Part shown: piece by piece, positions 1 through 64,000 of the stretch
Position numbering within the stretch: position 1 is the first letter of the stretch
Layout: the number at the start of each line of letters is the position of its first letter
Assembly: GCF_014621695.1 (NCBI RefSeq)
Contig: NZ_CP061281.1
Span: 7,006,001 to 7,070,000 of the forward strand
Origin: Streptomyces xanthii
GTDB taxonomy: Bacteria > Actinomycetota > Actinomycetes > Streptomycetales > Streptomycetaceae
Length of the DNA: 64,000 bases
Reading direction: 5' to 3'
The notes under the pieces: model-generated
What the model saw: only the letters and a program-made list of their open reading frames with translations
Databases searched by the model: none
What the model was told of the DNA's origin: nothing
Made by a program: the position numbers and the translations under genes

Positions 1-160
1 CCTGGACCTGACGCAGCCGCCGCGCAAGCTGGTCGACGACGTGCTTCCCGACGAGTTTCCGCTCAGCATGTTCTATGAGGCGCTCTCCAAGAAGCTCAAG
101 AACGTGATCGCGTCCACCAAGGGCATCACGGCGGCGAGCGCGGAGAAGGTGGCCGCGTGA
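1..160 (+). CDS. C-terminal end of a truncated CDS, possibly DUF6421 family
   Basis: Only the last 52 codons are inside the window; the gene enters from the left edge and stops with TGA at 158-160. The visible peptide is hydrophilic, with a Lys-rich segment (ALSKKLKNVIASTKG) near the end, and shows no diagnostic motif. The stop overlaps a possible GTG (157) of the next gene, so the two are probably co-transcribed. From memory of Streptomyces gene order, a DUF6421 protein often precedes this SDR/threonine aldolase pair. That is inference and not visible in these residues. Confidence 0.5.
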   Translation, partial: LDLTQPPRKLVDDVLPDEFPLSMFYEALSKKLKNVIASTKGITAASAEKVAA

Positions 161-198
161 GCCACGCCGAGAACGCGGGAAGCCAGGAGGCGGAAGCC

Positions 199-957
199 AT
201 GTCCGACACCCACACGACCGGGAACCTGGACGGTGCCGTGATCGCGGTAGCCGGAGCGGCGGGCCCCGCCGGGCGGGCGACCCTCAAGCGGCTCGCGGAG
301 GCCGGCGCCACCGTCATCGGCGCCGACGCCGACGCGGAGCGGCTCGCGGCGGCGGTCGACGAGGCGCGCTACGCGCACGGCGGCGCCACCGTCGTCGGTG
401 ACACCGTGGACCTCCTGGACCTGCACGCGACACGCGACTGGGTGAACCGTCTGGAGAAGGACTTCGGCCGGGTCGACGGCGTCGTCCACCTCGTCGGCGG
501 CTGGCGCGGCAGCGCCTCCTTCGCCGAGACCGACCTCGCCGACTGGGACCTCCTCGAGAAGCTCCTGATCCGCACGGTGCAGCACACCTCGCTGGCCTTC
601 TACGACGCGCTCACCCGCAGTGACCGCGGCCGTTACCTGCTGATCAGCGCCGCCGGCGCGTCCAAGCCGACCGCGGGCAACGCGGCGTACGCGGCCTCCA
701 AGGCTGCCGCCGAGGCGTGGACGCTCGCCCTGGGCGACGCCTTCCGCAAGGCGGGGGGCGACGCGGGCCCGCAGCAGGCGGCTGCGATCCTGGTGGTCAA
801 GGCGCTGGTGCACGACGCGATGCGCGCCGAACGCCCCAACGCGAAGTTCGCGGGCTTCACGGACGTCAAGGAGCTGGCCGAGGCCATCACCGGGGTCTGG
901 GACCGGCCCGCCGCCGATCTGAACGGGACCCGTCTGTGGCTGACCGAGAAGCCGTGA
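199..957 (+). CDS. SDR family NAD(P)-dependent oxidoreductase
   Basis: A 252-aa short-chain dehydrogenase/reductase. The N-terminal Rossmann turn reads AVAGAAGPAG (about residues 16-25), a variant of TGxxxGxG. The catalytic set is present: Ser150 in LLISAAG and Tyr164-x3-Lys168 in YAASK. ATG 199 is chosen because AGGAGG lies 8 nt upstream (185-190); an in-frame GTG at 157 would add 14 residues and overlap the previous stop. Its own stop overlaps the GTG of the threonine aldolase, so the two are translationally coupled. The substrate is unknown. Confidence 0.85.
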   Translation: MSDTHTTGNLDGAVIAVAGAAGPAGRATLKRLAEAGATVIGADADAERLAAAVDEARYAHGGATVVGDTVDLLDLHATRDWVNRLEKDFGRVDGVVHLVGGWRGSASFAETDLADWDLLEKLLIRTVQHTSLAFYDALTRSDRGRYLLISAAGASKPTAGNAAYAASKAAAEAWTLALGDAFRKAGGDAGPQQAAAILVVKALVHDAMRAERPNAKFAGFTDVKELAEAITGVWDRPAADLNGTRLWLTEKP

Positions 958-2024
958 ACCCTCCGAAGACCGACGCCCGCAGGCACCACGACCCCACGAT
1001 CCGGGGCTTCGCGAGTGACAACTACGCGGGAGCCCACCCGGAGGTGATGGCGGCCCTCGCCCTCGCCAACGGCGGTCACCAGGTCGCGTACGGCGAGGAC
1101 GACTACACGGACCATCTCCAGCAGATCATCCGCAGCCACTTCGGCCCCACGGCCGAGGCGTTCCCCGTCTTCAACGGGACGGGTGCCAACGTCGTCGCGC
1201 TCCAGGCGGTCACCGACCGCTGGGGCGCGGTGATCTGCGCCGAGTCCGCGCACATCAACGTGGACGAGGGCGGCGCCCCGGAGCGGATGGGCGGGCTCAA
1301 GCTGCTCACCGTACCGACGCCCGACGGCAAGCTCACCCCCGAGCTGATCGACCGTCAGGCATTCGGCTGGGACGACGAGCACCGCGCGATGCCGCAGGTC
1401 GTCTCGATCACGCAGTCCACCGAACTGGGCACGCTGTACACGCCGGAGGAGATCCGCGCGATCGTCGAGCACGCCCACCGGCACGGCATGCGGGTGCACC
1501 TCGACGGCTCCCGGATAGCCAACGCGGCCGCGTCCCTGGACGTCCCGATGCGGACGTTCACGAACGCGGTCGGCGTCGACATCCTGTCGCTGGGCGGCAC
1601 GAAGAACGGCGCGCTGTTCGGCGAGGCCGTCGTCGTCCTCAACCAGGACGCGGTGCGGCAGATGAAGCACCTGCGCAAGATGTCGATGCAGCTCGCCTCG
1701 AAGATGCGCTTCGTGTCGGTGCAGCTGGAGGCGCTGCTCGCGAAGGACCTGTGGCTGCGCAACGCCCGGCACGCCAACGAGATGGCCCAGCGGCTCGCCG
1801 AGGGCGTCCGCGCCGTGCACGGCGTGGAGATCCTCTACCCGGTGCAGGCCAACGGCGTGTTCGCGCGGCTCCCGCACGACGTCTCCGAGCGCCTGATGAA
1901 GAAGTACCGCTTCTACTTCTGGGACGAGGCGGCCGGCGACGTGCGCTGGATGTGCGCCTTCGACACCCGCGAGGAGGACGTGGACGGCTTCGTCGCGGCC
2001 CTCAAGGAGGAGATGGCGCGCTAG
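954..2024 (+). CDS. Low-specificity L-threonine aldolase (PLP, fold type I)
   Basis: A 356-aa PLP enzyme expected to cleave L-threonine or allo-threonine to glycine and acetaldehyde in the cytosol. Family landmarks are FASDNYAGAHPEVMAAL at the N-terminus, VHLDGSRIANAA (Asp184, Arg187) and the PLP lysine in LSLGGTKNGALFGEA (Lys217). Length is normal for the beta-eliminating lyase/threonine aldolase family. The GTG start at 954 overlaps the SDR stop in a GTGA junction. The reading frame stays open upstream to 717, but that stretch is a shadow of the SDR. Confidence in the fold is high; exact stereospecificity cannot be read. Confidence 0.9.
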   Translation: MNPPKTDARRHHDPTIRGFASDNYAGAHPEVMAALALANGGHQVAYGEDDYTDHLQQIIRSHFGPTAEAFPVFNGTGANVVALQAVTDRWGAVICAESAHINVDEGGAPERMGGLKLLTVPTPDGKLTPELIDRQAFGWDDEHRAMPQVVSITQSTELGTLYTPEEIRAIVEHAHRHGMRVHLDGSRIANAAASLDVPMRTFTNAVGVDILSLGGTKNGALFGEAVVVLNQDAVRQMKHLRKMSMQLASKMRFVSVQLEALLAKDLWLRNARHANEMAQRLAEGVRAVHGVEILYPVQANGVFARLPHDVSERLMKKYRFYFWDEAAGDVRWMCAFDTREEDVDGFVAALKEEMAR

Positions 2025-2073
2025 CCGGCCCCGCCGGGAGTGCTGCATAGATATGCGTCCGACCGTAAAGTCA

Positions 2074-2103
2074 TTGACTGGCGGTCGGCCGCATTCCTAT
2101 GCT
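2074..2103 (+). promoter_or_regulatory. Strong HrdB-type promoter for the transglutaminase-like gene
   Basis: TTGACT at 2074-2079, an 18-nt spacer, then TATGCT at 2098-2103. The expected start point is about 2110, within two bases of the ATG at 2112, so the mRNA should be leaderless or nearly so. Confidence 0.75.
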
Positions 2104-2111
2104 CGCGTGCC

Positions 2112-2711
2112 ATGCAGCTGATCCAGCAACACCCTGATCTGTCGGCGTACTTGGCGGCCGACGACGTGATCGACCACGGACACCCGCTCGTCCGGGAGAC
2201 CGCCGCACGCCTCGCGGGCGGCGCCGACGACTCATATGCATACGCCCGCGCCGCCTATGAGTTCGTGCGCGACGCCATCCCGCACTCGGCCGACAGCGGT
2301 GATCTGCGCGTCACCTGGCGGGCCTCCGACGTCCTCGCGCAGGGCACCGGGATCTGCCACGCGAAGGCCCACGCGCTGACCGCGCTGCTGCGCGCCGAGG
2401 ACATCCCCACGGCGCTCTGTTATCAGCGCCTGACGTACGACGCCGGGACGGGCTGGTGCGTCCACGGGCTGGTCGCCGTACGGTTCCACGGCGCCTGGCA
2501 CCGCCAGGACGTGCGGGGGAACGTGGGTGGGATCGACGCCCAGTTCTCGCTGGAGGGTGAGCGGCTGGCGTTCCTGCCCGACGCCGAGGCCGGTGAGCTG
2601 GACTATCCGGGGCTCTTCGCGGCGCCGCACCCGGTCGTGCTCGACGTGATGCGCGGCGCGCCGGACCGGCCCCACCTGTGGGAGCACCTGCCCGACGCGC
2701 TGCCGGAGTGA
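2112..2711 (+). CDS. Transglutaminase-like domain protein
   Basis: A 199-aa cytosolic protein (no signal peptide) of the transglutaminase-like cysteine protease superfamily. The candidate triad is Cys82 in QGTGICHAKAHAL, His118 in WCVHGLVAVR and Asp133 in RQDVRGN, in the usual Cys-His-Asp order. The start at 2112 is set by the promoter just upstream, whose predicted transcript begins at the ATG; there is no Shine-Dalgarno sequence. The frame is open to 2040 but that part contains the promoter. The gene stands alone and converges on the acyltransferase. Members hydrolyse or transfer at amide bonds; the substrate here is unknown. Confidence 0.8.
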   Translation: MQLIQQHPDLSAYLAADDVIDHGHPLVRETAARLAGGADDSYAYARAAYEFVRDAIPHSADSGDLRVTWRASDVLAQGTGICHAKAHALTALLRAEDIPTALCYQRLTYDAGTGWCVHGLVAVRFHGAWHRQDVRGNVGGIDAQFSLEGERLAFLPDAEAGELDYPGLFAAPHPVVLDVMRGAPDRPHLWEHLPDALPE

Positions 2712-2721
2712 CTCGGTCCGC

Positions 2722-3450
2722 TCAGCCCGCCTCGGCGGCCTTGACCTGCTCGGGGGTCGGCGCGGTGCCGCCCAGGTGCGCCGGCATCCACCACGTGTCG
2801 TCGGCGCCCTTGGGGCGGACCGGGTAGGCGCGCTGCGCGGCCTCGAGCAGCTCCTGCACGCGGTCGCGCAGCCGGCGGGTGATCGCGCCCGCGTACTGGT
2901 CCTTCGGCGCCTCGATGGCCTCGCCCACCCGGATCGTGACCGGGATGTGCTGCCGCTTGAAGTTGCGCGGACGGCCCTTCGTCCAGATCCGCTGGGTGCC
3001 CCACAGCGCCATCGGGATCAGCGGCACGCCGGCCTCCTGCGCGAGGCGCACGGCACCGGTCTTGAAGCTCTTCAGCGTGAAGGACTGCGAGATCGTCGCT
3101 TCCGGGAAGACACCCACGACCTCGCCGGAGCGCAGCGACGCGAGCGCGTGCTGGAACGCGTGCTCACCCTGCGAGCGGTCCACGGGGATGTGCTTCATGC
3201 TCCGCATCAGCGGACCGGAGACCTTGTGCCGGAACACGGACTCCTTGGCCATGAAACGGACCAGGCGCTTCTGCGGCAGCGCCGCCAGACCGTCGAAGAC
3301 GAAGTCGAGGTAGCCGATGTGATTGCTGACCAGGACGGCGCCGCCCGAGCGCGGAATGTTCTCCGAGCCCTGGCAGTCGATCTTCAGGTCGAGCGCCTTG
3401 AACAGTGTTTTGGCGACGCCGATGACCGGACGGTAGACGAGCTCTGCCAT
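2722..3450 (-). CDS. 1-acyl-sn-glycerol-3-phosphate acyltransferase (PlsC family)
   Basis: A 242-aa lysophospholipid acyltransferase. The HX4D motif is NHIGYLD (His44, Asp49) and the substrate-binding FPE motif is in VGVFPEATIS, with a following G-rich block. The N-terminus is amphipathic, consistent with membrane association; the role is phosphatidic acid formation or acyl remodelling. ATG 3450 matches the usual family N-terminus (MAELVYRPV). An in-frame ATG at 3561 would add a Pro/Gly-rich tail that spans an inverted repeat and a candidate operator, so I reject it. No good ribosome-binding site is visible. It is transcribed divergently from the thioredoxin. Confidence 0.88.
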   Translation of the reverse strand: MAELVYRPVIGVAKTLFKALDLKIDCQGSENIPRSGGAVLVSNHIGYLDFVFDGLAALPQKRLVRFMAKESVFRHKVSGPLMRSMKHIPVDRSQGEHAFQHALASLRSGEVVGVFPEATISQSFTLKSFKTGAVRLAQEAGVPLIPMALWGTQRIWTKGRPRNFKRQHIPVTIRVGEAIEAPKDQYAGAITRRLRDRVQELLEAAQRAYPVRPKGADDTWWMPAHLGGTAPTPEQVKAAEAG

Positions 3451-3478
3451 GGAGGGGGTGGACCCTTCTGATTGCCTG

Positions 3479-3508
3479 GGGAATCCGCCTCCTGGTGGAG
3501 GCGTTCCC
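3479..3508. repeat. Inverted repeat in the acyltransferase leader
   Basis: CGCCTCC (3486-3492) pairs with GGAGGCG (3497-3503) across TGGT, extended by GGGAA/TTCCC with a 2-nt bulge. On the minus strand it would be a hairpin in the 5' leader of the PlsC gene. It matches no riboswitch I know. Confidence 0.5.
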
Positions 3509-3512
3509 GGCG

Positions 3513-3530
3513 GTAAGTTACGCAGCCGTA
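3513..3530. promoter_or_regulatory. Candidate operator between acyltransferase and thioredoxin
   Basis: Two perfect palindromes overlap: GTAA-G-TTAC (3513-3521) and TACG-CAGC-CGTA (3519-3530). TACG/CGTA half-sites are typical of TetR-type lipid regulators in actinobacteria (family knowledge); that this site controls the PlsC gene is inference. Confidence 0.45.
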
Positions 3531-3678
3531 GGTTTTCCGGCTTGCGCAGATCGTGCCCCATGAACGGCCGGGTGACCAGTCCTGGTTCCTGCGCCGCGCG
3601 AGATCCTTGTCACGTGGGCGGGAATCAGCGCGGGCGTTTGCGCGCTGGAAAGAGGAACACGGGTGAAGGAGGAGCGGC

Positions 3679-4005
3679 GTGGCCGCAGGTGAAATGAGTC
3701 TGGGTGCCGAGCAGTTGGCGGCCCCGCTGGGGGAGCGGGCCACGCTCGTCCAGTTCTCCAGCGCGTTCTGCGCGCCGTGCCGGGCCACCCGGCGGGTGCT
3801 CGCCGAGGTCGCGGCCATGGTCCCGGGTGTCTCGCACATCGAGATCGACGCCGAGGACCGGCTCGACCTCGTCCGCGCCGTCGGCGTCGTCAAGACGCCC
3901 ACCGTGCTGGTCCTGGACGCGGCCGGCCGCGAGGTCCGCCGGGCGGCGGGACAGCCGCGCCGGGCGGACGTCATCGCGGCGCTCGGTGCCGCCGTCGCTG
4001 CGTGA
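3679..4005 (+). CDS. Thioredoxin-family protein
   Basis: A 108-aa single-domain thioredoxin with the redox motif FCAPC (Cys31, Cys34), where Phe replaces the usual Trp, and the cis-Pro region VVKTPTVLVLD. It has no signal peptide, so it should act in the cytosol as a thiol-disulfide oxidoreductase. The GTG start is chosen because AGGAGGAG (3668-3675) sits just upstream; a downstream ATG at 3694 lacks this. It lies beside a cysteine-regulated flavin reductase, which fits a thiol/sulfur context. Confidence 0.88.
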   Translation: MAAGEMSLGAEQLAAPLGERATLVQFSSAFCAPCRATRRVLAEVAAMVPGVSHIEIDAEDRLDLVRAVGVVKTPTVLVLDAAGREVRRAAGQPRRADVIAALGAAVAA

Positions 4006-4051
4006 CACCTGCCCCGCGCACGTGATGCTGCTCCCAGATGACGGAACGCAC

Positions 4052-4081
4052 TTGACTGCATGCGTCACGCATCGTCAGTCT
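4052..4081 (+). promoter_or_regulatory. Promoter and palindrome for the leader peptide/flavin reductase
   Basis: TTGACT (4052-4057), 18 nt, CAGTCT (4076-4081). The start point would be about 4088, exactly the leader-peptide ATG. A perfect palindrome ATGCG-TCA-CGCAT (4060-4072) fills the spacer and is a candidate operator. Confidence 0.5.
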
Positions 4082-4087
4082 GACCAC

Positions 4088-4168
4088 ATGTTCTGGGAAC
4101 TCCTTCTCTTCGAGCGGGTCCACGTCGACCTGGCGAGGTGCTCCAGCGCGCGCTGTCCCGGCTCCTGA
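4088..4168 (+). CDS. Cysteine-rich regulatory leader peptide (attenuator peptide)
   Basis: A 26-aa open frame, MFWELLLFERVHVDLARCSS followed by ARCPGS. The core HVDLxRxSSAxC is the signature of the small actinomycete leader peptides found upstream of sulfur-metabolism genes, where ribosome stalling at Cys codons senses cysteine (established for the family). Here the Cys codons are 18 and 23. The start follows a promoter spaced so that translation would be leaderless. The stop lies 45 nt before the flavin reductase start. Too short for default gene callers. Confidence 0.8.
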   Translation: MFWELLLFERVHVDLARCSSARCPGS

Positions 4169-4206
4169 CGCAGCCACGGCCCCCGCTCGCACCTCCAGCA
4201 GAAGGA
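4135..4206 (+). promoter_or_regulatory. Predicted cysteine-responsive attenuator structure
   Basis: GAGGTGC (4135-4141, containing the first Cys codon TGC) is perfectly complementary to GCACCTC (4189-4195), which ends 4 nt before the AGAAGGA ribosome-binding site (4200-4206) of the flavin reductase. A ribosome stalled at the Cys codons would open this helix. The pairing is seen; the switch is inference. Confidence 0.45.
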
Positions 4207-4213
4207 CAATTCC

Positions 4214-4720
4214 ATGACGGCCTCGCCCGATCTGCGCACCGCGCTCCCCGCCACGCCCGATCTGCTCCGCTCCGTCTTCCGGCAGCACGCCGCCGGCGTC
4301 GCGGTGATCACGGCGGCCGGTGCCGCACCCGTGGGCTTCACCGCCACCTCCCTCACCTCGGTCTCCGCGACACCCCCGGTGATCTCCTTCGGCATCGGAC
4401 TGGGTGCCTCCAGCTGGCCCACCGTCGCCGAGTCCGAGTACGTCGGCGTGCACATACTCGGCGAGCACCAGGCCGACCTCGCCGGCACCTTCGCCAGGAG
4501 CGGCGCCGACCGCTTCGGCGAGCCCACCCGCTGGTTCGAGGGCCCGCACGGGGTGCCGGTCCTAGAGGGCGTCCTCGCCTGGCTCGTCTGCAAGGTCATC
4601 GCGCGCGTGCCCGCCGGCGACCACCGCATCGTCCTCGCCGAGGCGGTCTGCGGGGACCCGGCCGGAGCCGGCCGCCCGCTCCTCTACCACCAGGGTCGCT
4701 TCAACGCGCTGCGCGACTGA
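4214..4720 (+). CDS. Flavin reductase-like FMN-binding protein
   Basis: A 168-aa protein of the flavin reductase (FMN-binding split barrel) family. Landmarks are FRQHAAGVAVITA, the phosphate-binding block GFTATSLTSVSATPPVISFGI and the C-terminal HQGRFNAL. It would supply reduced FMN to a partner monooxygenase. AGAAGGA lies 7 nt before the ATG. No monooxygenase sits next to it. The cysteine leader peptide upstream suggests a role in sulfur supply, such as desulfonation of organosulfur compounds, but that is inference from regulation only. Confidence 0.88.
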   Translation: MTASPDLRTALPATPDLLRSVFRQHAAGVAVITAAGAAPVGFTATSLTSVSATPPVISFGIGLGASSWPTVAESEYVGVHILGEHQADLAGTFARSGADRFGEPTRWFEGPHGVPVLEGVLAWLVCKVIARVPAGDHRIVLAEAVCGDPAGAGRPLLYHQGRFNALRD

Positions 4721-4770
4721 GAGTTCCCGGTCCGCGCGACTACGGAGCGTTGGCCATGTCACACCGCAAA

Positions 4771-4789
4771 GCGCTTGCTTAGTGAGCGC
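4771..4789. promoter_or_regulatory. Inverted repeat upstream of etfBA, candidate TetR-type site
   Basis: GCGCT (4771-4775) and AGCGC (4785-4789) flank TGCTTAGTG. AGCGCTTGCTTAG-type sites are common for TetR-family regulators of acyl-CoA metabolism in actinobacteria, which would suit an ETF operon. The assignment is inference. Confidence 0.35.
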
Positions 4790-4868
4790 GCAGCGGATGT
4801 ACTACTGGTGAGTAATATTTCGTTCGGAGCGCGGGCCGCCCCGACCGGAAGAGTCCGCTTCAGGCGCC

Positions 4869-4907
4869 TATGCTGCCTGCAAGAAGGCGAAGTCAGCCGC
4901 AGGCAGC
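4869..4907 (+). promoter_or_regulatory. Putative -10 box and leader hairpin of etfBA
   Basis: TATGCT (4869-4874) is a good -10 but lacks a clear -35. A 9-bp perfect inverted repeat, GCTGCCTGC (4872-4880) and GCAGGCAGC (4899-4907), would fold at the start of the leader about 45 nt before the GTG. Confidence 0.35.
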
Positions 4908-4950
4908 TGGGGTGCGCCCAGTACAAGACGATTGCAGTAGGAGAGCCGGC

Positions 4951-5739
4951 GTGAGCTTGAGGATCGTTGTCACCGTGAAGTACGTGCCGGACGCGACCGG
5001 TGACCGGCATTTCGCGGATGACCTGACCGTGGACCGTGACGATGTGGACGGCCTGCTTTCCGAGCTGGACGAGTACGCGGTGGAGCAGGCGCTGCAGATT
5101 TCGGAGAACTCGGACGACGATGTCGAGATCACCGTGCTGACGGTGGGTCCCGAGGACGCGAAGGACGCGCTGCGCAAGGCGCTGTCGATGGGTGCGGACA
5201 AGGCGATCCACGTCGAGGACGACGATCTGCACGGCACGGACGCGATCGGTACGTCGCTGGTGCTGGCGAAGGCGATCGAGAAGGCGGGCTTCGACCTGGT
5301 CGTCTCGGGCATGGCGTCGACGGACGGTACGGCGGGGATCGTGCCGGCGCTGGTGGCGGAGCGTCTGGGTGTGCCGCAGGTGACGCTGCTGTCCGAGGTC
5401 GCCGTGGAGGGCGGCACGGTGTCGGGTCGTCGTGACGGGGACGCGGCGTCGGAGCAGCTGGAGGCTTCGCTTCCGGCGGTGGTGTCGGTGACGGACCAGT
5501 CGGGTGAGGCGCGTTACCCGTCGTTCAAGGGGATCATGGCGGCGAAGAAGAAGCCGGTGGAGTCCTGGGACCTGTCCGACCTCGGCATCGAGGCGGAGGA
5601 GGTCGGTCTCGAGGGTGCGTGGACGAAGGTCGAGTCCGCGGCCGAGCGTCCGGCGCGTACCGCGGGCACGATCGTGAAGGACGAGGGCGAGGGCGGCAAG
5701 CAGCTCGCCGAGTACCTCGCGGGCCAGAAGTTCATCTGA
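4951..5739 (+). CDS. etfB: Electron transfer flavoprotein beta subunit
   Basis: A 262-aa ETF beta subunit. It starts with SLRIVVTVKYVPD and contains the AMP-binding region and the recognition segment DVEITVLTVGPEDAKDALRKAL. It ends in a typical extension that contacts the alpha subunit. ETF accepts electrons from acyl-CoA and other dehydrogenases. GTG 4951 is chosen because AGGAGAG precedes it by about 6 nt and the family N-terminus fits; the open frame back to 4870 includes the leader hairpin. It is followed after 59 nt by etfA in the same operon. Confidence 0.95.
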   Translation: MSLRIVVTVKYVPDATGDRHFADDLTVDRDDVDGLLSELDEYAVEQALQISENSDDDVEITVLTVGPEDAKDALRKALSMGADKAIHVEDDDLHGTDAIGTSLVLAKAIEKAGFDLVVSGMASTDGTAGIVPALVAERLGVPQVTLLSEVAVEGGTVSGRRDGDAASEQLEASLPAVVSVTDQSGEARYPSFKGIMAAKKKPVESWDLSDLGIEAEEVGLEGAWTKVESAAERPARTAGTIVKDEGEGGKQLAEYLAGQKFI

Positions 5740-5798
5740 GCTTTTGTCGCCTCATCCATTCGCCCAAGTTCTTTGTGATTGCAGGAGATTGAAGTCCC

Positions 5799-6761
5799 AT
5801 GGCTGAAGTTCTGGTCTACGTCGACCACGTGGACGGTGCGGTCCGCAAGCCCACGCTGGAGCTGCTGACGCTGGCGCGTCGGATCGGTGAGCCGGTCGCG
5901 GTCGCTCTCGGCAGTGGTGCCGCCGGTACCGCGGCGGTGCTGGCCGAGCACGGTGCCACCCGGGTTCTGACGCACGAGGCGGCCGACTACGCCGACTACC
6001 TGGTCGTGCCGAAGGTCGAGGCGCTTGAGGCCGCGGTCGCGGCGGTGTCGCCGGTGGCGGTGCTGGTTCCCTCCTCCGCGGAGGCGAAGGAGGTCGCGGC
6101 GCGTCTGGCGCTGCGGATCGGGTCGGGCATCATCACCGACGCGGTCGACCTGGAGGCCGGTGACAGCGGTCCGGTGGCCACGCAGTCGGTGTTCGCCGCC
6201 TCGTTCACCACGAAGTCCGTGGTGGTCAAGGGCACCCCGGTCATCACGGTGAAGCCCAACAGTGCCGCGGTCGAGCCGGCGGCCGCCGCGGGTGCGGTCG
6301 AGGCCCTGGACGTGGCGTTCTCGGAGAAGGCGCACGGCACGAAGGTCACCGCCCGCACGGCGCGTGAGTCGACGGGCCGCCCGGAGCTGACCGAGGCCGC
6401 GATCGTGGTCTCCGGCGGCCGTGGTGTGAACGGTGCGGAGAACTTCTCGGTCATCGAGGCCCTCGCCGACTCCCTGGGCGCGGCCGTGGGTGCCTCGCGT
6501 GCCGCGGTCGACGCCGGCTGGTACCCGCACTCCAACCAGGTCGGCCAGACCGGCAAGTCCGTCTCCCCGCAGTTGTACATCGCCTCGGGCATCTCGGGCG
6601 CGATCCAGCACCGGGCCGGTATGCAGACCTCGAAGACGATCGTCGCGATCAACAAGGACCCCGAGGCCCCGATCTTCGACCTCGTCGACTACGGCGTCGT
6701 CGGCGACCTCTTCGACGTCGTCCCGCAGCTGACCGAGGAGGTCAAGACCCGCAAGGGCTGA
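5799..6761 (+). CDS. etfA: Electron transfer flavoprotein alpha subunit
   Basis: A 320-aa ETF alpha subunit. The N-terminal domain begins [13 protein letters not shown]. The C-terminal FAD-binding domain carries [11 protein letters not shown], the [20 protein letters not shown] block and [25 protein letters not shown], all diagnostic for the family. An AGGAG ribosome-binding site precedes the ATG. It forms an operon with etfB and is closed by a strong hairpin at 6777-6813. Confidence 0.96.
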
Positions 6762-6776
6762 CCCGCTCCACTGTCG

Positions 6777-6813
6777 ACGGGGCCGCGTGGTGTTCATCAC
6801 CGCGCGGCCCCGT
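6777..6813 (+). terminator. Hairpin terminator after etfBA
   Basis: ACGGGGCCGCG (6777-6787) pairs perfectly with CGCGGCCCCGT (6803-6813), with an inner GGTG/CACC. There is no U-tract, as is usual in Streptomyces. Confidence 0.75.
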
Positions 6814-6842
6814 CCGCGTGACGGGACCATGCAAGGGAGCCA

Positions 6843-6904
6843 TTGACTGACGTCATCACGGCCGTTAACTTCACTATGCGGATTGTTGATTCCGCGGAGT
6901 GGAA
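6843..6904 (+). promoter_or_regulatory. HrdB-type promoter with downstream palindromic operator
   Basis: TTGACT (6843-6848), 17 nt, TAACTT (6866-6871), predicting transcription from about 6878. Just downstream is TTCC-N7-GGAA (6890-6904, TTCCGCGGAGTGGAA), positioned as a repressor roadblock. IclR-family repressors such as AllR favour TTCC/GGAA sites; the link is inference. Confidence 0.6.
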
Positions 6905-6930
6905 ACATCGAGCATATGGAGGGTGCAGTA

Positions 6931-8229
6931 ATGGGTCAGCAGGAGAAGGTGTCGACGAGCCTCGCCGGTGCGGTCAGCGAGGGCATCAGCGCCTCACTCG
7001 CCCCCGTCGACGCGGAGCTCGAGCGCCGCTACCCGGGAGACCCCGGCACCCGCCAGCCGGTCCACACGGTCTACGTACCGGGCGACGCCTTCGACGCCGG
7101 CACCATCCGGTCCTGGGGCGACCAGGCGCTCGCGATGCTCGACGAGCACGCGCCGGACGCCGCCTCGTTCGCCGAGGTCCTCGGCCTGAGCGACGAGCTC
7201 GCCGAGCCCGTCTACAGCCGCGTCCGCGCCAAGCTGGAGCGCGAGCCCGTCGAGGACCTCCGGGTCGACTTCGAGGACGGCTACCGCCCCAAGTCCGACG
7301 CCGACGAGGACGAGACGGCCGCCCGTGCCGCCCGCGTCATCTCCGAGGCGTTCGCGAACGGCACCGCCGCCCCGTACATGGGCATCCGCATGAAGTGCAT
7401 GGAGGCCCCGGTCCGCGACCGCGGCATCCGCACCCTCGACATCTTCCTCACCGGCCTCATGGAGCACGGCGGCCTGCCCGAGGGACTCGTCCTCACGCTG
7501 CCGAAGGTGACGTACCCGGAGCAGGTCACCGCGATGGTGCGGCTCGTCGAGGCCTTCGAGAAGCAGCACGGCCTGGACGCCGGCCGGATCGGCTTCGAGA
7601 TCCAGATCGAGACCAGCCAGTCCATCCTCGGCGCCGACGGCACCGCCGCCGTGGCCAAGATGATCGACGCCGCCGAAGGCCGCGCCACCGGTCTGCACTA
7701 CGGCACCTTCGACTACAGCGCCTGCCTCGGCGTCTCCGCCGCCTACCAGGCCAGCGACCACCCGGCCGCCGACTACGCGAAGGCCGTCATGCAGGTCGCC
7801 GCCGCCGGCACGGGCGTCCGCGTCTCGGACGGCTCCACCAACGTCCTGCCGATCGGCACGACCGCCAAGGTCCACGACGCGATGCGCCTGCACTACGGCC
7901 TCACCCGCCGCGCCCTGGCCCGCGCCTACTACCAGGGCTGGGACATGCACCCGGGCCACATCCCCACCCGCTACGCCGCCGTCTTCGCCTTCTACCGCGA
8001 GGGCTTCGAGGCCGCCGCCGCGCGCCTCGCCGCCTACGCCAAGCAGGCCGCCGGCGACATCGCCGACGAGCCCGCCACCGCCAAGGCCCTCGCCGGCTAC
8101 CTGCTGCGCGGCATGGACTGCGGTGCCCTCGACTCCGGCGAGGTCGTCAGCCGGACCGGCCTCACGCTCGCCGGGCTCGAGCACTACGCGGGCCCGCGCC
8201 GCGGCGACCTGACGGTCAAGGGCAAGTAG
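6931..8229 (+). CDS. HpcH/HpaI aldolase/citrate lyase-like protein (DUF6986 type)
   Basis: A 432-aa TIM-barrel protein of the HpcH/HpaI aldolase, citrate lyase and malate synthase-like superfamily. Visible marks are VDFEDGYRPKSDADEDETAA (acidic metal-binding region), MGIRMKCMEAPVRDRGIRTLDIF, a glutamate-rich strand GFEIQIETSQSI and the C-terminal YYQGWDMHPGHIPTRYAA. It probably cleaves or condenses a 2-oxo acid in a metal-dependent way. ATG 6931 is preceded by GGAGGG at 7 nt; upstream in-frame starts would include the operator. It has its own promoter and a terminator at 8270-8295. The substrate is unknown. Confidence 0.8.
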   Translation: MGQQEKVSTSLAGAVSEGISASLAPVDAELERRYPGDPGTRQPVHTVYVPGDAFDAGTIRSWGDQALAMLDEHAPDAASFAEVLGLSDELAEPVYSRVRAKLEREPVEDLRVDFEDGYRPKSDADEDETAARAARVISEAFANGTAAPYMGIRMKCMEAPVRDRGIRTLDIFLTGLMEHGGLPEGLVLTLPKVTYPEQVTAMVRLVEAFEKQHGLDAGRIGFEIQIETSQSILGADGTAAVAKMIDAAEGRATGLHYGTFDYSACLGVSAAYQASDHPAADYAKAVMQVAAAGTGVRVSDGSTNVLPIGTTAKVHDAMRLHYGLTRRALARAYYQGWDMHPGHIPTRYAAVFAFYREGFEAAAARLAAYAKQAAGDIADEPATAKALAGYLLRGMDCGALDSGEVVSRTGLTLAGLEHYAGPRRGDLTVKGK

Positions 8230-8269
8230 CCCCCGGCGCGCACTCCGTAGCGCGTCGCGAAGACTCTGT

Positions 8270-8295
8270 CCCTCCCCGGGGTCGGCCGGGGAGGG
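8270..8295. terminator. Bidirectional hairpin between aldolase and LacI regulator
   Basis: CCCTCCCCGG (8270-8279) and CCGGGGAGGG (8286-8295) form a perfect 10-bp stem with a 6-nt loop. The rest of the gap, about 8296-8501, shows nothing I can name. Confidence 0.75.
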
Positions 8296-8501
8296 GCAGA
8301 AGTGTGTCCGGGGGTCCGCCGGCCGGGTCGGTGGGCGGGTGGCCGTTCGCCGGGGCGCGCCGGATGTGGCCGCGGCGTGGCGTCCCGGCTGTGTTCGCGC
8401 CGGGGCTCTCAGCTGGTCGCCGGGTGCGATGCCGCCGAAGTCGATCGGCGGCGCTGCTGCCCGGACCGCGAAACCGCTGCGTCCCGGACCGGCCTGACGG
8501 G

Positions 8502-9539
8502 TCAGTCGGCCGGAGGCAGCTCGCCCGAGCCGCGCCGGATCAGCCGCGTCGGCAGCTCGATGCGCTCCGGGAGCAGGGTCGCCCCGTCCAGCTGGCGGAA
8601 CAGCCGCTCGGCGGCCGTGCGGCCCAGCTGCGCCGCGTCCTGCGCGACGACGGTCACGCCGGGGCTCAGCAGGTCGCCCAGCTCGATGTCGTCGAAGCCC
8701 ACGAGCGCCACGGAGCGCCGCTGCTCGGCCAGGACACGGATCACGGTGACCGTCACACGGTTGTTCCCCGCGAAGATCGCGGTCACCGGGTCGGGCCCGG
8801 TCAGCATCTCCTCGGCGGCCCGCCGCACGCGCTCCGGGTCGGTGACGCCCAGCGACATCCAGCGGTCCGCCACCGGTATGCCGGCGTCCTCCATCGCGGC
8901 GCGGTAGCCGCGCAGTCGCTCCGCGGCCGTGTGGATGCGCGGCTGGTCGCCGATGAAGCCGATCCGCCGGTGCCCGCCCGCGATCAGGTGCGCGACGCCG
9001 TCCCGGGCCCCGCCGAAGCTGTCCGACAGGACCACGTCCGCGTCGATCCGCCCGGCCGGACGGTCCACGAACACGGTGGCCACACCCGCCGCGATCTCCG
9101 GCTCCAGATAACGGTGGTCGTCCCCGGCCGGGATCACCACGAGGCCGTCCACGCGCCGCGCGCACAGCGCGAGCACCAGCTCCTGCTCGCGCTCCGGGTC
9201 CTCCGCGCTCGACCCGTTGATGAGCAGCGCGCCGTGCGCCCGCGCGACCTCCTCCACGGCCCGGCTGAGCGGCCCGTAGAACGGGTCGGCGAGATCCTCC
9301 AGGACGAGGCCGATGCTCGCCGTACGGCCCTTGCGCAGGACGCGGGCGCTGTCGTTGCGCCGGAAGCCGAGTGCGGCGATCGCCTCCTGCACGCGCCGCT
9401 CGGTGTCCGGGGTGACGCCGGGTTCCCCGTTGACGACGCGGGACACGGTCTTGAGGCCGACTCCGGCCCGCGCGGCGACGTCCTTCATCGTCGGGCGGTT
9501 GCCGTAGCGGCTCTCGGTGCGGCGGGCGGTACGGTCCAC
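8502..9539 (-). CDS. LacI-family transcriptional regulator
   Basis: A 345-aa repressor. The helix-turn-helix is PTMKDVAARAGVGLKTVSRVVNGEPGVTPDT (residues about 16-47) with the hinge region ALGFRRNDSARVLRKGRTASIGLV, followed by a periplasmic-binding-protein-like sugar domain. The GTG at 9539 is chosen over MKDVAA (9488) because homologues carry the basic SRYGNRPT lead-in and AGGACAG lies upstream. The frame is open to 9674 but that covers the promoter. A perfect palindrome (9670-9681) lies next to its -10 box, so autoregulation is likely. Its neighbour, transcribed divergently, is a ROK sugar kinase. Confidence 0.92.
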   Translation of the reverse strand: MDRTARRTESRYGNRPTMKDVAARAGVGLKTVSRVVNGEPGVTPDTERRVQEAIAALGFRRNDSARVLRKGRTASIGLVLEDLADPFYGPLSRAVEEVARAHGALLINGSSAEDPEREQELVLALCARRVDGLVVIPAGDDHRYLEPEIAAGVATVFVDRPAGRIDADVVLSDSFGGARDGVAHLIAGGHRRIGFIGDQPRIHTAAERLRGYRAAMEDAGIPVADRWMSLGVTDPERVRRAAEEMLTGPDPVTAIFAGNNRVTVTVIRVLAEQRRSVALVGFDDIELGDLLSPGVTVVAQDAAQLGRTAAERLFRQLDGATLLPERIELPTRLIRRGSGELPPAD

Positions 9540-9656
9540 TGTGCGCTGTCCTGTCCTGTCGTCGCGGCCGTGCGACCGGTCGAGGCGACCGCACTCGGAG
9601 GCGGGGCGACGGCCGTTCGTCAGGTGTTCATGATGCGGTATGCCGGTGTGGCGTCG

Positions 9657-9682
9657 AGCATAGGCCCTGGACAACGTTGTCA
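9657..9682. promoter_or_regulatory. LacI-type operator with the regulator's -10 box
   Basis: GACAACGTTGTC (9670-9681) is a perfect 12-bp palindrome with the central CG typical of LacI-family operators. On the minus strand TATGCT (9662-9657) is the -10 of the LacI gene, so the operator occupies the promoter spacer. Confidence 0.75.
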
Positions 9683-9778
9683 GGCTCGGGGGAGACTGTC
9701 GACCGCATGCTCAGGCTTCCTTACAGTTGCCTCCTCGACCTGCCTTTTCCCGGCCTTCCCCAGGGGGATCCGACACCG

Positions 9779-10741
9779 ATGCACATGGACCTCGTCGCCG
9801 CGCTGGACATCGGCGGCACCAAGATCGCCGGCGCCCTGGTGGACGACCGGGGCCGCATCCTGCTGCGGGCGCAGCGGCCGACGCCCGCGCAGGAGGACGG
9901 CGACACGGTGATGGGCGCGGTCGAGGCGGTGCTCGACGAGCTCGCGGCCTCCCCGCTGTGGTCCGGCGCCCGCGCCGTGGGCATCGGCAGCGCGGGACCC
10001 GTGGACCGCCTCGGGGGCACGGTCAGCCCGGTCAACGTGCCCGGCTGGCGCGGCTTCCCGCTCGTCTCCCGCGTGCGGTCCCACGTCGGCGGCCTGCCCG
10101 TCGAGCTCGTCGGCGACGGCGTGGCGATGACGGCCGCCGAGCACTGGCAGGGCGCCGCGCGCGGTCACGACAACGCGCTGTGCATGGTGGTCTCCACCGG
10201 CGTCGGCGGCGGCCTGATCCTGGGCGGACAGCTGCACCCCGGCCCGACGGGCAACGCGGGCCACATCGGCCACATCAGCGTCGATCTCGACGGCGATCTC
10301 TGCCCCTGCGGTGCCCGCGGCTGCGTCGAGCGCATCGCGAGCGGTCCGAACATCGCGCGGCGCGCCCTCTCCGACGGCTGGCGCCCCGGGCCCGACGGTG
10401 ACGCGTCCGCCGCCGCGGTGGCCCGCGCCGCCCGGGCGGGCGACCGGGCGGCCGTCGCCTCCTTCGAGCGCGCGGCCCAGGCCCTGGCCGCCGGCATCGC
10501 CGCCACCGCGACGCTCGTCGAGATCGACATCGCCGTCATCGGCGGGGGAGTGGCGAAGGCGGGCGAGGTCCTCTTCGCGCCGCTGCGCCGCGCCCTGCGC
10601 GACTACGCCACGCTCTCCTTCGTCCAGCGCCTCGAGGTGGCCCCCGCGTCCACGGGGACCGACGCGGGGCTCGTCGGGGCGGCCGCCGCGGCACTGCGCA
10701 TGGGCGCACGCGCGGGCGAGGCGCATCCGCAGGCCGTGTGA
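9779..10741 (+). CDS. ROK-family sugar kinase (glucokinase-like)
   Basis: A 320-aa ROK protein with the ATP-binding motif DIGGTKIAGALVDDRG near the N-terminus and the zinc-binding ROK signature CPCGARGCVERIASG. There is no N-terminal helix-turn-helix, so it is an enzyme and not a NagC-type repressor. It should phosphorylate a hexose. ATG 9779 is preceded by AGGGGG; the open frame back to 9677 would start inside the LacI operator. It diverges from the LacI gene and is probably controlled by it. A hairpin at 10788-10815 ends the unit. Confidence 0.88.
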   Translation: MHMDLVAALDIGGTKIAGALVDDRGRILLRAQRPTPAQEDGDTVMGAVEAVLDELAASPLWSGARAVGIGSAGPVDRLGGTVSPVNVPGWRGFPLVSRVRSHVGGLPVELVGDGVAMTAAEHWQGAARGHDNALCMVVSTGVGGGLILGGQLHPGPTGNAGHIGHISVDLDGDLCPCGARGCVERIASGPNIARRALSDGWRPGPDGDASAAAVARAARAGDRAAVASFERAAQALAAGIAATATLVEIDIAVIGGGVAKAGEVLFAPLRRALRDYATLSFVQRLEVAPASTGTDAGLVGAAAAALRMGARAGEAHPQAV

Positions 10742-10787
10742 CGCCATGCCCGCCGGTGTTCCGCACACCGCCGTTCACCTGCCCTTC

Positions 10788-10815
10788 GCCCGGAATTCGT
10801 ACGCGATTTCCGGGC
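10788..10815 (+). terminator. Hairpin after ROK kinase
   Basis: GCCCGGAA (10788-10795) and TTCCGGGC (10808-10815) form a perfect 8-bp stem with a 12-nt loop. Confidence 0.5.
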
Positions 10816-10838
10816 ATCGCGGGCTTCTGACGCCGTGC

Positions 10839-10868
10839 TTGAAGTGCGTGCTCCTGTTCCCCTACGGT
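10839..10868 (+). promoter_or_regulatory. Promoter for the methyltransferase gene
   Basis: TTGAAG (10839-10844), 18 nt, TACGGT (10863-10868). The leader would be about 87 nt. Confidence 0.5.
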
Positions 10869-10961
10869 CGCTGGAACGCGGCGCCCCCACAGCGCTCGTC
10901 CCCCACCCCCCTTACCCCCATGTACGCCGTCACGTCGTCTACCCGTGAGGGTCACCGAACC

Positions 10962-11840
10962 ATGCGAGCGCTACTTTCCGGCAAGACCGCCCGACGGGCC
11001 CTGCGCCCGGTCGTCGACCTCATCGACCAGCGGATCGACCAGCGCGTCGAACGCCGCGTCGCACCTCTGCGCCATCGCCAGCGGCCTCTGGAGCTTCTGC
11101 TCGACGGCACGGGACGCGGACCGTCCCGGCTCCCCGCCCAGGTCCATCTCGACCGCCTCGTCGGGGAGTTGGAGCAGCTGACCGGCGACCGCGCGGGCGC
11201 GGAACGCAATGTCGCCCAGTCGTTCCGCCTCCTCATCGCCCTGGAGTCCCTCGGCGTCGGCCGCATCGCCGGCGGCACCATGAACATCTGCGGCAAGCTC
11301 TCCGCCGTCCCGCTGCTCGACCCGCCGAACGACGACGTCCTCGAGATCGGCACGCTCTACGGGATGTTCGGCGCGGCCATGATCCGGATGCTGGAGCGCG
11401 CGGGACGCGATCCGCGCCTGACGATCGTCGATCCGCTCGCCGGACTGCAGCTCCAGCCGGGCACCACCGAGGGCGCCGACCCGACGGGCACCCCCGTGCG
11501 GGGCGCCGCCGTCCGCACCAACCTCGCCCTCGCCGGCGAGGCGGGCGCCGCGGCCCGCATCCAGCGCGGCTTCTCCGGCGACCCGGACGTCCGCACCGCC
11601 GTCGCCGACCGCGCCTACGGCGTGATCATCGTCGACGGCGACCACTCGGCACCGGGCGTGGCGGCGGACCTGGCCTGGGCCGAGGAGATCGCGGCACCGG
11701 GCGCCATCGTCGTCCTCGACGACTTCGGCCACGCCAAGTGGCCGGGCATCAAGGAGGCGTTCGAGAAGCACATGGCGGGCGACACCCGCCTGAGGTTCCT
11801 GGGCCAGGCGGCCAACTCGGGGTTCCTGCGGGCGGATTGA
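10962..11840 (+). CDS. Class I SAM-dependent methyltransferase
   Basis: A 292-aa protein with a basic N-terminal arm (GKTARRALRPVVDLIDQRID) followed by a methyltransferase_24-type Rossmann domain. Motif I is DDVLEIGTLYGMFGAAMIRML; an acidic strand end TIVDPLAG and the catalytic-region DGDHSAPGVAADLAWAEE and VVLDDFG follow. The ATG at 10962 has GAGGG upstream; an in-frame ATG at 10920 is possible. The acceptor is unknown. It converges on the LysE gene, and no biosynthetic partner lies nearby. Confidence 0.8.
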   Translation: MRALLSGKTARRALRPVVDLIDQRIDQRVERRVAPLRHRQRPLELLLDGTGRGPSRLPAQVHLDRLVGELEQLTGDRAGAERNVAQSFRLLIALESLGVGRIAGGTMNICGKLSAVPLLDPPNDDVLEIGTLYGMFGAAMIRMLERAGRDPRLTIVDPLAGLQLQPGTTEGADPTGTPVRGAAVRTNLALAGEAGAAARIQRGFSGDPDVRTAVADRAYGVIIVDGDHSAPGVAADLAWAEEIAAPGAIVVLDDFGHAKWPGIKEAFEKHMAGDTRLRFLGQAANSGFLRAD

Positions 11841-11890
11841 CGGCCGTCGACGGGCACCGGGCCGCACGCGCGCAGCAGGCTGCCCGGGCC

Positions 11891-12508
11891 TCAGCCGACG
11901 AGGCGCTCCACCAGGAGCAGGGCGCCGATGGCGATCATCATGGCGCCGCTGACGCGGGTGACGATGCGGGCGGCCGAGGGGCGGGTGCTCAGGACCGTGC
12001 GGGCCAGCACGCCGACGGCCAGATAGACGACCGCGCACGCGATGAGGTGCACGGTGCTCAGCAGGCCCGTCTGCGCGGCGGCCGGCCAGCCCGTGGCGGG
12101 GTCGATGAACTGCGGGAACAGGGAGAAGTACAGCAGCAGGGCCTTCGGGTTCAGGCCGCTGGTCCCCGCCCCCTTGATCATGGCTTGCAGCCGGGACGTG
12201 TCGGGGCCCTCTGCGGCTGCCGCCGGCACGGCCGGCTGCCGCAGCACGCCCCAGCCCAGCCACAGCAGATAGCCGGCGCCCGCGACGGTCAGTGCCGTGA
12301 GCGCGGCCGGGTAGCTCGCCACGACGACCGCCAGGCCGGCGACGGCGACGAGGGCGTAGACCGCGTGACCGGCGATCAGTCCGGCCACCGCCGGGACGAC
12401 GGAACGCCCCCGCAGTCCGGCGGAGATCGCGTAGGCCCAGTCCGCGCCCGGAGTGAACACCAGCAGCAGGTCCACCATCAGGAAGGCCGCCAGCGTCGTC
12501 GTGTCCAT
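11891..12508 (-). CDS. LysE/RhtB-family amino acid exporter
   Basis: A 205-aa membrane protein with about six hydrophobic segments. The family N-terminus LLLVFTPGADWAYAISAGLRGR and the GAGYLLWLGWGVLR segment are diagnostic for LysE/RhtB. It exports amino acids or related small molecules. ATG 12508 has GAGAGGGA upstream on the minus strand. It diverges from an Lrp/AsnC regulator 110 nt away, the standard arrangement for amino-acid-responsive control of an exporter. Confidence 0.92.
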   Translation of the reverse strand: MDTTTLAAFLMVDLLLVFTPGADWAYAISAGLRGRSVVPAVAGLIAGHAVYALVAVAGLAVVVASYPAALTALTVAGAGYLLWLGWGVLRQPAVPAAAAEGPDTSRLQAMIKGAGTSGLNPKALLLYFSLFPQFIDPATGWPAAAQTGLLSTVHLIACAVVYLAVGVLARTVLSTRPSAARIVTRVSGAMMIAIGALLLVERLVG

Positions 12509-12618
12509 CGATCGTTCCCTCTCGCATTGTTGCTCTGGAGGGAAGGCTAGGTCGAATGCCCCCGAAGGTGTTTGCATCCTTACCCCGCTACGGCGCTGCC
12601 TGGGGGAGAATATTCGCC

Positions 12619-13071
12619 ATGGACGCCTTGGATCGGAAAATTCTTGCTGAGCTGCAGTTCGACGGCCGTCTGACGATCACCGAGCTGGCCGCCCGGGTGC
12701 AGCTCAGCGTCTCGCCCTGCCACCGCCGGCTGCGCGACCTCGAACGAGAGGGCGCGATCCGTGGCTACCGCGCGGTCGTCGACCCGGCGGCCGTCGGCCT
12801 GAACTTCGAGGCGCTGGTCTTCGCGACCCTGCGCTGGGAGACCCCGGACACGGTGACGGCCTTCGAAGAGGCGGTCACCGCCGTCCCGCACGTCCTCCAG
12901 GCGCAACGCCTCTTCGGCGAGCCGGACTACCTCCTGCGCGTGGCCACCAGCGACCTCGCCGCCTTCCAGCAGCTCTACGACGAACAGCTGGCGCGACTGC
13001 CCGGAGTCCAGCGCCTGACCTCCACCCTGGTCATGAAGAACGTGATCGCCGACCGGCCTCTGCCCGAGTAG
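12619..13071 (+). CDS. Lrp/AsnC-family transcriptional regulator
   Basis: A 150-aa feast/famine regulator. The helix-turn-helix is MDALDRKILAELQFDGRLTITELAARVQLSVSPCHRRLRDLE (residues 1-42), followed by a RAM ligand-binding domain (VVDPAAVGLNFEALVF to the C-terminus). ATG 12619 has GGGGGAG about 10 nt upstream. It probably controls the divergent LysE exporter and itself. Its last 41 bases overlap the 3' end of the small convergent zinc-ribbon gene. Confidence 0.92.
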   Translation: MDALDRKILAELQFDGRLTITELAARVQLSVSPCHRRLRDLEREGAIRGYRAVVDPAAVGLNFEALVFATLRWETPDTVTAFEEAVTAVPHVLQAQRLFGEPDYLLRVATSDLAAFQQLYDEQLARLPGVQRLTSTLVMKNVIADRPLPE

Positions 13072-13441
13072 GTGCGGCGGCCCGGAGCGGCCGGGATGTC
13101 CCGCGCTGCCGGTCCGCGCGGCGGCGGGTCTCCGCCCGCAGGGCCGTCAGCCACGGCCAGAGGTCGGGGAGGGCCTGTTCCGGGCACACCAGCACGTGCT
13201 CGATGCGACACTGCTGCGCGCCGTCCACGGGGCAGACGCCGTAGACGGTCACCCGGCCGTCGGACAGTTCGATCCACCGGCGCTCGGCGGGCACCACATG
13301 GGCGGGGACGCGCAGGGCCGGCTCGAGGCGGACGAGGTCGTGTTCCGGCGTCCGGGCCTCCTCCTGCGGGAGTCCGCAGGCCGGGCAGGGCAATTCGGGG
13401 GCCGTCCGCAACCGGCGGAGCTTCTCGTCGGAATCGCTCAT
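13031..13441 (-). CDS. Small zinc-ribbon-like hypothetical protein
   Basis: A 136-aa unrecognised protein. Cysteines are grouped as CPAC (about residue 19), CPVDGAQQC and VLVCPE, which looks like a zinc ribbon or treble-clef metal site. The C-terminus is Arg-rich. Its stop lies inside the Lrp gene (41-bp convergent overlap). The ATG has no clear ribosome-binding site. Coding probability rests on codon bias and the ordered cysteines; it could be shorter at the C-terminus than the open frame suggests. Confidence 0.6.
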   Translation of the reverse strand: MSDSDEKLRRLRTAPELPCPACGLPQEEARTPEHDLVRLEPALRVPAHVVPAERRWIELSDGRVTVYGVCPVDGAQQCRIEHVLVCPEQALPDLWPWLTALRAETRRRADRQRGTSRPLRAAAPTRAEAGRRSRSS

Positions 13442-13596
13442 GTACCGAGCGTGCGGGCTGCCCGCGGACGCCACAGGATCGGCAATCGGACGGGACGGGT
13501 GGGCAAGCGCGGGCGGAGGGCGACACGTGAGGCGCCCGAGGCCCCGTCGGTGCGCGGACGCCTCGTGCGGCGCGGCCGACGGACGCCCCCGGATGC

Positions 13597-13983
13597 TCAG
13601 CGGAGGGCTTCGTGGAGGGTGGGCACCGGGGTCAGGGTCTCGGTGAGTCCGGCCACGTCGATGATGCGCAGGGTCAGAGGGTGGCGGCAGACCACCGTCG
13701 TGCGGGCGCCGCGGGCGCGGGTGCGGCGGCTGGCGCGGACCAGGAGGGTCAGGCCGGAGCAGTCGAGGAAGGTCGTGGCGGTCAGATCCACGGCCACGAC
13801 CCGGTACGGGCCCGCCGCGACGGTGTCCAGAAGCGGCGTCATCCGCTGGAGCGCGAGGATGTCGATCTCCCCGTCGAGCTCGACCACGACGCTGTCGCCG
13901 GTCTCGCGGACCACGGGCGGCGGGCCGGGGTCGGCGGCGGAACGGGTGAGGGTGAGGTGGTCTGCGCGGTGGCCCTGTCGCAT
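13597..13983 (-). CDS. STAS-domain anti-sigma factor antagonist
   Basis: A 128-aa STAS protein. The domain runs from about VVRETGDSVVVELDGEIDILALQRM to the end, and the phosphorylatable serine is in TTFLDCSGLTLLVRASR (Ser76). Such proteins bind anti-sigma kinases and release alternative sigma factors. The ATG at 13983 follows a G-rich stretch. The frame remains open to 14181, adding a Pro/Thr-rich segment of doubtful reality. The nearest HATPase anti-sigma candidate is at 37890, too far to be an obvious partner. Confidence 0.85.
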   Translation of the reverse strand: MRQGHRADHLTLTRSAADPGPPPVVRETGDSVVVELDGEIDILALQRMTPLLDTVAAGPYRVVAVDLTATTFLDCSGLTLLVRASRRTRARGARTTVVCRHPLTLRIIDVAGLTETLTPVPTLHEALR

Positions 13984-14287
13984 GGGTCCCCCCGGGTTCG
14001 GGCACCTGTCCGGCTCCGGGAGGGGAGCCGAGGGTGTGGTCACGGAATCTCGGTATGCGGACGTACACGCGGACGCCGGGGGCTGGGGCGTCTGCGCGGT
14101 CACGGTAACGGCCGGGCCCCCGGGTTGCCCCGAGGTCTCGAATTCCCGCACGGACTCGTCACTTGATGGAGTGAATCGCATGGTGGCGGGTTGACCGGCG
14201 GGGGCGTGTCCGACCCCTCATCAGTGTCTGGTTTCCGTGGCAGGGTGTTGCGGGCAAGCCTCTGGGGGCCGACGAAGAGGGGGAACC
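13984..14287. other. 304-base gap between STAS gene and kinase-NUDIX gene
   Basis: This divergent gap holds the promoters of both genes. I see no convincing -35/-10 pair, repeat or RNA. Part could encode an N-terminal extension of the STAS protein. Confidence 0.4.
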
Positions 14288-15277
14288 GTGATCGTCTGGG
14301 TCAACGGCGCGTCTCGTGCGGGCAAGACCACCGCCGCCCGGGAGCTGATCGATCTGATCCCGAACTGCACGCTCTTCGACCCCGAGGTGATCGACGCCGA
14401 ACTGGAGCGCCTGCTGCCGCCCAAGCGGCTCGCGGAAGTCAGCGACCGGCAGGACCTGCGCATCTGGCGACGCCTCGTGGTCGACACCGCCGCCGCCCTC
14501 CACGCCGAGCTGGGCGGGGTGCTCGTGGTGCCGCTGGCGCTGCTGCGCCAGGAGTACCGCGACGAGATCTTCGGAGGGCTCGCCGCCCGCCGCATCCCGG
14601 TCTGCCATGTGCTCCTCGCCCCAGGGGAAACGATCCTGCGCGAGCGAGACCCCGCCGGCGAGGCCCCGGCGGACATCGAGCCGTACCGTGCCGCGTTCAC
14701 GACCTGGCTCGCCGCCGACGCCTACCCGGTCGACAACGGCGCCCTGACCCCGCGTGAGACCGCGATACGGATCGCCGCCGCCGTCCGTACGGGGGAGGCG
14801 GCGCCCTGCGACATCGTGCAGACACCCGAACCGACCGCCGAGACCGTCGCCGCCGGTGTGCTCCTCTTCGACGCCGAGGACCGGGTGCTGCTCGTCGACC
14901 CGACGTACAAGCCGGGCTGGGAGTTCCCCGGCGGGGTCGTCGAACCGGGGGAGGCGCCGGCGCGGGCCGGGATGCGGGAGGTCGCCGAGGAGACCGGGAT
15001 ACGGCTCGTCGACGTGCCGGGGCTGCTGGTCGTCGACTGGGAGCGGCCCGTGCCTCCGGCGTACGGGGGGCTGCGGATGCTGTTCGACGGGGGGCGGCTG
15101 GAGCCCGGGGTCGAAGTCGTGCTGCCGGGGCCCGAGTTGCGGGCCTGGCGGTTCGTCACGGAGGAGGAGGCGGCGGGGTTGCTGCCGCCCGTGCGGTTCG
15201 AGCGGTTGCGGTGGGCGCTGAGGGCGCGGGAGCGCGGGGCCGCGCACTATCTGGAAGCGGGGGTGCCCCTGGGGTGA
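14288..15277 (+). CDS. P-loop kinase-NUDIX hydrolase fusion
   Basis: A 329-aa two-domain protein. Residues 1 to about 180 are a P-loop module resembling TmrB/AAA_33 kinases: VIVWVNGASRAGKTTAARE (Walker A, residues 7-15), then TLFDPEVIDAELERLL and a thymidylate-kinase-like LLAPGETILRER. Residues about 195-329 are a NUDIX domain with GGVVEPGEAPARAGMREVAEETGIR. The GTG start has AGGGGG upstream. A fusion suggests phosphorylation and nucleotide-derivative hydrolysis acting on related substrates, or self-sanitising. No partner genes are adjacent. Confidence 0.85.
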   Translation: MIVWVNGASRAGKTTAARELIDLIPNCTLFDPEVIDAELERLLPPKRLAEVSDRQDLRIWRRLVVDTAAALHAELGGVLVVPLALLRQEYRDEIFGGLAARRIPVCHVLLAPGETILRERDPAGEAPADIEPYRAAFTTWLAADAYPVDNGALTPRETAIRIAAAVRTGEAAPCDIVQTPEPTAETVAAGVLLFDAEDRVLLVDPTYKPGWEFPGGVVEPGEAPARAGMREVAEETGIRLVDVPGLLVVDWERPVPPAYGGLRMLFDGGRLEPGVEVVLPGPELRAWRFVTEEEAAGLLPPVRFERLRWALRARERGAAHYLEAGVPLG

Positions 15278-15290
15278 CCTGGGGCGTGGT

Positions 15291-15370
15291 GCGGGGAACT
15301 CGCCGTAGTTGTGAGGTGCGTTGTCGGCTTGCGGTGCGTCGTGGCCGGTAGCGCAGTTCCCCGCGCCCCT
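15291..15370. repeat. Dispersed GCGCAGTTCCCCGCGCCCCT element with inverted partner
   Basis: GCGCAGTTCCCCGCGCCCCT (15351-15370) recurs at 21234-21433. Its core AGTTCCCCGC (15355-15364) is inverted as GCGGGGAACT at 15291-15300. This sequence is a common intergenic element in Streptomyces. Confidence 0.7.
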
Positions 15371-15490
15371 GGAGGCATGCGGCTTCGCCGCGCCTCCTCC
15401 CTTGGTGTGCCCCTGGAGACGTGCGCTTCGCCGCGTCCACTCCCCTTTGGTGCGCCCCCGGAGGCATGTGCTTCGCCGCGTGTCCCCCAG
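15363..15490. repeat. Three tandem degenerate ~44-bp repeats with GCTTCGCCGC cores
   Basis: Copies begin at about 15363, 15407 and 15452. Each starts GNGCCCCNGGAG and contains GCTTCGCCGCG; the first copy forms a perfect hairpin GCGGC-TTC-GCCGC. No gene is present in 15278-15501. Confidence 0.7.
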
Positions 15491-15501
15491 GGGGTCGGCC
15501 C

Positions 15502-16245
15502 TCAGGTCGGGAGGTCGTAGGTTGCCGCTGATGCGCGCAGTGCCGCGCCCGCGTCGCTCGTCAGCGGTTCCCCGTGGCCGAAGCAGGCCAGGTCCGGGTC
15601 CAGGGACGCCAGGTGGTGGAAGGAGCCGACGGCCCGGGGGCGGTTCTGGTTGAAGACACCGAGGACGATCTGGGAGTCCACGGGGGACGCGGCGATCGCG
15701 TCGCCGGTGAACAGGACGCCGTGGTGCGGGAGATGGAGGGCGATCGAGCCCTCCGTGTGGCCCGGCGCCGGGACCACCACCGCGCCGCCGCCGATGCCGT
15801 CGAGGAGCTCGCCGTCCTTCAGTTCCCGCACCGAGGACGGGAGTTCGGGGTGCGCGGGCGGGGCCGGGAGGGCGGCCAGGGCCGCGGCGTGGATCGGGCG
15901 CTCCCAGTCCTCGAAGACCGGGTCGGGGCCGGGGCGTTCGCCGCGGATGTACGGGGCGTCGAGGTGGTGGGCGAGGATCTCGGCGCCGCTGATACGGGCG
16001 AACTCGACGGCTCCGCCCGCGTGGTCCTCGTGGAAGTGGGTGAGGACGATGCGGCGCACGTCCTGCGGGGCGTGCCCCCAGTCTCGTACGGCGTCGGCGA
16101 TCGGCCCGCCCGCGCCGTACGCGCCCGCGTCGATCAGGGTCAGCTCGGAGCCGTCCCGCCAGAGGTAGGCCTGGCCGACGGGGAAGCGCAGGAGGCGCAG
16201 GCGCGGAGTGAGGTCACGGATCTCGGTCAGGGCGTAGGGCTTCAT
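15502..16245 (-). CDS. MBL-fold metallo-hydrolase
   Basis: A 247-aa metallo-beta-lactamase-fold enzyme. The metal motif is LTHFHEDHAGG (HxHxDH); the later ligands are the His in PAPGHTEGSIALH, the Asp in LFTGDAIAAS and the His in ACFGHGEPL. It is cytosolic, with no signal peptide. The gene probably starts leaderless: TACGTT (minus strand, 16257-16252) ends 6 nt before the ATG, and no ribosome-binding site is seen. A large hairpin separates it from the dipeptidase upstream. Substrate unknown; thioester or lactone hydrolases are common in this group. Confidence 0.87.
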   Translation of the reverse strand: MKPYALTEIRDLTPRLRLLRFPVGQAYLWRDGSELTLIDAGAYGAGGPIADAVRDWGHAPQDVRRIVLTHFHEDHAGGAVEFARISGAEILAHHLDAPYIRGERPGPDPVFEDWERPIHAAALAALPAPPAHPELPSSVRELKDGELLDGIGGGAVVVPAPGHTEGSIALHLPHHGVLFTGDAIAASPVDSQIVLGVFNQNRPRAVGSFHHLASLDPDLACFGHGEPLTSDAGAALRASAATYDLPT

Positions 16246-16270
16246 GCCGTGAACGTAGGCGCGGAACGGG

Positions 16271-16317
16271 CCGAGGGCCGCCCGTCTCTGCCGGGAGCAG
16301 AGAGGAGCGGCCCTCGG
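16271..16317 (-). terminator. Large hairpin terminator after the M20 dipeptidase
   Basis: CCGAGGGCCGC (16271-16281) pairs with GCGGCCCTCGG (16307-16317), with an inner stem TCTCTGC/GCAGAGA (16285-16291, 16297-16303). Confidence 0.8.
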
Positions 16318-16324
16318 GAACGCG

Positions 16325-17689
16325 TCAGTTGGCGGCAGCCGCGTACTTCTGGAGGAACAGCGCCTCCGCCACCGAGAGCCGCTTGAGCTCGTCCGGCGAC
16401 ACGCTCTCGTTCACCGCGTGGATCTGCGCCTCCGGCTCGCTGAGCCCGATGAGCAGGATCTCCGCCTCGGGGTAGAGCGAGGCCAGCGTGTTGCACAGCG
16501 GGATCGAGCCGCCCTGGCCGGCGAACTGCATCTCCTGACCGTCGTACGCCTCCGCCATGGCCTCGGCCATCGCCGCGTACGCCGGGCTCTTCGTGTTCGC
16601 GCGGAATGCCTGGCCCTGGCCGACCTGCTCCACGCTCACCCGGGCGCCCCACGGGGTGTGCGCCTCGATGTGCCCGGCCAGCAGCTTGGTCGCCTCGGCG
16701 GCGTCCTGGCCCGGCGGCACCCGCAGGCTGATCAGCGCACGGGCGCCGGCCTGCACGGACGGCGTCGCGCCGACCACCGGCGGGCAGTCGATGCCGAGGA
16801 CGGTCACGGCGGGCCGCGCCCAGATCCGGTCGGCGACCGTGCCGGAACCGATCAGCTCGACCCCGTCGAGCACCTTCGCGTCCTTGCGGAAGCTCTCCTC
16901 GTCGTACTGCAGCCCGTCCCACTGCGCGCCGCCCGGCAGCCCGTCGACGACGGTCGAACCGTCCTCGTCGCGCAGCGAGTCCAGTACGCGGATCAGCGCG
17001 GCGAGCGCGTCGGGCGCGGCCCCGCCGAACTGACCGGAGTGCAGATTGCCCTCCAGGGTGTCGACCTGGACCCGCACCAGCGTCATGCCGCGCAGCGTCG
17101 AGGTCGCCGTCGGCAGGCCGACCCGGAAGTTGCCCGCGTCGCCGATGACGATGGTGTCGGCCGTGAGCAGGTCCGGGTGCTGCTCCGCGTAGCGCTCCAG
17201 GCCGCCCGTGCCCATCTCCTCCGAGCCCTCGGCGATGACCTTGACGCCGACCGGGACGCCGCCGTTCGCCTTCAGTGCGCGCAGGGCGAGCAGGTGCAGC
17301 AGCACACCGCCCTTGCAGTCGGCCGAGCCGCGCCCGTACCAGCGGCCGTCCTCGCGCTCGGTCAGCTCGAACGGGGGCGTGGCCCACGCGCTCTCGTCCA
17401 GCGGCGGCTGCACGTCGTAGTGCGCGTACAGGAGCACGGTCGGGGCGCCCGCGGGACCGGGCAGGTAGCCGTACACGGACTGGGTGCCGTCCGGGGTGTC
17501 GAGGAGCGCGACGTCCTGGAAGCCCTCGGCGCGCAGCGCGTCGGCGACCCAGTTCGCGGCGCCCTCGCTCTCGCTCTTCGGGTACTGGTCGAAGTCCGCC
17601 ACCGACTTGAAGGCCACCAGTTCTGTCAGCTCCGCCTTGGCGCGGGGCAGCAGTGAGGCGACGGTCTCGGCGATCGGATGCGGCGACAT
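16325..17689 (-). CDS. M20-family dipeptidase
   Basis: A 454-aa di-zinc peptidase. Ligand motifs in order are VLLYAHYDVQPP, YGRGSADCKGG (bridging Asp), IAEGSEEMGTGG (catalytic Glu), DTIVIGDAGN and the C-terminal EAQIHAVNES. Length and order fit the dipeptidase (CNDP/PepV-like) branch with an internal dimerisation domain. ATG 17689 is preferred because AGGAG lies 7 nt upstream; a GTG two codons earlier is too close to it. Cytosolic peptide turnover is the expected role. It diverges from the flavoprotein gene. Confidence 0.93.
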   Translation of the reverse strand: MSPHPIAETVASLLPRAKAELTELVAFKSVADFDQYPKSESEGAANWVADALRAEGFQDVALLDTPDGTQSVYGYLPGPAGAPTVLLYAHYDVQPPLDESAWATPPFELTEREDGRWYGRGSADCKGGVLLHLLALRALKANGGVPVGVKVIAEGSEEMGTGGLERYAEQHPDLLTADTIVIGDAGNFRVGLPTATSTLRGMTLVRVQVDTLEGNLHSGQFGGAAPDALAALIRVLDSLRDEDGSTVVDGLPGGAQWDGLQYDEESFRKDAKVLDGVELIGSGTVADRIWARPAVTVLGIDCPPVVGATPSVQAGARALISLRVPPGQDAAEATKLLAGHIEAHTPWGARVSVEQVGQGQAFRANTKSPAYAAMAEAMAEAYDGQEMQFAGQGGSIPLCNTLASLYPEAEILLIGLSEPEAQIHAVNESVSPDELKRLSVAEALFLQKYAAAAN

Positions 17690-17833
17690 GGGCACGCTCC
17701 TCGTGGGTGCGACGTTGTGCAGGGTGTGCCGATGATCCTCCCACAGCGGGTCGGCGCGGAGCCGGTCGTAGGATGCGGGGGAGCAAGGCGGCAGGCAGTC
17801 CCATCAGTGGCGATTCGGGAGCAGTAGACCATC

Positions 17834-19081
17834 GTGAGCAGCGAGAACCCGGCGGACGGCAATGAGACGGGCGACGAGCGGGACCTGAGCGTGTGGGACG
17901 TCGTGGTGGTGGGCGCGGGCCCCGCCGGTGCGTCCGCCGCGTACGCGGCCGCGGTCGCCGGCCGCCGGGTGCTGCTCCTGGAGAAGGCCGAGCTCCCGCG
18001 GTACAAGACGTGCGGCGGCGGCATCATCGGCCCCTCGCGCGACTCGCTGCCGCCGGGCTTCGAGCTGCCGTTCAAGGACCGGATCGACGCGGTCACGTTC
18101 TCGCTCAACGGCAAGTACACGCGCACGCGGCGCTCCCGCAGCATGCTGTTCGGGCTGATCAACCGCCCGGAGTTCGACGCGCAGCTCGTCGAGCACGCCC
18201 AGAAGGCCGGGGCCGAACTGCGCACGGGCGTCACCGTGTCCCGGGTCGAGCAGCACGGATCGGCCGTCCCCGACCGGCGCACCGTCGCCGTCGTGCTCCA
18301 GGACGGCGAGACGGTCCTGGCGCGGGCCGTCGTCGGCGCGGACGGCAGCGCCAGCCGCATAGGAGCGCACGTCGGGGTCAAGCTCGACCAGGTGGACCTC
18401 GGCCTGGAGGCGGAGATCCCGGTGCCCGAGACGGTCGCCGAGGACTGGCGCGGGCGCGTCCTCATCGACTGGGGCCCGATCCCCGGCAGTTACGGCTGGG
18501 TGTTCCCCAAGGGCGACACGCTCACCGTCGGCGTGATCTCGGCCCGCGGTGAAGGCGCCGCCACCAAGCGGTACTTGGAGGACTTCATCGGGCGGCTCGG
18601 CCTCGCCGGCTTCGAGCCCGCCATCTCGTCCGGGCACCTGACCCGCTGCCGCGCCGACGACTCCCCGCTCTCCCGCGGCCGGGTCCTGGTCTGCGGTGAC
18701 GCGGCTGGACTGCTGGAGCCGTGGACCCGCGAGGGCATCTCGTTCGCGCTGCGCTCGGGGCGGCTCGCGGGGGAGTGGGCGGTGCGGGTCGCCGAGGCGC
18801 ACGACGCGGTGGACGCGCGGCGGCAGGCGCTCAACTACGCCTTCGCGATCAAGGCCGGGCTCGGCGTCGAGATGGCCGTCGGCCGGCGCATGCTGACCGT
18901 GTTCGCCCGGAGCCCCGGACTGATCCACACCGCGATCACCGGCTTCCGCCCCGCCTGGCACGCCTTCGCGAAGATCGTCCGCGGCTCGTCCTCGCTCGCT
19001 GAGATCGTGCGCACGCACCCCGTCGCGGGACGCGTCCTGTCCCGGCTCGACCGGCAGGAGGGCGACGCGGTCAGCTCGTGA
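17834..19081 (+). CDS. Geranylgeranyl reductase-family FAD-dependent oxidoreductase
   Basis: A 415-aa flavoprotein. The FAD dinucleotide fold is WDVVVVGAGPAGASAAYAAAVAGRRVLLLEK (from about residue 21), followed by the family mark PRYKTCGGGII, then AVVGADGSASRIG and the second FAD motif VLVCGDAAGLLEPWTREGISFALRSGRLAG. These place it with geranylgeranyl reductase-like enzymes, which saturate isoprenoid chains such as menaquinone side chains or other polyprenyls. The GTG start has GGGAG upstream. It is monocistronic; the actual isoprenoid is unknown. Confidence 0.9.
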   Translation: MSSENPADGNETGDERDLSVWDVVVVGAGPAGASAAYAAAVAGRRVLLLEKAELPRYKTCGGGIIGPSRDSLPPGFELPFKDRIDAVTFSLNGKYTRTRRSRSMLFGLINRPEFDAQLVEHAQKAGAELRTGVTVSRVEQHGSAVPDRRTVAVVLQDGETVLARAVVGADGSASRIGAHVGVKLDQVDLGLEAEIPVPETVAEDWRGRVLIDWGPIPGSYGWVFPKGDTLTVGVISARGEGAATKRYLEDFIGRLGLAGFEPAISSGHLTRCRADDSPLSRGRVLVCGDAAGLLEPWTREGISFALRSGRLAGEWAVRVAEAHDAVDARRQALNYAFAIKAGLGVEMAVGRRMLTVFARSPGLIHTAITGFRPAWHAFAKIVRGSSSLAEIVRTHPVAGRVLSRLDRQEGDAVSS

Positions 19082-19222
19082 CCGTGACGTGCGACGGAAG
19101 ACCCGGCGCCGCACGACGGCGGGCCGGCCCGCCGCGCCGGCGGCGCGTACTCCGCGGGGAGTATGTGTGATCGCCACGCCTGGCTGACGCCTGGCGAGGG
19201 GCCCGGCGCTTAGCGTGGCGGC

Positions 19223-20521
19223 ATGGACGAACGACGCGAGCGCGCCGGCGGCCCGCCGCCCGGCGACCCGGGCGGCGGGCCGCCGTGGAGCGGGCCGGGG
19301 CCCGGGTGGTGGAACCAGGGGCCCGCCTGGTGGAACCGGGCCGGTGGTACGCGGTGGCCGTGGCGGTCCACGGTGTTCGTCACGGCGTTCGTGCTGCTCG
19401 GGTCGAGCTTCGCGGGGCACGGCCAGGCCGACCGGGTCCAGCTCGACGTGTTCGCCCGCCTTCTGCTGCTCGCCGCCGGGCTCGCCCTGCTGTGGCGGCA
19501 GCGGTACCCCGTCGTCGTCGCCTTCGGCACGGCCGTGCTGGCGCTCGTCTATCTGGGCGCCGGATATCCGTACGGGCCCGTCTTCCTCACCGTGGCGCTG
19601 GCCTGCTTCTCCGCGATCGTCGCCGGGTACCGGTGGGCCGCGTGGGGCGCGGTCGGGCTGCTCTGGCTCGGGCATCTCGTCGTCGCGCACTGGCTCTACC
19701 CGCACCTGCCGCCCGCCCACGACGACGCCGCGTCCTGGGGGCAGGAAGGGCTGATCCTCGCCTGGGTGCTCGCCATCGTCGCCGTCGCCGAACTGGCCCG
19801 GGCGCGCCGCGAGCAATGGCAGCAGGCCCGCGCGGAACGGGAACGGGCCGCCCGCCGGCGCGCCGACGAGGAACGGCTGCGCATCGCCCGCGAACTCCAC
19901 GACGTCCTCGCCCACTCCCTCTCCGTGATCAACGTGCAGGCGGGCGTCGGCCTCGCCCTGCTCGACGGCGACCCGGAGCAGGCACGCACCGCGCTCACCA
20001 CCATCAAGGCCACCAGCAAGGAGGCCCTCGGCGAGGTGCGCCAGGTCCTCGACACCCTGCGGACGCCCGGCGACGCGCCCCGCGCCCCGGCCCCCGGACT
20101 CGACCGGCTGCCCGAACTCGTCGAGCAGGCGGGCCACGCCGGACTCACCGTCGACGTCGCTACGGAGGGGAATCCGGTGCCGCTCGCGCCCGGCGCCGAC
20201 CTCGCCGCGTTCCGCATCGTGCAGGAGGCGCTGACCAACGTCGTACGGCACTCCGAGTCCCGGCGGGCCCGGGTGCGGGTGCGGCACGACGCCGACGCCG
20301 TGATCCTCACCGTCGACGACGACGGGCCCGCGAGCCACGCCGAAGCCGGCGGCAGCGGCAACGGACTCGCCGGAATGCGGGAGCGGGCGGCCGCGCTCGG
20401 TGGCACGATCGAGGCGGGCCCGCGGGCCGACGGCGGATTCCGGGTCGTCGCCTCGCTGCCGCGCACACCGCCGGCCGCGTCGCCGGTTCCGCCCGCACCG
20501 TCATCGGAGGCACCCCGTTGA
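19223..20521 (+). CDS. NarL-type two-component sensor histidine kinase
   Basis: A 432-aa membrane kinase. A Pro/Gly/Trp-rich N-terminus (residues 1-45) precedes four to five hydrophobic segments (about 50-190). The HisKA_3 box is LRIARELHDVLAHSLSVI (His226); the ATPase motifs are IVQEALTNVVRHS and NGLAGMRERAAALGG. There is no separate sensor domain, so the signal is probably sensed in the membrane. It appears leaderless: TAGCGT (19211-19216) ends 6 nt before the ATG. The stop overlaps the TTG of the response regulator. Confidence 0.93.
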   Translation: MDERRERAGGPPPGDPGGGPPWSGPGPGWWNQGPAWWNRAGGTRWPWRSTVFVTAFVLLGSSFAGHGQADRVQLDVFARLLLLAAGLALLWRQRYPVVVAFGTAVLALVYLGAGYPYGPVFLTVALACFSAIVAGYRWAAWGAVGLLWLGHLVVAHWLYPHLPPAHDDAASWGQEGLILAWVLAIVAVAELARARREQWQQARAERERAARRRADEERLRIARELHDVLAHSLSVINVQAGVGLALLDGDPEQARTALTTIKATSKEALGEVRQVLDTLRTPGDAPRAPAPGLDRLPELVEQAGHAGLTVDVATEGNPVPLAPGADLAAFRIVQEALTNVVRHSESRRARVRVRHDADAVILTVDDDGPASHAEAGGSGNGLAGMRERAAALGGTIEAGPRADGGFRVVASLPRTPPAASPVPPAPSSEAPR

Positions 20522-21183
20522 TCCGTGTCCTGCTCGCCGACGACCAGTCGCTGGTCCGCGCCGGATTCAAGGCGCTGCTCGACGCCCAGCCCGACATCGA
20601 GGTGGCGGGCGAGGCCGCCGACGGGGAGGCGGCGGTCCGGATGGTGCGCGAACTGCGGCCCGACGTCGTGCTCATGGACATCCGGATGCCGCTGCTCGAC
20701 GGGCTCGCGGCGACGCGGCGCATCGGTGACGACCCGGACCTGTCGGCCGTACGCGTCGTCATGCTCACCACCTTCGAGCTCGACGAGTACGTCTTCGAGG
20801 CGATCCGCGCCGGGGCGTCCGGATTCCTCGTGAAGGACACCGAGCCCGACGAACTGCTGCGGGCGGTGCGGGCTGTCGTGGACGGGGACGCGCTGCTGTC
20901 GCCCGGGGTGACGCGGCGGCTGATCTCGGAGTTCGCCGCGCGGTCGAAGGAACCGGCGGCGGCGGGGGCGCTCGCGGAGCTCACGGAGCGGGAGCGGGAG
21001 GTGATGGCGCTGGTCGGGATCGGGTTGTCCAACGAGGAGATCGCGCGGCGGCTCGTCGTCAGTCCGCTCACGGCGAAGACGCACGTGAGCCGGACGATGG
21101 TGAAGCTCGGTGCGCGCGATCGGGCCCAACTGGTCGTTCTGGCCTACGAATCGGGCCTGGTCCGGCCGGGCTGGCTGGGCTGA
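20518..21183 (+). CDS. NarL/LuxR-type response regulator
   Basis: A 221-aa partner of the preceding kinase. The receiver domain has Asp8/Asp9 (LLADDQ), phospho-acceptor Asp54 (VVLMDIRMP), MLTTFE and the conserved Lys in GFLVKD. The LuxR helix-turn-helix is LTEREREVMALVGIGLSNEEIARRLVVSPLTAKTHVSRTMVKL. The start is TTG 20518, fixed by GGAGG 7 nt upstream and overlapping the kinase stop (TTGA). The target genes are unknown; none is adjacent on the same strand. Confidence 0.93.
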   Translation: MIRVLLADDQSLVRAGFKALLDAQPDIEVAGEAADGEAAVRMVRELRPDVVLMDIRMPLLDGLAATRRIGDDPDLSAVRVVMLTTFELDEYVFEAIRAGASGFLVKDTEPDELLRAVRAVVDGDALLSPGVTRRLISEFAARSKEPAAAGALAELTEREREVMALVGIGLSNEEIARRLVVSPLTAKTHVSRTMVKLGARDRAQLVVLAYESGLVRPGWLG

Positions 21184-21233
21184 CCGCCGCGCGCGTGCCG
21201 GGCGGCCCTCGGGGTGGGTTCCGGGCGGGTGGC

Positions 21234-21287
21234 GCGGCTGCGGGTCGGTGGGGCTTCTCGCGCAGTTCCCCGCGCCCCTGACGGGGC
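21234..21287. repeat. Dispersed intergenic repeat, copy A
   Basis: A 54-bp unit containing GCGCAGTTCCCCGCGCCCCT and a GCCCC-TGAC-GGGGC hairpin. It matches 21381-21433 except for one base, and its core recurs at 15351-15370. Confidence 0.8.
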
Positions 21288-21380
21288 GAGTCCGGCCCGG
21301 GACTTGATCAGTCCCGTTCCGCCTGGGGTGGCAGGGCGCTCGTCCCGCGGCGGGTTCGGCGTGGGGTGTGCGCGGGTGGG

Positions 21381-21433
21381 GCGGCTGCGGGTCGGTGGGG
21401 CTCTCGCGCAGTTCCCCGCGCCCCTGACGGGGC
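21381..21433. repeat. Dispersed intergenic repeat, copy B
   Basis: A direct repeat of copy A with a one-base deletion (CTCTCG for CTTCTCG). The two copies lie 93 bp apart in the convergent gap 21184-21495, which holds no gene. Confidence 0.8.
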
Positions 21434-21440
21434 ACGGGGA

Positions 21441-21481
21441 AGAGGGACCGGCTCGCACCCCCGTGGCGGGCCGGTCCCTCT
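21441..21481. terminator. Bidirectional hairpin between response regulator and MFS gene
   Basis: AGAGGGACCGGC (21441-21452) and GCCGGTCCCTCT (21470-21481) form a perfect 12-bp stem. Confidence 0.8.
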
Positions 21482-21495
21482 CGTGCGGGGTGGGG

Positions 21496-23028
21496 TCAGT
21501 CCCGTACGGGGACGCGGTCCTCCGCTGTCTCCGGTACGGAGCGGGCCACGACCACCGAGTCCCGCGAGCGGCTGCGCCGCAGGCCCGGCAGCGTGATCAG
21601 CAGGCCCACCACGGCGATCGCGGTGACCACCACGAGGCCCGGCCGGAAGCTGTCGAGGACCGCCTGCGGGGAGGAGCCCTCCGGGGCGTTCGCGGTCACG
21701 ACCGCGGTCACGACGGCCAGGAAGATCGCCCCGCCCACCTGCACGGACGTGTTCAGGAGTCCGGAGACCATGCCCTGTTCGTCGTCGTCCACACCATTGG
21801 TGGCCTGGATGTTGAGGGACGGGAAGACCAGGGCGCACGCGGCGCCGATCAGCAGCATCGTCGGCAGGATGACGACCGCGTAGACGGGGTCGAGGTTGAT
21901 CCGGAGGAAGAGCGCGTAGCCGACGACCATCAGCCCGAAGCCGACCGCGATGAGCCGCGGCGTGCCGAACCGGTCCACGACCGCGCCGACCTTCGTCGAG
22001 GACAGCGCCACCAGCGCGCCCGCCGGCAGGAACGCCAGCGCCATGCTGAGCGCCGACCAGCCGAGCAGCGACTGCAGGTAGAGCGTCGCGAGGAACTGGA
22101 AGCTGACGTACGAGCCGAAGAAGGTCATCGCGCCGAGCTGGGCCCGGATCTGCGAGCCGGAGCGCAGCACGCCGAGCCGGATCAGCGGGCCGGGCGAGCG
22201 CCGCTCGATGCGGACGAAGAGGGTGAGGAGGACGGCGACGGCGAGGAAGGAGAGGAGGGTGCGGGGCGAGCCCCAGCCGGCCTCCGGCGCCTGGACCACG
22301 GTGAAGACGAGCAGCAGCATCGACAGAGTGCCGGTGACGGCGCCCGGGACGTCGTAGCCGCGGTGGTTCTCCTCCTTGGCGCTGTGCGGGATGAGCTTGA
22401 TGCCGACGAGCAGCGCGATCAGGGCGATCGGCGCGGGCAGCAGCATCGTCAGGCGCCAGCTGGCCTCGGTGAGCAGTCCGGACAGGACGAGGCCCATGGA
22501 GAAGCCGGTGGCGGCGCAGGTGGTGTAGATGGACAGGGCGCGGTTGCGGACCGGGCCCTCGGCGAACGTCGTCGTGATGATGGAGAGGCCGGCCGGTGCG
22601 GTGAAGGCCGCGCTGAGGCCCTTGATGAAGCGGCTGGCGATGAGCAGCGGCCCGGAGTCGACGAGTCCGCCGAGTACGGAGGCCAGGGCGAAGACGCCGA
22701 GCGCGATCAGGAAGACGCGGCGCCGCCCGAGCAGGTCGGCCGCGCGGCCGCCGAGCAGCAGCAGGCCGCCGTAGCCGAGGATGTAGCCGCTGACGACCCA
22801 CTGGAGGGTCGCCGTCGAGAGGCCGAGTTCGGTGCCGATCGAGGGCAGGGCGACGCCGACCATCGAGACGTCGAGCGCGTCGAGGAACATCGCGGCGCAG
22901 AGTACGAGCAGGGTCCCCCACAGCCGGGGCGACCAGTGGGACTGGTCCGGTGCGGTCGACGGATCCTTGGCGGTCGGCTCCGGGGACAGCGGAGCGGACG
23001 CCGCGGCGTCGGTGAGCGGAGAGGTCAT
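21496..23028 (-). CDS. MFS drug efflux transporter, DHA2 (14-TM) type
   Basis: A 510-aa major facilitator. After a polar 30-residue tail come about 14 hydrophobic segments. Motif A is GGRAADLLGRRRVF; the first-helix mark is LDALDVSMVGVALPSIGTELGLS and motif C-like residues are LSGLLTEASWR. It is an EmrB/QacA-type proton antiporter, probably exporting a drug or metabolite. The ATG at 23028 has no ribosome-binding site but a promoter (TTGCAG-16-TAGTGT on the minus strand) ends 7 nt before it, so it should be leaderless. It diverges from a MarR regulator whose sites overlap this promoter. Confidence 0.92.
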   Translation of the reverse strand: MTSPLTDAAASAPLSPEPTAKDPSTAPDQSHWSPRLWGTLLVLCAAMFLDALDVSMVGVALPSIGTELGLSTATLQWVVSGYILGYGGLLLLGGRAADLLGRRRVFLIALGVFALASVLGGLVDSGPLLIASRFIKGLSAAFTAPAGLSIITTTFAEGPVRNRALSIYTTCAATGFSMGLVLSGLLTEASWRLTMLLPAPIALIALLVGIKLIPHSAKEENHRGYDVPGAVTGTLSMLLLVFTVVQAPEAGWGSPRTLLSFLAVAVLLTLFVRIERRSPGPLIRLGVLRSGSQIRAQLGAMTFFGSYVSFQFLATLYLQSLLGWSALSMALAFLPAGALVALSSTKVGAVVDRFGTPRLIAVGFGLMVVGYALFLRINLDPVYAVVILPTMLLIGAACALVFPSLNIQATNGVDDDEQGMVSGLLNTSVQVGGAIFLAVVTAVVTANAPEGSSPQAVLDSFRPGLVVVTAIAVVGLLITLPGLRRSRSRDSVVVARSVPETAEDRVPVRD

Positions 23029-23035
23029 GCGCAGC

Positions 23036-23068
23036 ACACTACATGCACATGCATTGACTGCAAGTGCA
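23036..23068. promoter_or_regulatory. Efflux promoter with MarR-type TGCA repeats
   Basis: Minus-strand promoter TTGCAG (23063-23058), 16 nt, TAGTGT (23041-23036). Within it lie the perfect palindrome ATGCA-CA-TGCAT (23043-23054) and TGCA-AG-TGCA (23059-23068); another GATGCAA occurs at 23079. These are likely MarR sites. Confidence 0.65.
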
Positions 23069-23115
23069 TTTAATTCCGATGCAACAAAGGGCGTCTTTTC
23101 TGCTACGGTGCGGTT

Positions 23116-23526
23116 ATGACGGCACAGGAGTCGGAAGCGAGGGCCGGCGCGGGCCTCGTGGATCAATGGCGGGACATCCTCGCCAAGCACGCGCGCACCA
23201 TGTGTGAGCTCGACCGCGAGCTGCACGGACACGGCCTGGGCGCCAGCGACTTCGAGGTGCTCGACGTGCTCGCCGAAGGCACCCCGCAGGACGACTCCGC
23301 CGGGTTCCGCGTGCAGGAGATCGCCGGCCAGGTCCACCTGAGCCAGAGCGCCCTGTCCCGGCTCATCGGCCGCCTGGAGAAGGACGGCCTCGTCGCGCGC
23401 GGCATGTGCAGCGAGGACCGTCGCGGCGTACGGGTGTGCCTGACGCCGAAGGGGCGGGCGCTGCACGCCGAGGTGCGGCCGCTGCAGCGGGCCGTCCTGA
23501 GCCGGATGCTGGAGTCCGGCGCCTGA
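23116..23526 (+). CDS. MarR-family transcriptional regulator
   Basis: A 136-aa winged-helix protein. The DNA-binding part is VQEIAGQVHLSQSALSRLIGRLEKDGLVARGMCSEDRRGVRVCLTPKG, with the wing DRRGVRV. A cysteine (Cys in ARGMCSEDR) sits near the recognition wing and could be redox-active. The ATG is preceded by TACGGT (23104-23109) at 6 nt with no ribosome-binding site, so it is probably leaderless. It diverges from the DHA2 pump and most likely represses it and itself. Confidence 0.92.
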   Translation: MTAQESEARAGAGLVDQWRDILAKHARTMCELDRELHGHGLGASDFEVLDVLAEGTPQDDSAGFRVQEIAGQVHLSQSALSRLIGRLEKDGLVARGMCSEDRRGVRVCLTPKGRALHAEVRPLQRAVLSRMLESGA

Positions 23527-23547
23527 CGGCCCGCGCGGCCGGCCGGC

Positions 23548-24285
23548 TCAGCTCCAGGTGATCGCCGAGTTCTCCCGCCACAGTGTGGCGACGGAGGCGT
23601 CGCCGCTCACGGACGGGAACGGCGCGCGGTTCCACAGCGCCACGTACAGGCGCGCGGCGGTCCCGGCCACTTCGCAGTCGGCCTCGCCCGCGTCGCCGGA
23701 CTCGGTCGCCGGGGGCTCCTGACCGATCCGTACGGTCCACACGCGGTCGGCGTCCGTCGCCCGCACCCGCAGCACCTTGGGCGCGTCGGACCGCACCCGG
23801 CTCTTGGGGCGGGCGTGCATGCCGAGGAGCAGTTCCTCGATCCCGTCGACGGCGAGCTCGCGCGGGACGGTGTCCGGCGCGGCCGCTAGCGCCGACTGGG
23901 CGTCCACGCGGTGCACGGTCGTCTCGTGCGCCTGCCGCCTCGCCCAGAACGCGAGCGGCGACGGGGCGGGCAGGAAACTCCAGCACGCCACGTCGGGCGC
24001 GGCGCGCGTGAGCGTGTCCACGAGCTGGGCGTGCCCCTCCCGGAACCAGGCGATGAGCGCCTCCCCGTCGAGATCGGGCAGCCCTCCGTCGGGGTGGTAC
24101 GACGTGTGGCCCTCCGCGACGAAGGCCGCGGCCCAGCGGTGCACCATGCCCGTGTGCCGCAGCAGGTCGCGGATCTGCCAGTCGGGGCAGGTGGGGACCT
24201 TGGCGTCGGTCCCGGCCCGCTCGGCGGCGTCCGCGAGCGCGCGGCCCTCCCGGTCGAGGGCCTGCAGGTGTTCGGCGATGTCCAT
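23548..24285 (-). CDS. Maleylpyruvate isomerase-family (DinB-like, mycothiol-dependent) protein
   Basis: A 245-aa protein of the actinobacterial TIGR03083 family. The N-terminal four-helix DinB-like domain has the metal-site histidines in CPDWQIRDLLRHTGMVHRW and in ARRQAHETTVHRVDAQSA, and the C-terminal domain is a small SCP2-like fold ending ATLWRENSAITWS. Members are often mycothiol-linked isomerases or transferases, but most are uncharacterised. No ribosome-binding site is seen at ATG 24285. It converges on the MarR gene. Confidence 0.85.
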   Translation of the reverse strand: MDIAEHLQALDREGRALADAAERAGTDAKVPTCPDWQIRDLLRHTGMVHRWAAAFVAEGHTSYHPDGGLPDLDGEALIAWFREGHAQLVDTLTRAAPDVACWSFLPAPSPLAFWARRQAHETTVHRVDAQSALAAAPDTVPRELAVDGIEELLLGMHARPKSRVRSDAPKVLRVRATDADRVWTVRIGQEPPATESGDAGEADCEVAGTAARLYVALWNRAPFPSVSGDASVATLWRENSAITWS

Positions 24286-24513
24286 GGGGTGAGTGTGCCG
24301 GGTGAAGCCCGCCCCCGGGCAGGAGTTTTTCTCTGTTCTCCTGCGGCCTCAAATGCGTTGCCGGGGAAGGGAGCAGCCGCTAGGTTCGGTGCGTCGTCCG
24401 CCCGTTCGGGAGGAGCGGCGCCGTCGACGAGGAGGTGTGGAGCACATGCGCAGGAGTGCCCGGCAGTCGGACCCCCGTACCGCCCATGACCGCATCCTCA
24501 TCACGGAGACACC

Positions 24514-25395
24514 TTGTCGCTGCACCTCACCCCGCTGACCGACCCCGCCGACGGGCCGCACGGCCGACGTCTGGCATGGCTGGCGTCCGACGCCGACGAG
24601 CACCCCGTCGGCACCGCCTTCCTGCGCCTGTTCACCGACCCCGGCCAGCAGCACCTGGCCGAGCTGACGCTGCGCGTCCACCCCGCCGAGCGCCGCAAGC
24701 GCGTCGGCTCCCGGCTGCTCGACGCCGCCGTGGCGGCCGCCCGGGACGAGGCCCGGCGCAGCGTCGTCGCGCAGGCCGACGCAGGCTCGTCCGCCGACCG
24801 GTTCCTGCCCGCGCGCGGCTTCCGCAAGGTGCTCACCCTGCGGTACGCCCGACTGCCGCTGGCCGACGTGGACGCCGCCGCACTCGCCGAGACCGTCGAG
24901 CTCCCGCATCCCGGCTACCGGTTGGAGGCCTGGCAGGGCACCGTCCCCGACGAGCTGGCCGTCACGTTCGCCGCGTCGCGCCGGGCCATGGACGACATGC
25001 CCATGGACGACACCGACTACGGCACGGTGACCTGGGACGTGGACCGGGTCCGGGCCGTCGCGCGGGCCGTCGCGGCGCGCGGCGACCGGCTGGACACTGT
25101 CGTGGCCGTCGACACCTCGGACGGTTCGATCGCCGGGTTCACCGAACTCGTCACGCCCGGCGACGGCACCGGCGACGGTCAGCACTACGGCACGGGTGTG
25201 CTGCCCGAGCACCGGGGACACGGTCTCGGCCGCTGGATGAAGGCCGAGTCGATCCGCCGGGCCCACCGTGACCTTCCGGGCCTCGGCGGCCTGCTGACGG
25301 ACACGGCGGACAGCAACGCGCACATGCGGCACATCAACGACAGCCTCGGCTACGTGCCGACGCACACGACGCACCAGTACCAGCTGGACCTCTAG
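24514..25395 (+). CDS. Tandem GNAT N-acetyltransferase
   Basis: A 293-aa protein with two GNAT-like halves. The N-terminal half has LTLRVHPAERRKRVGSRLLDAAV (acetyl-CoA loop R-x-x-x-G-x). The C-terminal half has YGTGVLPEHRGHGLGRWMKAES and TDTADSNAHMRHINDSLGYV, which is better conserved. The layout resembles mycothiol synthase, but key features of MshD are not evident, so it is probably a paralogue with an unknown acceptor. The start is TTG 24514 with GGAG 5 nt upstream. The preceding 228-base gap shows nothing I can name. Confidence 0.85.
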   Translation: MSLHLTPLTDPADGPHGRRLAWLASDADEHPVGTAFLRLFTDPGQQHLAELTLRVHPAERRKRVGSRLLDAAVAAARDEARRSVVAQADAGSSADRFLPARGFRKVLTLRYARLPLADVDAAALAETVELPHPGYRLEAWQGTVPDELAVTFAASRRAMDDMPMDDTDYGTVTWDVDRVRAVARAVAARGDRLDTVVAVDTSDGSIAGFTELVTPGDGTGDGQHYGTGVLPEHRGHGLGRWMKAESIRRAHRDLPGLGGLLTDTADSNAHMRHINDSLGYVPTHTTHQYQLDL

Positions 25396-25403
25396 CAGCG
25401 TAC

Positions 25404-25442
25404 GGGCGGGCCGGGCGGGGGATCTCCCTGCTCGGCCCGCCC
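25404..25442. terminator. Bidirectional hairpin between GNAT and MFS genes
   Basis: GGGCGGGCCG (25404-25413) and CGGCCCGCCC (25433-25442) form a perfect 10-bp stem. Confidence 0.75.
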
Positions 25443-25497
25443 TCGTGTGCGTACGCGGGTCGGGCCTGCGCCCTGGGCCGGGCAGGCCCTTCAGGCC

Positions 25498-26706
25498 TCA
25501 ACTGCCGACCGCCACCCGCCGCGTCGCGAACCCGATCGTCGCCGCCACCGCCGCGAGCAGCGCCACGCTGGTGAGCGCCGCCGGCAGCGAGAACCAGTCG
25601 GCCATGAAGCCGATGGCCGGCGGGCCGAGCAGCATCCCGCCGTAGCCGAGCGTCGACGCCGCCGCGACGCCTGTCGGGCCCGCGAGCGCCCCGGCCCGCT
25701 CGACCGCGACGGGGAAGAGGTTCGCGAGGCCGATCCCGGTGATCACGAACCCGGCCAGCGCGAGCCAGACGGAAGGCGCCAGGGCGCCGAGCAGCATGCC
25801 GGCCGCGCCCGTCGCCCCGCCCGCCACCAGCGTCCGGGTCCTGCCGAGCCGTTCGAGCAGCGCCGTGCCGCTGAGCCGGCCGATCGTCATGGCGAACGCG
25901 AAGCACGCGTAGCTGGCGGCGGCGACGCCCGGGTGGGCGCCCAGGTCCTGCTCCATGTGCAGCGCGCTCCAGTCCGCGAGCGCGCCCTCCCCGTATGCCG
26001 TGCACAGGGCGATGAGACCGAAGACCAGCACGATGCCTCGGGTGCCGCGCCGGGTGTCCCGGGGCTGTTCGGCGGGAGCCGGGAGCTGCTCGGGCGGGCG
26101 CGGGGCGCGGTGGCGCAGCAGGATCGGGGCCGTGACCGCCGTGACGATCAGGCCGATCACGGTGATCGCGAGGAGGTGCCGGGTGGGGGACAGGTGCCCC
26201 GCGACCAGTCCGCCGAGGCCCGAGCCCACCATGCCGCCCAGGCTGAACGCGGCGTGGAAACTCGGCATCACGGGGCGGCGCAGCGCGGCGACCAGATCGA
26301 CGGCGGCGCTGTTCATCGCCACGTTGATGCCGCCGTACGCGGCGCCGAACACGAGCAGCACCAGGCCGAGCGTGACGGGGCTGTGGGTGAGCGGCGGCAG
26401 CGCCACGGTCAGCGGGAGCAGGACGCCACAGGCGACCGTGACCGTGTGACTGCCGAACCGGCGGCACAACCGCCCCGTCAGCATCATCGTCACCACGGCC
26501 CCGGCCGACACCCCGAGCAGCGCGAGCCCCAGCGCGCTCGCGGAGGCCCCGGTCTGCGCCTTGATCGCCGGAATCCGCACCACCCATCCGGCGAAGACGA
26601 ACCCGTCGAGGGCGAAGAACACGGTCAGGGCGATACGCAGCCGGGTCAGCGGGACGTTGCGCGGGGCGTCGGCGTTGACGGTCCGGGGTTTGTTCAGGAG
26701 CGGCAC
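25498..26706 (-). CDS. MFS transporter (MosC/FucP-like, 12-TM)
   Basis: A 402-aa major facilitator with about 12 membrane segments. Marks are FFALDGFVFAGWVVRIPAIKAQTG, TGRLCRRFGSHTV (motif A variant), GAAYGGINVAMNSAAVDL and TAYGEGALADWSALHM, which are typical of the MosC/YbjJ-like sugar-transporter subgroup. GTG 26706 is chosen because TACCCT (minus, 26718-26713) ends 6 nt before it, with TTGTCC 18 nt further up, giving a leaderless transcript; the long open frame beyond is antisense to the DeoR gene. It lies next to sugar catabolism genes and may import their substrate. Confidence 0.85.
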   Translation of the reverse strand: MPLLNKPRTVNADAPRNVPLTRLRIALTVFFALDGFVFAGWVVRIPAIKAQTGASASALGLALLGVSAGAVVTMMLTGRLCRRFGSHTVTVACGVLLPLTVALPPLTHSPVTLGLVLLVFGAAYGGINVAMNSAAVDLVAALRRPVMPSFHAAFSLGGMVGSGLGGLVAGHLSPTRHLLAITVIGLIVTAVTAPILLRHRAPRPPEQLPAPAEQPRDTRRGTRGIVLVFGLIALCTAYGEGALADWSALHMEQDLGAHPGVAAASYACFAFAMTIGRLSGTALLERLGRTRTLVAGGATGAAGMLLGALAPSVWLALAGFVITGIGLANLFPVAVERAGALAGPTGVAAASTLGYGGMLLGPPAIGFMADWFSLPAALTSVALLAAVAATIGFATRRVAVGS

Positions 26707-26712
26707 AAACTC

Positions 26713-26742
26713 AGGGTAGGGGTGTGGGGCGGGCCCGGACAA
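26713..26742 (-). promoter_or_regulatory. Promoter of the MosC-like MFS gene
   Basis: On the minus strand: TTGTCC (26742-26737), 18 nt, TACCCT (26718-26713), 6 nt before the GTG start. Confidence 0.6.
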
Positions 26743-26795
26743 GACGGCCTGAGTGAGACGTGGCCCGCAGTGCCCCCAAACCCTTCCTCGATTCC

Positions 26796-27575
26796 TCAGA
26801 CCGCCACCACGGTCACGCCCGCCTCCTCGAAGCGGGCCAGGACCTCCGGGGGTGCCGCCGTGTCCGTGACCAGGACGTCCAGAGCGGACACGTCGCAGAT
26901 GCGGGCGAAGGCGCGCTGGCCGAGCTTGCTGGAGTCGGCCGCCACGATCACGCGTTCCGCGCGCTCGCACAGGAGGCGGTTGATCGCGGCCTCCGCCTCG
27001 TCGTGCGCGGACGCGCCGTGCGTGACGTCCAGGCCGACGACGCCGAGGACGGCGGTGTCCATCGTGATCTGGCCGAGGACCCCGTCGGCGAGCGGGCCGA
27101 TGAGTTCGTAGGACTGGGGGCGGGCCACCCCGCCGGTGAGCACGATCTTGAACTGGGGGCGCACCGCCAGCTCGTTCGCGATGTTCAGCGCGTTCGTGAC
27201 GATCGTCAGCGCGGGCGTGCCGGAGGAGAAGTCGGGGCGGACGGCCAGCGCGCGGGCCACCTCGGTCGTCGTCGTGCCGCCGGTGAGGCCCACCGCCTCG
27301 CCGGGCGTGAGGAGTTCGGCGACCGCCTTCGCGATGCGCTGCTTCTCGGCGGCCCCCAGCGCCGTCTTGTACCGCAGCGGCAGCTCGTAGCTGACGCCGT
27401 GCACGACGGCGCCGCCGCGCGTACGCACGAGCATCTGCTGCTCCGCCAGTTGATCGAAGTCGCGCCGGATCGTCGCGGCCGAGACGCCGAGTTCGGTCGC
27501 CGCGTCCTCCACGTCGAGCCGGCCGCGCTCGACGAGCAGCTCGAGAAGGGACTTCCAGCGGGCGTCGCGGGACAT
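26796..27575 (-). CDS. DeoR-family regulator (AgaR-like)
   Basis: A 259-aa repressor. The helix-turn-helix is LLELLVERGRLDVEDAATELGVSAATIRRDFDQL (residues about 8-41) and the DeoR sensor domain has LTGGTTTTEVARAL, IVTNALNIANEL and GVVGLDVTHGASAHDEAEAAINR, which binds a sugar phosphate. ATG 27575 has GGAG 7 nt upstream; an in-frame GTG at 27611 has no such site. It diverges from the SIS/aldolase operon across an AT-rich island with repeated half-sites. Confidence 0.92.
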   Translation of the reverse strand: MSRDARWKSLLELLVERGRLDVEDAATELGVSAATIRRDFDQLAEQQMLVRTRGGAVVHGVSYELPLRYKTALGAAEKQRIAKAVAELLTPGEAVGLTGGTTTTEVARALAVRPDFSSGTPALTIVTNALNIANELAVRPQFKIVLTGGVARPQSYELIGPLADGVLGQITMDTAVLGVVGLDVTHGASAHDEAEAAINRLLCERAERVIVAADSSKLGQRAFARICDVSALDVLVTDTAAPPEVLARFEEAGVTVVAV

Positions 27576-27638
27576 GCGCGGTCTCCATTCGTCGAGCGGC
27601 CCGTTCGTCACCGGAACCCTAGCCGGTGTGCGCGCGAA

Positions 27639-27684
27639 TGCTTGATAATGCTTGAAAGATAGCTATATCTTGCAGGAACAAGCA
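27639..27684. promoter_or_regulatory. Divergent promoters and operator of the sugar operon
   Basis: Plus strand: TTGATA (27643-27648), 17 nt, TATCTT (27666-27671). TGCTTGA occurs twice in direct repeat (27639-27645, 27649-27655) and CAAGCA inverted at 27679-27684. The centre AAGATA-GCTA-TATCTT (27656-27671) is a palindrome that can serve as -10 in both directions. Confidence 0.7.
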
Positions 27685-27736
27685 AGAGAGCGAATCGCGC
27701 TGGGTCAGCGCGCCGAACCGGGGAGTGGGGCACGGC

Positions 27737-28621
27737 ATGAGCCATGTCGAGAACGAGCTGAACAGCCAGCCGGAGTGCTGGACGCGGGCCGCGGGCCTGG
27801 CCGCCCAGCACAAGGCGGCGCTGCCGCAGGCGGGGGAGCGGGTCGCGATCGTCGGCTGCGGCACCTCCTGGTTCATGGCGCAGGCCGCCGCCGTGCTGCG
27901 CGAGGAGTCCGGACAGGGCGAGACCGACGCCTTCGCCGCCTCCGAGTTCCCGGCCGGGCGCCGTTACGACCGGGTCGTCGCGCTCACCCGCTCCGGCACC
28001 ACCACCGAGGTCCTCGATCTGCTGGCCGCCCTCAAGGGCGCGGTCCGCACCACCGCGATCACCGGTGACCCCGAGACCCCGATCCGCACCGCCGCCGACG
28101 ACCTCGTGGTCCTCGAGTTCGCCGACGAGCAGTCCGTCGTGCAGACCCGCTTCGCCACCACCGCGCTCACTCTGCTCCGCGCCCACCTCGGCCTGCACAC
28201 CGAGCAGGCCGTCGCCGACGCCCGTACGGCGCTCGCCGAGCCGCTGCCCGCGGGCCTCGACGCCTGTGAGCAGTTCACCTTCCTCGGCCGCGGCTGGACC
28301 GTGGGTCTCGCCAACGAGGCGGCGCTCAAGATGCGCGAGGCCTCCCTGTCCTGGACCGAGGCGTACCCCGCGATGGAGTACCGCCACGGCCCCATCAGCG
28401 TCACCACCCACGGCACCGCCACCTGGATGCTCGGCGAGGCCCCCGAGGGCCTGGCCGAGCAGGTCGCCGGGACCGGGGCGCTGTGGGTGGAGGGCCGCCT
28501 CGACCCGCTGGCCGAACTGGTCCGCGCCCAGCGCCTCGCGGTCGCCGTCGCGGCCCGCCGGAACCTCGACCCCGACCAGCCGCGCCACCTCACGCGCTCC
28601 GTGATCCTCGACGCCAACTGA
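27737..28621 (+). CDS. SIS-domain sugar isomerase/deaminase (AgaS/GlmS-like)
   Basis: A 294-aa protein with two SIS domains. Visible motifs are RVAIVGCGTSWFMAQAAAVL, VVALTRSGTTTEVLDLL (phosphosugar-binding Ser/Thr loop) and GLANEAALKMREASLSWTEAYPAMEYRHGP (catalytic region). It has no glutaminase domain, so it resembles AgaS or the isomerase half of GlmS: conversion of an amino-sugar phosphate to a ketose phosphate, or simple aldose/ketose isomerisation. ATG 27737 has GGGAG upstream. It is co-transcribed with the class II aldolase 34 nt downstream and controlled by the DeoR regulator. Confidence 0.9.
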   Translation: MSHVENELNSQPECWTRAAGLAAQHKAALPQAGERVAIVGCGTSWFMAQAAAVLREESGQGETDAFAASEFPAGRRYDRVVALTRSGTTTEVLDLLAALKGAVRTTAITGDPETPIRTAADDLVVLEFADEQSVVQTRFATTALTLLRAHLGLHTEQAVADARTALAEPLPAGLDACEQFTFLGRGWTVGLANEAALKMREASLSWTEAYPAMEYRHGPISVTTHGTATWMLGEAPEGLAEQVAGTGALWVEGRLDPLAELVRAQRLAVAVAARRNLDPDQPRHLTRSVILDAN

Positions 28622-28655
28622 CCATCGCGTCACCGTACTTGAAAGGGGACATCCC

Positions 28656-29507
28656 GTGCCTCTCGCAGCAACGGGGACGCTCGTCGGCGCGGCGGCCGCC
28701 CGCCGCGGCGCGGTCGCCGCGTTCAACGTCATCACCCTGGAGCACGTCGAGGCCGTCGTGGCGGGGGCCGAGGCCGTCGAGGCCCCGGTGATCCTCCAGA
28801 TCAGCGAGAACGCGGTGCGCTACCGCTACGGCCGGCTGCTGCCGCTGGCCCGCGCGGCCGCCGCCGTCGCCGATTCCGCCGGCGTCGACGTCGCCCTCCA
28901 CCTCGACCACGTGCAGAGCGACGAGCTGCTGCGCCAGGCCGCCGACGCGGGCTTCAGCTCGGTCATGTACGACGCGGCGAAACTGCCCTACGACGAGAAC
29001 CTGGCCGCGACCCGCGCCGCCGCCGACTGGGGCCACGCCAACGGCCTGTGGGTGGAGGCCGAGCTCGGCGAGGTCGGCGGCAAGGACGGGGCCGCGCCGC
29101 TCGACGCCCACGCGCCGGGCGCCCGCACCGACCCCGGCGAGGCCCGCGGCTTCGTCACCGACGCGGGCGTGGACGCGCTCGCCGTCGCCGTCGGCTCCTC
29201 GCACGCCATGACGACCCGCACCGCCACCCTCGACCACGACCTGCTCAAGCGGCTGGCCGAAGGCCTCGACGTGCCGCTGGTCCTGCACGGCTCCTCCGGC
29301 GTCCCCGACGCCGAGCTCGCCGAGGCCGTGCGCGGCGGCATCGCCAAGGTGAACGTGGGCACGGCGCTCAACATCGCGATGACCGGCGCCATCCGCGAGT
29401 TCCTCGCGGCGCACCCCGACGCGGTGGACTCCCGCAAGTACCTCACCGTCGGACGCGAGGCCATGATCCGAACAGTCAGCGACCTGATCATGGTGCTGCG
29501 CGGCTGA
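28656..29507 (+). CDS. Class II ketose-bisphosphate aldolase (tagatose/fructose type)
   Basis: A 283-aa zinc aldolase. Catalytic and metal residues are in ALHLDHVQ (Asp84, His85), WVEAELGEVGG, VGSSHAM (His183) and LVLHGSSGVPD (His211), with the phosphate-binding GGIAKVNVGTALNIAMTGAIREFL at the end. It is KbaY/GatY/Fba-like and should split a ketose-1,6-bisphosphate into DHAP and glyceraldehyde-3-phosphate. The GTG start has AAGGGG upstream. Together with the SIS enzyme it suggests an amino-sugar or tagatose pathway, but the bridging 6-phosphate kinase is not in this window. Confidence 0.9.
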   Translation: MPLAATGTLVGAAAARRGAVAAFNVITLEHVEAVVAGAEAVEAPVILQISENAVRYRYGRLLPLARAAAAVADSAGVDVALHLDHVQSDELLRQAADAGFSSVMYDAAKLPYDENLAATRAAADWGHANGLWVEAELGEVGGKDGAAPLDAHAPGARTDPGEARGFVTDAGVDALAVAVGSSHAMTTRTATLDHDLLKRLAEGLDVPLVLHGSSGVPDAELAEAVRGGIAKVNVGTALNIAMTGAIREFLAAHPDAVDSRKYLTVGREAMIRTVSDLIMVLRG

Positions 29508-29544
29508 CCGGCCCCCCCCGGCGGACCCGGGCGAGAATGGCCGT

Positions 29545-30192
29545 ATGAACGAGCTCTTCGCCCGGGACCGCAGGGAGATCGCCCCCGGCGCCGTGCACCT
29601 GCCCGACTGGCTCGGCGCCGAGGCGCAGCGGCACCTGGTCGAGAGCTGCCGCACCTGGGCCGCTCCGCCCGCGGGCCTGCGCGAGGTGCTCCTCCCGGGC
29701 GGCGGGGCCATGACGGCCCGTCAGTTCTGTCTGGGGTGGCACTGGTACCCGTACGGCTACGCCCGCACCGCCGTCGACGGCGACGGGCAGCCCGTGAAGC
29801 CGATGCCCGGCGAACTCGCGGAGCTCGGACGCCGGGCCGCCGAGGAGGCCCTGGGCGAGGCGCCCGCCGAGCCCTACGACATCGCGCTGATCAACCACTA
29901 CGGTCCCGGCGCGCACATGGGCATGCACCAGGACCGCGACGAACGCTCGCCCGCACCCGTCGTCTCCCTCAGCCTCGGCGACACCTGCGTCTTCCGGTTC
30001 GGCAACACCGAGACCCGCGCCCGGCCGTACACCGACATCGAGCTGCGCAGCGGCGACCTCTTCGTGTTCGGCGGCCCCGCCCGGTACGCCTACCACGGCG
30101 TGCCCCGCACCGATCCGGGCAGCGCGCCCCCGTCACTGGGTCTGAGCGGCCGTCTCAACATCACCCTCCGGGTGAGCGGCTACGATGCCTGA
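29545..30192 (+). CDS. AlkB-like 2-oxoglutarate/Fe(II) dioxygenase
   Basis: A 215-aa AlkB-type dioxygenase. Iron ligands are His128 and Asp130 (MGMHQDRDE) and His184 (YAYHGVPR); 2-oxoglutarate arginines are Arg203 and Arg209 in GRLNITLR. LINHYGPGAHMGMHQD and the C-terminal R-x-N-x-T-x-R block are the AlkB signature, so it probably removes alkyl groups from DNA or RNA bases. No ribosome-binding site is seen; GAGAAT ends 6 nt before the ATG, hinting at a leaderless mRNA. The last 8 bases contain an ATG (30185) of the ROK frame. Its place among sugar genes is odd. Confidence 0.92.
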   Translation: MNELFARDRREIAPGAVHLPDWLGAEAQRHLVESCRTWAAPPAGLREVLLPGGGAMTARQFCLGWHWYPYGYARTAVDGDGQPVKPMPGELAELGRRAAEEALGEAPAEPYDIALINHYGPGAHMGMHQDRDERSPAPVVSLSLGDTCVFRFGNTETRARPYTDIELRSGDLFVFGGPARYAYHGVPRTDPGSAPPSLGLSGRLNITLRVSGYDA

Positions 30193-30217
30193 CGGTGATC
30201 ACGGCGAGGAGTTGCTG

Positions 30218-31477
30218 ATGGGCGGCAGGGCGGCCTCCGGAAACGGGGGCCCTACGACGGGCGACGGTGCCGTACGCACACCGCGTCTGGAGCGGGGGCG
30301 CAGCGCGCTCGGCCCCGCACTCGAACTCGTCCACACCGGACGCGCCCCGACCCGCGCCGTCCTCACCTCCGAGCTCGGCGTGACCCGCGCCACCGCGGGC
30401 GCCGTCGCCGCCGAACTGGAGGCGCTCGGCCTCATCCGGATCGACGCGCGGCCCAGCGCCGCCGCCGGTGCGCAGGGCCGGCCCTCGCACCGCCTCTCCC
30501 TCGCCGACGACGGACCCGTCGCGCTCGCCGCACAGGTCCACTCCGACGGCTACCGCGCGGCGCTCGTCGCCCTCGGCGGACGCATCGTCGCCAGCGCCCC
30601 CGGCCGCGAGATCATCGGCCCCGACCCGGCGCACGTCCTGCGCTCCGTCGTGGAGACCGGCGTGCGGCTCCTGGAGGAGACCGGCCGGCGCTGCGTCGGC
30701 GCGGGCCTCGCCGTGCCGTCCGCTGTCGCCGAGCCCGAGGGCACCGCCCTCAACCCGCTGCACCTCGCCTGGCCCGCCGGGTCCCCGGTCCGTGAGATCT
30801 TCGCCGACCGGGTGCGCGAGGCCGGACTCGACGGGCCCGCCTTCGCCGCGAACGACGTCAACCTGGGCGCGCTCGCCGAGCACCGGCACGGCGCCGGACG
30901 GGGCGCCCGCGACCTGCTGTGCGTCGCCACCGGACACCGCGGCGTCGGCGGCGCCCTCGTCCTCGACGGCCGTCTGCACACCGGGAGTTCGGGGCTCGCC
31001 CTGGAGGTCGGCCACCTCACCGTGAACCCCGAGGGGCACCCCTGTCACTGCGGAAGTCGCGGCTGCCTCGACGTCGAGACCGACCCGCTCGCCCTGCTCA
31101 CGGCCGCCGGCCGCACCCCGGACCCCAACGGCTCGCTGCTCACGCAGGCCCGCGAGCTGATCCGTACGCAGAAGGACGACCCCGCGGTCCGGGCGGCCAC
31201 CGAGGCGCTCATCGACCGCCTCGGCCTCGGCCTGGCCGGGCTGGTCAACATCCTCAACCCGGACCGCATCATCCTCGGCGGCCTGCACCGCTCGCTGCTC
31301 GACGCCGACCCGGAGCGGCTGCGCGCCGTCGTCGCCGACCGCAGCCTGTGGGGCCGCAGCGGCGGCGTCCCGATCCTGGCCTGCACGCTCGACCACAACA
31401 GTCTCGTCGGCGCGGCCGAACTGGCCTGGCAGCCCGTCCTCGACGACCCGCTCGGCGCGCTCACCGCGCAGGGCTGA
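30218..31477 (+). CDS. ROK-family transcriptional regulator (NagC-like)
   Basis: A 419-aa ROK protein with an N-terminal winged helix (PALELVHTGRAPTRAVLTSELGVTRATAGAVAAELEALGLI) followed by the ROK sugar-binding/kinase fold, including the zinc motif HPCHCGSRGCLDVETDPLAL. It probably senses a sugar or sugar phosphate and represses catabolic genes. ATG 30218 is chosen for GAGGAG 6 nt upstream; ATG 30185 would overlap the AlkB stop. It lies between the aldolase operon and the convergent phosphotriesterase gene. Confidence 0.9.
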   Translation: MGGRAASGNGGPTTGDGAVRTPRLERGRSALGPALELVHTGRAPTRAVLTSELGVTRATAGAVAAELEALGLIRIDARPSAAAGAQGRPSHRLSLADDGPVALAAQVHSDGYRAALVALGGRIVASAPGREIIGPDPAHVLRSVVETGVRLLEETGRRCVGAGLAVPSAVAEPEGTALNPLHLAWPAGSPVREIFADRVREAGLDGPAFAANDVNLGALAEHRHGAGRGARDLLCVATGHRGVGGALVLDGRLHTGSSGLALEVGHLTVNPEGHPCHCGSRGCLDVETDPLALLTAAGRTPDPNGSLLTQARELIRTQKDDPAVRAATEALIDRLGLGLAGLVNILNPDRIILGGLHRSLLDADPERLRAVVADRSLWGRSGGVPILACTLDHNSLVGAAELAWQPVLDDPLGALTAQG

Positions 31478-31480
31478 GGC

Positions 31481-32392
31481 TCAGGCCCACTCGACGGCGA
31501 AGGCCCGGGCCGGGTTGGCGACGAGCACCCGCTCCAGCCCGTCCGCGCCGAGCGCCGTCTCCAGGCGGGGCCGCACCCGCCGCAGCAGATACGGCATCCC
31601 CGGGCCGCCGCTCACGGACCGGGCGCCCGCCGTCGTCGTGTCCCCGCCGAGCAGCAGCCGGTCCGCGTACCCGGCGTCGGCCAGCGCGGCCATCTCCTCC
31701 GGCATCCGCCAGTCCGTCGTGTGATGGGCGCGCGACGGGCCGTCGAAGGCCAGATAGGCGCCCGAGCGCGCGGCCTCCGCCTGGAGCACGAGGTCGGGGG
31801 AGCGGTTGAGGTGCCCGAGGATCACCCGGTGCGCCGGGACCTCCAGCTCCCCGCACAGCAGGTCCAGCACGTCCAGCGCGCCCGTCCCCATCTCGTGGTG
31901 GACCGCGATCGGCGCGCCCGTCGCGTGATGCGCCTCGGCGGCGGCCGACATCGTCCACCGGGCGTGCGCGTCGAGCGCGTGGAAGCCGCCCGCGACCTTG
32001 ATCAGGCCCGCCCGCACCCCGCTGTCCCCGATCCCTTCGGTGAGCTCACGCACGAAGAGGGCGGCCAGGTCGGAGCGGCGGGCGTCGAGCAACTCCCGCG
32101 TGTAGTGCGCCGCTTGATGCATCCCCGTCGCGGCGACGAGGTGCACGCCCGTGGCCTCCGACAGCGCCGGCAGCTCCTCGGCCCGGCGGCCGAGCCCGTA
32201 CGGCGTCCACTGCACGACGGTGCCGCCGCCCGCCGCCGCGTAGGCCGCCAGCTCCTCCCGCGCGAGGCCGGCGTCGTCGAGCTCCTGCCCCTTCAACAGC
32301 GGGCTGCGGAAGAAGAGATGGTCGTGCGCGTCCACGACCCCGAGCAGCGCGGGATCCAGGTCGCCGCGCACACCCCGGACGGCCGCACTCAC
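31481..32392 (-). CDS. Phosphotriesterase-family metal hydrolase
   Basis: A 303-aa amidohydrolase-fold protein. Metal-site landmarks are GVVDAHDHLFF (His23, His25), the carboxylated Lys in AGLIKVAGG, the His in AVHHEMGTG, ILGHLNRS and the Asp in LLLGGDTT. Members near sugar genes often act as lactonases or sugar-phosphate hydrolases and not as phosphotriesterases. GTG 32392 overlaps the stop of the DUF4865 gene (GTGA), so it is the last gene of the TetR-cupin-DUF4865 operon. Its 3' end converges on the ROK gene with a 3-nt gap. Confidence 0.88.
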   Translation of the reverse strand: MSAAVRGVRGDLDPALLGVVDAHDHLFFRSPLLKGQELDDAGLAREELAAYAAAGGGTVVQWTPYGLGRRAEELPALSEATGVHLVAATGMHQAAHYTRELLDARRSDLAALFVRELTEGIGDSGVRAGLIKVAGGFHALDAHARWTMSAAAEAHHATGAPIAVHHEMGTGALDVLDLLCGELEVPAHRVILGHLNRSPDLVLQAEAARSGAYLAFDGPSRAHHTTDWRMPEEMAALADAGYADRLLLGGDTTTAGARSVSGGPGMPYLLRRVRPRLETALGADGLERVLVANPARAFAVEWA

Positions 32393-32973
32393 CACTGCCG
32401 CCCCGGCTTCAGACCGTCCCGCTCCGGCTCGGACAGATGCAGAACCTGGAAGACCTCGCCCTCGGCGGCCGGTTCGGTCTCCGACCACACCGAGAAGACG
32501 CACCGCTCCCAGGTGCGCGGATCCAGCGCCCCCGCCGCGAACACCACACCCTCGCAAGCGGCGAGTCGGGACACCTCACGCTCCAACTCGGGGACCAGGG
32601 ACTCCAGTTCGTCACCTTCGGTGATGAGTGTGCGGCGGCGCACCGCGGTCCGAGCCGGGGCGTCACCCGCGCGGCCCGGCTCGTACGTCACGCCCATCCA
32701 GTGCTGCACCACCGGGCGGCCGAAGTCGGCGGCCAGGCCACGGAATCCGGGACCCCAGAGAAAGCTGTTCATGCCCTCGGAGCCGGCCCACAGGTAGAAG
32801 GGCGCGTACTGGTTCACGGGCGAGCCGGCGACGCCGCGCTCCCGCATCAGGTACGCCTTCGCCGCCAGCCCGGGGAAGGCGTCGAGCAGATGCCCCTTCG
32901 TGGCGACCCGCTCCCGGATCACGTCCATGTCGTAGTCGGCGGGCAGGGTGATCTCGTACTGCAGCGCGTGCAT
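32389..32973 (-). CDS. DUF4865 family protein
   Basis: A 194-aa protein whose N-terminus MHALQYEITLPADYDMDVIR and GVAGSPVNQYAPFYLWAGSEGMNSFLWG match what I know of DUF4865, a monooxygenase-like ferredoxin fold. The function is unknown. GAGAGGAA lies upstream of the ATG. It follows the cupin gene by 34 nt and overlaps the phosphotriesterase start by 4 bases. A TetR-cupin-DUF4865 arrangement suggests an inducible response to an aromatic or reactive compound, which is inference. Confidence 0.8.
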   Translation of the reverse strand: MHALQYEITLPADYDMDVIRERVATKGHLLDAFPGLAAKAYLMRERGVAGSPVNQYAPFYLWAGSEGMNSFLWGPGFRGLAADFGRPVVQHWMGVTYEPGRAGDAPARTAVRRRTLITEGDELESLVPELEREVSRLAACEGVVFAAGALDPRTWERCVFSVWSETEPAAEGEVFQVLHLSEPERDGLKPGRQW

Positions 32974-33007
32974 CGCGGGTTCCTCTCAGGCGTCTCTCGG
33001 GCGTCGC

Positions 33008-33406
33008 TCAGGCATCCGGGTAGGCGGCGGGGCCGACGTGCTCGCCCCAGCACACGGTCGTGCCGTCCTCGGCGGCCTCGACCGTGGCCAGATGGGTCAT
33101 GGAGGTGCGCGGGCCCGCGCCGTGCCAGTGCCGCTCGTCCGGCTCGATCCACACCGAGTCGCCCGGCCGGATCACCTCCACCGGGCCGCCCTCGCGCTGC
33201 ACGCGGCCCTCGCCCGCCAGCACGTGCAGCACCTGGCCGCGCGGGTGGGTGTGCCAGGCGGTGTGGGCGCCGGGTGCGAAGTGCACGTTGAACATGCGCA
33301 GACGGGACGGCGGTTCGGGTGCCGCGACCTGTTCGAGGCGGACCGTGCCGGTGAAGTGTTCGGCCGGACCCTGCCGGGACACGGTGCCGGTGCGCGTGAT
33401 CTGCAC
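33008..33406 (-). CDS. Cupin-domain protein
   Basis: A 132-aa single cupin. Motif 1 is WHTHPRGQVLHVLAGEGRV (two His and a Gln in place of Glu) and motif 2 is PGDSVWIEPDERHWHGAGP. It probably binds one metal; relatives include small oxygenases and hydroxynitrile-lyase-like cupins. The GTG at 33406 has AGGA 8 nt upstream; an in-frame GTG at 33421 has none. It is co-directional with the TetR gene 81 nt upstream and DUF4865 downstream. Confidence 0.87.
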   Translation of the reverse strand: MQITRTGTVSRQGPAEHFTGTVRLEQVAAPEPPSRLRMFNVHFAPGAHTAWHTHPRGQVLHVLAGEGRVQREGGPVEVIRPGDSVWIEPDERHWHGAGPRTSMTHLATVEAAEDGTTVCWGEHVGPAAYPDA

Positions 33407-33487
33407 GGGGGAAGTCCTCACTCGTGAGAAGGGGAACTCGTCGGACTCGTAGGGCAGGAACTCGTAAGGAGGGATAGGGGAGTCGGG

Positions 33488-34042
33488 TCAGGGGGCGAGC
33501 AGGGAGAGCAGGCCGCGGACGGCGCCGTCGAAGGCCTCCGTCGCACCCGAGGCGCGGGCCAGCACATAGCCACCCTGCACCGTCGCGAGGACTGTCGCCG
33601 CGATCTCGGCCGGCACCAGGCGTGGCGCGAACTCCCCGCTGTCCACGCCCTCTTGGACGATCGCGGCGAGCCGGCCCTCGATGTACGCGATCGTCTCGTC
33701 GACCGGCGCCCGCAGCTCCGGGTCGGCGATCACGTCCGGGTCCATCGTCAGCCGGCCCACGGGGCAGCCGCGCAGCACGTCGCGCTCGCGCAGCAGGTAC
33801 GCCTCGATGCGGGCGTACGCCGAGGTGTCCGTGTCCAGCAGCCGGTCCACGGCCGCGCGCAGCTCCTCGCCGGTCCGCCGGATCGCGGCCAGCGCCAGAT
33901 CCTGCTTGCCGGTGAAGTGGTGGTACATGCTGCCCTGGCCGACGCCCGCGCGCTGCAGGATCGCCTTCGGGCTCGTGCCCACGTAACCGCGCTCCCACAG
34001 CAGCTCGCGCGTCGCCTCCACGAGGCGTTCCTGAGTGCTCAT
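33488..34042 (-). CDS. TetR-family transcriptional regulator
   Basis: A 184-aa repressor. The helix-turn-helix is RLVEATRELLWERGYVGTSPKAILQRAGVGQGSMYHHFTGKQDLALAAI (residues about 6-54), followed by a helical ligand domain containing the single cysteine RGCPVGRLTMD. The ATG at 34042 is preceded at 6 nt by TACAGT, so translation may be leaderless; GAGGG is too close to act well. A 22-bp imperfect palindrome covers that -10 box, so it should repress itself and the downstream cupin-DUF4865-phosphotriesterase genes. Confidence 0.92.
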   Translation of the reverse strand: MSTQERLVEATRELLWERGYVGTSPKAILQRAGVGQGSMYHHFTGKQDLALAAIRRTGEELRAAVDRLLDTDTSAYARIEAYLLRERDVLRGCPVGRLTMDPDVIADPELRAPVDETIAYIEGRLAAIVQEGVDSGEFAPRLVPAEIAATVLATVQGGYVLARASGATEAFDGAVRGLLSLLAP

Positions 34043-34049
34043 GCCCTCA

Positions 34050-34071
34050 CTGTACATACTAGTAGTTACAG
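34050..34071. promoter_or_regulatory. 22-bp TetR operator
   Basis: CTGTA (34050-34054) and TACAG (34067-34071) are outer arms around a central perfect ACTAGT (34058-34063); 18 of 22 positions are symmetric. It overlaps the -10 box (minus strand TACAGT, 34054-34049) of the TetR gene. Confidence 0.75.
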
Positions 34072-34238
34072 AATCGAGGGGGCCGGGACCGAAGCCGGGG
34101 GAGCAGGCGCCCGCGGCCCCCGTACTCCCGTGGTGGTACGCGCACTGCCGCCGGCCGCACGACGACTCGGACCCCCCAGCGGCGGGACGCTCGAAGTGTC
34201 GGAAAACCCGGCAGCAACCCCCTCGGGAGATGAGTCAG

Positions 34239-34535
34239 ATGGAGACCCTGGCGTACTTCGGCGGTGACGGGCCCGGCCCGTGGATCCTGTTCTTCCCGCT
34301 CGTCTGGGCGGCCGTCGTGATCGGCGTCGTGACCCTGCTGCGCCGCACCGTGTGGCGCGGACGCCGCGGGCCCTGGGACCGGGGGCCGCAGGCGCGGACC
34401 GACGAGACCTCGCCGATCACCGTGCTCGGCCGGCGCTTCGCCGCCGGTGAGATCGACGAGGACGAGTACTGGCGGCGCCTGAGCGTCCTCGACGAGGAGT
34501 TCGGCCGGCACGGCACGAAGGGCGGTGCGGCATGA
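34239..34535 (+). CDS. SHOCT-domain small membrane protein
   Basis: A 98-aa protein with one transmembrane segment (WILFFPLVWAAVVIGVVTLL), a basic Arg-rich stop-transfer and a C-terminal SHOCT domain (TVLGRRFAAGEIDEDEYWRRLSVLDEEF). SHOCT domains are oligomerisation modules often beside transporters. ATG 34239 has GGGAGA 8 nt upstream; ATG 34230 is too close to it. The stop overlaps the ABC ATPase start (ATGA), making a coupled three-gene operon. Confidence 0.87.
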   Translation: METLAYFGGDGPGPWILFFPLVWAAVVIGVVTLLRRTVWRGRRGPWDRGPQARTDETSPITVLGRRFAAGEIDEDEYWRRLSVLDEEFGRHGTKGGAA

Positions 34536-35302
34536 CCACCACGACGCTCACCCGCACCGCGGCGCGCGTCGAGAACGCCGTCAAGGTGTACGGCTCCGGC
34601 GACACCGCCGTCCGTGCCCTCGACGGCGTGACCGTCGGCTTCCGCGCCGGACGCTTCACCGCGATCATGGGGCCCTCGGGCTCCGGCAAGTCGACCCTGA
34701 TGCACTGCGCGGCCGGGCTCGACACCCTCACCGAGGGCTCCGCCCACATCGGCGACACCGAGCTGAGCGCCCTCGACGACCGGCGGCTCACGCTGCTGCG
34801 CCGCGACCGGATCGGCTTCGTCTTCCAGGCCTTCAACCTGGTGCCGACCCTCACCGTCGCCGAGAACATCACCCTCCCGGCCGATCTGGCCGGACGCCGC
34901 CCCGACGCGGAATGGCTGGACGCGCTCATCGACGTCGTGGGGCTGCGCGACCGGCTGCACCACCGGCCCGCCGAACTCTCCGGCGGCCAGCAGCAGCGCG
35001 TCGCCGTGGCCCGCGCGTTCGCCGGGCGGCCCGAGGTCGTGTTCGCCGACGAACCCACCGGCAACCTCGACTCCCGCTCCGGCGAGGAGGTCCTCGGACT
35101 GCTCGGCGACACCGTGCGGCAGACCGGCCGCACCGTCGTCATGGTCACCCACGACCCGGTCGCCGCCGCCCACGCCGACGAGGTCGTCTTCCTCGCCGAC
35201 GGCCGCCTCGTCGACCGCATGGAACACCCCACCGCCGACAAGGTCCTCGACCGCATGAAGGCCTTCGACACCGCCGCGTCCCGGCCGGGAGGCCCGTCAT
35301 GA
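34532..35302 (+). CDS. ABC transporter ATP-binding protein (MacB/LolD type)
   Basis: A 256-aa ATPase. Walker A is IMGPSGSGKSTLMHCAAGLD, the Q-loop is FVFQAFNLVPTLTVAENI, the signature is LSGGQQQRVAVARAFAG, Walker B is VVFADEPTGNLDSRSG and the switch His is in VMVTHDP. The LolD/MacB-type insertion matches permeases of the FtsX class, and that is what follows: its stop overlaps the permease ATG by 4 bases. Confidence 0.95.
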   Translation: MTTTTLTRTAARVENAVKVYGSGDTAVRALDGVTVGFRAGRFTAIMGPSGSGKSTLMHCAAGLDTLTEGSAHIGDTELSALDDRRLTLLRRDRIGFVFQAFNLVPTLTVAENITLPADLAGRRPDAEWLDALIDVVGLRDRLHHRPAELSGGQQQRVAVARAFAGRPEVVFADEPTGNLDSRSGEEVLGLLGDTVRQTGRTVVMVTHDPVAAAHADEVVFLADGRLVDRMEHPTADKVLDRMKAFDTAASRPGGPS

Positions 35303-37860
35303 ACGCCTCGGTACGCCTCAGCCTCAGCTCCCTGCGCGCGCACAAACGGCGCTTCGCCGGAACGTTCACCGCCGTCCTCCTCGGCGTCGCGTTCCTCGCC
35401 GGCACCCTCGTCATGGGCGACACGCTGCGCGCCAGTTTCGACTCCCTGTTCGCGGGCGCCACCAGCGGCACCGACGCCGTCGTGCGCAGCGCCGACGCCA
35501 TCACCACGCCCGGCGAGGCCCAGGGCACCCGGCAGCCGGTGCCCGCCGCGCTCGCCGACGACCTCGCCGACGCGCCCGGCGTCGCCGCCGCCGTCCCCAA
35601 CATCCAGGGCGCCGGCCAGCTCGTCGGCGCGAACGGCAAGCCCATCGGCGGCCAGGGCCCGCCCACCCTGGCTGGGAACTGGATCACCGACCCCGACCTC
35701 AACCCGTACCGGCTCGCCGAGGGCCACGCCCCGCAGAAGACCGGCGAGGTCGTCGTGAACCGGGGCGCCGCCGACAAGGGCGGCCTGAAGATCGGCGACA
35801 CCACGACCCTGCGCACGCCCGATCCGGTGCGCGTCACCGTCGTCGGCCTCGCCACGTTCGGCGGCGAGGACGGCATGGCCCAGGTGACCTTCACCGGAAT
35901 GACCCGCGCCGACGCCGAGAAGTACCTCACCGCGAAGCCCGGCGAGGCCGCGTCCGTGCAGGTCCGCGCCGAGCCCGGGGTCAGCCAGCGGCAGCTCGTC
36001 GACGACCTGCGCCCCGAACTGCCGCGCGGCGTCGAGGCGATCACCGGACAGGACTCGGCGCAAGAGAACACGGACATGATCTCCGGCCAGTTCCTGACCC
36101 TGTTCACGACCTTCCTGCTCGTCTTCTCCGGCATCGCGCTGCTCGTCGCCACCTTCTCGATCCACAACACCTTCGCGATCGTCGTCGCCCAGCGCACCCG
36201 CGAGAACGCCCTGCTGCGGGCGCTCGGCGCCGCACGCCGCCAGGTCACCTCCATGACGCTCGTCGAGGCCGGGGGCGTCGCCGTCGTCGCCTCCGCGGCG
36301 GGGCTCGCGGGCGGCATCGGCATCGCGGCCGGACTCCAGGCGCTGTTCCCCGCCATCGGATTCCCCTTCCCCGACGGCGCGTTGGTGATCAGCACGCTGT
36401 CCATGCTGCTGCCCCTGGCCGTCGGCATCGTCGTCTGCCTCGGCTCCGCGCTCGTGCCCGCCCTCAAGGCCGGCCGCACCGCGCCGCTCGCCGCGCTCCG
36501 CGAGACCTCGGTCGACGACTCCGGCGCCTCCCGCGCCCGCGCCGTCACCGGCGTCACGCTCGGCGTGATCGCCCTCGCCACCGCGCTCGTCGGCGTCCTC
36601 GCCAGCCCGTCGCTGACCCTCGCGGCCGTCGGCGCGGTCCTCGCCCTCGCGTCGTTCGTCGTGCTCGGCCCGGTCGCCTCGACCTCCGCCGTCCGCGTCC
36701 TCGGCAGCCCGCTCGCCCGGCTGCGCGGCGTCACGGGCGCCCTCGCCCGGCGCAACGCCCTGCGCAGCCCCAAGCGCACCGCCGCCACCGCGAGCGCGCT
36801 GATGATCGGCGTCGCCGTCGTCTCCCTGTTCACCGTCTTCGGCGCCTCGCTCAAGGCGACCCTGAACCAGACCGTCGACCGCTCCTTCGCCGGTGACGTC
36901 GCCGTCTCCGCCCCGTCCTTCGGCGCCGGCGGCAGCGGCCTGAGCCCGAAACTCGCCCCCGCGCTCGCGCAGGTGCCCCAGGTGGACACCGCCGTCGGGC
37001 TCGGCAAGGGAGTCGCGAAGGTGGACGGCGCGGGCCGCGCCCTGACCGTCACGGACCCGGTCGCCCTGGCCCGCTCCTTCGACCTCGGCAGCGTCAAGGG
37101 CTCCCTCGACCACCTCGGGACGAACGGCATCGCGATCACCCGCGACGAGGCCGACCGGCAGCACCTCGCCCTTGGCGACACCGCCCGCGTCACGTTCACC
37201 GACGGCACCACCACGCCCTTCACGGTCCGCGCCCTCTACGGGCAGTCCGAACTCGCCGGCGACTACGTCATCACGCGCCAGGCGTGGGCCCCGCACCGCG
37301 TCCAGGACTCCGACACGCTCGTCTCCGTCACCTTCAAGGACGGCGTGAGCACGTCCGAAGGCAAGGCAGCCGTCGAGAAGGTCGCCGAGCGGTACGGCAA
37401 CCCGGACGTGCAGACCCGCGACGCCTACGCGCAGTCCTCGGCGGGAGGCATCGACATGATGCTCACCCTCGTCTACGCGCTGCTCGCCCTGGCCGTGCTC
37501 ATCGCCCTGCTCGGCATCGCCAACACGCTGACCCTCGCCGTGCACGAACGCACGCGCGAACTCGGCCTGCTGCGGGCCGTCGGCCAGACCCGGGCCCAGC
37601 TGCGCGCCATGGTCCGCTGGGAGTCGGTGCTCGTCGCCGCCTTCGGCACCGCGGGCGGGATCGTACTCGGCGGCTTCCTCGGCTGGGTCCTGGTCAAGGC
37701 CTCGGACGCGGCGAGCGACAGCGCGTTCGCCTTCGCGCTGCCGCCCGTGCAGCTCGTCGTCGTGGCCCTGGTCGGGCTCGCCGCCGGCGCCCTGGCGGGA
37801 CTGCGCCCGGCCCGCAGGGCGGCACGGCTCGACGTACTGCGTGCCATCGCGACGGAGTGA
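35299..37860 (+). CDS. ABC transporter permease, FtsX type (two FtsX modules)
   Basis: An 853-aa permease with two copies of the MacB-periplasmic-core/FtsX pattern. The first membrane helix is near residues 20-40 and a large extracytoplasmic domain follows; then come three helices (about 265-400), a short four-helix linker region, a second extracytoplasmic domain and three C-terminal helices (about 720-850). AIVVAQRTRENALLRALGAARRQV and LAVHERTRELGLLRAVGQTRAQL are the paired FtsX coupling motifs. It works with the preceding ATPase, probably exporting or extracting a hydrophobic or peptide substrate. No dedicated regulator is adjacent. Confidence 0.94.
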   Translation: MNASVRLSLSSLRAHKRRFAGTFTAVLLGVAFLAGTLVMGDTLRASFDSLFAGATSGTDAVVRSADAITTPGEAQGTRQPVPAALADDLADAPGVAAAVPNIQGAGQLVGANGKPIGGQGPPTLAGNWITDPDLNPYRLAEGHAPQKTGEVVVNRGAADKGGLKIGDTTTLRTPDPVRVTVVGLATFGGEDGMAQVTFTGMTRADAEKYLTAKPGEAASVQVRAEPGVSQRQLVDDLRPELPRGVEAITGQDSAQENTDMISGQFLTLFTTFLLVFSGIALLVATFSIHNTFAIVVAQRTRENALLRALGAARRQVTSMTLVEAGGVAVVASAAGLAGGIGIAAGLQALFPAIGFPFPDGALVISTLSMLLPLAVGIVVCLGSALVPALKAGRTAPLAALRETSVDDSGASRARAVTGVTLGVIALATALVGVLASPSLTLAAVGAVLALASFVVLGPVASTSAVRVLGSPLARLRGVTGALARRNALRSPKRTAATASALMIGVAVVSLFTVFGASLKATLNQTVDRSFAGDVAVSAPSFGAGGSGLSPKLAPALAQVPQVDTAVGLGKGVAKVDGAGRALTVTDPVALARSFDLGSVKGSLDHLGTNGIAITRDEADRQHLALGDTARVTFTDGTTTPFTVRALYGQSELAGDYVITRQAWAPHRVQDSDTLVSVTFKDGVSTSEGKAAVEKVAERYGNPDVQTRDAYAQSSAGGIDMMLTLVYALLALAVLIALLGIANTLTLAVHERTRELGLLRAVGQTRAQLRAMVRWESVLVAAFGTAGGIVLGGFLGWVLVKASDAASDSAFAFALPPVQLVVVALVGLAAGALAGLRPARRAARLDVLRAIATE

Positions 37861-37889
37861 ACCGCCGCCGGTGGAGGATCACCGCCCGG

Positions 37890-38387
37890 TCAGCCTGCGA
37901 CGGCGGACCGGGCGGGAGTCTGTAAGGGAGCGTCGGCGCTGCGCATCGCCGCTGTCCGGTACACCGGGTACGGGGCCACCGCCACCGTCGCCGCGGGGGC
38001 GGGCAGCGCGAACCACACGACCTTCCCCTCGACGCCGTGCCGGTGCGCGCCCCAGCTCTCGCTGACCGCCGCGACCATGGCGAGGCCGCGCCCGCACGTG
38101 GCGAACGTCTCGGCGTCCCGCACCTCGGGCAGCCGCGGATCCTGGTCGTGCACCGAGACCGTCAGCCGCTCACTGAGCAGCTCGATCTCCACGGTGCACT
38201 GCTTGTCCGGCCCCGCGTGCCGGTGGACGTTGGTCAGCAGCTCGGTCACCCCGAGCACCGCCAGGTCGATCAACGGCTCGAGATGCCAGTGGCGCAACTG
38301 CGCCGAAACGATGGACCGGACGTGGCCGATCCGCGACGGCAGGGCCTGGAGCTCCACCGTGCAATGCCTGCTCGGCTGGCTGATCAC
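37890..38387 (-). CDS. Anti-sigma-type HATPase (RsbW/SpoIIAB-like) protein
   Basis: A 165-aa ATP-binding protein. The Bergerat-fold motifs are LAVLGVTELLTNVHRHA (N box), VSVHDQDPRLPEV (G1) and TCGRGLAMVAAVSESWG (G2). Such proteins are serine kinases or anti-sigma factors; Streptomyces has dozens. The GTG at 38387 has GGGGAGG 5 nt upstream. An 18-bp perfect tandem repeat lies directly before that site. The C-terminal 30 residues are outside the fold. The partner is not identified. Confidence 0.88.
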   Translation of the reverse strand: MISQPSRHCTVELQALPSRIGHVRSIVSAQLRHWHLEPLIDLAVLGVTELLTNVHRHAGPDKQCTVEIELLSERLTVSVHDQDPRLPEVRDAETFATCGRGLAMVAAVSESWGAHRHGVEGKVVWFALPAPAATVAVAPYPVYRTAAMRSADAPLQTPARSAVAG

Positions 38388-38397
38388 GACTGCCTCC

Positions 38398-38433
38398 CCG
38401 AATGAGTCCGGAAGACCGAATGAGTCCGGAAGA
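38398..38433. repeat. Perfect 18-bp tandem duplication
   Basis: CCGAATGAGTCCGGAAGA occurs at 38398-38415 and again at 38416-38433, in the 5' leader of the HATPase gene just upstream of its ribosome-binding site. Confidence 0.9.
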
Positions 38434-38525
38434 AGACGAGAACGGATCGAGCGGAGCGACCACACCGTGCCGGAACCGCCCGCTGCATGTCCGGCGGGCT
38501 GGTTCGCAGCGTCATCGCCGGTAAA

Positions 38526-38561
38526 CCCTGAGTAGTGATGTGAGACCAGCGTGACTCAGGG
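38526..38561. repeat. Inverted repeat CCCTGAGT/ACTCAGGG
   Basis: A perfect 8-bp inverted repeat (38526-38533, 38554-38561) with a 20-nt loop, between the small hypothetical gene and the HATPase gene. It could be a terminator for the former or an operator for the latter. Confidence 0.45.
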
Positions 38562-38626
38562 GGCGTGTGCGTGCAACTCCGGCGGGTGACCGCGCCGGTG
38601 GCGGGAAGGGCGGGGCGGGACCGGTC

Positions 38627-38965
38627 TCAGCCGGAGCGGCCCGTCGCCTTGCGGACCGCCTCGATGAAGCGGCGCGCCGCGCGCGGCCCCGCGTCGCCGC
38701 CCATGTCACCGCTCTGATCGTCGCCCTGGCCGCCCAGCCGCAGCAGATAGCGCCGGCCGTCGACCTCCGCCGTCGCGCGGTCGGGGGACCCGAACCAGGG
38801 CTTGCCCGCGCGGACTTCACCGATCGGCGCGCTGTCGATCTCGCGCCCGTAGCTCGTCAGGAGCTCGAGTCTGCCGCCCCTGATCCGGACCTGCCCCGCC
38901 CGGGTCAGCGAGCGCAGCCGCCGCCCGATCCGTACGCCCGTGGCCGTGAACTCCGGTTCCGTCAT
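38627..38965 (-). CDS. Small hypothetical protein (PH-like?)
   Basis: A 112-aa unrecognised protein. The N-terminal 75 residues alternate basic and hydrophobic stretches (TATGVRIGRRLRSLTRAGQVRIRGGRLELLTSYGREID), reminiscent of a small beta-barrel, and the C-terminus is helical and basic (RRFIEAVRKATGRSG). No membrane segment or signal peptide. ATG 38965 has AAGGGGG upstream. An open frame continues upstream through a degenerate repeat that would encode Asp-Thr-Thr units; I regard that as non-coding. Confidence 0.65.
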   Translation of the reverse strand: MTEPEFTATGVRIGRRLRSLTRAGQVRIRGGRLELLTSYGREIDSAPIGEVRAGKPWFGSPDRATAEVDGRRYLLRLGGQGDDQSGDMGGDAGPRAARRFIEAVRKATGRSG

Positions 38966-38993
38966 GCCGCTCGCCCCCTTGGCCGTATCTGTC

Positions 38994-39050
38994 GTGTCCG
39001 TCGCGTCCGCCGAGACCGTGGTGTCCGTCGTGTCCGTGGTGTCCCGTCGT
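38994..39050. repeat. Degenerate 9-bp repeat (GTGTCCGTC)
   Basis: GTGTCCGTC or close variants occur at 38994, 39021, 39030 and 39039. On the minus strand the repeats read as Asp-Thr-Thr codons before the hypothetical gene. Confidence 0.6.
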
Positions 39051-39118
39051 GCGTCGCCGTGCCGTGCAGTCTGCACGTGCCCCGCCCGCAGTACCAGTAT
39101 GCCCACTCCACCAGGCCT

Positions 39119-39139
39119 TGCTTTGAGCTGCCCAAAGCA
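39119..39139. promoter_or_regulatory. 7-7-7 palindrome upstream of the PLP enzyme
   Basis: TGCTTTG (39119-39125) and CAAAGCA (39133-39139) are separated by 7 nt, about 80 nt before the GTG. It is a candidate operator; TATCAT (39175-39180) downstream could be the -10. Confidence 0.45.
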
Positions 39140-39219
39140 GTGTTTATGCAGGTGAGAAGCGTGTGGAAGGTGTCTATCATCGGGGGCGGACGCTCGGGAC
39201 GATGCGAAGGAGTCGCGCG

Positions 39220-40371
39220 GTGAGCACGATGCAGCAGGGCCATCCTCGAGGCGAGGGCCCGGCCGGCGGGCCGATGCCGACGCTCGACGTCGACCACACG
39301 GATCCGGACTACCGGACCTGGCTCAAAGAAGCCGTCCGCAAGGTCCAGGCCGACAGCAACCGCTCGGCCGACACCCACCTCCTGCGCTTCCCGCTCCCCG
39401 AGCACTGGGGCATCGACCTCTACCTCAAGGACGAGTCGACCCACCCCACGGGCAGCCTCAAGCACCGGCTGGCCCGCTCACTGTTCCTCTACGGCCTGTG
39501 CAACGGCTGGATCCGGCCGGGCCGCCCGGTCATCGAGGCGTCCAGCGGCTCGACGGCCGTCTCCGAGGCCTACTTCGCGAAGCTGATCGGCGTCCCCTTC
39601 ATCGCGGTGATGCCGCGTACGACGAGCGCCGAGAAGATCCGGCTGATCGAATTCCACGGCGGCCAGTGCCACTTCGTCGACGACTCCCGCACCATGTACG
39701 AGGAGTCGGCGGCCCTCGCGGCCCGCACCGGCGGCCACTACATGGACCAGTTCACCTACGCGGAGCGGGCCACCGACTGGCGCGGCAACAACAACATCGC
39801 GGAGTCCATCTACCGGCAGATGGAGCTGGAGCGCTACCCCTGTCCCACCTGGATCGTCGCCACCGCCGGCACCGGAGGCACCTCCGCGACCCTCGCCCGC
39901 TACGTCCACTACATGCAGCACGACACCCGCATCTGTGTCGCCGACCCGGAGAACTCCTGCTTCTTCGAGGGCTGGACGACGGACAACGCGGACGCGCGCA
40001 GCGACTGCGGCTCCCGCATCGAGGGCATCGGCCGGCCCCGCATGGAGCCCAGCTTCGTGCCCGGCGCCATCGACCGCATGATGAAGGTCCCCGACGCGGC
40101 CAGCGTCGCCGCGGTCCGCGCCCTCGAGCACGCCATCGGCCGCAAGGCGGGCGGTTCCACCGGCACCGGACTGTGGAGCGCCCTCAAGATCGTCGCCGAG
40201 ATGGTGGCCGAGGGGCGCAGGGGCAGCGTCGTCACCCTGCTGTGCGACCCGGGCGACCGCTACCTGGACAAGTACTACTCCGACACCTGGCTCGCCGAAC
40301 AGGGCCTGGACATCGGCCCGTACGCCGAGGCGATCGACCTGCTCCTGGAGACGGGCAACTGGCCGGAGTGA
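39220..40371 (+). CDS. PLP-dependent cysteine synthase-family protein, Cds1-like
   Basis: A 383-aa fold-type II PLP enzyme. The PLP lysine is in [20 protein letters not shown], the substrate loop is [19 protein letters not shown] and the phosphate-binding loop is [15 protein letters not shown]. The conserved block [20 protein letters not shown] resembles mycobacterial Cds1, a cysteine desulfhydrase releasing sulfide (family knowledge), more than biosynthetic CysK. GTG 39220 is chosen for AAGGAG 7 nt upstream. It is monocistronic, converging on the SRPBCC gene after 18 nt. Specificity cannot be proved from sequence. Confidence 0.85.
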
Positions 40372-40389
40372 TCGCAGTCAGGACACGGA

Positions 40390-40869
40390 CTAGGCCGCGG
40401 TCGAGGCGAGGCGGCGCTCCAGGGCGCCGACCGCGTCGCGGAACGCGCGGCCGAGTCCCGCCCGCGCCGCCTTGAGACCGATACGGAACGGGGCGGCGCC
40501 GTCCGCCGCGAACGTCCACTGCACCCGCGAACCCCCGGGCACCGCGACGATCCGCCACTCCTCCAACAGCGCCCGCATCCCCGGCGCGTTGGTCTCGTCC
40601 ACCCGGTACGCGTAGACCTCGTCGGGCTCCGCCGCCACGATCGTCTCCACGAAACGCGTGCCGCCCTTGAGCCGCACCTCGCGCCGCGTCCCGCCGTCCA
40701 GCGGCCGGGCCGAGGTCACCGCCGAGAACCACTGGGGCCAGCCGGCGACGTCCTCCGCCAGCGCCCGGTACACGGCACCGGGCGGCGCGGACACCTCACG
40801 GGCGAAGACCAGACGCAGCGGCGCGGTCTCCACGAAGTCCGGGCCGACGGGCAGCAGACGACGTGCCAT
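40390..40869 (-). CDS. SRPBCC-family (polyketide cyclase-like) protein
   Basis: A 159-aa helix-grip protein. The family N-terminus is LVFAREVSAPPGAVYRALAEDVAGWPQWFSAVTSARPLD, with alternating strands and the long C-terminal helix LKAARAGLGRAFRDAVGALERRL. Such proteins bind hydrophobic ligands in a central cavity. GGGAG lies upstream of the ATG. No polyketide genes lie nearby, so its ligand is unknown. Confidence 0.85.
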   Translation of the reverse strand: MARRLLPVGPDFVETAPLRLVFAREVSAPPGAVYRALAEDVAGWPQWFSAVTSARPLDGGTRREVRLKGGTRFVETIVAAEPDEVYAYRVDETNAPGMRALLEEWRIVAVPGGSRVQWTFAADGAAPFRIGLKAARAGLGRAFRDAVGALERRLASTAA

Positions 40870-40959
40870 GAACGCTCAGCTCCCACAGAGGACGACGGCT
40901 CGGCATGCTTGCGCGACACGCCCGGTGACCGGGCTCGCGCCACCATAGCGGCCGCGCCG

Positions 40960-41787
40960 TCAGATGTCTGTACCGCTCTCCGGCTCACCCGCGACGACCA
41001 GCCGCATGTGCTCGGAGACCTCCGCCCGCGCCTCCGGGGCGAGCCCGCGGTCCGTGACCAGCGTGTCGACCTGGTCGAGCGAGGCGAACGAACTCAGGCC
41101 CACCGTCCCCCACTTCGTGTGGTCCGCGACCACCACAACCCGGCGCGCGGACTGCACGAGCCGCCGGTTCGTCTCCGCCTCCGCCAGGTTCGGCGTCGAC
41201 AGACCCGCCCGCGGACTGATCCCGTGCACACCGAGGAACAGCACGTCGAAGTGGAGCGCCGCGATCGCCTGGTCCGCGACCGGCCCCACCAGCGAGTCCG
41301 ACGGCGTGCGCACCCCGCCGGTCAGCACCACCGTCGCCGCCCCCGGCCGGCTGCCCGCGCTGCGCTGTGCGGTGTGGAACACGTCGGCCACCCGCACCGA
41401 ATTGGTCACCACCGTCAGGTCCGGCACGTCGAGCAGGTGCTGCGCCAGCGCGTACGTCGTCGTACCGCCGGACAGGGCGATCGCGGAGCCGGGCGCCGCC
41501 AGCGCCGCCGCCGCCCGCGCGATGTCCTCCTTGGCGCTCAGCTCCAGGCCCGACTTCGCCTCGAAGCCCGGCTCGTGGGTGCTCGCGTCGACGACCGGGA
41601 CCGCGCCGCCGTGCACCTTCTCCAGGACGCCCTGACGGGCCAGCGCGTCCAGATCGCGGCGCACCGTCATGTCGGACACACCGAGCTGCCTGGTCAGTTC
41701 GTTGACCCGGACGCCGCCGCGGCGGCGGACCTCGTCGAGGATCAGGGTGCGGCGCTGCTCCGCGAGCAGGTTCTGATTCTCGCTCAC
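40960..41787 (-). CDS. DeoR-family transcriptional regulator
   Basis: A 275-aa repressor. The helix-turn-helix is LAEQRRTLILDEVRRRGGVRVNELTRQLGVSDMTVRRDLDALARQG and the sensor domain contains IALSGGTTTYALAQHLL, VVTNSVRVADVF and FLGVHGISPRAGLSTPNLAEAETNRRLV. It should sense a sugar phosphate. GTG 41787 follows a GGGAC-containing leader. Unlike the DeoR gene at 26796, no sugar genes flank it, so its targets are probably elsewhere. Confidence 0.92.
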   Translation of the reverse strand: MSENQNLLAEQRRTLILDEVRRRGGVRVNELTRQLGVSDMTVRRDLDALARQGVLEKVHGGAVPVVDASTHEPGFEAKSGLELSAKEDIARAAAALAAPGSAIALSGGTTTYALAQHLLDVPDLTVVTNSVRVADVFHTAQRSAGSRPGAATVVLTGGVRTPSDSLVGPVADQAIAALHFDVLFLGVHGISPRAGLSTPNLAEAETNRRLVQSARRVVVVADHTKWGTVGLSSFASLDQVDTLVTDRGLAPEARAEVSEHMRLVVAGEPESGTDI

Positions 41788-41884
41788 GTCCCGTCGGGTC
41801 CCTTCGCCTCGTCACACCGGTCGCACCGCCGTCGTCCACGGTCCGCTCGTCATCCTCGCACGTGGCACCGACACCGGTGGCACC

Positions 41885-41921
41885 ACCTGTCCCGCGCGCG
41901 AAGACCACCTGGGTGACAGGT
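41885..41921. repeat. Inverted repeat ACCTGTC/GACAGGT
   Basis: A perfect 7-bp inverted repeat (41885-41891, 41915-41921) with a 23-nt gap, in the divergent interval between the DeoR gene and the membrane hydrolase gene. It could be an operator or chance. Confidence 0.3.
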
Positions 41922-42003
41922 CGGGGAGATTCGGTGACGAGGGGTACGCACACAAGCGGAGAGCCGGGATCCTGGTCCCCTGAAGAACGGGGGACACATC
42001 AAT

Positions 42004-44436
42004 ATGGCGCACGAACAGCACGACGGAGAAGGCGGCGGCCGGAACCCGAGGCGCGCGGACGAGACCGCCCTCGAACTCCTGGTGCACGGCGTCGGCGGCA
42101 CCACGCCCGAAGCCATGCTCGACGATCCGCGCACCGTCCGGATCTCCGGCGACGACACCTCGGCCCTCTTCCGCCGCGTCACCGACCGCGACGCCGAGAA
42201 GCGGCCCGACGACTACCGCGGCAAGCCCGTCCCCGAGGCGTACGTGTGGTGCAACCTCACCTCGGGCAACGGCTCCCGCGCCCTGTGGCTGCTCCTGCTG
42301 CCCTTCATGGTCGTGAACCTGGCCCACTGGATGCGCCCCAACGCCCGGCAGAAGCCCAAGGCCGTGCGCCTGTACGGCCTGCTGATCCGCTTCATCGGCC
42401 TCACCCTGACCGTCCTCCTGGTCGCCGCGGCCTGCGAGGTCGCGCTCGACCTGGCCGCCTGGCAGTGCGCGGGCACCGTCGCGTGCGCCGAGCGGCACAG
42501 CTGGCTCGGCTTCCTCGCCGCGGGCCCGGACGGCAGCGGCGGATGGTGGAGCCAGCCCGGCCGCCGACTCGCCCTCGCCGCGATCGTGCCGACCGCGCTG
42601 ACGACCCTCCTGTGGTACCTCTCGCACCGCACGTGGAGCGCCTACGAGTCGCAGCGCCCGCTGCCGCACGAGCCCGACGCCGACGACAGCGGCCCCACCT
42701 CCGCCCTCGGCAAGCCCGGCTTCTGGTACGGCCGCCGGCTCGTCGCCCGGCTGCGGGCCGCGCACACCGCCGCCGGACTGCTCACGGTGTCCGCCGCCGT
42801 CGGCACCTCCGCCGCCCGGTACGACCGCGGCTCCGGCGGCCCCGCGCTCCTGAACCTCCTCGGCTGGATCTTCGTCGGCGCGCTGATCGCCGGCGCCGCC
42901 ACGGTCGTCGTCGTCGTGGCCCGGCGCGGCCGCAGCGAGAACCGCCTCGACACCACCATCGACCGCACCGTCCTGCGCGCCCTCCCGCGCGGCGCCCTCG
43001 CCCTCCTCGCCCTGACGGTGCTCTACGCCGCCTGGTCCCGGCCCGGCTGGCAGTCCGCCGGACGGCTGCCGGGCGACACGACGTTCGGCGGCATCGCCCT
43101 CGTCCAGGGCGCCCTCGTCCTGTGCGCCGCGCTCGTCGCCCGCGCGCTCTACCGCACGGCCCCCGACCGCCGCACCGCGCTGCGCGGCCTCGGCGGCCCC
43201 GCCACCGCCATGCTGGCCTGCGCCCTCGGCGGCGTCATGACCGGCGGCGTCGCCCAGCGCGTCGCCGACTGGCTCGACGGCACCGGCCACACCATCGCGG
43301 GCCCGCCCGTCCTGCTGACCTGGCAGGCGTCCGTCATCCCGCCGCTCCTCGTCGTCCTCGCGGTCCTCGGCGCCTACCTCGCCGTGCGCGCCCTCCGCAT
43401 GAAGAGGCAGGAGGTGGCGCAGGTCCTGCGCGACTACGACCTGCACGACGACGCCGACCTCCAGGGGGAGCACCGCCCCGACCACGCCCGTACCGAGCGC
43501 ATCGCCGGCACCCGCGCGCGGGCCGCGCTCACCGACCGCGCCCCCATGATGATCGGCGCAGTCGGCGCCGTGACCCTGCTGCTCGGCGCCCTGGCCGTGG
43601 CCGGCGCCTGGGCCACCGGCAAGGTGCCCGGCGCCGCGGCCGACGGTACCTACCCGATCGTCGAGGGCGCCGCCGAGGCCGCGCAGGCACTCGGCTCCTG
43701 GCTCGTCGGACTCGGCTTCATACTTCTCGTCACCTCGGGCCGGCGCGCGTACAAGGACGCCTCCGCGCGCCGCACCATCGGCATCCTGTGGGACGTCGGC
43801 ACCTTCTGGCCGCGCGCCGCCCACCCCTTCGCCCCGCCCTGTTACGCGGAGCGCGCCGTCCCCGACCTGACCTGGCGCATGGCCGGCTGGACCCGCGCCA
43901 CCGGAGGCCGCCTCGTCCTGTCGGGCCACTCCCAGGGCAGCGTCCTCGCCGCCGCCGCGGCCTGGCAACTGCACCCCGCCGTCCGCAAGCGCGTCGCCCT
44001 GCTCACCTACGGCTCACCGCTGGAGCGGCTCTACGGTCGCTGGTTCCCCGTGCACTTCGGCCCGTCGGCGCTGGCCTCCCTGCACCGCCAGGTCGACTGC
44101 TGGCGCAACCTGTACCGCAGGACCGACCCCATCGGCGGGCCGATCGGCCTGCCCGGCGACGGCGCGGAGCAGGTCGACCACCCGGCCCTGCTCGACCCGC
44201 TCGCCTACGGACGCACCGAGCGGCACCCGTTGCCCGCGCCGATCCTGGGCCACAGCGACTACCAGGCCGACCCGGTCTTCGCCGGGGAACGCGCCCGGCT
44301 GCTCGCACGGCTGCGGCCCGAAGTGCCGCAGCCGCGCCCCGAAGGCGAACCGCTTGCCGAGGGCGAGCCGCGTCCCGACGGGGCGGCTCACGAGAGCGGT
44401 GAGGCTCAGGGCAGCGCCGGCAGGTCCTCCGGATAG
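42004..44436 (+). CDS. Polytopic membrane protein with split lipase/hydrolase motifs
   Basis: An 810-aa protein. Near the N-terminus is [17 protein letters not shown] (His28), an oxyanion-hole-type HGxGG. About ten hydrophobic segments follow between residues 90 and 590. The nucleophile elbow [20 protein letters not shown] (Ser643) comes only near the C-terminus, followed by a conserved [10 protein letters not shown] stretch and [10 protein letters not shown], whose His may complete a triad. It looks like an alpha/beta hydrolase with a membrane domain inserted, a layout seen in other actinomycete integral-membrane hydrolases. The acidic Pro/Glu tail overlaps the convergent AAA gene by 31 bases. 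Confidence 0.75.
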
Positions 44437-46814
44437 AGCAGGGTGAGGTCGTCCGTGCTCGGCTCCGGGAGCTGGGCGACCCGCCCCGCGTGCCGCTCCA
44501 CCATCGACTCGAAGGTCTGCCGCGCCGTTCGGCCGTTGCCGAACGCGGGGCCCTTCGGCATCTCGGTGAAGTACTTCAGGAGCGTCTCGCCCGTGCCGTC
44601 GCCCAGCCGGTACTCGTGCTCGTCGGCCTGCTGCTCCACGATCCGCAGCAGCTCCTCCGGCAGGTAGTCGCAGAAGGTGATGGTGCGTGAGAAGCGGGAC
44701 GCCACACCGGGGTTGACCGAGAGGAAGCGCTCCATCTCCGCCGTGTACCCGGCGACGATCACCACGACCGCGTCCCGCTGGTCCTCCATCAGCTTGACCA
44801 GCGTGTCGATGGCCTCGCGCCCGAAGTCCCGTCCCGAGTCCTCGGGGGACAGGGCGTACGCCTCGTCGATGAACAGGACGCCGCCGTGGGCCCGTTGGAA
44901 GGCTTCCTGGGTGCGGATCGCCGTCGAGCCGATGTGCTCGCCGACCAGGTCGACCCGGGACACCTCGACGAGGTGGCCCTTCTCCAGCACGTTCAGCGAG
45001 GCCAGGATCTCCCCGTACAGCCGCGCCACCGTCGTCTTGCCGGTGCCGGGGGAGCCGGTGAAGACCAGGTGGCGGCGCACGGACGCGGCCTTGAGCCCCG
45101 CTTCCTGGCGCCGGCGTCCCACCTCGATCATGTCGGTGAGCGCCCGCACCTCGCGCTTCACGCTCTCCAGGCCCACCAGCGCGTCGAGTTCACCCAGCAC
45201 GTCCTTCGACGAGCGCGCGGCCGACGGGGGTTCCTCGGTGGCCGCCGCGGGCCGCTGGTCGGGCACCGCGCTCAGCAGTCCGACCGTCTGCGTCGCCGTC
45301 TGCACGACCGGCTCGGGCGCGGGGGCCTGGGCGCCGGGCCGCAGCCCGCCGCTCTCGTCGCTGGTGCAGTCCTCCACCTGAGGCCCGTCCTCCGCGAACT
45401 CGTAACCGCCGCGCGCACACCGCTCCGTGCGGCACTTGCGCAGGGTGGTGCGGCAGCCGTCGATCACGTGGAATCCGTAACCGCCGCTGCCCGTCACCCG
45501 GCAGCCGGTCAGCGTGCCGCGGCCGCCCGCCGACACGTAGAAGCCGGCCTCCGCGGGCGAGGTGACCGTGCAGCGCTCGATCGTCGGGTCGGCGCCCTTC
45601 GTGACGATCACGCCCGTCTGGGTCGTGTCCACCGTGCAGTTGGCGAGCGTGCCGCCGCTGCCGTGGTCACGGAACCAGGCACCCGTCGCCGCCTCGCGGA
45701 TGCGGCAGTCGTCGAGCTGCGCGGTCGCGCCGTCGGACACCGACACCGCCGTGTTCCGCACCTGCGACAGGTCGCTGTCCACCACATCGACGCGCGAGCC
45801 GCGGTCGAGCACGAACAGCGCGTCCGGCACATCGTGCACGCGGCACGACTCGAGGACGGCCGTCGCCCCGTCGCTCACCCACACCGCCGGGTAGTCGCCC
45901 GTACTGTCGTGGATCTCGCACTGGTTGGCGTCCACGCGCGTGCCCGGGTCCCACACCGACAGGCCGTTGCGCCCGAAGCGGCCCACCGTGGAGCGGGTCA
46001 GCGTCAGGACGGAACGGGACCTGAGGTCGATCGCGTTCTCCGGGATGTCGTGGATGCGGCAGTCCGCCAGCGTCAGCACCGCGTCGGTGTCCATCGTGAC
46101 GCCGTCGGCCGTGGTGCGGTGCACGTCGCAGTCCGTCAGGTGGGCGACCGCCCGGCCGGTGATCTGCACCCCGGCGCCCTTGACCTCGTACACCTCGCAG
46201 CCCACGGCCTCCAGGCCGCTGTGCTCGCCGGTCGCGGAGAGCCCGGCGCCCGAGGCGTGATGCACCCGGCAGCGCTCCAGGCGCGGGTGGGCCCCGCCGC
46301 GCACCGCGACACCGGCCTGACCGGCCGCCACGATCTCGCACTCCTCGAAAACACCGCCGCCGCCGTCGAGCACGGCGATGCCGATGCCCGCCGGATTGTC
46401 CACCGTGCAGCGGCGGACCGTCGGGCGGGCGCCGCCGCGCACCTCGATGCCGGAGGCGGACCGGGTCACGACCCGTATGTCCATGATCTCCGGCGCGCCC
46501 TCCTCGATCAGCAGCGCCGGCGCCGCGGCGTCCTGGCCCTCCAGATGCAGGTCCTGGACCGTCGCCGACGAGCGGACCGTCAGCGGCACCCCGTCGGCGG
46601 GCGCGATGCGCACCGAACCGGGGGAGCCCTCGGGGCCACGGAGCGTCACCGCGCGCTGCACCACCAGGTTCTCCCGGTAGGTGCCCGGGGCGATCGTCAG
46701 GACGTCGCCGTCGCCCGCCGCGTCCAGGGCCGCGGCGAGGGAGGCGTACTCGCCTGTGCGGCGGCGCCACCGCGAAGTGCCCGTGTGCGTCACCTGGACC
46801 GTGCCCTGTGCCAT
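44406..46814 (-). CDS. Right-handed beta-helix/AAA+ ATPase fusion (CbbX/EccA-like)
   Basis: An 802-aa fusion. Residues about 20-500 are a parallel beta-helix built of roughly 23-residue rungs rich in C-x-V/I-x and G ([40 protein letters not shown]). A Pro/Ala linker (about 500-537) leads to a CbxX/CfxQ-type AAA+ domain: Walker [10 protein letters not shown] (587-595), Walker B VLFIDEAY (646-653), [22 protein letters not shown] sensor region and a C-terminal lid. This AAA class includes EccA of type VII secretion and CbbX. No ESX genes are present here. The ATG 46814 has GGGGGCAG upstream. Confidence 0.9.
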
Positions 46815-46940
46815 GGCGCTGATCTGCCCCCACCTCGTCGTACGCGGGTCCGTTCGCGCCCTGCCCGGCGCTGCTTCTGCCAAAGGTGGGTCCACCGTAG
46901 CGTGCGTGCGGCACCCTGGTTGACCAGAGTCGAGAGCCCG

Positions 46941-47546
46941 TCAGCTGCCCGTGCCGGTCCGGCCCCAGTCGGGCCCCGCGATGTCCCAGGCGTGGTCCCA
47001 ACGCGCGTACCGGCGGCGGACCATGCGCCAGACGACCACTCTCCGTGTGCCCTCGACCAGACCCGTGAGGGCGACCGCGGCACCGAATCCGGCCAGCACC
47101 GCGTGCGTCGTCGCCGTCGCCTTGTCCAGCGGCCGGCCGACGACATGACCCTGCTCGTCGGTCCACAGCGGGAAGGTGTCGCCGCTCTGCGGAGACTTGA
47201 GGGCGGCCACGACCCGGTCACGGTGCGCCGAGCCGTCCGGCGCCGTCCAGGTGGCGACGACGCGGCTGTGCGCGTCCCGCGCGGTCGCGGTCTCGGGGTC
47301 CGTGTCCAGGGGCGGCTGGGCCACCTTCTTCACGACCGTCGCGACGACCTCCTGCCGGTGGCTGTGCTGCTCGTCCACCGATCTGTACAGGGCGTCCCGC
47401 GACAGGGATCCCGCGACGACCCCGACGACGGGTCCCGCCACGACGATGAGGACCAGGGCGGCCAACGCGATCCAGGCCTCGGCCAGATCGGTGCCGCGCC
47501 GCAGCGGATTGTGGCGCCAACGCCAGAGTCCGACGATCGCTCGCAC
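46941..47546 (-). CDS. Rv1733c-family membrane protein
   Basis: A 201-aa protein with two transmembrane helices (LAEAWIALAALVLIVVAGPVVGVVAG and AVLAGFGAAVALTGLVEGTRRVVVW) enclosing an extracytoplasmic domain of about 90 residues. The N-terminal GLWRWRHNPLRRGTDLAEAW is the family signature I associate with mycobacterial Rv1733c. GTG 47546 is preferred since GGAAGGGG lies 9 nt upstream; GTG 47555 abuts it. Function unknown. It ends 126 nt before the beta-helix/AAA gene start on the same strand. Confidence 0.85.
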   Translation of the reverse strand: MRAIVGLWRWRHNPLRRGTDLAEAWIALAALVLIVVAGPVVGVVAGSLSRDALYRSVDEQHSHRQEVVATVVKKVAQPPLDTDPETATARDAHSRVVATWTAPDGSAHRDRVVAALKSPQSGDTFPLWTDEQGHVVGRPLDKATATTHAVLAGFGAAVALTGLVEGTRRVVVWRMVRRRYARWDHAWDIAGPDWGRTGTGS

Positions 47547-47784
47547 GGTCCGCACCCCCTTCCGCTCCCGTCATAGCCCGCGGCGGCGGCGTTCACGCGC
47601 CGGAGGGGCGAAGAGAGAGCGACATCACCCCACCCGCCGCACAGGCCGACGGCTCCGCGGTGCCATTGTCCCGCCATTGTCTCCTAACGGCGGGTCGAGG
47701 CTCCGGGTTCCCCTGGGGGTGACGCTTATTCGAGGGTCGTGAGCGGATCTGTTCGAGGAGGAGCCGAAGGAGGGCGGCCGCCGG

Positions 47785-48606
47785 TCAGAGGATGATCAGC
47801 GGATCCCCGACGCGGACGGTGCCCGTGGTCTCGGGCACGAGATTGGTCCCGAAGCACAGTTGGTCACCGAAGCGGCGGTGCCGGGCGAGCGTGCGCAGCG
47901 GCTCCTTGCCACGCTGCGCGGTCGCCTGGTCCGTGGTCGTGACGACGCAGCGGCCCGACTTCTTGGCGACACGGAAGGTGACATCGCCGATGGCGATGCG
48001 TGACCAGTCGTCCTCCGCCCAGGGGGCGGTGCCGGACACGACGACATTCGGCCGGAAACGGTCCATCGGCAGCGGGCCCTCGTCCGCGTGATCACCCTGG
48101 GCGAGAAGCGAGTTGAGCGCGTCCAGCGAGGACGCCGTCGTCAGCAGCAGCGGATACCCGTCGGCGAAGCTGACCGTCTCGCCGGGGCGGGCGTACGCGG
48201 GGTCGATGGGGCGCCGCGTCGCCGGGTCGTCCAGGTGCAACTGGCGCACGTCGGCGCCGAGGTACGCGCTCCACCAGGCGTGCGCGGCGTCGTCCGAGAG
48301 AACCGCCTCGACCTTGTCGCCCCAGACGTCGATGACGGTCGTGGCCACGGGCGCGGGCACGCCGACCGTCAGCGGGTCCATGCCGGGTGCGGACAGCCGG
48401 ACGCCGCCGCCGGGCAGGAGCTCGGCGGCGGCCAACGCGAGACGCGGGTGCGGGCGTTGGGTGACGATCTTGCCCGCGGTGTCGACCAGCACCCAGCGCC
48501 GGTCGCCCGCGAGCCCCCAGGGCTCCACGTCCGCCGCCTGTGGCGCGTGCCCCCGAACCGCCTTGAGCGGGTGGACGTGGATCGAACTGAGTGCGGGATT
48601 CGACAT
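47785..48606 (-). CDS. MOSC-domain (molybdenum cofactor sulfurase-like) protein
   Basis: A 273-aa protein with an N-terminal MOSC_N beta-barrel (LSSIHVHPLKAVRGHAPQAADVEPWGLAGDRRWVLVDTAGKIVTQRPHPRLALAA) and a C-terminal MOSC domain (MDRFRPNVVVSGTAPWAEDDWSRIAIGDVTFRVAKKSGRCVVTTTDQ). The Cys in SGRCVVTT is at the molybdenum-ligand position of the mARC/YcbX group. It probably binds the molybdenum cofactor and acts with a ferredoxin reductase partner. AGGATGG precedes the ATG. It is monocistronic. The upstream gap 47547-47784 shows no further feature. Confidence 0.92.
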   Translation of the reverse strand: MSNPALSSIHVHPLKAVRGHAPQAADVEPWGLAGDRRWVLVDTAGKIVTQRPHPRLALAAAELLPGGGVRLSAPGMDPLTVGVPAPVATTVIDVWGDKVEAVLSDDAAHAWWSAYLGADVRQLHLDDPATRRPIDPAYARPGETVSFADGYPLLLTTASSLDALNSLLAQGDHADEGPLPMDRFRPNVVVSGTAPWAEDDWSRIAIGDVTFRVAKKSGRCVVTTTDQATAQRGKEPLRTLARHRRFGDQLCFGTNLVPETTGTVRVGDPLIIL

Positions 48607-48670
48607 GGGGCCATCCTGCCAGCAGGCACGGACAGCCCCCGAGTTCGGGCCTGGTAGAGGGCCCGGACCG

Positions 48671-49108
48671 TCAGTAGCCGCGGTACTGCTGCCGGTTGTA
48701 CGGGTCCTCGTACGGGGCCGGGGCGGGCGCGGGACGCGGGGCGGCCGGACGCATCGCCTCGTAGCCGGTGCTCTGCATCGGGCGCTGCGGCTGGGCCTGC
48801 GGGCCCGGGTAGCCGCGCGGGGCGCTCGCCTGCTGCGGGATGTAGGCGGTCGGTGCGGCCTGCATCGGGGCGGGCTGCGGGGCCGCGTAGCCGTACTGGG
48901 GCTGGGGTGCGGAGGGCGCGGCCGGGAGCGCGGGCAGCGCCGACGGCAGCGCGGGCAGATGGCTGCCGGTGTCGTACGCGGGGGAGACCCGGATCGGAGC
49001 GATCTGGGGTGTGCCCCGCTCTGCGACGAGAGAATCGTAGATCGGAGTGTCCGGGAAGGACGGCGCGGAGTAGTAACCGCCGCCATAGGTGGAGCGGGGG
49101 GAGGTCAT
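48671..49108 (-). CDS. DUF6643-type Pro/Ala/Gln-rich protein
   Basis: A 145-aa low-complexity protein. The first 45 residues (MTSPRSTYGGGYYSAPSFPD, then TPIYDSLVAERGTPQIAPIR) look conserved and the rest is rich in Pro, Ala, Gln and Tyr. I associate this N-terminus with DUF6643, of unknown function. There is no ribosome-binding site; TAACTT (minus strand, 49121-49116) ends 7 nt before the ATG, so it is probably leaderless. It diverges from the TerD gene. Confidence 0.75.
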   Translation of the reverse strand: MTSPRSTYGGGYYSAPSFPDTPIYDSLVAERGTPQIAPIRVSPAYDTGSHLPALPSALPALPAAPSAPQPQYGYAAPQPAPMQAAPTAYIPQQASAPRGYPGPQAQPQRPMQSTGYEAMRPAAPRPAPAPAPYEDPYNRQQYRGY

Positions 49109-49367
49109 GGCACATAAGTTAAGCCCACGATGTGGTGGTTGGGGTAGACCGATAAGAGGGTTCTTTTGAGCGCCGGGTGTGACCGCGCGTCCCCAATCCG
49201 AGCGAACTTGGGAAAATCGGTCGTCCGGCGGCGTTGGAATCGTGTAAAGGCCGAGTACAGGCGGATTACCGGCGGTTGGCCAGTGATCTTCGGACGTGCC
49301 TCTGGGGTGCCGTGGGGGCCTGGGAATAGGTTGACCGGGAAGCCGGAGACGAGCGTTGGGGGCAGAC

Positions 49368-50666
49368 ATGACAATGGCCAAGGGATCGAATGTCGCGGTG
49401 CCGGCTCCGGCGGTCCGCGTCGAATTGGGATGGCGGTCCGGTCCCGGCGTCCCCGACGCCGACGCGTCCGCTCTCCTTCTGGTGGCCGGAAAGGTCCGCT
49501 CGGATGCCGACTTCGTGTTCTACAACCAGCCCGTGCACTCCTCCGGCGCCGTCCGGCACGAGGGCAAGAACGCCTCCGCAGGCGCCGTGACGGACACGCT
49601 CGCGGTCGACCTCGCGCGCGTGGAGCCCGGCATCGAGCGCATCGTCCTCGCCGCGTCGGCCGACGGCGGCGCCTTCGGCCAGGTCCCCGGACTGTACGTC
49701 CGCGTCCTCGACGCGGCCGGCGGCGCCGAACTCGCCCGCTTCGACAGCACCGACGCCACCGTGGAGACCGCCTTCGTCCTCGGCGAGCTCTACCGGCGCC
49801 AGGGCGCCTGGAAGTTCCGCGCCGTCGGCCAGGGCTACAGCACCGGTCTCGAGGGCCTCGCCACGGACTACGGCATCACCGTCGACGAGCCGCAGCACGC
49901 CGCGCCGCCCCCGCCGCCCGCGCCCCAGGCACCGGCCCGCCCGGCGACGGTGCCGCCGCCCGTCGCCCCCGCACCCCCGATGCCGCCCGCGCCACCGACC
50001 GCACCCCCGCCCCCGGCCCCCGAGCCGGTCCGCCTCACCAAGGTCACGCTCACCAAGGCCGCCCCCTCCGTCTCCCTCGCCAAACAGGGCGGCACCTCGG
50101 GCGCGATGCGCGTCAACCTCAACTGGGAGATGCGCAAGCAGTTCAGCGGCTGGGGGAGCAAGCGCGGCCGCGCCACCGCGATGCACCGCGACCTGGACCT
50201 CGACCTCTGCGCCCTCTTCGAGCTCGCCGACGGCCGCAAGGGTGTCGTCCAGGCCCTGGGAAACGCCTTCGGGGCGCTGCACCAGCCGCCGTACATCCAC
50301 CTCGACGGCGACGACCGCACCGGAAGCGTCGCCACCGGCGAGAACCTCACCATCAACCTGGACCACAAGCAGGCGTTCCGCCGCATCCTCATCTTCGTGA
50401 CCATCTACGAAGGCGCGCGCAGCTTCGCCGACCTCCACGCGACCGTCACGCTGACCCCGCAGGGCGGCGCACCGATCGACTTCTCCCTCGACGAGTGCAC
50501 CGTCCCCTCCACGGTCTGCGCCCTCGCCCTGATCACCGGCACGGGGCAGGACCTGACCGTGCAGCGCGAGGCCCGCTACCTCGTGCCGGAGCGCGGCGTC
50601 AGCCCGCAGCGCACCGTGGACCAGGTATACGGATGGGGCATGAACTGGACGCCCGGCCGCAAGTGA
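49368..50666 (+). CDS. Double TerD-domain protein
   Basis: A 432-aa protein with two TerD modules. The first (about residues 1-175) has [34 protein letters not shown] and EIYRR-like [21 protein letters not shown] linker of about 50 residues is almost all Pro and Ala. The second (about 225-432) has [23 protein letters not shown], a calcium-site-like HLDGDDRTG and FVTIYEGA. TerD proteins bind calcium and occur in tellurite-resistance and stress clusters. ATG 49368 follows a G-rich leader. No other ter genes are adjacent. Confidence 0.9.
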
Positions 50667-50685
50667 CGCTCCGTAGAAGCGCCGT

Positions 50686-51861
50686 TCACCGCTGTTCGGG
50701 CGCCGCGTCGGGACGGGCGTAGGTGCGCCCCTTCCATGCGGCGCCGCGCCCCCTGTAGTGCTGCACGGCGGAGTCCACCGTCATCAGGAGGTACAGGAAC
50801 GCGGTGAACGGCAGGAGCGGGGCGAGCCACAGCGGCTGCCCGTAGTAGCGCAGCATCGGCGTGTAGGTGCCCGCCATCACGGCCCAGGCGAGCCCGCCGA
50901 GGACGGCCGTCGCCGCACTGCCCGTCGCCGCTCCGGCCATCAGGGCGAGCGGCGGGACGAGATAGACGAGCGCCAGGCCCAGCACCGTGCCCAGCAGGAC
51001 GACCGGGTTGTGCCGCAGTTGCGCGTACGCGCTGCGCGACACCATCTGCCAGAGGTCGGCGAGCCGGGGGTAGGGGCGCACGCTGTCCACGTGGTCGGCC
51101 AGGCCGAGCCAGATGTGCCCGCCGGAGCCCTTCACCGCGCGGGCGAGCGACACGTCGTCGATCACCGCCTGCCGGATCGCGTCGGGGATCCGGGCCCGCT
51201 CCGCCGCCTCCGTGCGCAGCAGCACGCAGCCGCCCGCGGCCGCGGCCGTGCGCGAACCCCGTACGGCGATCCGGCGGAAGGGATAGAGCTGCGCGAAGAA
51301 GTAGACGAACGCGGGCACGACCAGCCGTTCCCAAGCGCTCGCCACGCGCAGCCGCGCCATCTGCGACACCAGGTCGTAGCCCCCGGCGTGCGCCGACGCC
51401 ACCAGTTCGCGCAGGCTCTGCCGCCCGTGCGCGATGTCCGCGTCGGTGAGCAGCAGGTACTCCGGCTCACGCGCGCGTGCCAGGGCGATGCCGTGCCGCA
51501 CGGCCCAGAGCTTCCCGGTCCAGCCGGCGGGCGGCTCACTGGGGGAGGCGACCGTCAGCGGCAGTCCGCCGTCCCGCTCCGCGAGGGCGCGGGCCACGTC
51601 CCCTGTGCCGTCGGTGCTGCCGTCGTCGATCAGGAAGATCTCCGCGTGCCCGGGATAGTCCTGCGCCAGGAGAGAGGGGAGGCTGTCCGGCAGCACGGCC
51701 GCCTCGTCGCGGGCCGGCACCACGACACAGACGTCGGGCCACGCGGCGGGCTCCGCGCGCGGCGGGAGCCGCAGGTCGGTGCGCCAGAAGAAGCCCTGGC
51801 AGAGCAGCAGCCACACCCACGCGGCGAGCGAGGCCGCGGTGATCCACGCAACGACGTCCAT
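50686..51861 (-). CDS. HpnB-like membrane glycosyltransferase (GT2)
   Basis: A 391-aa family 2 glycosyltransferase. It has an N-terminal anchor helix (VVAWITAASLAAWVWLLL), the GT2 fold VCVVVPARDEAAVLPDSLPSLLAQDYPG with IDDGSTDGTGD, the DxD motif TDADI, and QLYPFRRI plus DDVSLARAVK, followed by three C-terminal membrane helices. WTGKLWAVRHGIALA and the overall order match hopanoid-associated HpnB proteins. No hopanoid genes lie nearby, so the lipid acceptor is uncertain. The ATG 51861 lacks a strong ribosome-binding site. Confidence 0.87.
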   Translation of the reverse strand: MDVVAWITAASLAAWVWLLLCQGFFWRTDLRLPPRAEPAAWPDVCVVVPARDEAAVLPDSLPSLLAQDYPGHAEIFLIDDGSTDGTGDVARALAERDGGLPLTVASPSEPPAGWTGKLWAVRHGIALARAREPEYLLLTDADIAHGRQSLRELVASAHAGGYDLVSQMARLRVASAWERLVVPAFVYFFAQLYPFRRIAVRGSRTAAAAGGCVLLRTEAAERARIPDAIRQAVIDDVSLARAVKGSGGHIWLGLADHVDSVRPYPRLADLWQMVSRSAYAQLRHNPVVLLGTVLGLALVYLVPPLALMAGAATGSAATAVLGGLAWAVMAGTYTPMLRYYGQPLWLAPLLPFTAFLYLLMTVDSAVQHYRGRGAAWKGRTYARPDAAPEQR

Positions 51862-51919
51862 CCGTCGCAGTCTGCCCCACCGAGGCCTCCGTGTCGGCGG
51901 CATCGTCTATGGTTTCCGG

Positions 51920-52705
51920 GTGAAGATCGCGCTGATGGACTCGGGAATCGGACTGCTCGCGGCCGCCGCCGCGGTACGGACCCTGCGGCCGGACGCCGAC
52001 CTCGTGCTCTCCTCGGACCCGGACAACATGCCGTGGGGCCGAGGCACTTCCGAAGACGTCACGCAGCGCGCTCTGGCGGCCTGCGAGGCCGCCGCGGCGC
52101 ACGGCCCGGACGCCCTGATCATCGCGTGCAACACGGCGACGGTGCACGCGCTGCCCGCCGTCCGCGCGCTCCTCGAGCCGGACATCCCCGTCATCGGTAC
52201 CGTGCCCGCGATCAAGCCCGCGGCCGCCGGCGGCGGCCCCATCGCCATCTGGGCCACCCCCGCCACGACCGGCAGCCCGTACCAGCGCGGCCTGATCCGT
52301 GACTTCGCCGCGGGCGTCGAGGTCACCGAGGTGCCCTGTCCGGGCCTCGCCGACGCCGTGCAGTGGGCCGACGAGGACGGCATCGACCGGGCCGTCGCGG
52401 CCGCCGCCGCGCTCACGCCCCGTGACGTACGGGCCGTCGTGCTCGGCTGCACCCACTACGAGCTCGTCGCCGAGCGCATCCGTGCCGCCGTGCAGCAGCC
52501 CGAAGCCGAGCCGCTCGTGCTCCACGGCAGCGCGGGCGCCGTCGCCGCGCAGGCCCTGCGCCGGCTCGGCGAGCGCCCCGAGCCGGCCACCGAGGTCCGC
52601 GGCGGGCTCACCGTGATCCTCAGCGGGCGCCACGAGACGCTGCCGCCGGCAGCGCTCACCTACGCCGAGGGACGCGGACTGCAGGCGGTCAGCCACGCCG
52701 GGTGA
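51920..52705 (+). CDS. Aspartate/glutamate racemase-family protein (MurI-like)
   Basis: A 261-aa protein. The catalytic cysteines of the family are present in ALIIACNTATVHALP and VVLGCTHYELVAERI, and the N-terminal KIALMDSGIGLLAA matches glutamate racemase. The usual FGDTxxxPYG loop is altered to SSDPDNMPWGRG. So it is either a divergent glutamate racemase or a paralogue acting on another amino acid. GTG 51920 is preceded at 6 nt by TATGGT (51908-51913) with no ribosome-binding site, so it is probably leaderless. It diverges from the glycosyltransferase. Confidence 0.82.
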   Translation: MKIALMDSGIGLLAAAAAVRTLRPDADLVLSSDPDNMPWGRGTSEDVTQRALAACEAAAAHGPDALIIACNTATVHALPAVRALLEPDIPVIGTVPAIKPAAAGGGPIAIWATPATTGSPYQRGLIRDFAAGVEVTEVPCPGLADAVQWADEDGIDRAVAAAAALTPRDVRAVVLGCTHYELVAERIRAAVQQPEAEPLVLHGSAGAVAAQALRRLGERPEPATEVRGGLTVILSGRHETLPPAALTYAEGRGLQAVSHAG

Positions 52706-52780
52706 CGCCCGGCGCCGTGCGGGGGAGTCACCCTCCGCAAGGCGGTGCCTTCGCAGCGGAATCTGAGTACGCTCGATGAC

Positions 52781-53335
52781 ATGAGGCAACACGCCGCAGG
52801 AGAGCGTCCCGGGCGCCGCACGACCGCGCCGGGCGGCGAGGTCTGGACCGGCCACGCGCACAACCGGGTGCAGTGGCTGCTGGCGCTGGGCGGCCTCGCC
52901 TGCCTGGCCCTGGGCATCGAGCTGGCCGTGGACAGCTCCTGGGCGACGGGCATCGCGGCCCTCGCCATGTCGGTGGTCGGCCTCATCGCGGTCGGCCTGC
53001 TCATCCTCTTCGGCACGCTCGCGTTCCTGCACGTCGCGGTGAAGGTCGACAAGGACCACCTCGAGGTGCGCTGCGGCCATGTCGGACTGCCGCGCCGCCG
53101 CATCCCGCTCGACCACGTCGTCGACGCCGACTTCGCGCCCAGAGTCACGCCGCGCCAGTGGGGCGGCTGGGGCTACCGCTGGCGCCCCGAGATCGGCACC
53201 GCCGTCGTGGTGCGGCGCGGCGAGGGCCTCGTGCTGAGCCTGGGCGACGGCCGCAAGTTCACGGTCACGGTCGACAACGCGGAGAGCGCGGTCCGGCACA
53301 TCCGTGACCGGCTGAAGCCCACCGCGGCGCTCTGA
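52781..53335 (+). CDS. Two-TM membrane protein with PH-like domain
   Basis: A 184-aa protein. A polar 35-residue N-terminus leads to two hydrophobic segments (VQWLLALGGLACLALGIELAV and IAALAMSVVGLIAVGLLILFGTLAFL), then a soluble domain (VDKDHLEVRCGHVGLPRRRIPLDHVVDADFAP to the end) with the strand pattern of bacterial PH-like domains. Function unknown. TACGCT (52768-52773) ends 7 nt before the ATG and no ribosome-binding site is visible, so it is probably leaderless. It converges on the Wzy-like gene with a 10-nt gap. Confidence 0.75.
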   Translation: MRQHAAGERPGRRTTAPGGEVWTGHAHNRVQWLLALGGLACLALGIELAVDSSWATGIAALAMSVVGLIAVGLLILFGTLAFLHVAVKVDKDHLEVRCGHVGLPRRRIPLDHVVDADFAPRVTPRQWGGWGYRWRPEIGTAVVVRRGEGLVLSLGDGRKFTVTVDNAESAVRHIRDRLKPTAAL

Positions 53336-53345
53336 GCCCGATGCG

Positions 53346-54425
53346 TCAGCGGCCGTCCCGGACCCGTTCCGGGGCGGCCGCCTCGTCGTGCGGGGGCTCC
53401 TCCGCGAGCGGCTCCGCGGTCGCCATGCCGGCGAGCAGGCCCACACCGGCCGTCACGCTGGTGAAGCTCAGCGCGTTGCCGACCGTGGCCAGCACGGCGA
53501 CCGCGGTCAGGGCCGCACCTGCGCTGAGGACGACCGGGGTCGAGCGGGCGGAGCGCCACAGGACGTAGAGCACCCAGCAGTAGGCGGCGGCCAGCAGGAA
53601 GAGGCCGATGGCGCCCTGCTCGGCGGCGACCTGGAGCACGGCCGAGTGCGGCTTGCCGTCCGGCGGGGCGGTCGCGACGAGGCTCGTGTCGAGTTCGCCG
53701 AAGCGGCCGGGTCCGACACCGAGCACGGGATCGGACTTCGCCAGCCGCAGGGCCTCGTGCCAGAGCTGGAGGCGGTGCCGGGTGATCCGGCCCTCCAGGG
53801 TGTCCGCGAGGCCGGACGGCAGCACGCCCTGGGCCAGGGCCAGGCTCACCGCGACCACGAGGGCGGTGCCGAGCCCCAGGCCGGCGAGGCCCAGCGCCCG
53901 CCGGCGCATCCGGGCCGCCGCGAGCGAGCACAGGACGACCGCCGTGCAGGCGGCGACCCCGGCGCCCGAACCGGTGACCGCGGCCACGACGACGACACCC
54001 GCGCCCGCGAGGTGCAGCCCGACCCGCAGTTCCCCGCGCCGGGCCGACCAGGCCGCACAGCACAGCGCGCCCGCCGACAGGGCCAGCAGGGCGGCGGTGG
54101 CCCCGGAGCGGCCCAGGGGTGCGAGGGTGTCGGGCGCGGGGACCGAGCCGGGAGCGAGGAGGGCGATGCCGAGGCCGCCGCAGCCGACCAGGCACGACGC
54201 TCCTACGGGGACGAGGGCGCCGCCGATCCGCCCGCAGGCGTACCCGGCGGCGACGGCGAGGACCGCGAGGAGCACGCCCTCGGGGCGCCCCGTCCGCGCG
54301 GTCGCGCTGATCAGTGTCCACACGGCGCAGGCGCCGAGCACCGCGATGCCCACGGCGTCCGGCAGACCTCGGCGCCGCCGGGCCGGTTCCGGGCCCGTGC
54401 GCGCAGGCCACCCCGTCGTTCCCAC
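53346..54425 (-). CDS. O-antigen ligase/Wzy-family polytopic membrane protein
   Basis: A 359-aa protein with about ten membrane segments. A loop near residue 220 carries HRLQLWHEALRLAKSDPVLGVGPGRFGELD, the characteristic loop of the Wzy/WaaL polymerase-ligase family, followed by HSAVLQVAAEQGAIGLFLL. It probably handles a lipid-linked glycan at the outer face of the membrane. The GTG 54425 follows a G-run. The nearest glycan gene is the HpnB-like transferase, so an envelope-glycan role is plausible but unproven. Confidence 0.82.
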   Translation of the reverse strand: MGTTGWPARTGPEPARRRRGLPDAVGIAVLGACAVWTLISATARTGRPEGVLLAVLAVAAGYACGRIGGALVPVGASCLVGCGGLGIALLAPGSVPAPDTLAPLGRSGATAALLALSAGALCCAAWSARRGELRVGLHLAGAGVVVVAAVTGSGAGVAACTAVVLCSLAAARMRRRALGLAGLGLGTALVVAVSLALAQGVLPSGLADTLEGRITRHRLQLWHEALRLAKSDPVLGVGPGRFGELDTSLVATAPPDGKPHSAVLQVAAEQGAIGLFLLAAAYCWVLYVLWRSARSTPVVLSAGAALTAVAVLATVGNALSFTSVTAGVGLLAGMATAEPLAEEPPHDEAAAPERVRDGR

Positions 54426-54639
54426 CCGTAGCCCCCCGACTAGTGACGGGCACCCCCGCGCGATGGCCGGATCCGGTCGTTCGCGGGGAACCCGGGCACA
54501 CGGTAACGGCTGGCGCGGCGGATTGGGCCCGCCTTGCGCAGGAACGTTGCGGCACGGTCACACGCGCGACCTGCCGGGACCCGGGCCACCGCCTCGCCCG
54601 GCATGTCCCGCGGCGGGCCCCGCGCCGTAGACTCCCCGC

Positions 54640-56244
54640 GTGACCGCCACCGCACCTCCCGTCGCCCCGTCGGACGAGCCCGCACAGACGCCCGCCCGCC
54701 GCTCCCACCTGCGACGGTTCGCGCCCGTCCTCCTCGCGGCCGCCGCCGGACTGCTGCTCTACCTGAGCTTCCCGCCGCGCGAGCTGCCGTGGCTGGCGCC
54801 GCTCGCGTTCGCGCTGTTCGGGGTGGCCGTGTACGGGCGGCGCATGAGGGCGGGTTTCGGCCTCGGCCTGGTGTTCGGTCTCGCCTATCTGGTGCCCCTG
54901 CTGTCGTGGACCGGCGTCGACGTCGGTCCGCTGCCGTGGCTCGCGCTGGCGCTGGCCGAGGCGCTGGTCCTCTCCCTGGCGGGGCTCGGGATCGCGTACG
55001 TGTCCAAGCTTCCCCTCTGGCCTCTGTGGGCGAGCGGCGTGTGGATCGCGGACGAGGCGCTGCGCGCCCGCTTCCCCTTCGGCGGTTTCCCCTGGGGCAA
55101 GGTCGCGTTCGGGCAGCCCAGCGGCGTGTTCCTGCCGCTCGCCTCGCTCGGCGGCACCCCGCTGCTCGGCTTCGCGGTCGTCCTCAGCGGCTTCGGGCTC
55201 GGCGCGCTCGCCCTGCGCCTCAAGGCCCTCTGCGGCCGGGAGCGTGCCCGCGTCCTGCGCGACGGCGGCGTCGTCGCGGCCGCCGCCTTCACCGTCGCCC
55301 CGGTCGTCGCCGGTGCGGTCCTGCTGCCCTTCGTGCCGACCGGCGCCGAGGCCGGCACCGCGCGCGTGGCGCTCATCCAGGGCAACGTGCCCCGCATGGG
55401 CCTCGACTTCAACGCCCAGCGGCGCGCCGTCCTCGACTACCACGTGCGCGAGACCATGAAGCTCGCCGAGCGCATCGAGAAGGGTGAGACGAAGCGCCCC
55501 GACCTCGTGCTGTGGCCCGAGAACTCCTCGGACATCGACCCCTACGTGAACATGGACGCCTACGACGAGATCAGCAAGGCCGCCGAGGCGGTCGGCGCGC
55601 CGATCTCCGTGGGCGCGGTCGTCACGGCGAAGGACGGCTCGACCCGCAACCGGCTCATCCTCTGGGACCCCGAGAAGGGCCCCGGCGCCACGTACGACAA
55701 GCGGCACCTGCAGCCGTTCGGCGAGTACATGCCGTACCGGAGCTTCTTCCGGATCTTCAGCAAGGACGTGGACCGGGCCGGGAACTTCGTGCCCGGTGAG
55801 AGGGCCGTCGCCTTCGACATGAACGGCACGAAGATCGGCAACATCACCTGCTACGAGGCCGCCTTCGACGACGTCGTGCGCGACCAGGTCGACGCGGGCG
55901 CCGAGATCCTCTCCGTGCCGAGCAACAACGCGACGTTCGAGCTCAGCCAGATGACCTACCAGCAGCTCGCGATGGACCGGGTGCGCGCCGTCGAGCACGG
56001 CCGCGCCGTCATGGTGCCGGTCACCAGCGGGGTCAGCGCCGTCATCCGGCCCGACGGGTCGATCGCCCAGCGCACCGGCATGTTCGAGCCCGACACCCTG
56101 ATCGCCGACGTGCCCCGGCGCACCAGCGAGACCCTCGCAACACGCGCGGGCGTCTGGCCCGAGGTGCTGCTCGTCGCGATCGGTGCGGGCGGTCTGGCCT
56201 GGGCCGTGACGCGCTCCCGCCGCGCCCGCCGCACGGAGGCCTGA
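54640..56244 (+). CDS. lnt: Apolipoprotein N-acyltransferase
   Basis: A 534-aa Lnt. Eight or so N-terminal membrane segments are followed by a nitrilase domain (about residues 245-500) and a final helix. The catalytic triad is Glu294 (VLWPENSSD), Lys354 (YDKRHLQPFGEYMP) and Cys404 (NITCYEAAFDDV). It N-acylates the lipid-modified cysteine of lipoproteins. The GTG at 54640 is preceded at 6 nt by TAGACT (54628-54633) and no ribosome-binding site, so it is probably leaderless. The gap 54426-54639 shows no other feature. Confidence 0.94.
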   Translation: MTATAPPVAPSDEPAQTPARRSHLRRFAPVLLAAAAGLLLYLSFPPRELPWLAPLAFALFGVAVYGRRMRAGFGLGLVFGLAYLVPLLSWTGVDVGPLPWLALALAEALVLSLAGLGIAYVSKLPLWPLWASGVWIADEALRARFPFGGFPWGKVAFGQPSGVFLPLASLGGTPLLGFAVVLSGFGLGALALRLKALCGRERARVLRDGGVVAAAAFTVAPVVAGAVLLPFVPTGAEAGTARVALIQGNVPRMGLDFNAQRRAVLDYHVRETMKLAERIEKGETKRPDLVLWPENSSDIDPYVNMDAYDEISKAAEAVGAPISVGAVVTAKDGSTRNRLILWDPEKGPGATYDKRHLQPFGEYMPYRSFFRIFSKDVDRAGNFVPGERAVAFDMNGTKIGNITCYEAAFDDVVRDQVDAGAEILSVPSNNATFELSQMTYQQLAMDRVRAVEHGRAVMVPVTSGVSAVIRPDGSIAQRTGMFEPDTLIADVPRRTSETLATRAGVWPEVLLVAIGAGGLAWAVTRSRRARRTEA

Positions 56245-56293
56245 CGCGGCCGGCGCGTCAGGACGGGGCGGCGGCCCGGTTAGGCTCGCGGGC

Positions 56294-56773
56294 ATGGCTA
56301 CTCCTGAGTTCATCCGCACCATCCGGGCCACCGCGGGCCACCAGCTGCTCCTCCTGCCCGGGGTCAGCGCGATCGTCTTCGACGACGAGGGCCGCGTCCT
56401 GCTCGGCCGGCGTGCGGACACCGGCAAGTGGTCGATCATCGGCGGCATCCCCGAGCCGGGCGAGCAGCCCGCGGACGTCGCCGTGCGCGAGGTGTACGAG
56501 GAGACCGGCGTCGAGTGCGTCGTCGAGCGGGTCGTGCTCGTCCAGGCCCTGCCCCCGGTCACCTATCCCAACGGCGACACCTGCCAGTTCATGGACACGA
56601 CGTTCCGCTGCCGGGCCACCGGCGGCGAGGCGCGGGTGAACGACGACGAGTCTCTCGACGTCGGCTGGTTCGCGCTCGACGCGCTGCCTCCGCTTCAGGA
56701 GTTCGCCCTGTTCCGCATCAAGCAGGCCCAGTCCGACGGACCGACATGGTTCGAGACCATGTCCGGGCGCTGA
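56294..56773 (+). CDS. NUDIX hydrolase
   Basis: A 159-aa NUDIX protein. The box is GGIPEPGEQPADVAVREVYEETGVE, a complete GX5EX7REUXEEXGU. The preceding GRRADTGKWSIIGG and the TYPNGDTCQFMDTTFRC strand fit ADP-ribose/NADH pyrophosphatase-like members of actinomycetes. TAGGCT (56281-56286) ends 7 nt before the ATG, so the mRNA is probably leaderless. It starts 49 nt after lnt but seems to have its own promoter. Substrate not determined. Confidence 0.92.
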   Translation: MATPEFIRTIRATAGHQLLLLPGVSAIVFDDEGRVLLGRRADTGKWSIIGGIPEPGEQPADVAVREVYEETGVECVVERVVLVQALPPVTYPNGDTCQFMDTTFRCRATGGEARVNDDESLDVGWFALDALPPLQEFALFRIKQAQSDGPTWFETMSGR

Positions 56774-56828
56774 AGTATGGGTGCTCACCACATCGGGCGG
56801 CGGGGAGCGGCTGCCTAGTGTGCGGAGC

Positions 56829-57617
56829 ATGACCCCGCGCACCCCCTTCGCCGCAGCCCACGCCGCACCCCTCGACCTCGGCGGCCGCACCGCACTCGTC
56901 ACCGGCGCCGCCGGCGGCATCGGACGGGCCTGCGCGCAGCGGCTCGCCGCGTCGGGCGCCAAGGTCAGAGCCGTCGACCGGGACCCGGAGGGCCTCGCGG
57001 CCCTGGCGGAGGAGACCGACGGCGTCGAACCGGTCGTCCTCGACCTCACCGACCTCGACGCCGCGGAGGCCGCGGCGGCCGGCTGCGACATCCTCGTCAA
57101 CAACGCCGGACTCCAACTGGTGCGCCCCATCGAGCAGTTCCCCCCGGACGTCTTCCACACCGTCCTGACCGTGATGCTCGAGGCCCCGTTCCGGCTCGTC
57201 CGCGGCGCGCTCCCGCACATGTACGAACAGGGCTGGGGCCGGATCGTGAACGTGTCGTCCGTGCACGGACTGCGGGCCTCCGCCTTCAAGTCCGCGTACG
57301 TCGCCGCGAAGCACGGCCTGGAGGGACTGTCGAAGACCGCGGCGCTGGAGGGCGCCCCGCACGGCGTCACCTCGAACTGCGTGAACCCCGGCTATGTGCG
57401 CACGCCGCTCGTCGAGCGGCAGATCGCCGACCAGGCCGCCGCGCACGGCATCCCCGAGGAGCGGGTGCTGAGCGAGATCATGCTGCAGGACAGCGCGCTC
57501 AAGCGGCTCATCGAACCCGCCGAGGTCGCCGAGGCCGTGGCGTACCTGTGCTCGCCCGCCGCCTCGTTCATGACCGGCGCCTCTCTCGTCCTCGACGGCG
57601 GCTGGACCGCCCACTGA
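56829..57617 (+). CDS. 3-hydroxybutyrate dehydrogenase-like SDR
   Basis: A 262-aa short-chain dehydrogenase. The Rossmann motif is ALVTGAAGGIGRAC, then ILVNNAG, catalytic Ser in IVNVSSVHGLRASAFKSAYVAAK (Tyr-x3-Lys) and the C-terminal YLCSPAASFMTGASLVLDGGWTA. The VNPGYVRTPLVERQIADQA stretch and the QDSALKRLIEP insert match D-3-hydroxybutyrate dehydrogenases. TAGTGT (56816-56821) ends 7 nt before the ATG, pointing to a leaderless mRNA. The next genes are a PucR regulator and, convergently, an MHS carboxylate symporter, which fits hydroxy-acid use. Confidence 0.88.
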   Translation: MTPRTPFAAAHAAPLDLGGRTALVTGAAGGIGRACAQRLAASGAKVRAVDRDPEGLAALAEETDGVEPVVLDLTDLDAAEAAAAGCDILVNNAGLQLVRPIEQFPPDVFHTVLTVMLEAPFRLVRGALPHMYEQGWGRIVNVSSVHGLRASAFKSAYVAAKHGLEGLSKTAALEGAPHGVTSNCVNPGYVRTPLVERQIADQAAAHGIPEERVLSEIMLQDSALKRLIEPAEVAEAVAYLCSPAASFMTGASLVLDGGWTAH

Positions 57618-57689
57618 CCCTCCTCGTCCACAGGCCCGCTCCCTGCCCGCTCACCCGGACGGGTGAGCGGAATTCTGTGCCGTCCAGAG

Positions 57690-57698
57690 TTGTCCACA
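57690..57698 (+). promoter_or_regulatory. Isolated DnaA-box match
   Basis: TTGTCCACA, the preferred Streptomyces DnaA box, lies 43 bp before the PucR gene. A single box is not an origin; it could recruit DnaA as a regulator or titrate it, or be chance. Confidence 0.4.
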
Positions 57699-57740
57699 GG
57701 GCTGGCGGCGCCGGCCGTACGGCGGGTAATCCTGTTGAGC

Positions 57741-59681
57741 ATGTCGCACCACCGACCGCACCCAGCCCCGGCCTCCACCCCGGTGACCACCACGGACGCC
57801 GAGGCCCCGTTCCTGGAGCTCCTCGCCAGGGGCGCCTCCGCCGACGCCTACGAGCAGCCCGTGCTGCTCGCACGCGCCGAGGGCGCCGACCCCGCGCGGA
57901 CCGCCGCGCTGGAGCGGGCCAAGCGCCTCGCGCTGACCGTGCGCGCGGAGATGGAGGGCAGACGGCGCCGTGAGGCCGAGCTGTCCGCTCTCTTCGAGAC
58001 CGCGCACGACCTGGCGGGACTGCGCGACCTCGACTCGGTGCTGCAGGCCATCGTGCAGCGCGCCCGCTCCCTGCTCGGCACGGACGTCGCCTACCTGACG
58101 CTCAACGACCCGGCCCGCGGCGACACGTACATGCGGGTCACCGAGGGCTCCGTGGCGGCCCGCTTCCAGCAGCTGCGGCTCGGCATGGGCGAGGGGCTCG
58201 GCGGCCTCGTCGCCCAGACCGCCCGCCCGTACGTCACCGACGACTACTCCAAGGACGTCCGCTTCCAGCACACCCGGACGATCGACGCGGGCGTCGGCGA
58301 CGAGGGGCTCGTGGCGATCCTGGGCGTGCCGCTGATGCTCGGACCGCAGGTCATCGGCGTGCTCTTCGCCGCGGACCGCCGGGCCCGCGTCTTCGAGCGG
58401 GAGCAGATCGCGCTGCTCGGCTCGTTCGCGGCGCTCGCCGCCGCGGCCATCGACACGGCGAACCTGCTCACGGAGACCCGTCAGGCCCTCGCCGAGCTGG
58501 AGCGGGCCAACGCGATCATCCGCGCCGGCAGCGCCGTCGTCGAGCGCGCCTCGGAGGTCCACGACCGGCTCGGCGAGCTGGTGCTGCGCGGCGGAGGGGT
58601 GCACGACGTGGCCGCGGCGGTGTCCGAGGTCCTCGACGGAACCGTCGAGTTCGCCGACGTCGAGGACGCGCCCGGCGACGCCCTGGAGGCCTCCCGCGCC
58701 GAGGGCCACGCAGTGTGCCACGGCCGCGACTGGGTCGCGGCCGTCGCCGCGGGCGGCGAGCTGCTCGGCGCCCTCGTGCTGCGCGGCCATCCCGGCCTCG
58801 ACCCCGTCGACCAGCGGACCCTGGAGCGCGCCGCCCTCGTCACCTCGCTCCTGCTGCTCGCCCGGCGCTCCGCCTCCGAGGCCGAGCAGCGCGTCCGCGG
58901 CGAGCTCCTCGACGACCTCCTCGACGCGCGCGACCGCGACCCGCGCCTGCTGAGGGAGCGGGCCGCCCGGCTCCACGCGGACCTGGACGCCACCCATGTG
59001 GTGCTCGTGGCCCGCATCGAGGCCGCGGCCGCCGACGCCGAGGAGGAGGCCGCGACCCGCCGCCGCCTCTGGTCGGCCGCCGACCACGTCGCGGCCACCC
59101 GGCACGGTCTCGCCGCCGCCCGGGACGGCCAGGCGGTGTTGCTCCTGCCGCTGGGCGCGGGCACGGCCTCCGCGATCGCCGCCCAGGTCGCCGGGCGTCT
59201 GTCCGAGGCGATCCACGAGCCGGTCACCGTCGGCGCGTCCGCGCCGGTCACGGGCGTGGCGGAGCGGGCCGAGCGCGCGGCCGCCGCCCACACCGAGGCG
59301 CGGCGCTGCCTGGACGCGCTGCGGCTGCTCGGCCGGGCGGGGGAGGGCGCGGCTGCCGAGGACTTCGGCTTCCTCGGGCTGCTGCTGTCCGACAGCCGGG
59401 ACATCGCCGGTTTCGTCGCCCGCACGGTCGGCGAGGTCGTCGACTACGACGCGCGCAGGGGCACCGATCTCGTACGGACCCTGGACGCGTACTTCGACTC
59501 GGGGATGAGCCCGGCCCGCACCAAGGACGCCCTGCACGTCCACGTGAACACGGTGGCGCAGCGCCTGGAGCGGATCGGCCGCCTCCTCGGCCCCGACTGG
59601 CAGTCCCCGGCCCGGGCCCTGGAGATCCAGCTCGCCCTGAGACTGCACCGCCTGTCCGGTTCCTCGCTGCGCATACGGTGA
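57741..59681 (+). CDS. GAF-domain PucR-family transcriptional regulator
   Basis: A 646-aa regulator. A short N-terminal coiled segment leads to a GAF domain (about residues 85-245: LRDLDSVLQAIVQRARSLLGTDVAYLTLND to LAAAAIDTANLL), a helical linker, a GGDEF-like CdaR middle domain (about 380-530) and the C-terminal PucR helix-turn-helix (LVRTLDAYFDSGMSPARTKDALHVHVNTVAQRLERIGRLLG). The ATG has no good ribosome-binding site; a TTG two codons upstream is an alternative. It probably controls the 3-hydroxybutyrate dehydrogenase-like gene upstream and the convergent symporter. Confidence 0.92.
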   Translation: MSHHRPHPAPASTPVTTTDAEAPFLELLARGASADAYEQPVLLARAEGADPARTAALERAKRLALTVRAEMEGRRRREAELSALFETAHDLAGLRDLDSVLQAIVQRARSLLGTDVAYLTLNDPARGDTYMRVTEGSVAARFQQLRLGMGEGLGGLVAQTARPYVTDDYSKDVRFQHTRTIDAGVGDEGLVAILGVPLMLGPQVIGVLFAADRRARVFEREQIALLGSFAALAAAAIDTANLLTETRQALAELERANAIIRAGSAVVERASEVHDRLGELVLRGGGVHDVAAAVSEVLDGTVEFADVEDAPGDALEASRAEGHAVCHGRDWVAAVAAGGELLGALVLRGHPGLDPVDQRTLERAALVTSLLLLARRSASEAEQRVRGELLDDLLDARDRDPRLLRERAARLHADLDATHVVLVARIEAAAADAEEEAATRRRLWSAADHVAATRHGLAAARDGQAVLLLPLGAGTASAIAAQVAGRLSEAIHEPVTVGASAPVTGVAERAERAAAAHTEARRCLDALRLLGRAGEGAAAEDFGFLGLLLSDSRDIAGFVARTVGEVVDYDARRGTDLVRTLDAYFDSGMSPARTKDALHVHVNTVAQRLERIGRLLGPDWQSPARALEIQLALRLHRLSGSSLRIR

Positions 59682-59711
59682 CCCCCGTACACCGGGCGGC
59701 GTACGGGGGTC
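59680..59711. terminator. Bidirectional hairpin overlapping the PucR stop
   Basis: GACCCCCGTAC (59680-59690) and GTACGGGGGTC (59701-59711) form a perfect 11-bp stem with a 10-nt loop between two convergent genes. Confidence 0.8.
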
Positions 59712-59743
59712 GAAGGGCCGGATGCGGGCCGGGGGCCGGTGCG

Positions 59744-61132
59744 TCAGACCTTGTGCGCGTCGGCCGGCCGGTCCGCGGGCACCGGGCCGGCACCGTCCTC
59801 GGAGCCGACGGCGGCGAGGTCGCGGTGGCGGGTCTCCTGGGCGACGCCGACCGCGATCAGGGTCAGGAGCGCGGCCGCGATCACGTACAGGCAGATCATC
59901 GTGGCGTCGCCGTACTCGGACAGCAGGGCCGTCGCGATGAGCGGGGCGGGCGCCCCCGCGGCCACGGAGGCGAACTGGGCACCGATCGAGGCCCCCGAGT
60001 ACCGCATCCGCGTCGCGAACATCTCGGAGAAGAAGGCCGCCTGCGGGGCGTACATGGCGCCGTGCAGGACCAGGCCGACGGTGACCGCGAGCAGCAGCTT
60101 GCCGAAGCCGCCGGCGTCGATGAGCGCGAAGAACGGGAAGATCCACAGGCCGACACCGGCGGCCCCGAGGAGATACACGGGGCGGCGGCCGACGCGGTCG
60201 GAGAGGGCGCCCCACAGGGGGATGACGGCGAAGTGCACGGCGGAGGCGATGAGGACGGCGTTCAGCGCGGTCTGCTTGGAGACCCCGGCCTCGAGGGTCG
60301 CGTAGACGAGGACGAAGGCGGTGATGACGTAGTAGCTGATGTTCTCGGCCATGCGGGCGCCGATCGCGACGAGCACGTCGCGCCAGTGGTGGCGGAGCAC
60401 GGCGACGAGCGGCATCTTCTCCACGGTGTCGCGCTCGGTGGCCTTGCGCTCCTCGGCGCGGGCCAGCGCCTCCTTGAAGACGGGGGACTCGTCGACGGAG
60501 AGCCGGATCCACAGGCCGACCATCACCAGGACCCCGGAGAGCAGGAACGGGACGCGCCAGCCCCAGGAGGTGAACGCGGCGTCCGAGATCAGCGCGGTGA
60601 GCGCCGACAGCACTCCGGTCGCCAGCAGCTGGCCGGCGGGCGCTCCGGTCTGCGGCCACGAGGCCCAGAAGCCGCGCCGGTTCGCGTCGCCGTGCTCGGA
60701 GACCAGCAGGACGGCGCCGCCCCACTCGCCGCCGAGCGCGAAGCCCTGGACGAGGCGGAGCACGGTCAGCAGGACCGGGGCGGCCGTTCCGACCGTGGCG
60801 TGCGTGGGCAGCAGACCGATCGCGAAGGTCGCGCCGCCCATCATCAGAAGGCTGATCACCAGCAGCTTCTTGCGCCCCAGCCGGTCGCCGTAGTGGCCGA
60901 AGACCAGCGCGCCCAGCGGCCGCGCGGCGAAGCCGACCGCGTAGGTGAGGAAGGAGAGCAGCGTGCCGACGAGCGGGTCGGACCCGGGAAAGAAGAGCTT
61001 GTTGAACACGAGCGCGGCGGCGGAGCCGTAGAGGAAGAAGTCGTACCACTCGATGGTGGTGCCGATCAGGCTCGCCGCGACGATGCGCTTGAGGTGTCCG
61101 GGGTTGGGCGGAGCGGTTGCTGCGGAGGCCAT
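59744..61132 (-). CDS. MHS-family MFS symporter (KgtP/ShiA/ProP-like)
   Basis: A 462-aa metabolite:H+ symporter with 12 membrane segments. The family marks are ASLIGTTIEWYDFFLYGSAAALVFNKLFFP, FGHYGDRLGRKKLL (motif A), LRLVQGFALGGEWGGAVLLVSEH and GWRVPFLLSGVLV. Transport of a mono- or dicarboxylate, possibly a hydroxy acid, is likely. ATG 61132 has GGAAGTGG upstream. It converges on the PucR gene and diverges from isocitrate dehydrogenase. Confidence 0.92.
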   Translation of the reverse strand: MASAATAPPNPGHLKRIVAASLIGTTIEWYDFFLYGSAAALVFNKLFFPGSDPLVGTLLSFLTYAVGFAARPLGALVFGHYGDRLGRKKLLVISLLMMGGATFAIGLLPTHATVGTAAPVLLTVLRLVQGFALGGEWGGAVLLVSEHGDANRRGFWASWPQTGAPAGQLLATGVLSALTALISDAAFTSWGWRVPFLLSGVLVMVGLWIRLSVDESPVFKEALARAEERKATERDTVEKMPLVAVLRHHWRDVLVAIGARMAENISYYVITAFVLVYATLEAGVSKQTALNAVLIASAVHFAVIPLWGALSDRVGRRPVYLLGAAGVGLWIFPFFALIDAGGFGKLLLAVTVGLVLHGAMYAPQAAFFSEMFATRMRYSGASIGAQFASVAAGAPAPLIATALLSEYGDATMICLYVIAAALLTLIAVGVAQETRHRDLAAVGSEDGAGPVPADRPADAHKV

Positions 61133-61333
61133 GTGCACCACTTCCAGGCGAAGGCGGGGACGACTGCGTGCTGGCACAAGGTAGGAACACGCAGGTCAGC
61201 GGCACATGTGGTGGGACACCATACTTTCGGGCTCCGCTGTGGGGCGACCCGGGGGCGGACGACGGGCCTCCGGCGGCCGGTTCTGTGATCCTGCAGGCAG
61301 GGCCCTTTCGGAGAAGGGCTCGGTACGAGATAT

Positions 61334-61345
61334 CTTGATGTCGAG
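61334..61345. promoter_or_regulatory. Palindrome in the icd promoter region
   Basis: CTTGA-TG-TCGAG is an imperfect palindrome about 50 nt before the GTG, directly after TATCTT (61331-61336), a possible -10. The rest of the divergent gap shows no RNA or gene. Confidence 0.45.
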
Positions 61346-61353
61346 CAATCTGA

Positions 61354-63618
<2,265 letters not shown>

Positions 63619-63632
63619 TCCCTGCCGGACCT

Positions 63633-63670
63633 CCACCGCCCCGGTCGGCCCCGTGCCGCCGGGGCGGTGG
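63633..63670 (+). terminator. Terminator after icd
   Basis: CCACCGCCCCGG (63633-63644) and CCGGGGCGGTGG (63659-63670) form a perfect 12-bp stem with a 14-nt loop. Confidence 0.8.
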
Positions 63671-63728
63671 CGTGTCCGCTTCGCACGGGGACGCGCTTTA
63701 CCGCCCCTGACCTGGGTAGGCTGCGTCG

Positions 63729-64000
63729 ATGAGCACTCTGGATGACGCACGTCCGGGCATGGACCCGGCGATCCGCCCGCAGGACGACCTCTTCGGACAC
63801 GTCAACGGCCACTGGCTGGCGACCGAGCCGATCCCCGACGACCGCTCCAGCTGGGGCCCCTTCGTGCAGCTCGTGGACGTCGCCGAGCAGCAGGTCAAGG
63901 AGATCATCCAGGAGATCGCCGAGGGCGGCCCGACCAGCCTCGACGACACCGAGGCACGCAAGATCGCCGACCTGTACGCGTCGTTCATGGACGAGGAGCG
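63729..64000 (+). CDS. M13-family metallopeptidase, N-terminal part
   Basis: The first 90 codons of a gene running off the right edge. The N-terminus GMDPAIRPQDDLFGHVNGHWLATEPIPDDRSSWGPFVQLVD is the typical start of M13 (neprilysin/PepO-like) zinc peptidases; the HEXXH motif would lie outside. No signal peptide is seen, so it is probably cytosolic. TAGGCT (63717-63722) ends 6 nt before the ATG and no ribosome-binding site exists, so it is probably leaderless. Confidence 0.88.
   Translation, partial: MSTLDDARPGMDPAIRPQDDLFGHVNGHWLATEPIPDDRSSWGPFVQLVDVAEQQVKEIIQEIAEGGPTSLDDTEARKIADLYASFMDEE

Follow-up and report, generated by a model that had tools for sequence, protein, structure and literature searches.

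Does the short open reading frame (ORF) in front of a flavin reductase (FR) gene of Streptomyces xanthii act as a cysteine-responsive leader, and if so, how would it reach the FR ribosome-binding site? The question arises from an original prediction for the window (the whole stretch of 64,000 nucleotides analysed here, contig NZ_CP061281.1, positions 7,006,001 to 7,070,000), in which a cysteine leader was said to control this FR. We put at roughly 0.6 the probability that a cysteine-responsive leaderless ORF controls FR translation, with the resulting FMNH2 going to co-regulated organosulfur monooxygenases. The core idea of a sulfur/cysteine leader is supported because the leader is conserved, its orthologue group matches a known family and sulfur genes stand behind its paralogues, whereas the specific mechanism originally put forward (a GAGGTGC helix over the first Cys codon, and a palindrome) was not supported.

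Conservation of the leader ORF and its promoter

The claimed 26-codon frame with HVDLARCSSARC and two Cys codons is present at the expected place (Table 1). The spacing of the promoter-like pair TTGACT/CAGTCT upstream of it places the predicted transcription start at the leader AUG. The spacer between the leader stop and the FR start is 45 nt long and holds AGAAGGA; no U-run is visible in it by eye in the window sequence. Rfam cis-regulatory RNA models gave 0 matches at E<=1 across positions 3000-5500 of the window.

Table 1. Coordinates of the FR locus, counted from the first letter of the window.
Feature	Position	Strand	Remarks
Thioredoxin-like gene, syntenic upstream neighbour	3679..4005	+	family matches, synteny
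-35 element TTGACT	4052..4057	+	TTGAC 36 nt before the leader start in 74/78 26-aa leaders (35 or 37 nt in the remaining 4/78)
-10 element CAGTCT	4076..4081	+	6 nt upstream of the leader AUG; predicts a leaderless mRNA
Leader ORF MFWELLLFERVHVDLARCSSARCPGS*	4088..4168	+	26 codons; NF042934 match 22 bits (cut-off 27)
Leader 5' end	4090..4098	+	pairs with the FR start-codon region 4210-4218 in this strain's MFE
UCCUUCU, anti-Shine-Dalgarno arm of H1, leader codons 5-7	4101..4107	+	
H2 5' arm (includes GAGGTGC)	4133..4141	+	pairs with 4189-4199 just before the SD in this strain's fold
Putative regulatory Cys23 codon TGT	4154..4156	+	TGT in 74/74 Cys23 codons of the genus set
AGAAGGA, FR Shine-Dalgarno, 3' arm of H1	4200..4206	+	
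Flavin reductase (FR), putative controlled gene	4214..4720	+	PF01613, E 1.1e-34
etfB (electron transfer flavoprotein beta), syntenic downstream neighbour of FR	4951..5739	+	family matches, synteny

A search of the genus for FR at E<=1e-40 gave 104 matches among 121 genomes. FR orthologues were found in 103/121 sampled Streptomyces genomes and these 103 loci were used; one genome with only a 50% paralogue (G044) and second, weaker FR paralogues were left out. Conservation of the frame among relatives was one of the tests on which the original prediction had staked itself, and a short ORF 35-37 nt after TTGAC is kept at 95/103 loci, being exactly 26 aa in 78. The 78-leader set excludes the 8/103 loci without this promoter-ORF pattern and 17 with other ORF lengths. 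CAGCCT (30), CAGTCT (24) and CAGGCT (10) are the commonest hexamers at the -10 site of the genus leaders. H[VIL]DL stands at residues 12-15 in 60/78 of the 26-aa leaders and is missing from 18/78, 14 of which still have TGT at codon 23. The consensus of the 89 leaders of >=20 aa reads MPxELLLxGRVHVDLARxASARCPGx.

In sister genera of the family, the ORF at 36 nt is kept in 19/20 FR loci (L286 has no such ORF); these leaders mostly carry ADVD instead of HVDL, and in two of them (L271 and L273) no TGT Cys stands at the end. A second set comprised the 80 best-matching FR loci, all from Streptomyces, and overlaps the first set, sharing several genomes; its best match is S. longispororuber with 93%. 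It gave the leader ORF at 78/80 loci, 67 of them 26 aa, with close relatives dominating; among these 67, codon 6 is CTT in 67, codon 23 is TGT in 67 and H[VIL]DL occurs in 63. By these counts, the leader ORF, the promoter spacing and the C-terminal Cys are conserved beyond chance across the genus and in its sister genera.

Two other parts of the original prediction fared less well. The leaderless promoter had been described as containing the palindrome ATGCG-TCA-CGCAT; the promoter-like spacing is kept across the genus, but the palindrome, though present, was found in 1/95 promoters of the first set and 0/78 of the second and was rejected as a conserved element, being private to this strain. 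The thioredoxin neighbour is conserved in synteny, but nothing was found that ties the thioredoxin-like gene to the switch.

Leader peptides of this kind are already known in NCBIfam. The window peptide covers positions 2-19 of the 19 positions of NF042934 (cis_reg_atten, putative leader peptide), with a score below the curated cut-off, and 67/89 FR leaders (>=20 aa) match this family at E<=0.001; the best E among FR orthologue leaders is 8.7e-09, compared with 9e-05 for the window copy. Another entry, NF042936 (Ms4527A family Cys-rich leader peptide), is matched by 6/89. The FR leaders share with NF042934 the motif and the place of the terminal Cys, that is, a short ORF with [HA]VDL-x-R...C, and paralogues precede mostly sulfur genes, of which FR is presumably one. 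What the present analysis observes beyond the family match is FR as the putative controlled gene, an anti-Shine-Dalgarno inside the ORF and a codon rule.

The conserved cysteine codon is TGT

The first Cys (codon 18), which the original prediction placed in the GAGGTGC helix, turned out to be a feature of a small clade: it occurs in 2/78 26-aa leaders and the 25-aa leader L005 of the genus set, and in 7/67 26-aa leaders and L353 of the second set, chiefly in the closest relatives. The widely conserved Cys is that of codon 23. Besides the invariable TGT at Cys23 (Table 1), the third base of codon 23 is T in 78/78 leaders, against a background of 16 TGT among the 320 Cys codons that the FR and thioredoxin genes at these loci contain.

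The same codon was found at the aligned Cys of other leaders. All 26 leaders found at 30 loci of DmoA-like monooxygenases use TGT (26/26), as do all those found at 9 loci of close SsuD-like orthologues (8/8) and the 11 kept from this genome, three of which recur in the other sets. In a sample of the class, NF042934 was matched at E<=0.001 in at least 76/98 genomes, among the matches listed. From these matches 69 class-wide leaders (68 distinct) were obtained, 29 fetched automatically and 40 picked for genus variety; at least one leader is shared with the Streptomyces sets (L205 = L141). The conserved Cys is TGT in 69/69, against 20 TGT vs 81 TGC (20/101) at the other Cys codons of those leaders and 10 TGT vs 50 TGC in 29 mechanically chosen ORFs downstream of them. 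The search used a translated profile, which is unable to favour one codon. It was also observed that the codon following the regulatory TGT never starts with G (0/69 class-wide and 0/78 FR leaders, the latter having C in 76 and T in 2).

Two tRNA-Cys genes were called by ARAGORN in this genome, both with anticodon GCA. Since both carry GCA, differences in charging by anticodon would not explain the UGU choice. The bodies of the two tRNAs (L331, C1:4799983-4800055; L296, C1:6515208) are strongly different, and an isodecoder role in the UGU choice is conceivable. A UGU-specific tRNA was sought and not found in this genome, where ARAGORN called 66 tRNAs on loci covering 68 tRNA matches; one uncalled match (C1:3748439) has a UCC (Gly) anticodon by eye, and the other is a 104-nt tRNA-like stretch (L344, G000 C1:3840862-3840965; RF00005, 41.5 bits). 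The tRNA-Cys L331 has matches in 38/61 genus genomes at E<=1e-15.

A wider reading of the codon rule can be offered tentatively, at less than even odds: across actinomycetes, the nascent [HA]VDLxR motif would make UGU, never UGC, a programmed cysteine-dependent pause, so that a genome-wide sulfur regulon would be run by the ribosome. In Streptomycetaceae this regulon would have captured a stand-alone FR, and FMNH2 supply would rise together with organosulfur monooxygenases encoded elsewhere. If true, the third base of UGU would be under very strong selection though GCA, the only tRNA-Cys anticodon found in this genome, reads both codons. In the theory of selective charging of attenuator codons, differently charged isoacceptors read different codons, as far as the accessible part of that source sets it out (PMC1183508); because the theory works in this way, a strict UGU rule, if confirmed, would not be obviously predicted by it.

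Predicted pairing of the leader start with the FR Shine-Dalgarno sequence

The predicted helix H1 joins leader codons 5-7 to the Shine-Dalgarno (SD) sequence of FR. It was evaluated at 63 loci with the FR start <=70 nt from the leader stop, one of which (L072) was dropped for want of AAGG. In the remaining 62 Streptomyces leaders the mean ensemble pairing probability of H1 was 0.824, compared with 0.252 in synonymous shuffles; the highest mean of 30 shuffles was 0.340, a null in which relatedness among the sequences is uncorrected. At 19 sister-genus loci the value was 0.748 against a null of 0.169 (highest 0.247), with weak H1 in L276 (0.00) and L271 (0.37).

The third bases tell the same story of constraint inside H1: codon 5 ends in C in 76/78 and codon 6 in T in 68/78, while the third base of codon 7, outside the helix, varies (C 58, T 10, G 10). 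Codon 6 is the rare CTT in 67/78, with a background of 29/2219 Leu codons. No compensatory covariation was seen in H1, whose arms are nearly invariant. It should also be mentioned that Glu at leader codon 4 (4097-4099) is GAA in 61/62 FR leaders, against a background of 217 GAA/1380 in which GAG is dominant, a preference that H1 does not explain.

Six loci with a full leader (L035, L054, L066, L076, L081 and L096) have CTG at codon 6 and a weak H1 (0.05-0.55), which speaks against the pairing being general; they possibly use a different RNA switch. Moreover, the leader is lost, fused or truncated at some of the 103 genus loci. It is gone in L006, and its start is fused in frame to FR in L089, L090 and L094, where codon 6 is CTC (in L094, CTT stands at codon 5). 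The leader of L095, L099, L100 and L101 is cut to 13-14 codons, stopping at the FR start, and has CTG as codon 6. As a natural experiment this truncated group is weak evidence, because the six relatives with a full leader also have CTG at codon 6.

In the original prediction the switch was a different helix, GAGGTGC (4135-4141) with GCACCTC (4189-4195). The two are complementary and pair in this strain's predicted fold, but the sequence is private: GAGGTGC occurs in 1/95 leaders of the first set, this strain only, and in 0/78 of the second, which includes relatives with FR 92-93% identical, and GCACCTC occurs in 4/95 and 2/78 spacers. As a conserved switch it is thus ruled out, the conserved pairing being that of codons 5-7 with the SD. 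The region of codons 15-21 pairs with the 7 bases before the SD at 0.274, compared with 0.058 in the synonymous null, a pairing of which the GAGGTGC helix may be the form taken in this strain.

Paralogous leaders precede mostly sulfur genes

A profile search of this genome at E<=10 returned 26 matches at a noisy threshold, which also gave matches in 10/14 control genomes; at E<=0.001 no control genome did. The best 11 of the 26 were kept (to E 0.0116; five over the cut-off) and 15 were dropped. Ten of the 11 precede nameable genes, mostly of sulfur metabolism: a sulfatase, a ThiS-family/PLP-enzyme (cysteine-synthase-like) pair, a cysteine dioxygenase, a rhodanese, a sulfite/nitrite reductase, a dicarboxylate-symporter-family protein, FR itself, a DmoA/NtaA-family FMN monooxygenase (266 bits, cut-off 279.7), an SsuC-like permease (235 bits, cut-off 347) and an SsuD-like monooxygenase (TIGR03565, 407 bits, cut-off 518.2). 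An HVDY leader, MIPLVRRRHVDYVRVTSTGCRRSF (L117, G000 C1:7334617), stands before a 344-aa protein with no NCBIfam match at 1e-20.

The 29 first ORFs picked mechanically behind class-wide leaders include 7 rhodanese domains, 7 DUF4395, 4 sulfite/nitrite reductases, 2 luciferase-like monooxygenases, 1 PLP enzyme and 1 APS kinase. No HVDL-type leader turned up within 520 nt of the more distant SsuD paralogues L172-L192 (57-61% identity). Several of the sequence patterns by which leaders were sought, including the one applied here, had the motif as a requirement.

Because paralogous leaders mostly precede sulfur genes, FR may well serve two-component monooxygenases of organosulfur use. An SsuD-like or DmoA-like gene was found in 74/103 genomes with FR and 7/18 without (Fisher p 0.012), a DmoA-like gene in 51/103 and 4/18 (p 0.040), and an SsuD-like gene in 65/103 and 7/18 (p 0.069); uncorrected for phylogeny or genome size, this co-occurrence makes a weak test. 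If the proposed control holds, it would suggest a physiological function and partners (SsuD-like, DmoA-like) for an FR present in 103/121 genomes, and would extend cysteine-responsive leader ORFs to cofactor supply.

Constrained folding and a proposed mechanism

Constrained folding was used to ask which ribosome positions free the SD in the 62 leaders. In free RNA the unpaired probability of the SD was 0.11. One ribosome footprint at Cys23 left it closed (0.08), which is against a single stalled ribosome freeing the SD, and a footprint at the leader stop gave 0.09. Two stacked ribosomes gave 0.15, three gave 0.48 (30/62 leaders >0.5), and one initiating ribosome gave 0.44 (26/62 leaders >0.5). 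Only occupancy of the 5' end frees the SD, and then in part; the model therefore requires that ribosomes queue or otherwise cover the 5' end. A queue reaching from Cys23 to the start of the leader is proposed for this reason.

The following sequence of events can be envisaged. The FR mRNA would begin with the leader AUG, and an anti-ribosome-binding-site for FR would occupy roughly the first 20 nt, with codons 5-7 pairing with the SD and, in this strain, the flanking bases reaching the FR start codon. When cysteinyl-tRNA is sufficient, ribosomes would clear the leader, the helix would re-form and FR translation would be low. When it is short, a ribosome would stall once codon 23 (UGU) occupies the A site, possibly with help from the nascent [HA]VDLxR motif, and those behind it would line up as far as the 5' end; the anti-ribosome-binding-site would be held single-stranded and FR would be translated. 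FR would then supply FMNH2 to the SsuD-like and DmoA-like monooxygenases whose genes carry like leaders. In this scheme we infer the leaderless start, cysteine as the signal, the sign, the queueing and the FMNH2 partners. The sign of regulation is not fixed; that FR would be on at low cysteine is suggested by analogy with mycobacterial leaders.

The main rival is compatible with the same RNA. It replaces slow Cys decoding with nascent-chain arrest, in which R-[HA]VDL-x-R in the exit tunnel would sense a sulfur metabolite and stop the ribosome at UGU. We regard it as possible, though not as the expected outcome. The residues R at -13, D at -9, R at -6 and C at 0 are constant in 69/69 class-wide leaders (found by HMM and thus partly ascertained), the H-to-Cys spacing is 11 in 34/34 SsuD-like and DmoA-like leaders, and there is a single conserved Cys codon with no Cys run. 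UGU is strict although both called tRNA-Cys genes carry GCA, which also agrees with an arrest. However, motif conservation alone cannot be told from common descent, and the 18 FR leaders that do without H[VIL]DL mostly keep TGT at codon 23.

Transcriptional attenuation, Rho-dependent or intrinsic, would have leader translation govern termination and not FR translation. This is the classical leader-peptide mechanism, and rho-dependent termination is suggested for mycobacterial cys leaders in the accessible part of PMC1262725; yet we judge it unlikely here, given the short 45-nt distance from leader stop to FR start, the lack of a visible U-run and a conserved pairing that targets the SD itself. 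It would be more surprising still if the leader were a relic that formerly regulated FR and is now decaying and neutral in many species. Such decay would agree with the truncated, fused or missing leaders at several loci, with the absence of H[VIL]DL in 18/78 and with a window copy under the family cut-off, but it fits poorly with synonymous-site constraint at codons 5, 6 and 23 over 78 leaders and with an ORF at the same spacing in 19/20 sister-genus loci, even if two of these (L271, L273) have no terminal TGT. Control of FR translation by a cysteine-responsive leader is accordingly the reading that we prefer.

Relation to known leader systems

Polycysteine leaderless short-ORF attenuators of mycobacteria were reportedly described by Canestrari et al. 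in 2020. In these attenuators the ribosome-binding site of the next gene is sequestered by the leader mRNA. Mycobacterial leaders are described as cysteine-dependent attenuators in the accessible parts of PMC9031893 and PMC13236596, and publications on mycobacterial cysteine leaders go back to 2005, according to what is accessible of PMC1262725. As far as these partial sources go, the FR leader would resemble them as a short ORF, predicted to be leaderless from its conserved promoter spacing, with a presumed cysteine signal and a proposed attenuation of translation. It also resembles them in that the FR ribosome-binding site is sequestered by leader mRNA, here in silico. Unlike the polycysteine attenuators, the FR leaders have one widely conserved UGU and no Cys run, and the predicted anti-ribosome-binding-site lies within the leader ORF, at its 5' end.

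Other systems are more distant. The Rhodobacterales cysS uORF (uORFC-8-2) likewise has Cys codons in a short upstream ORF, but in the accessible part of PMC8632094 these are two tandem codons with UGC dominant, followed by an intrinsic terminator and a cysteinyl-tRNA synthetase gene. The amino-acid leaders of Streptomyces lividans are also short ORFs before the controlled gene, several of them leaderless; the eight given in the accessible part of PMC8079986 are for Leu, Trp, Ala, Ile, Met and Thr, with no Cys leader tabulated there. In contrast to a classical terminator/antiterminator attenuator, no U-run precedes FR by eye. In the freely readable literature searched, no report was found of the single-UGU form, the anti-ribosome-binding-site within the ORF or FR as a target. 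Priority for the UGU codon rule is not established, Canestrari et al. 2020 being outside the literature covered.

Some leaders link the single-Cys and polycysteine kinds. In L193, L195 and L196 an AVDLCR motif is followed by a Cys run; the leader of L193, ending ...AVDLCRVAGCCCCCCSC, combines both. The aligned codon of these three is also TGT, but it lies inside the run together with further TGT codons.
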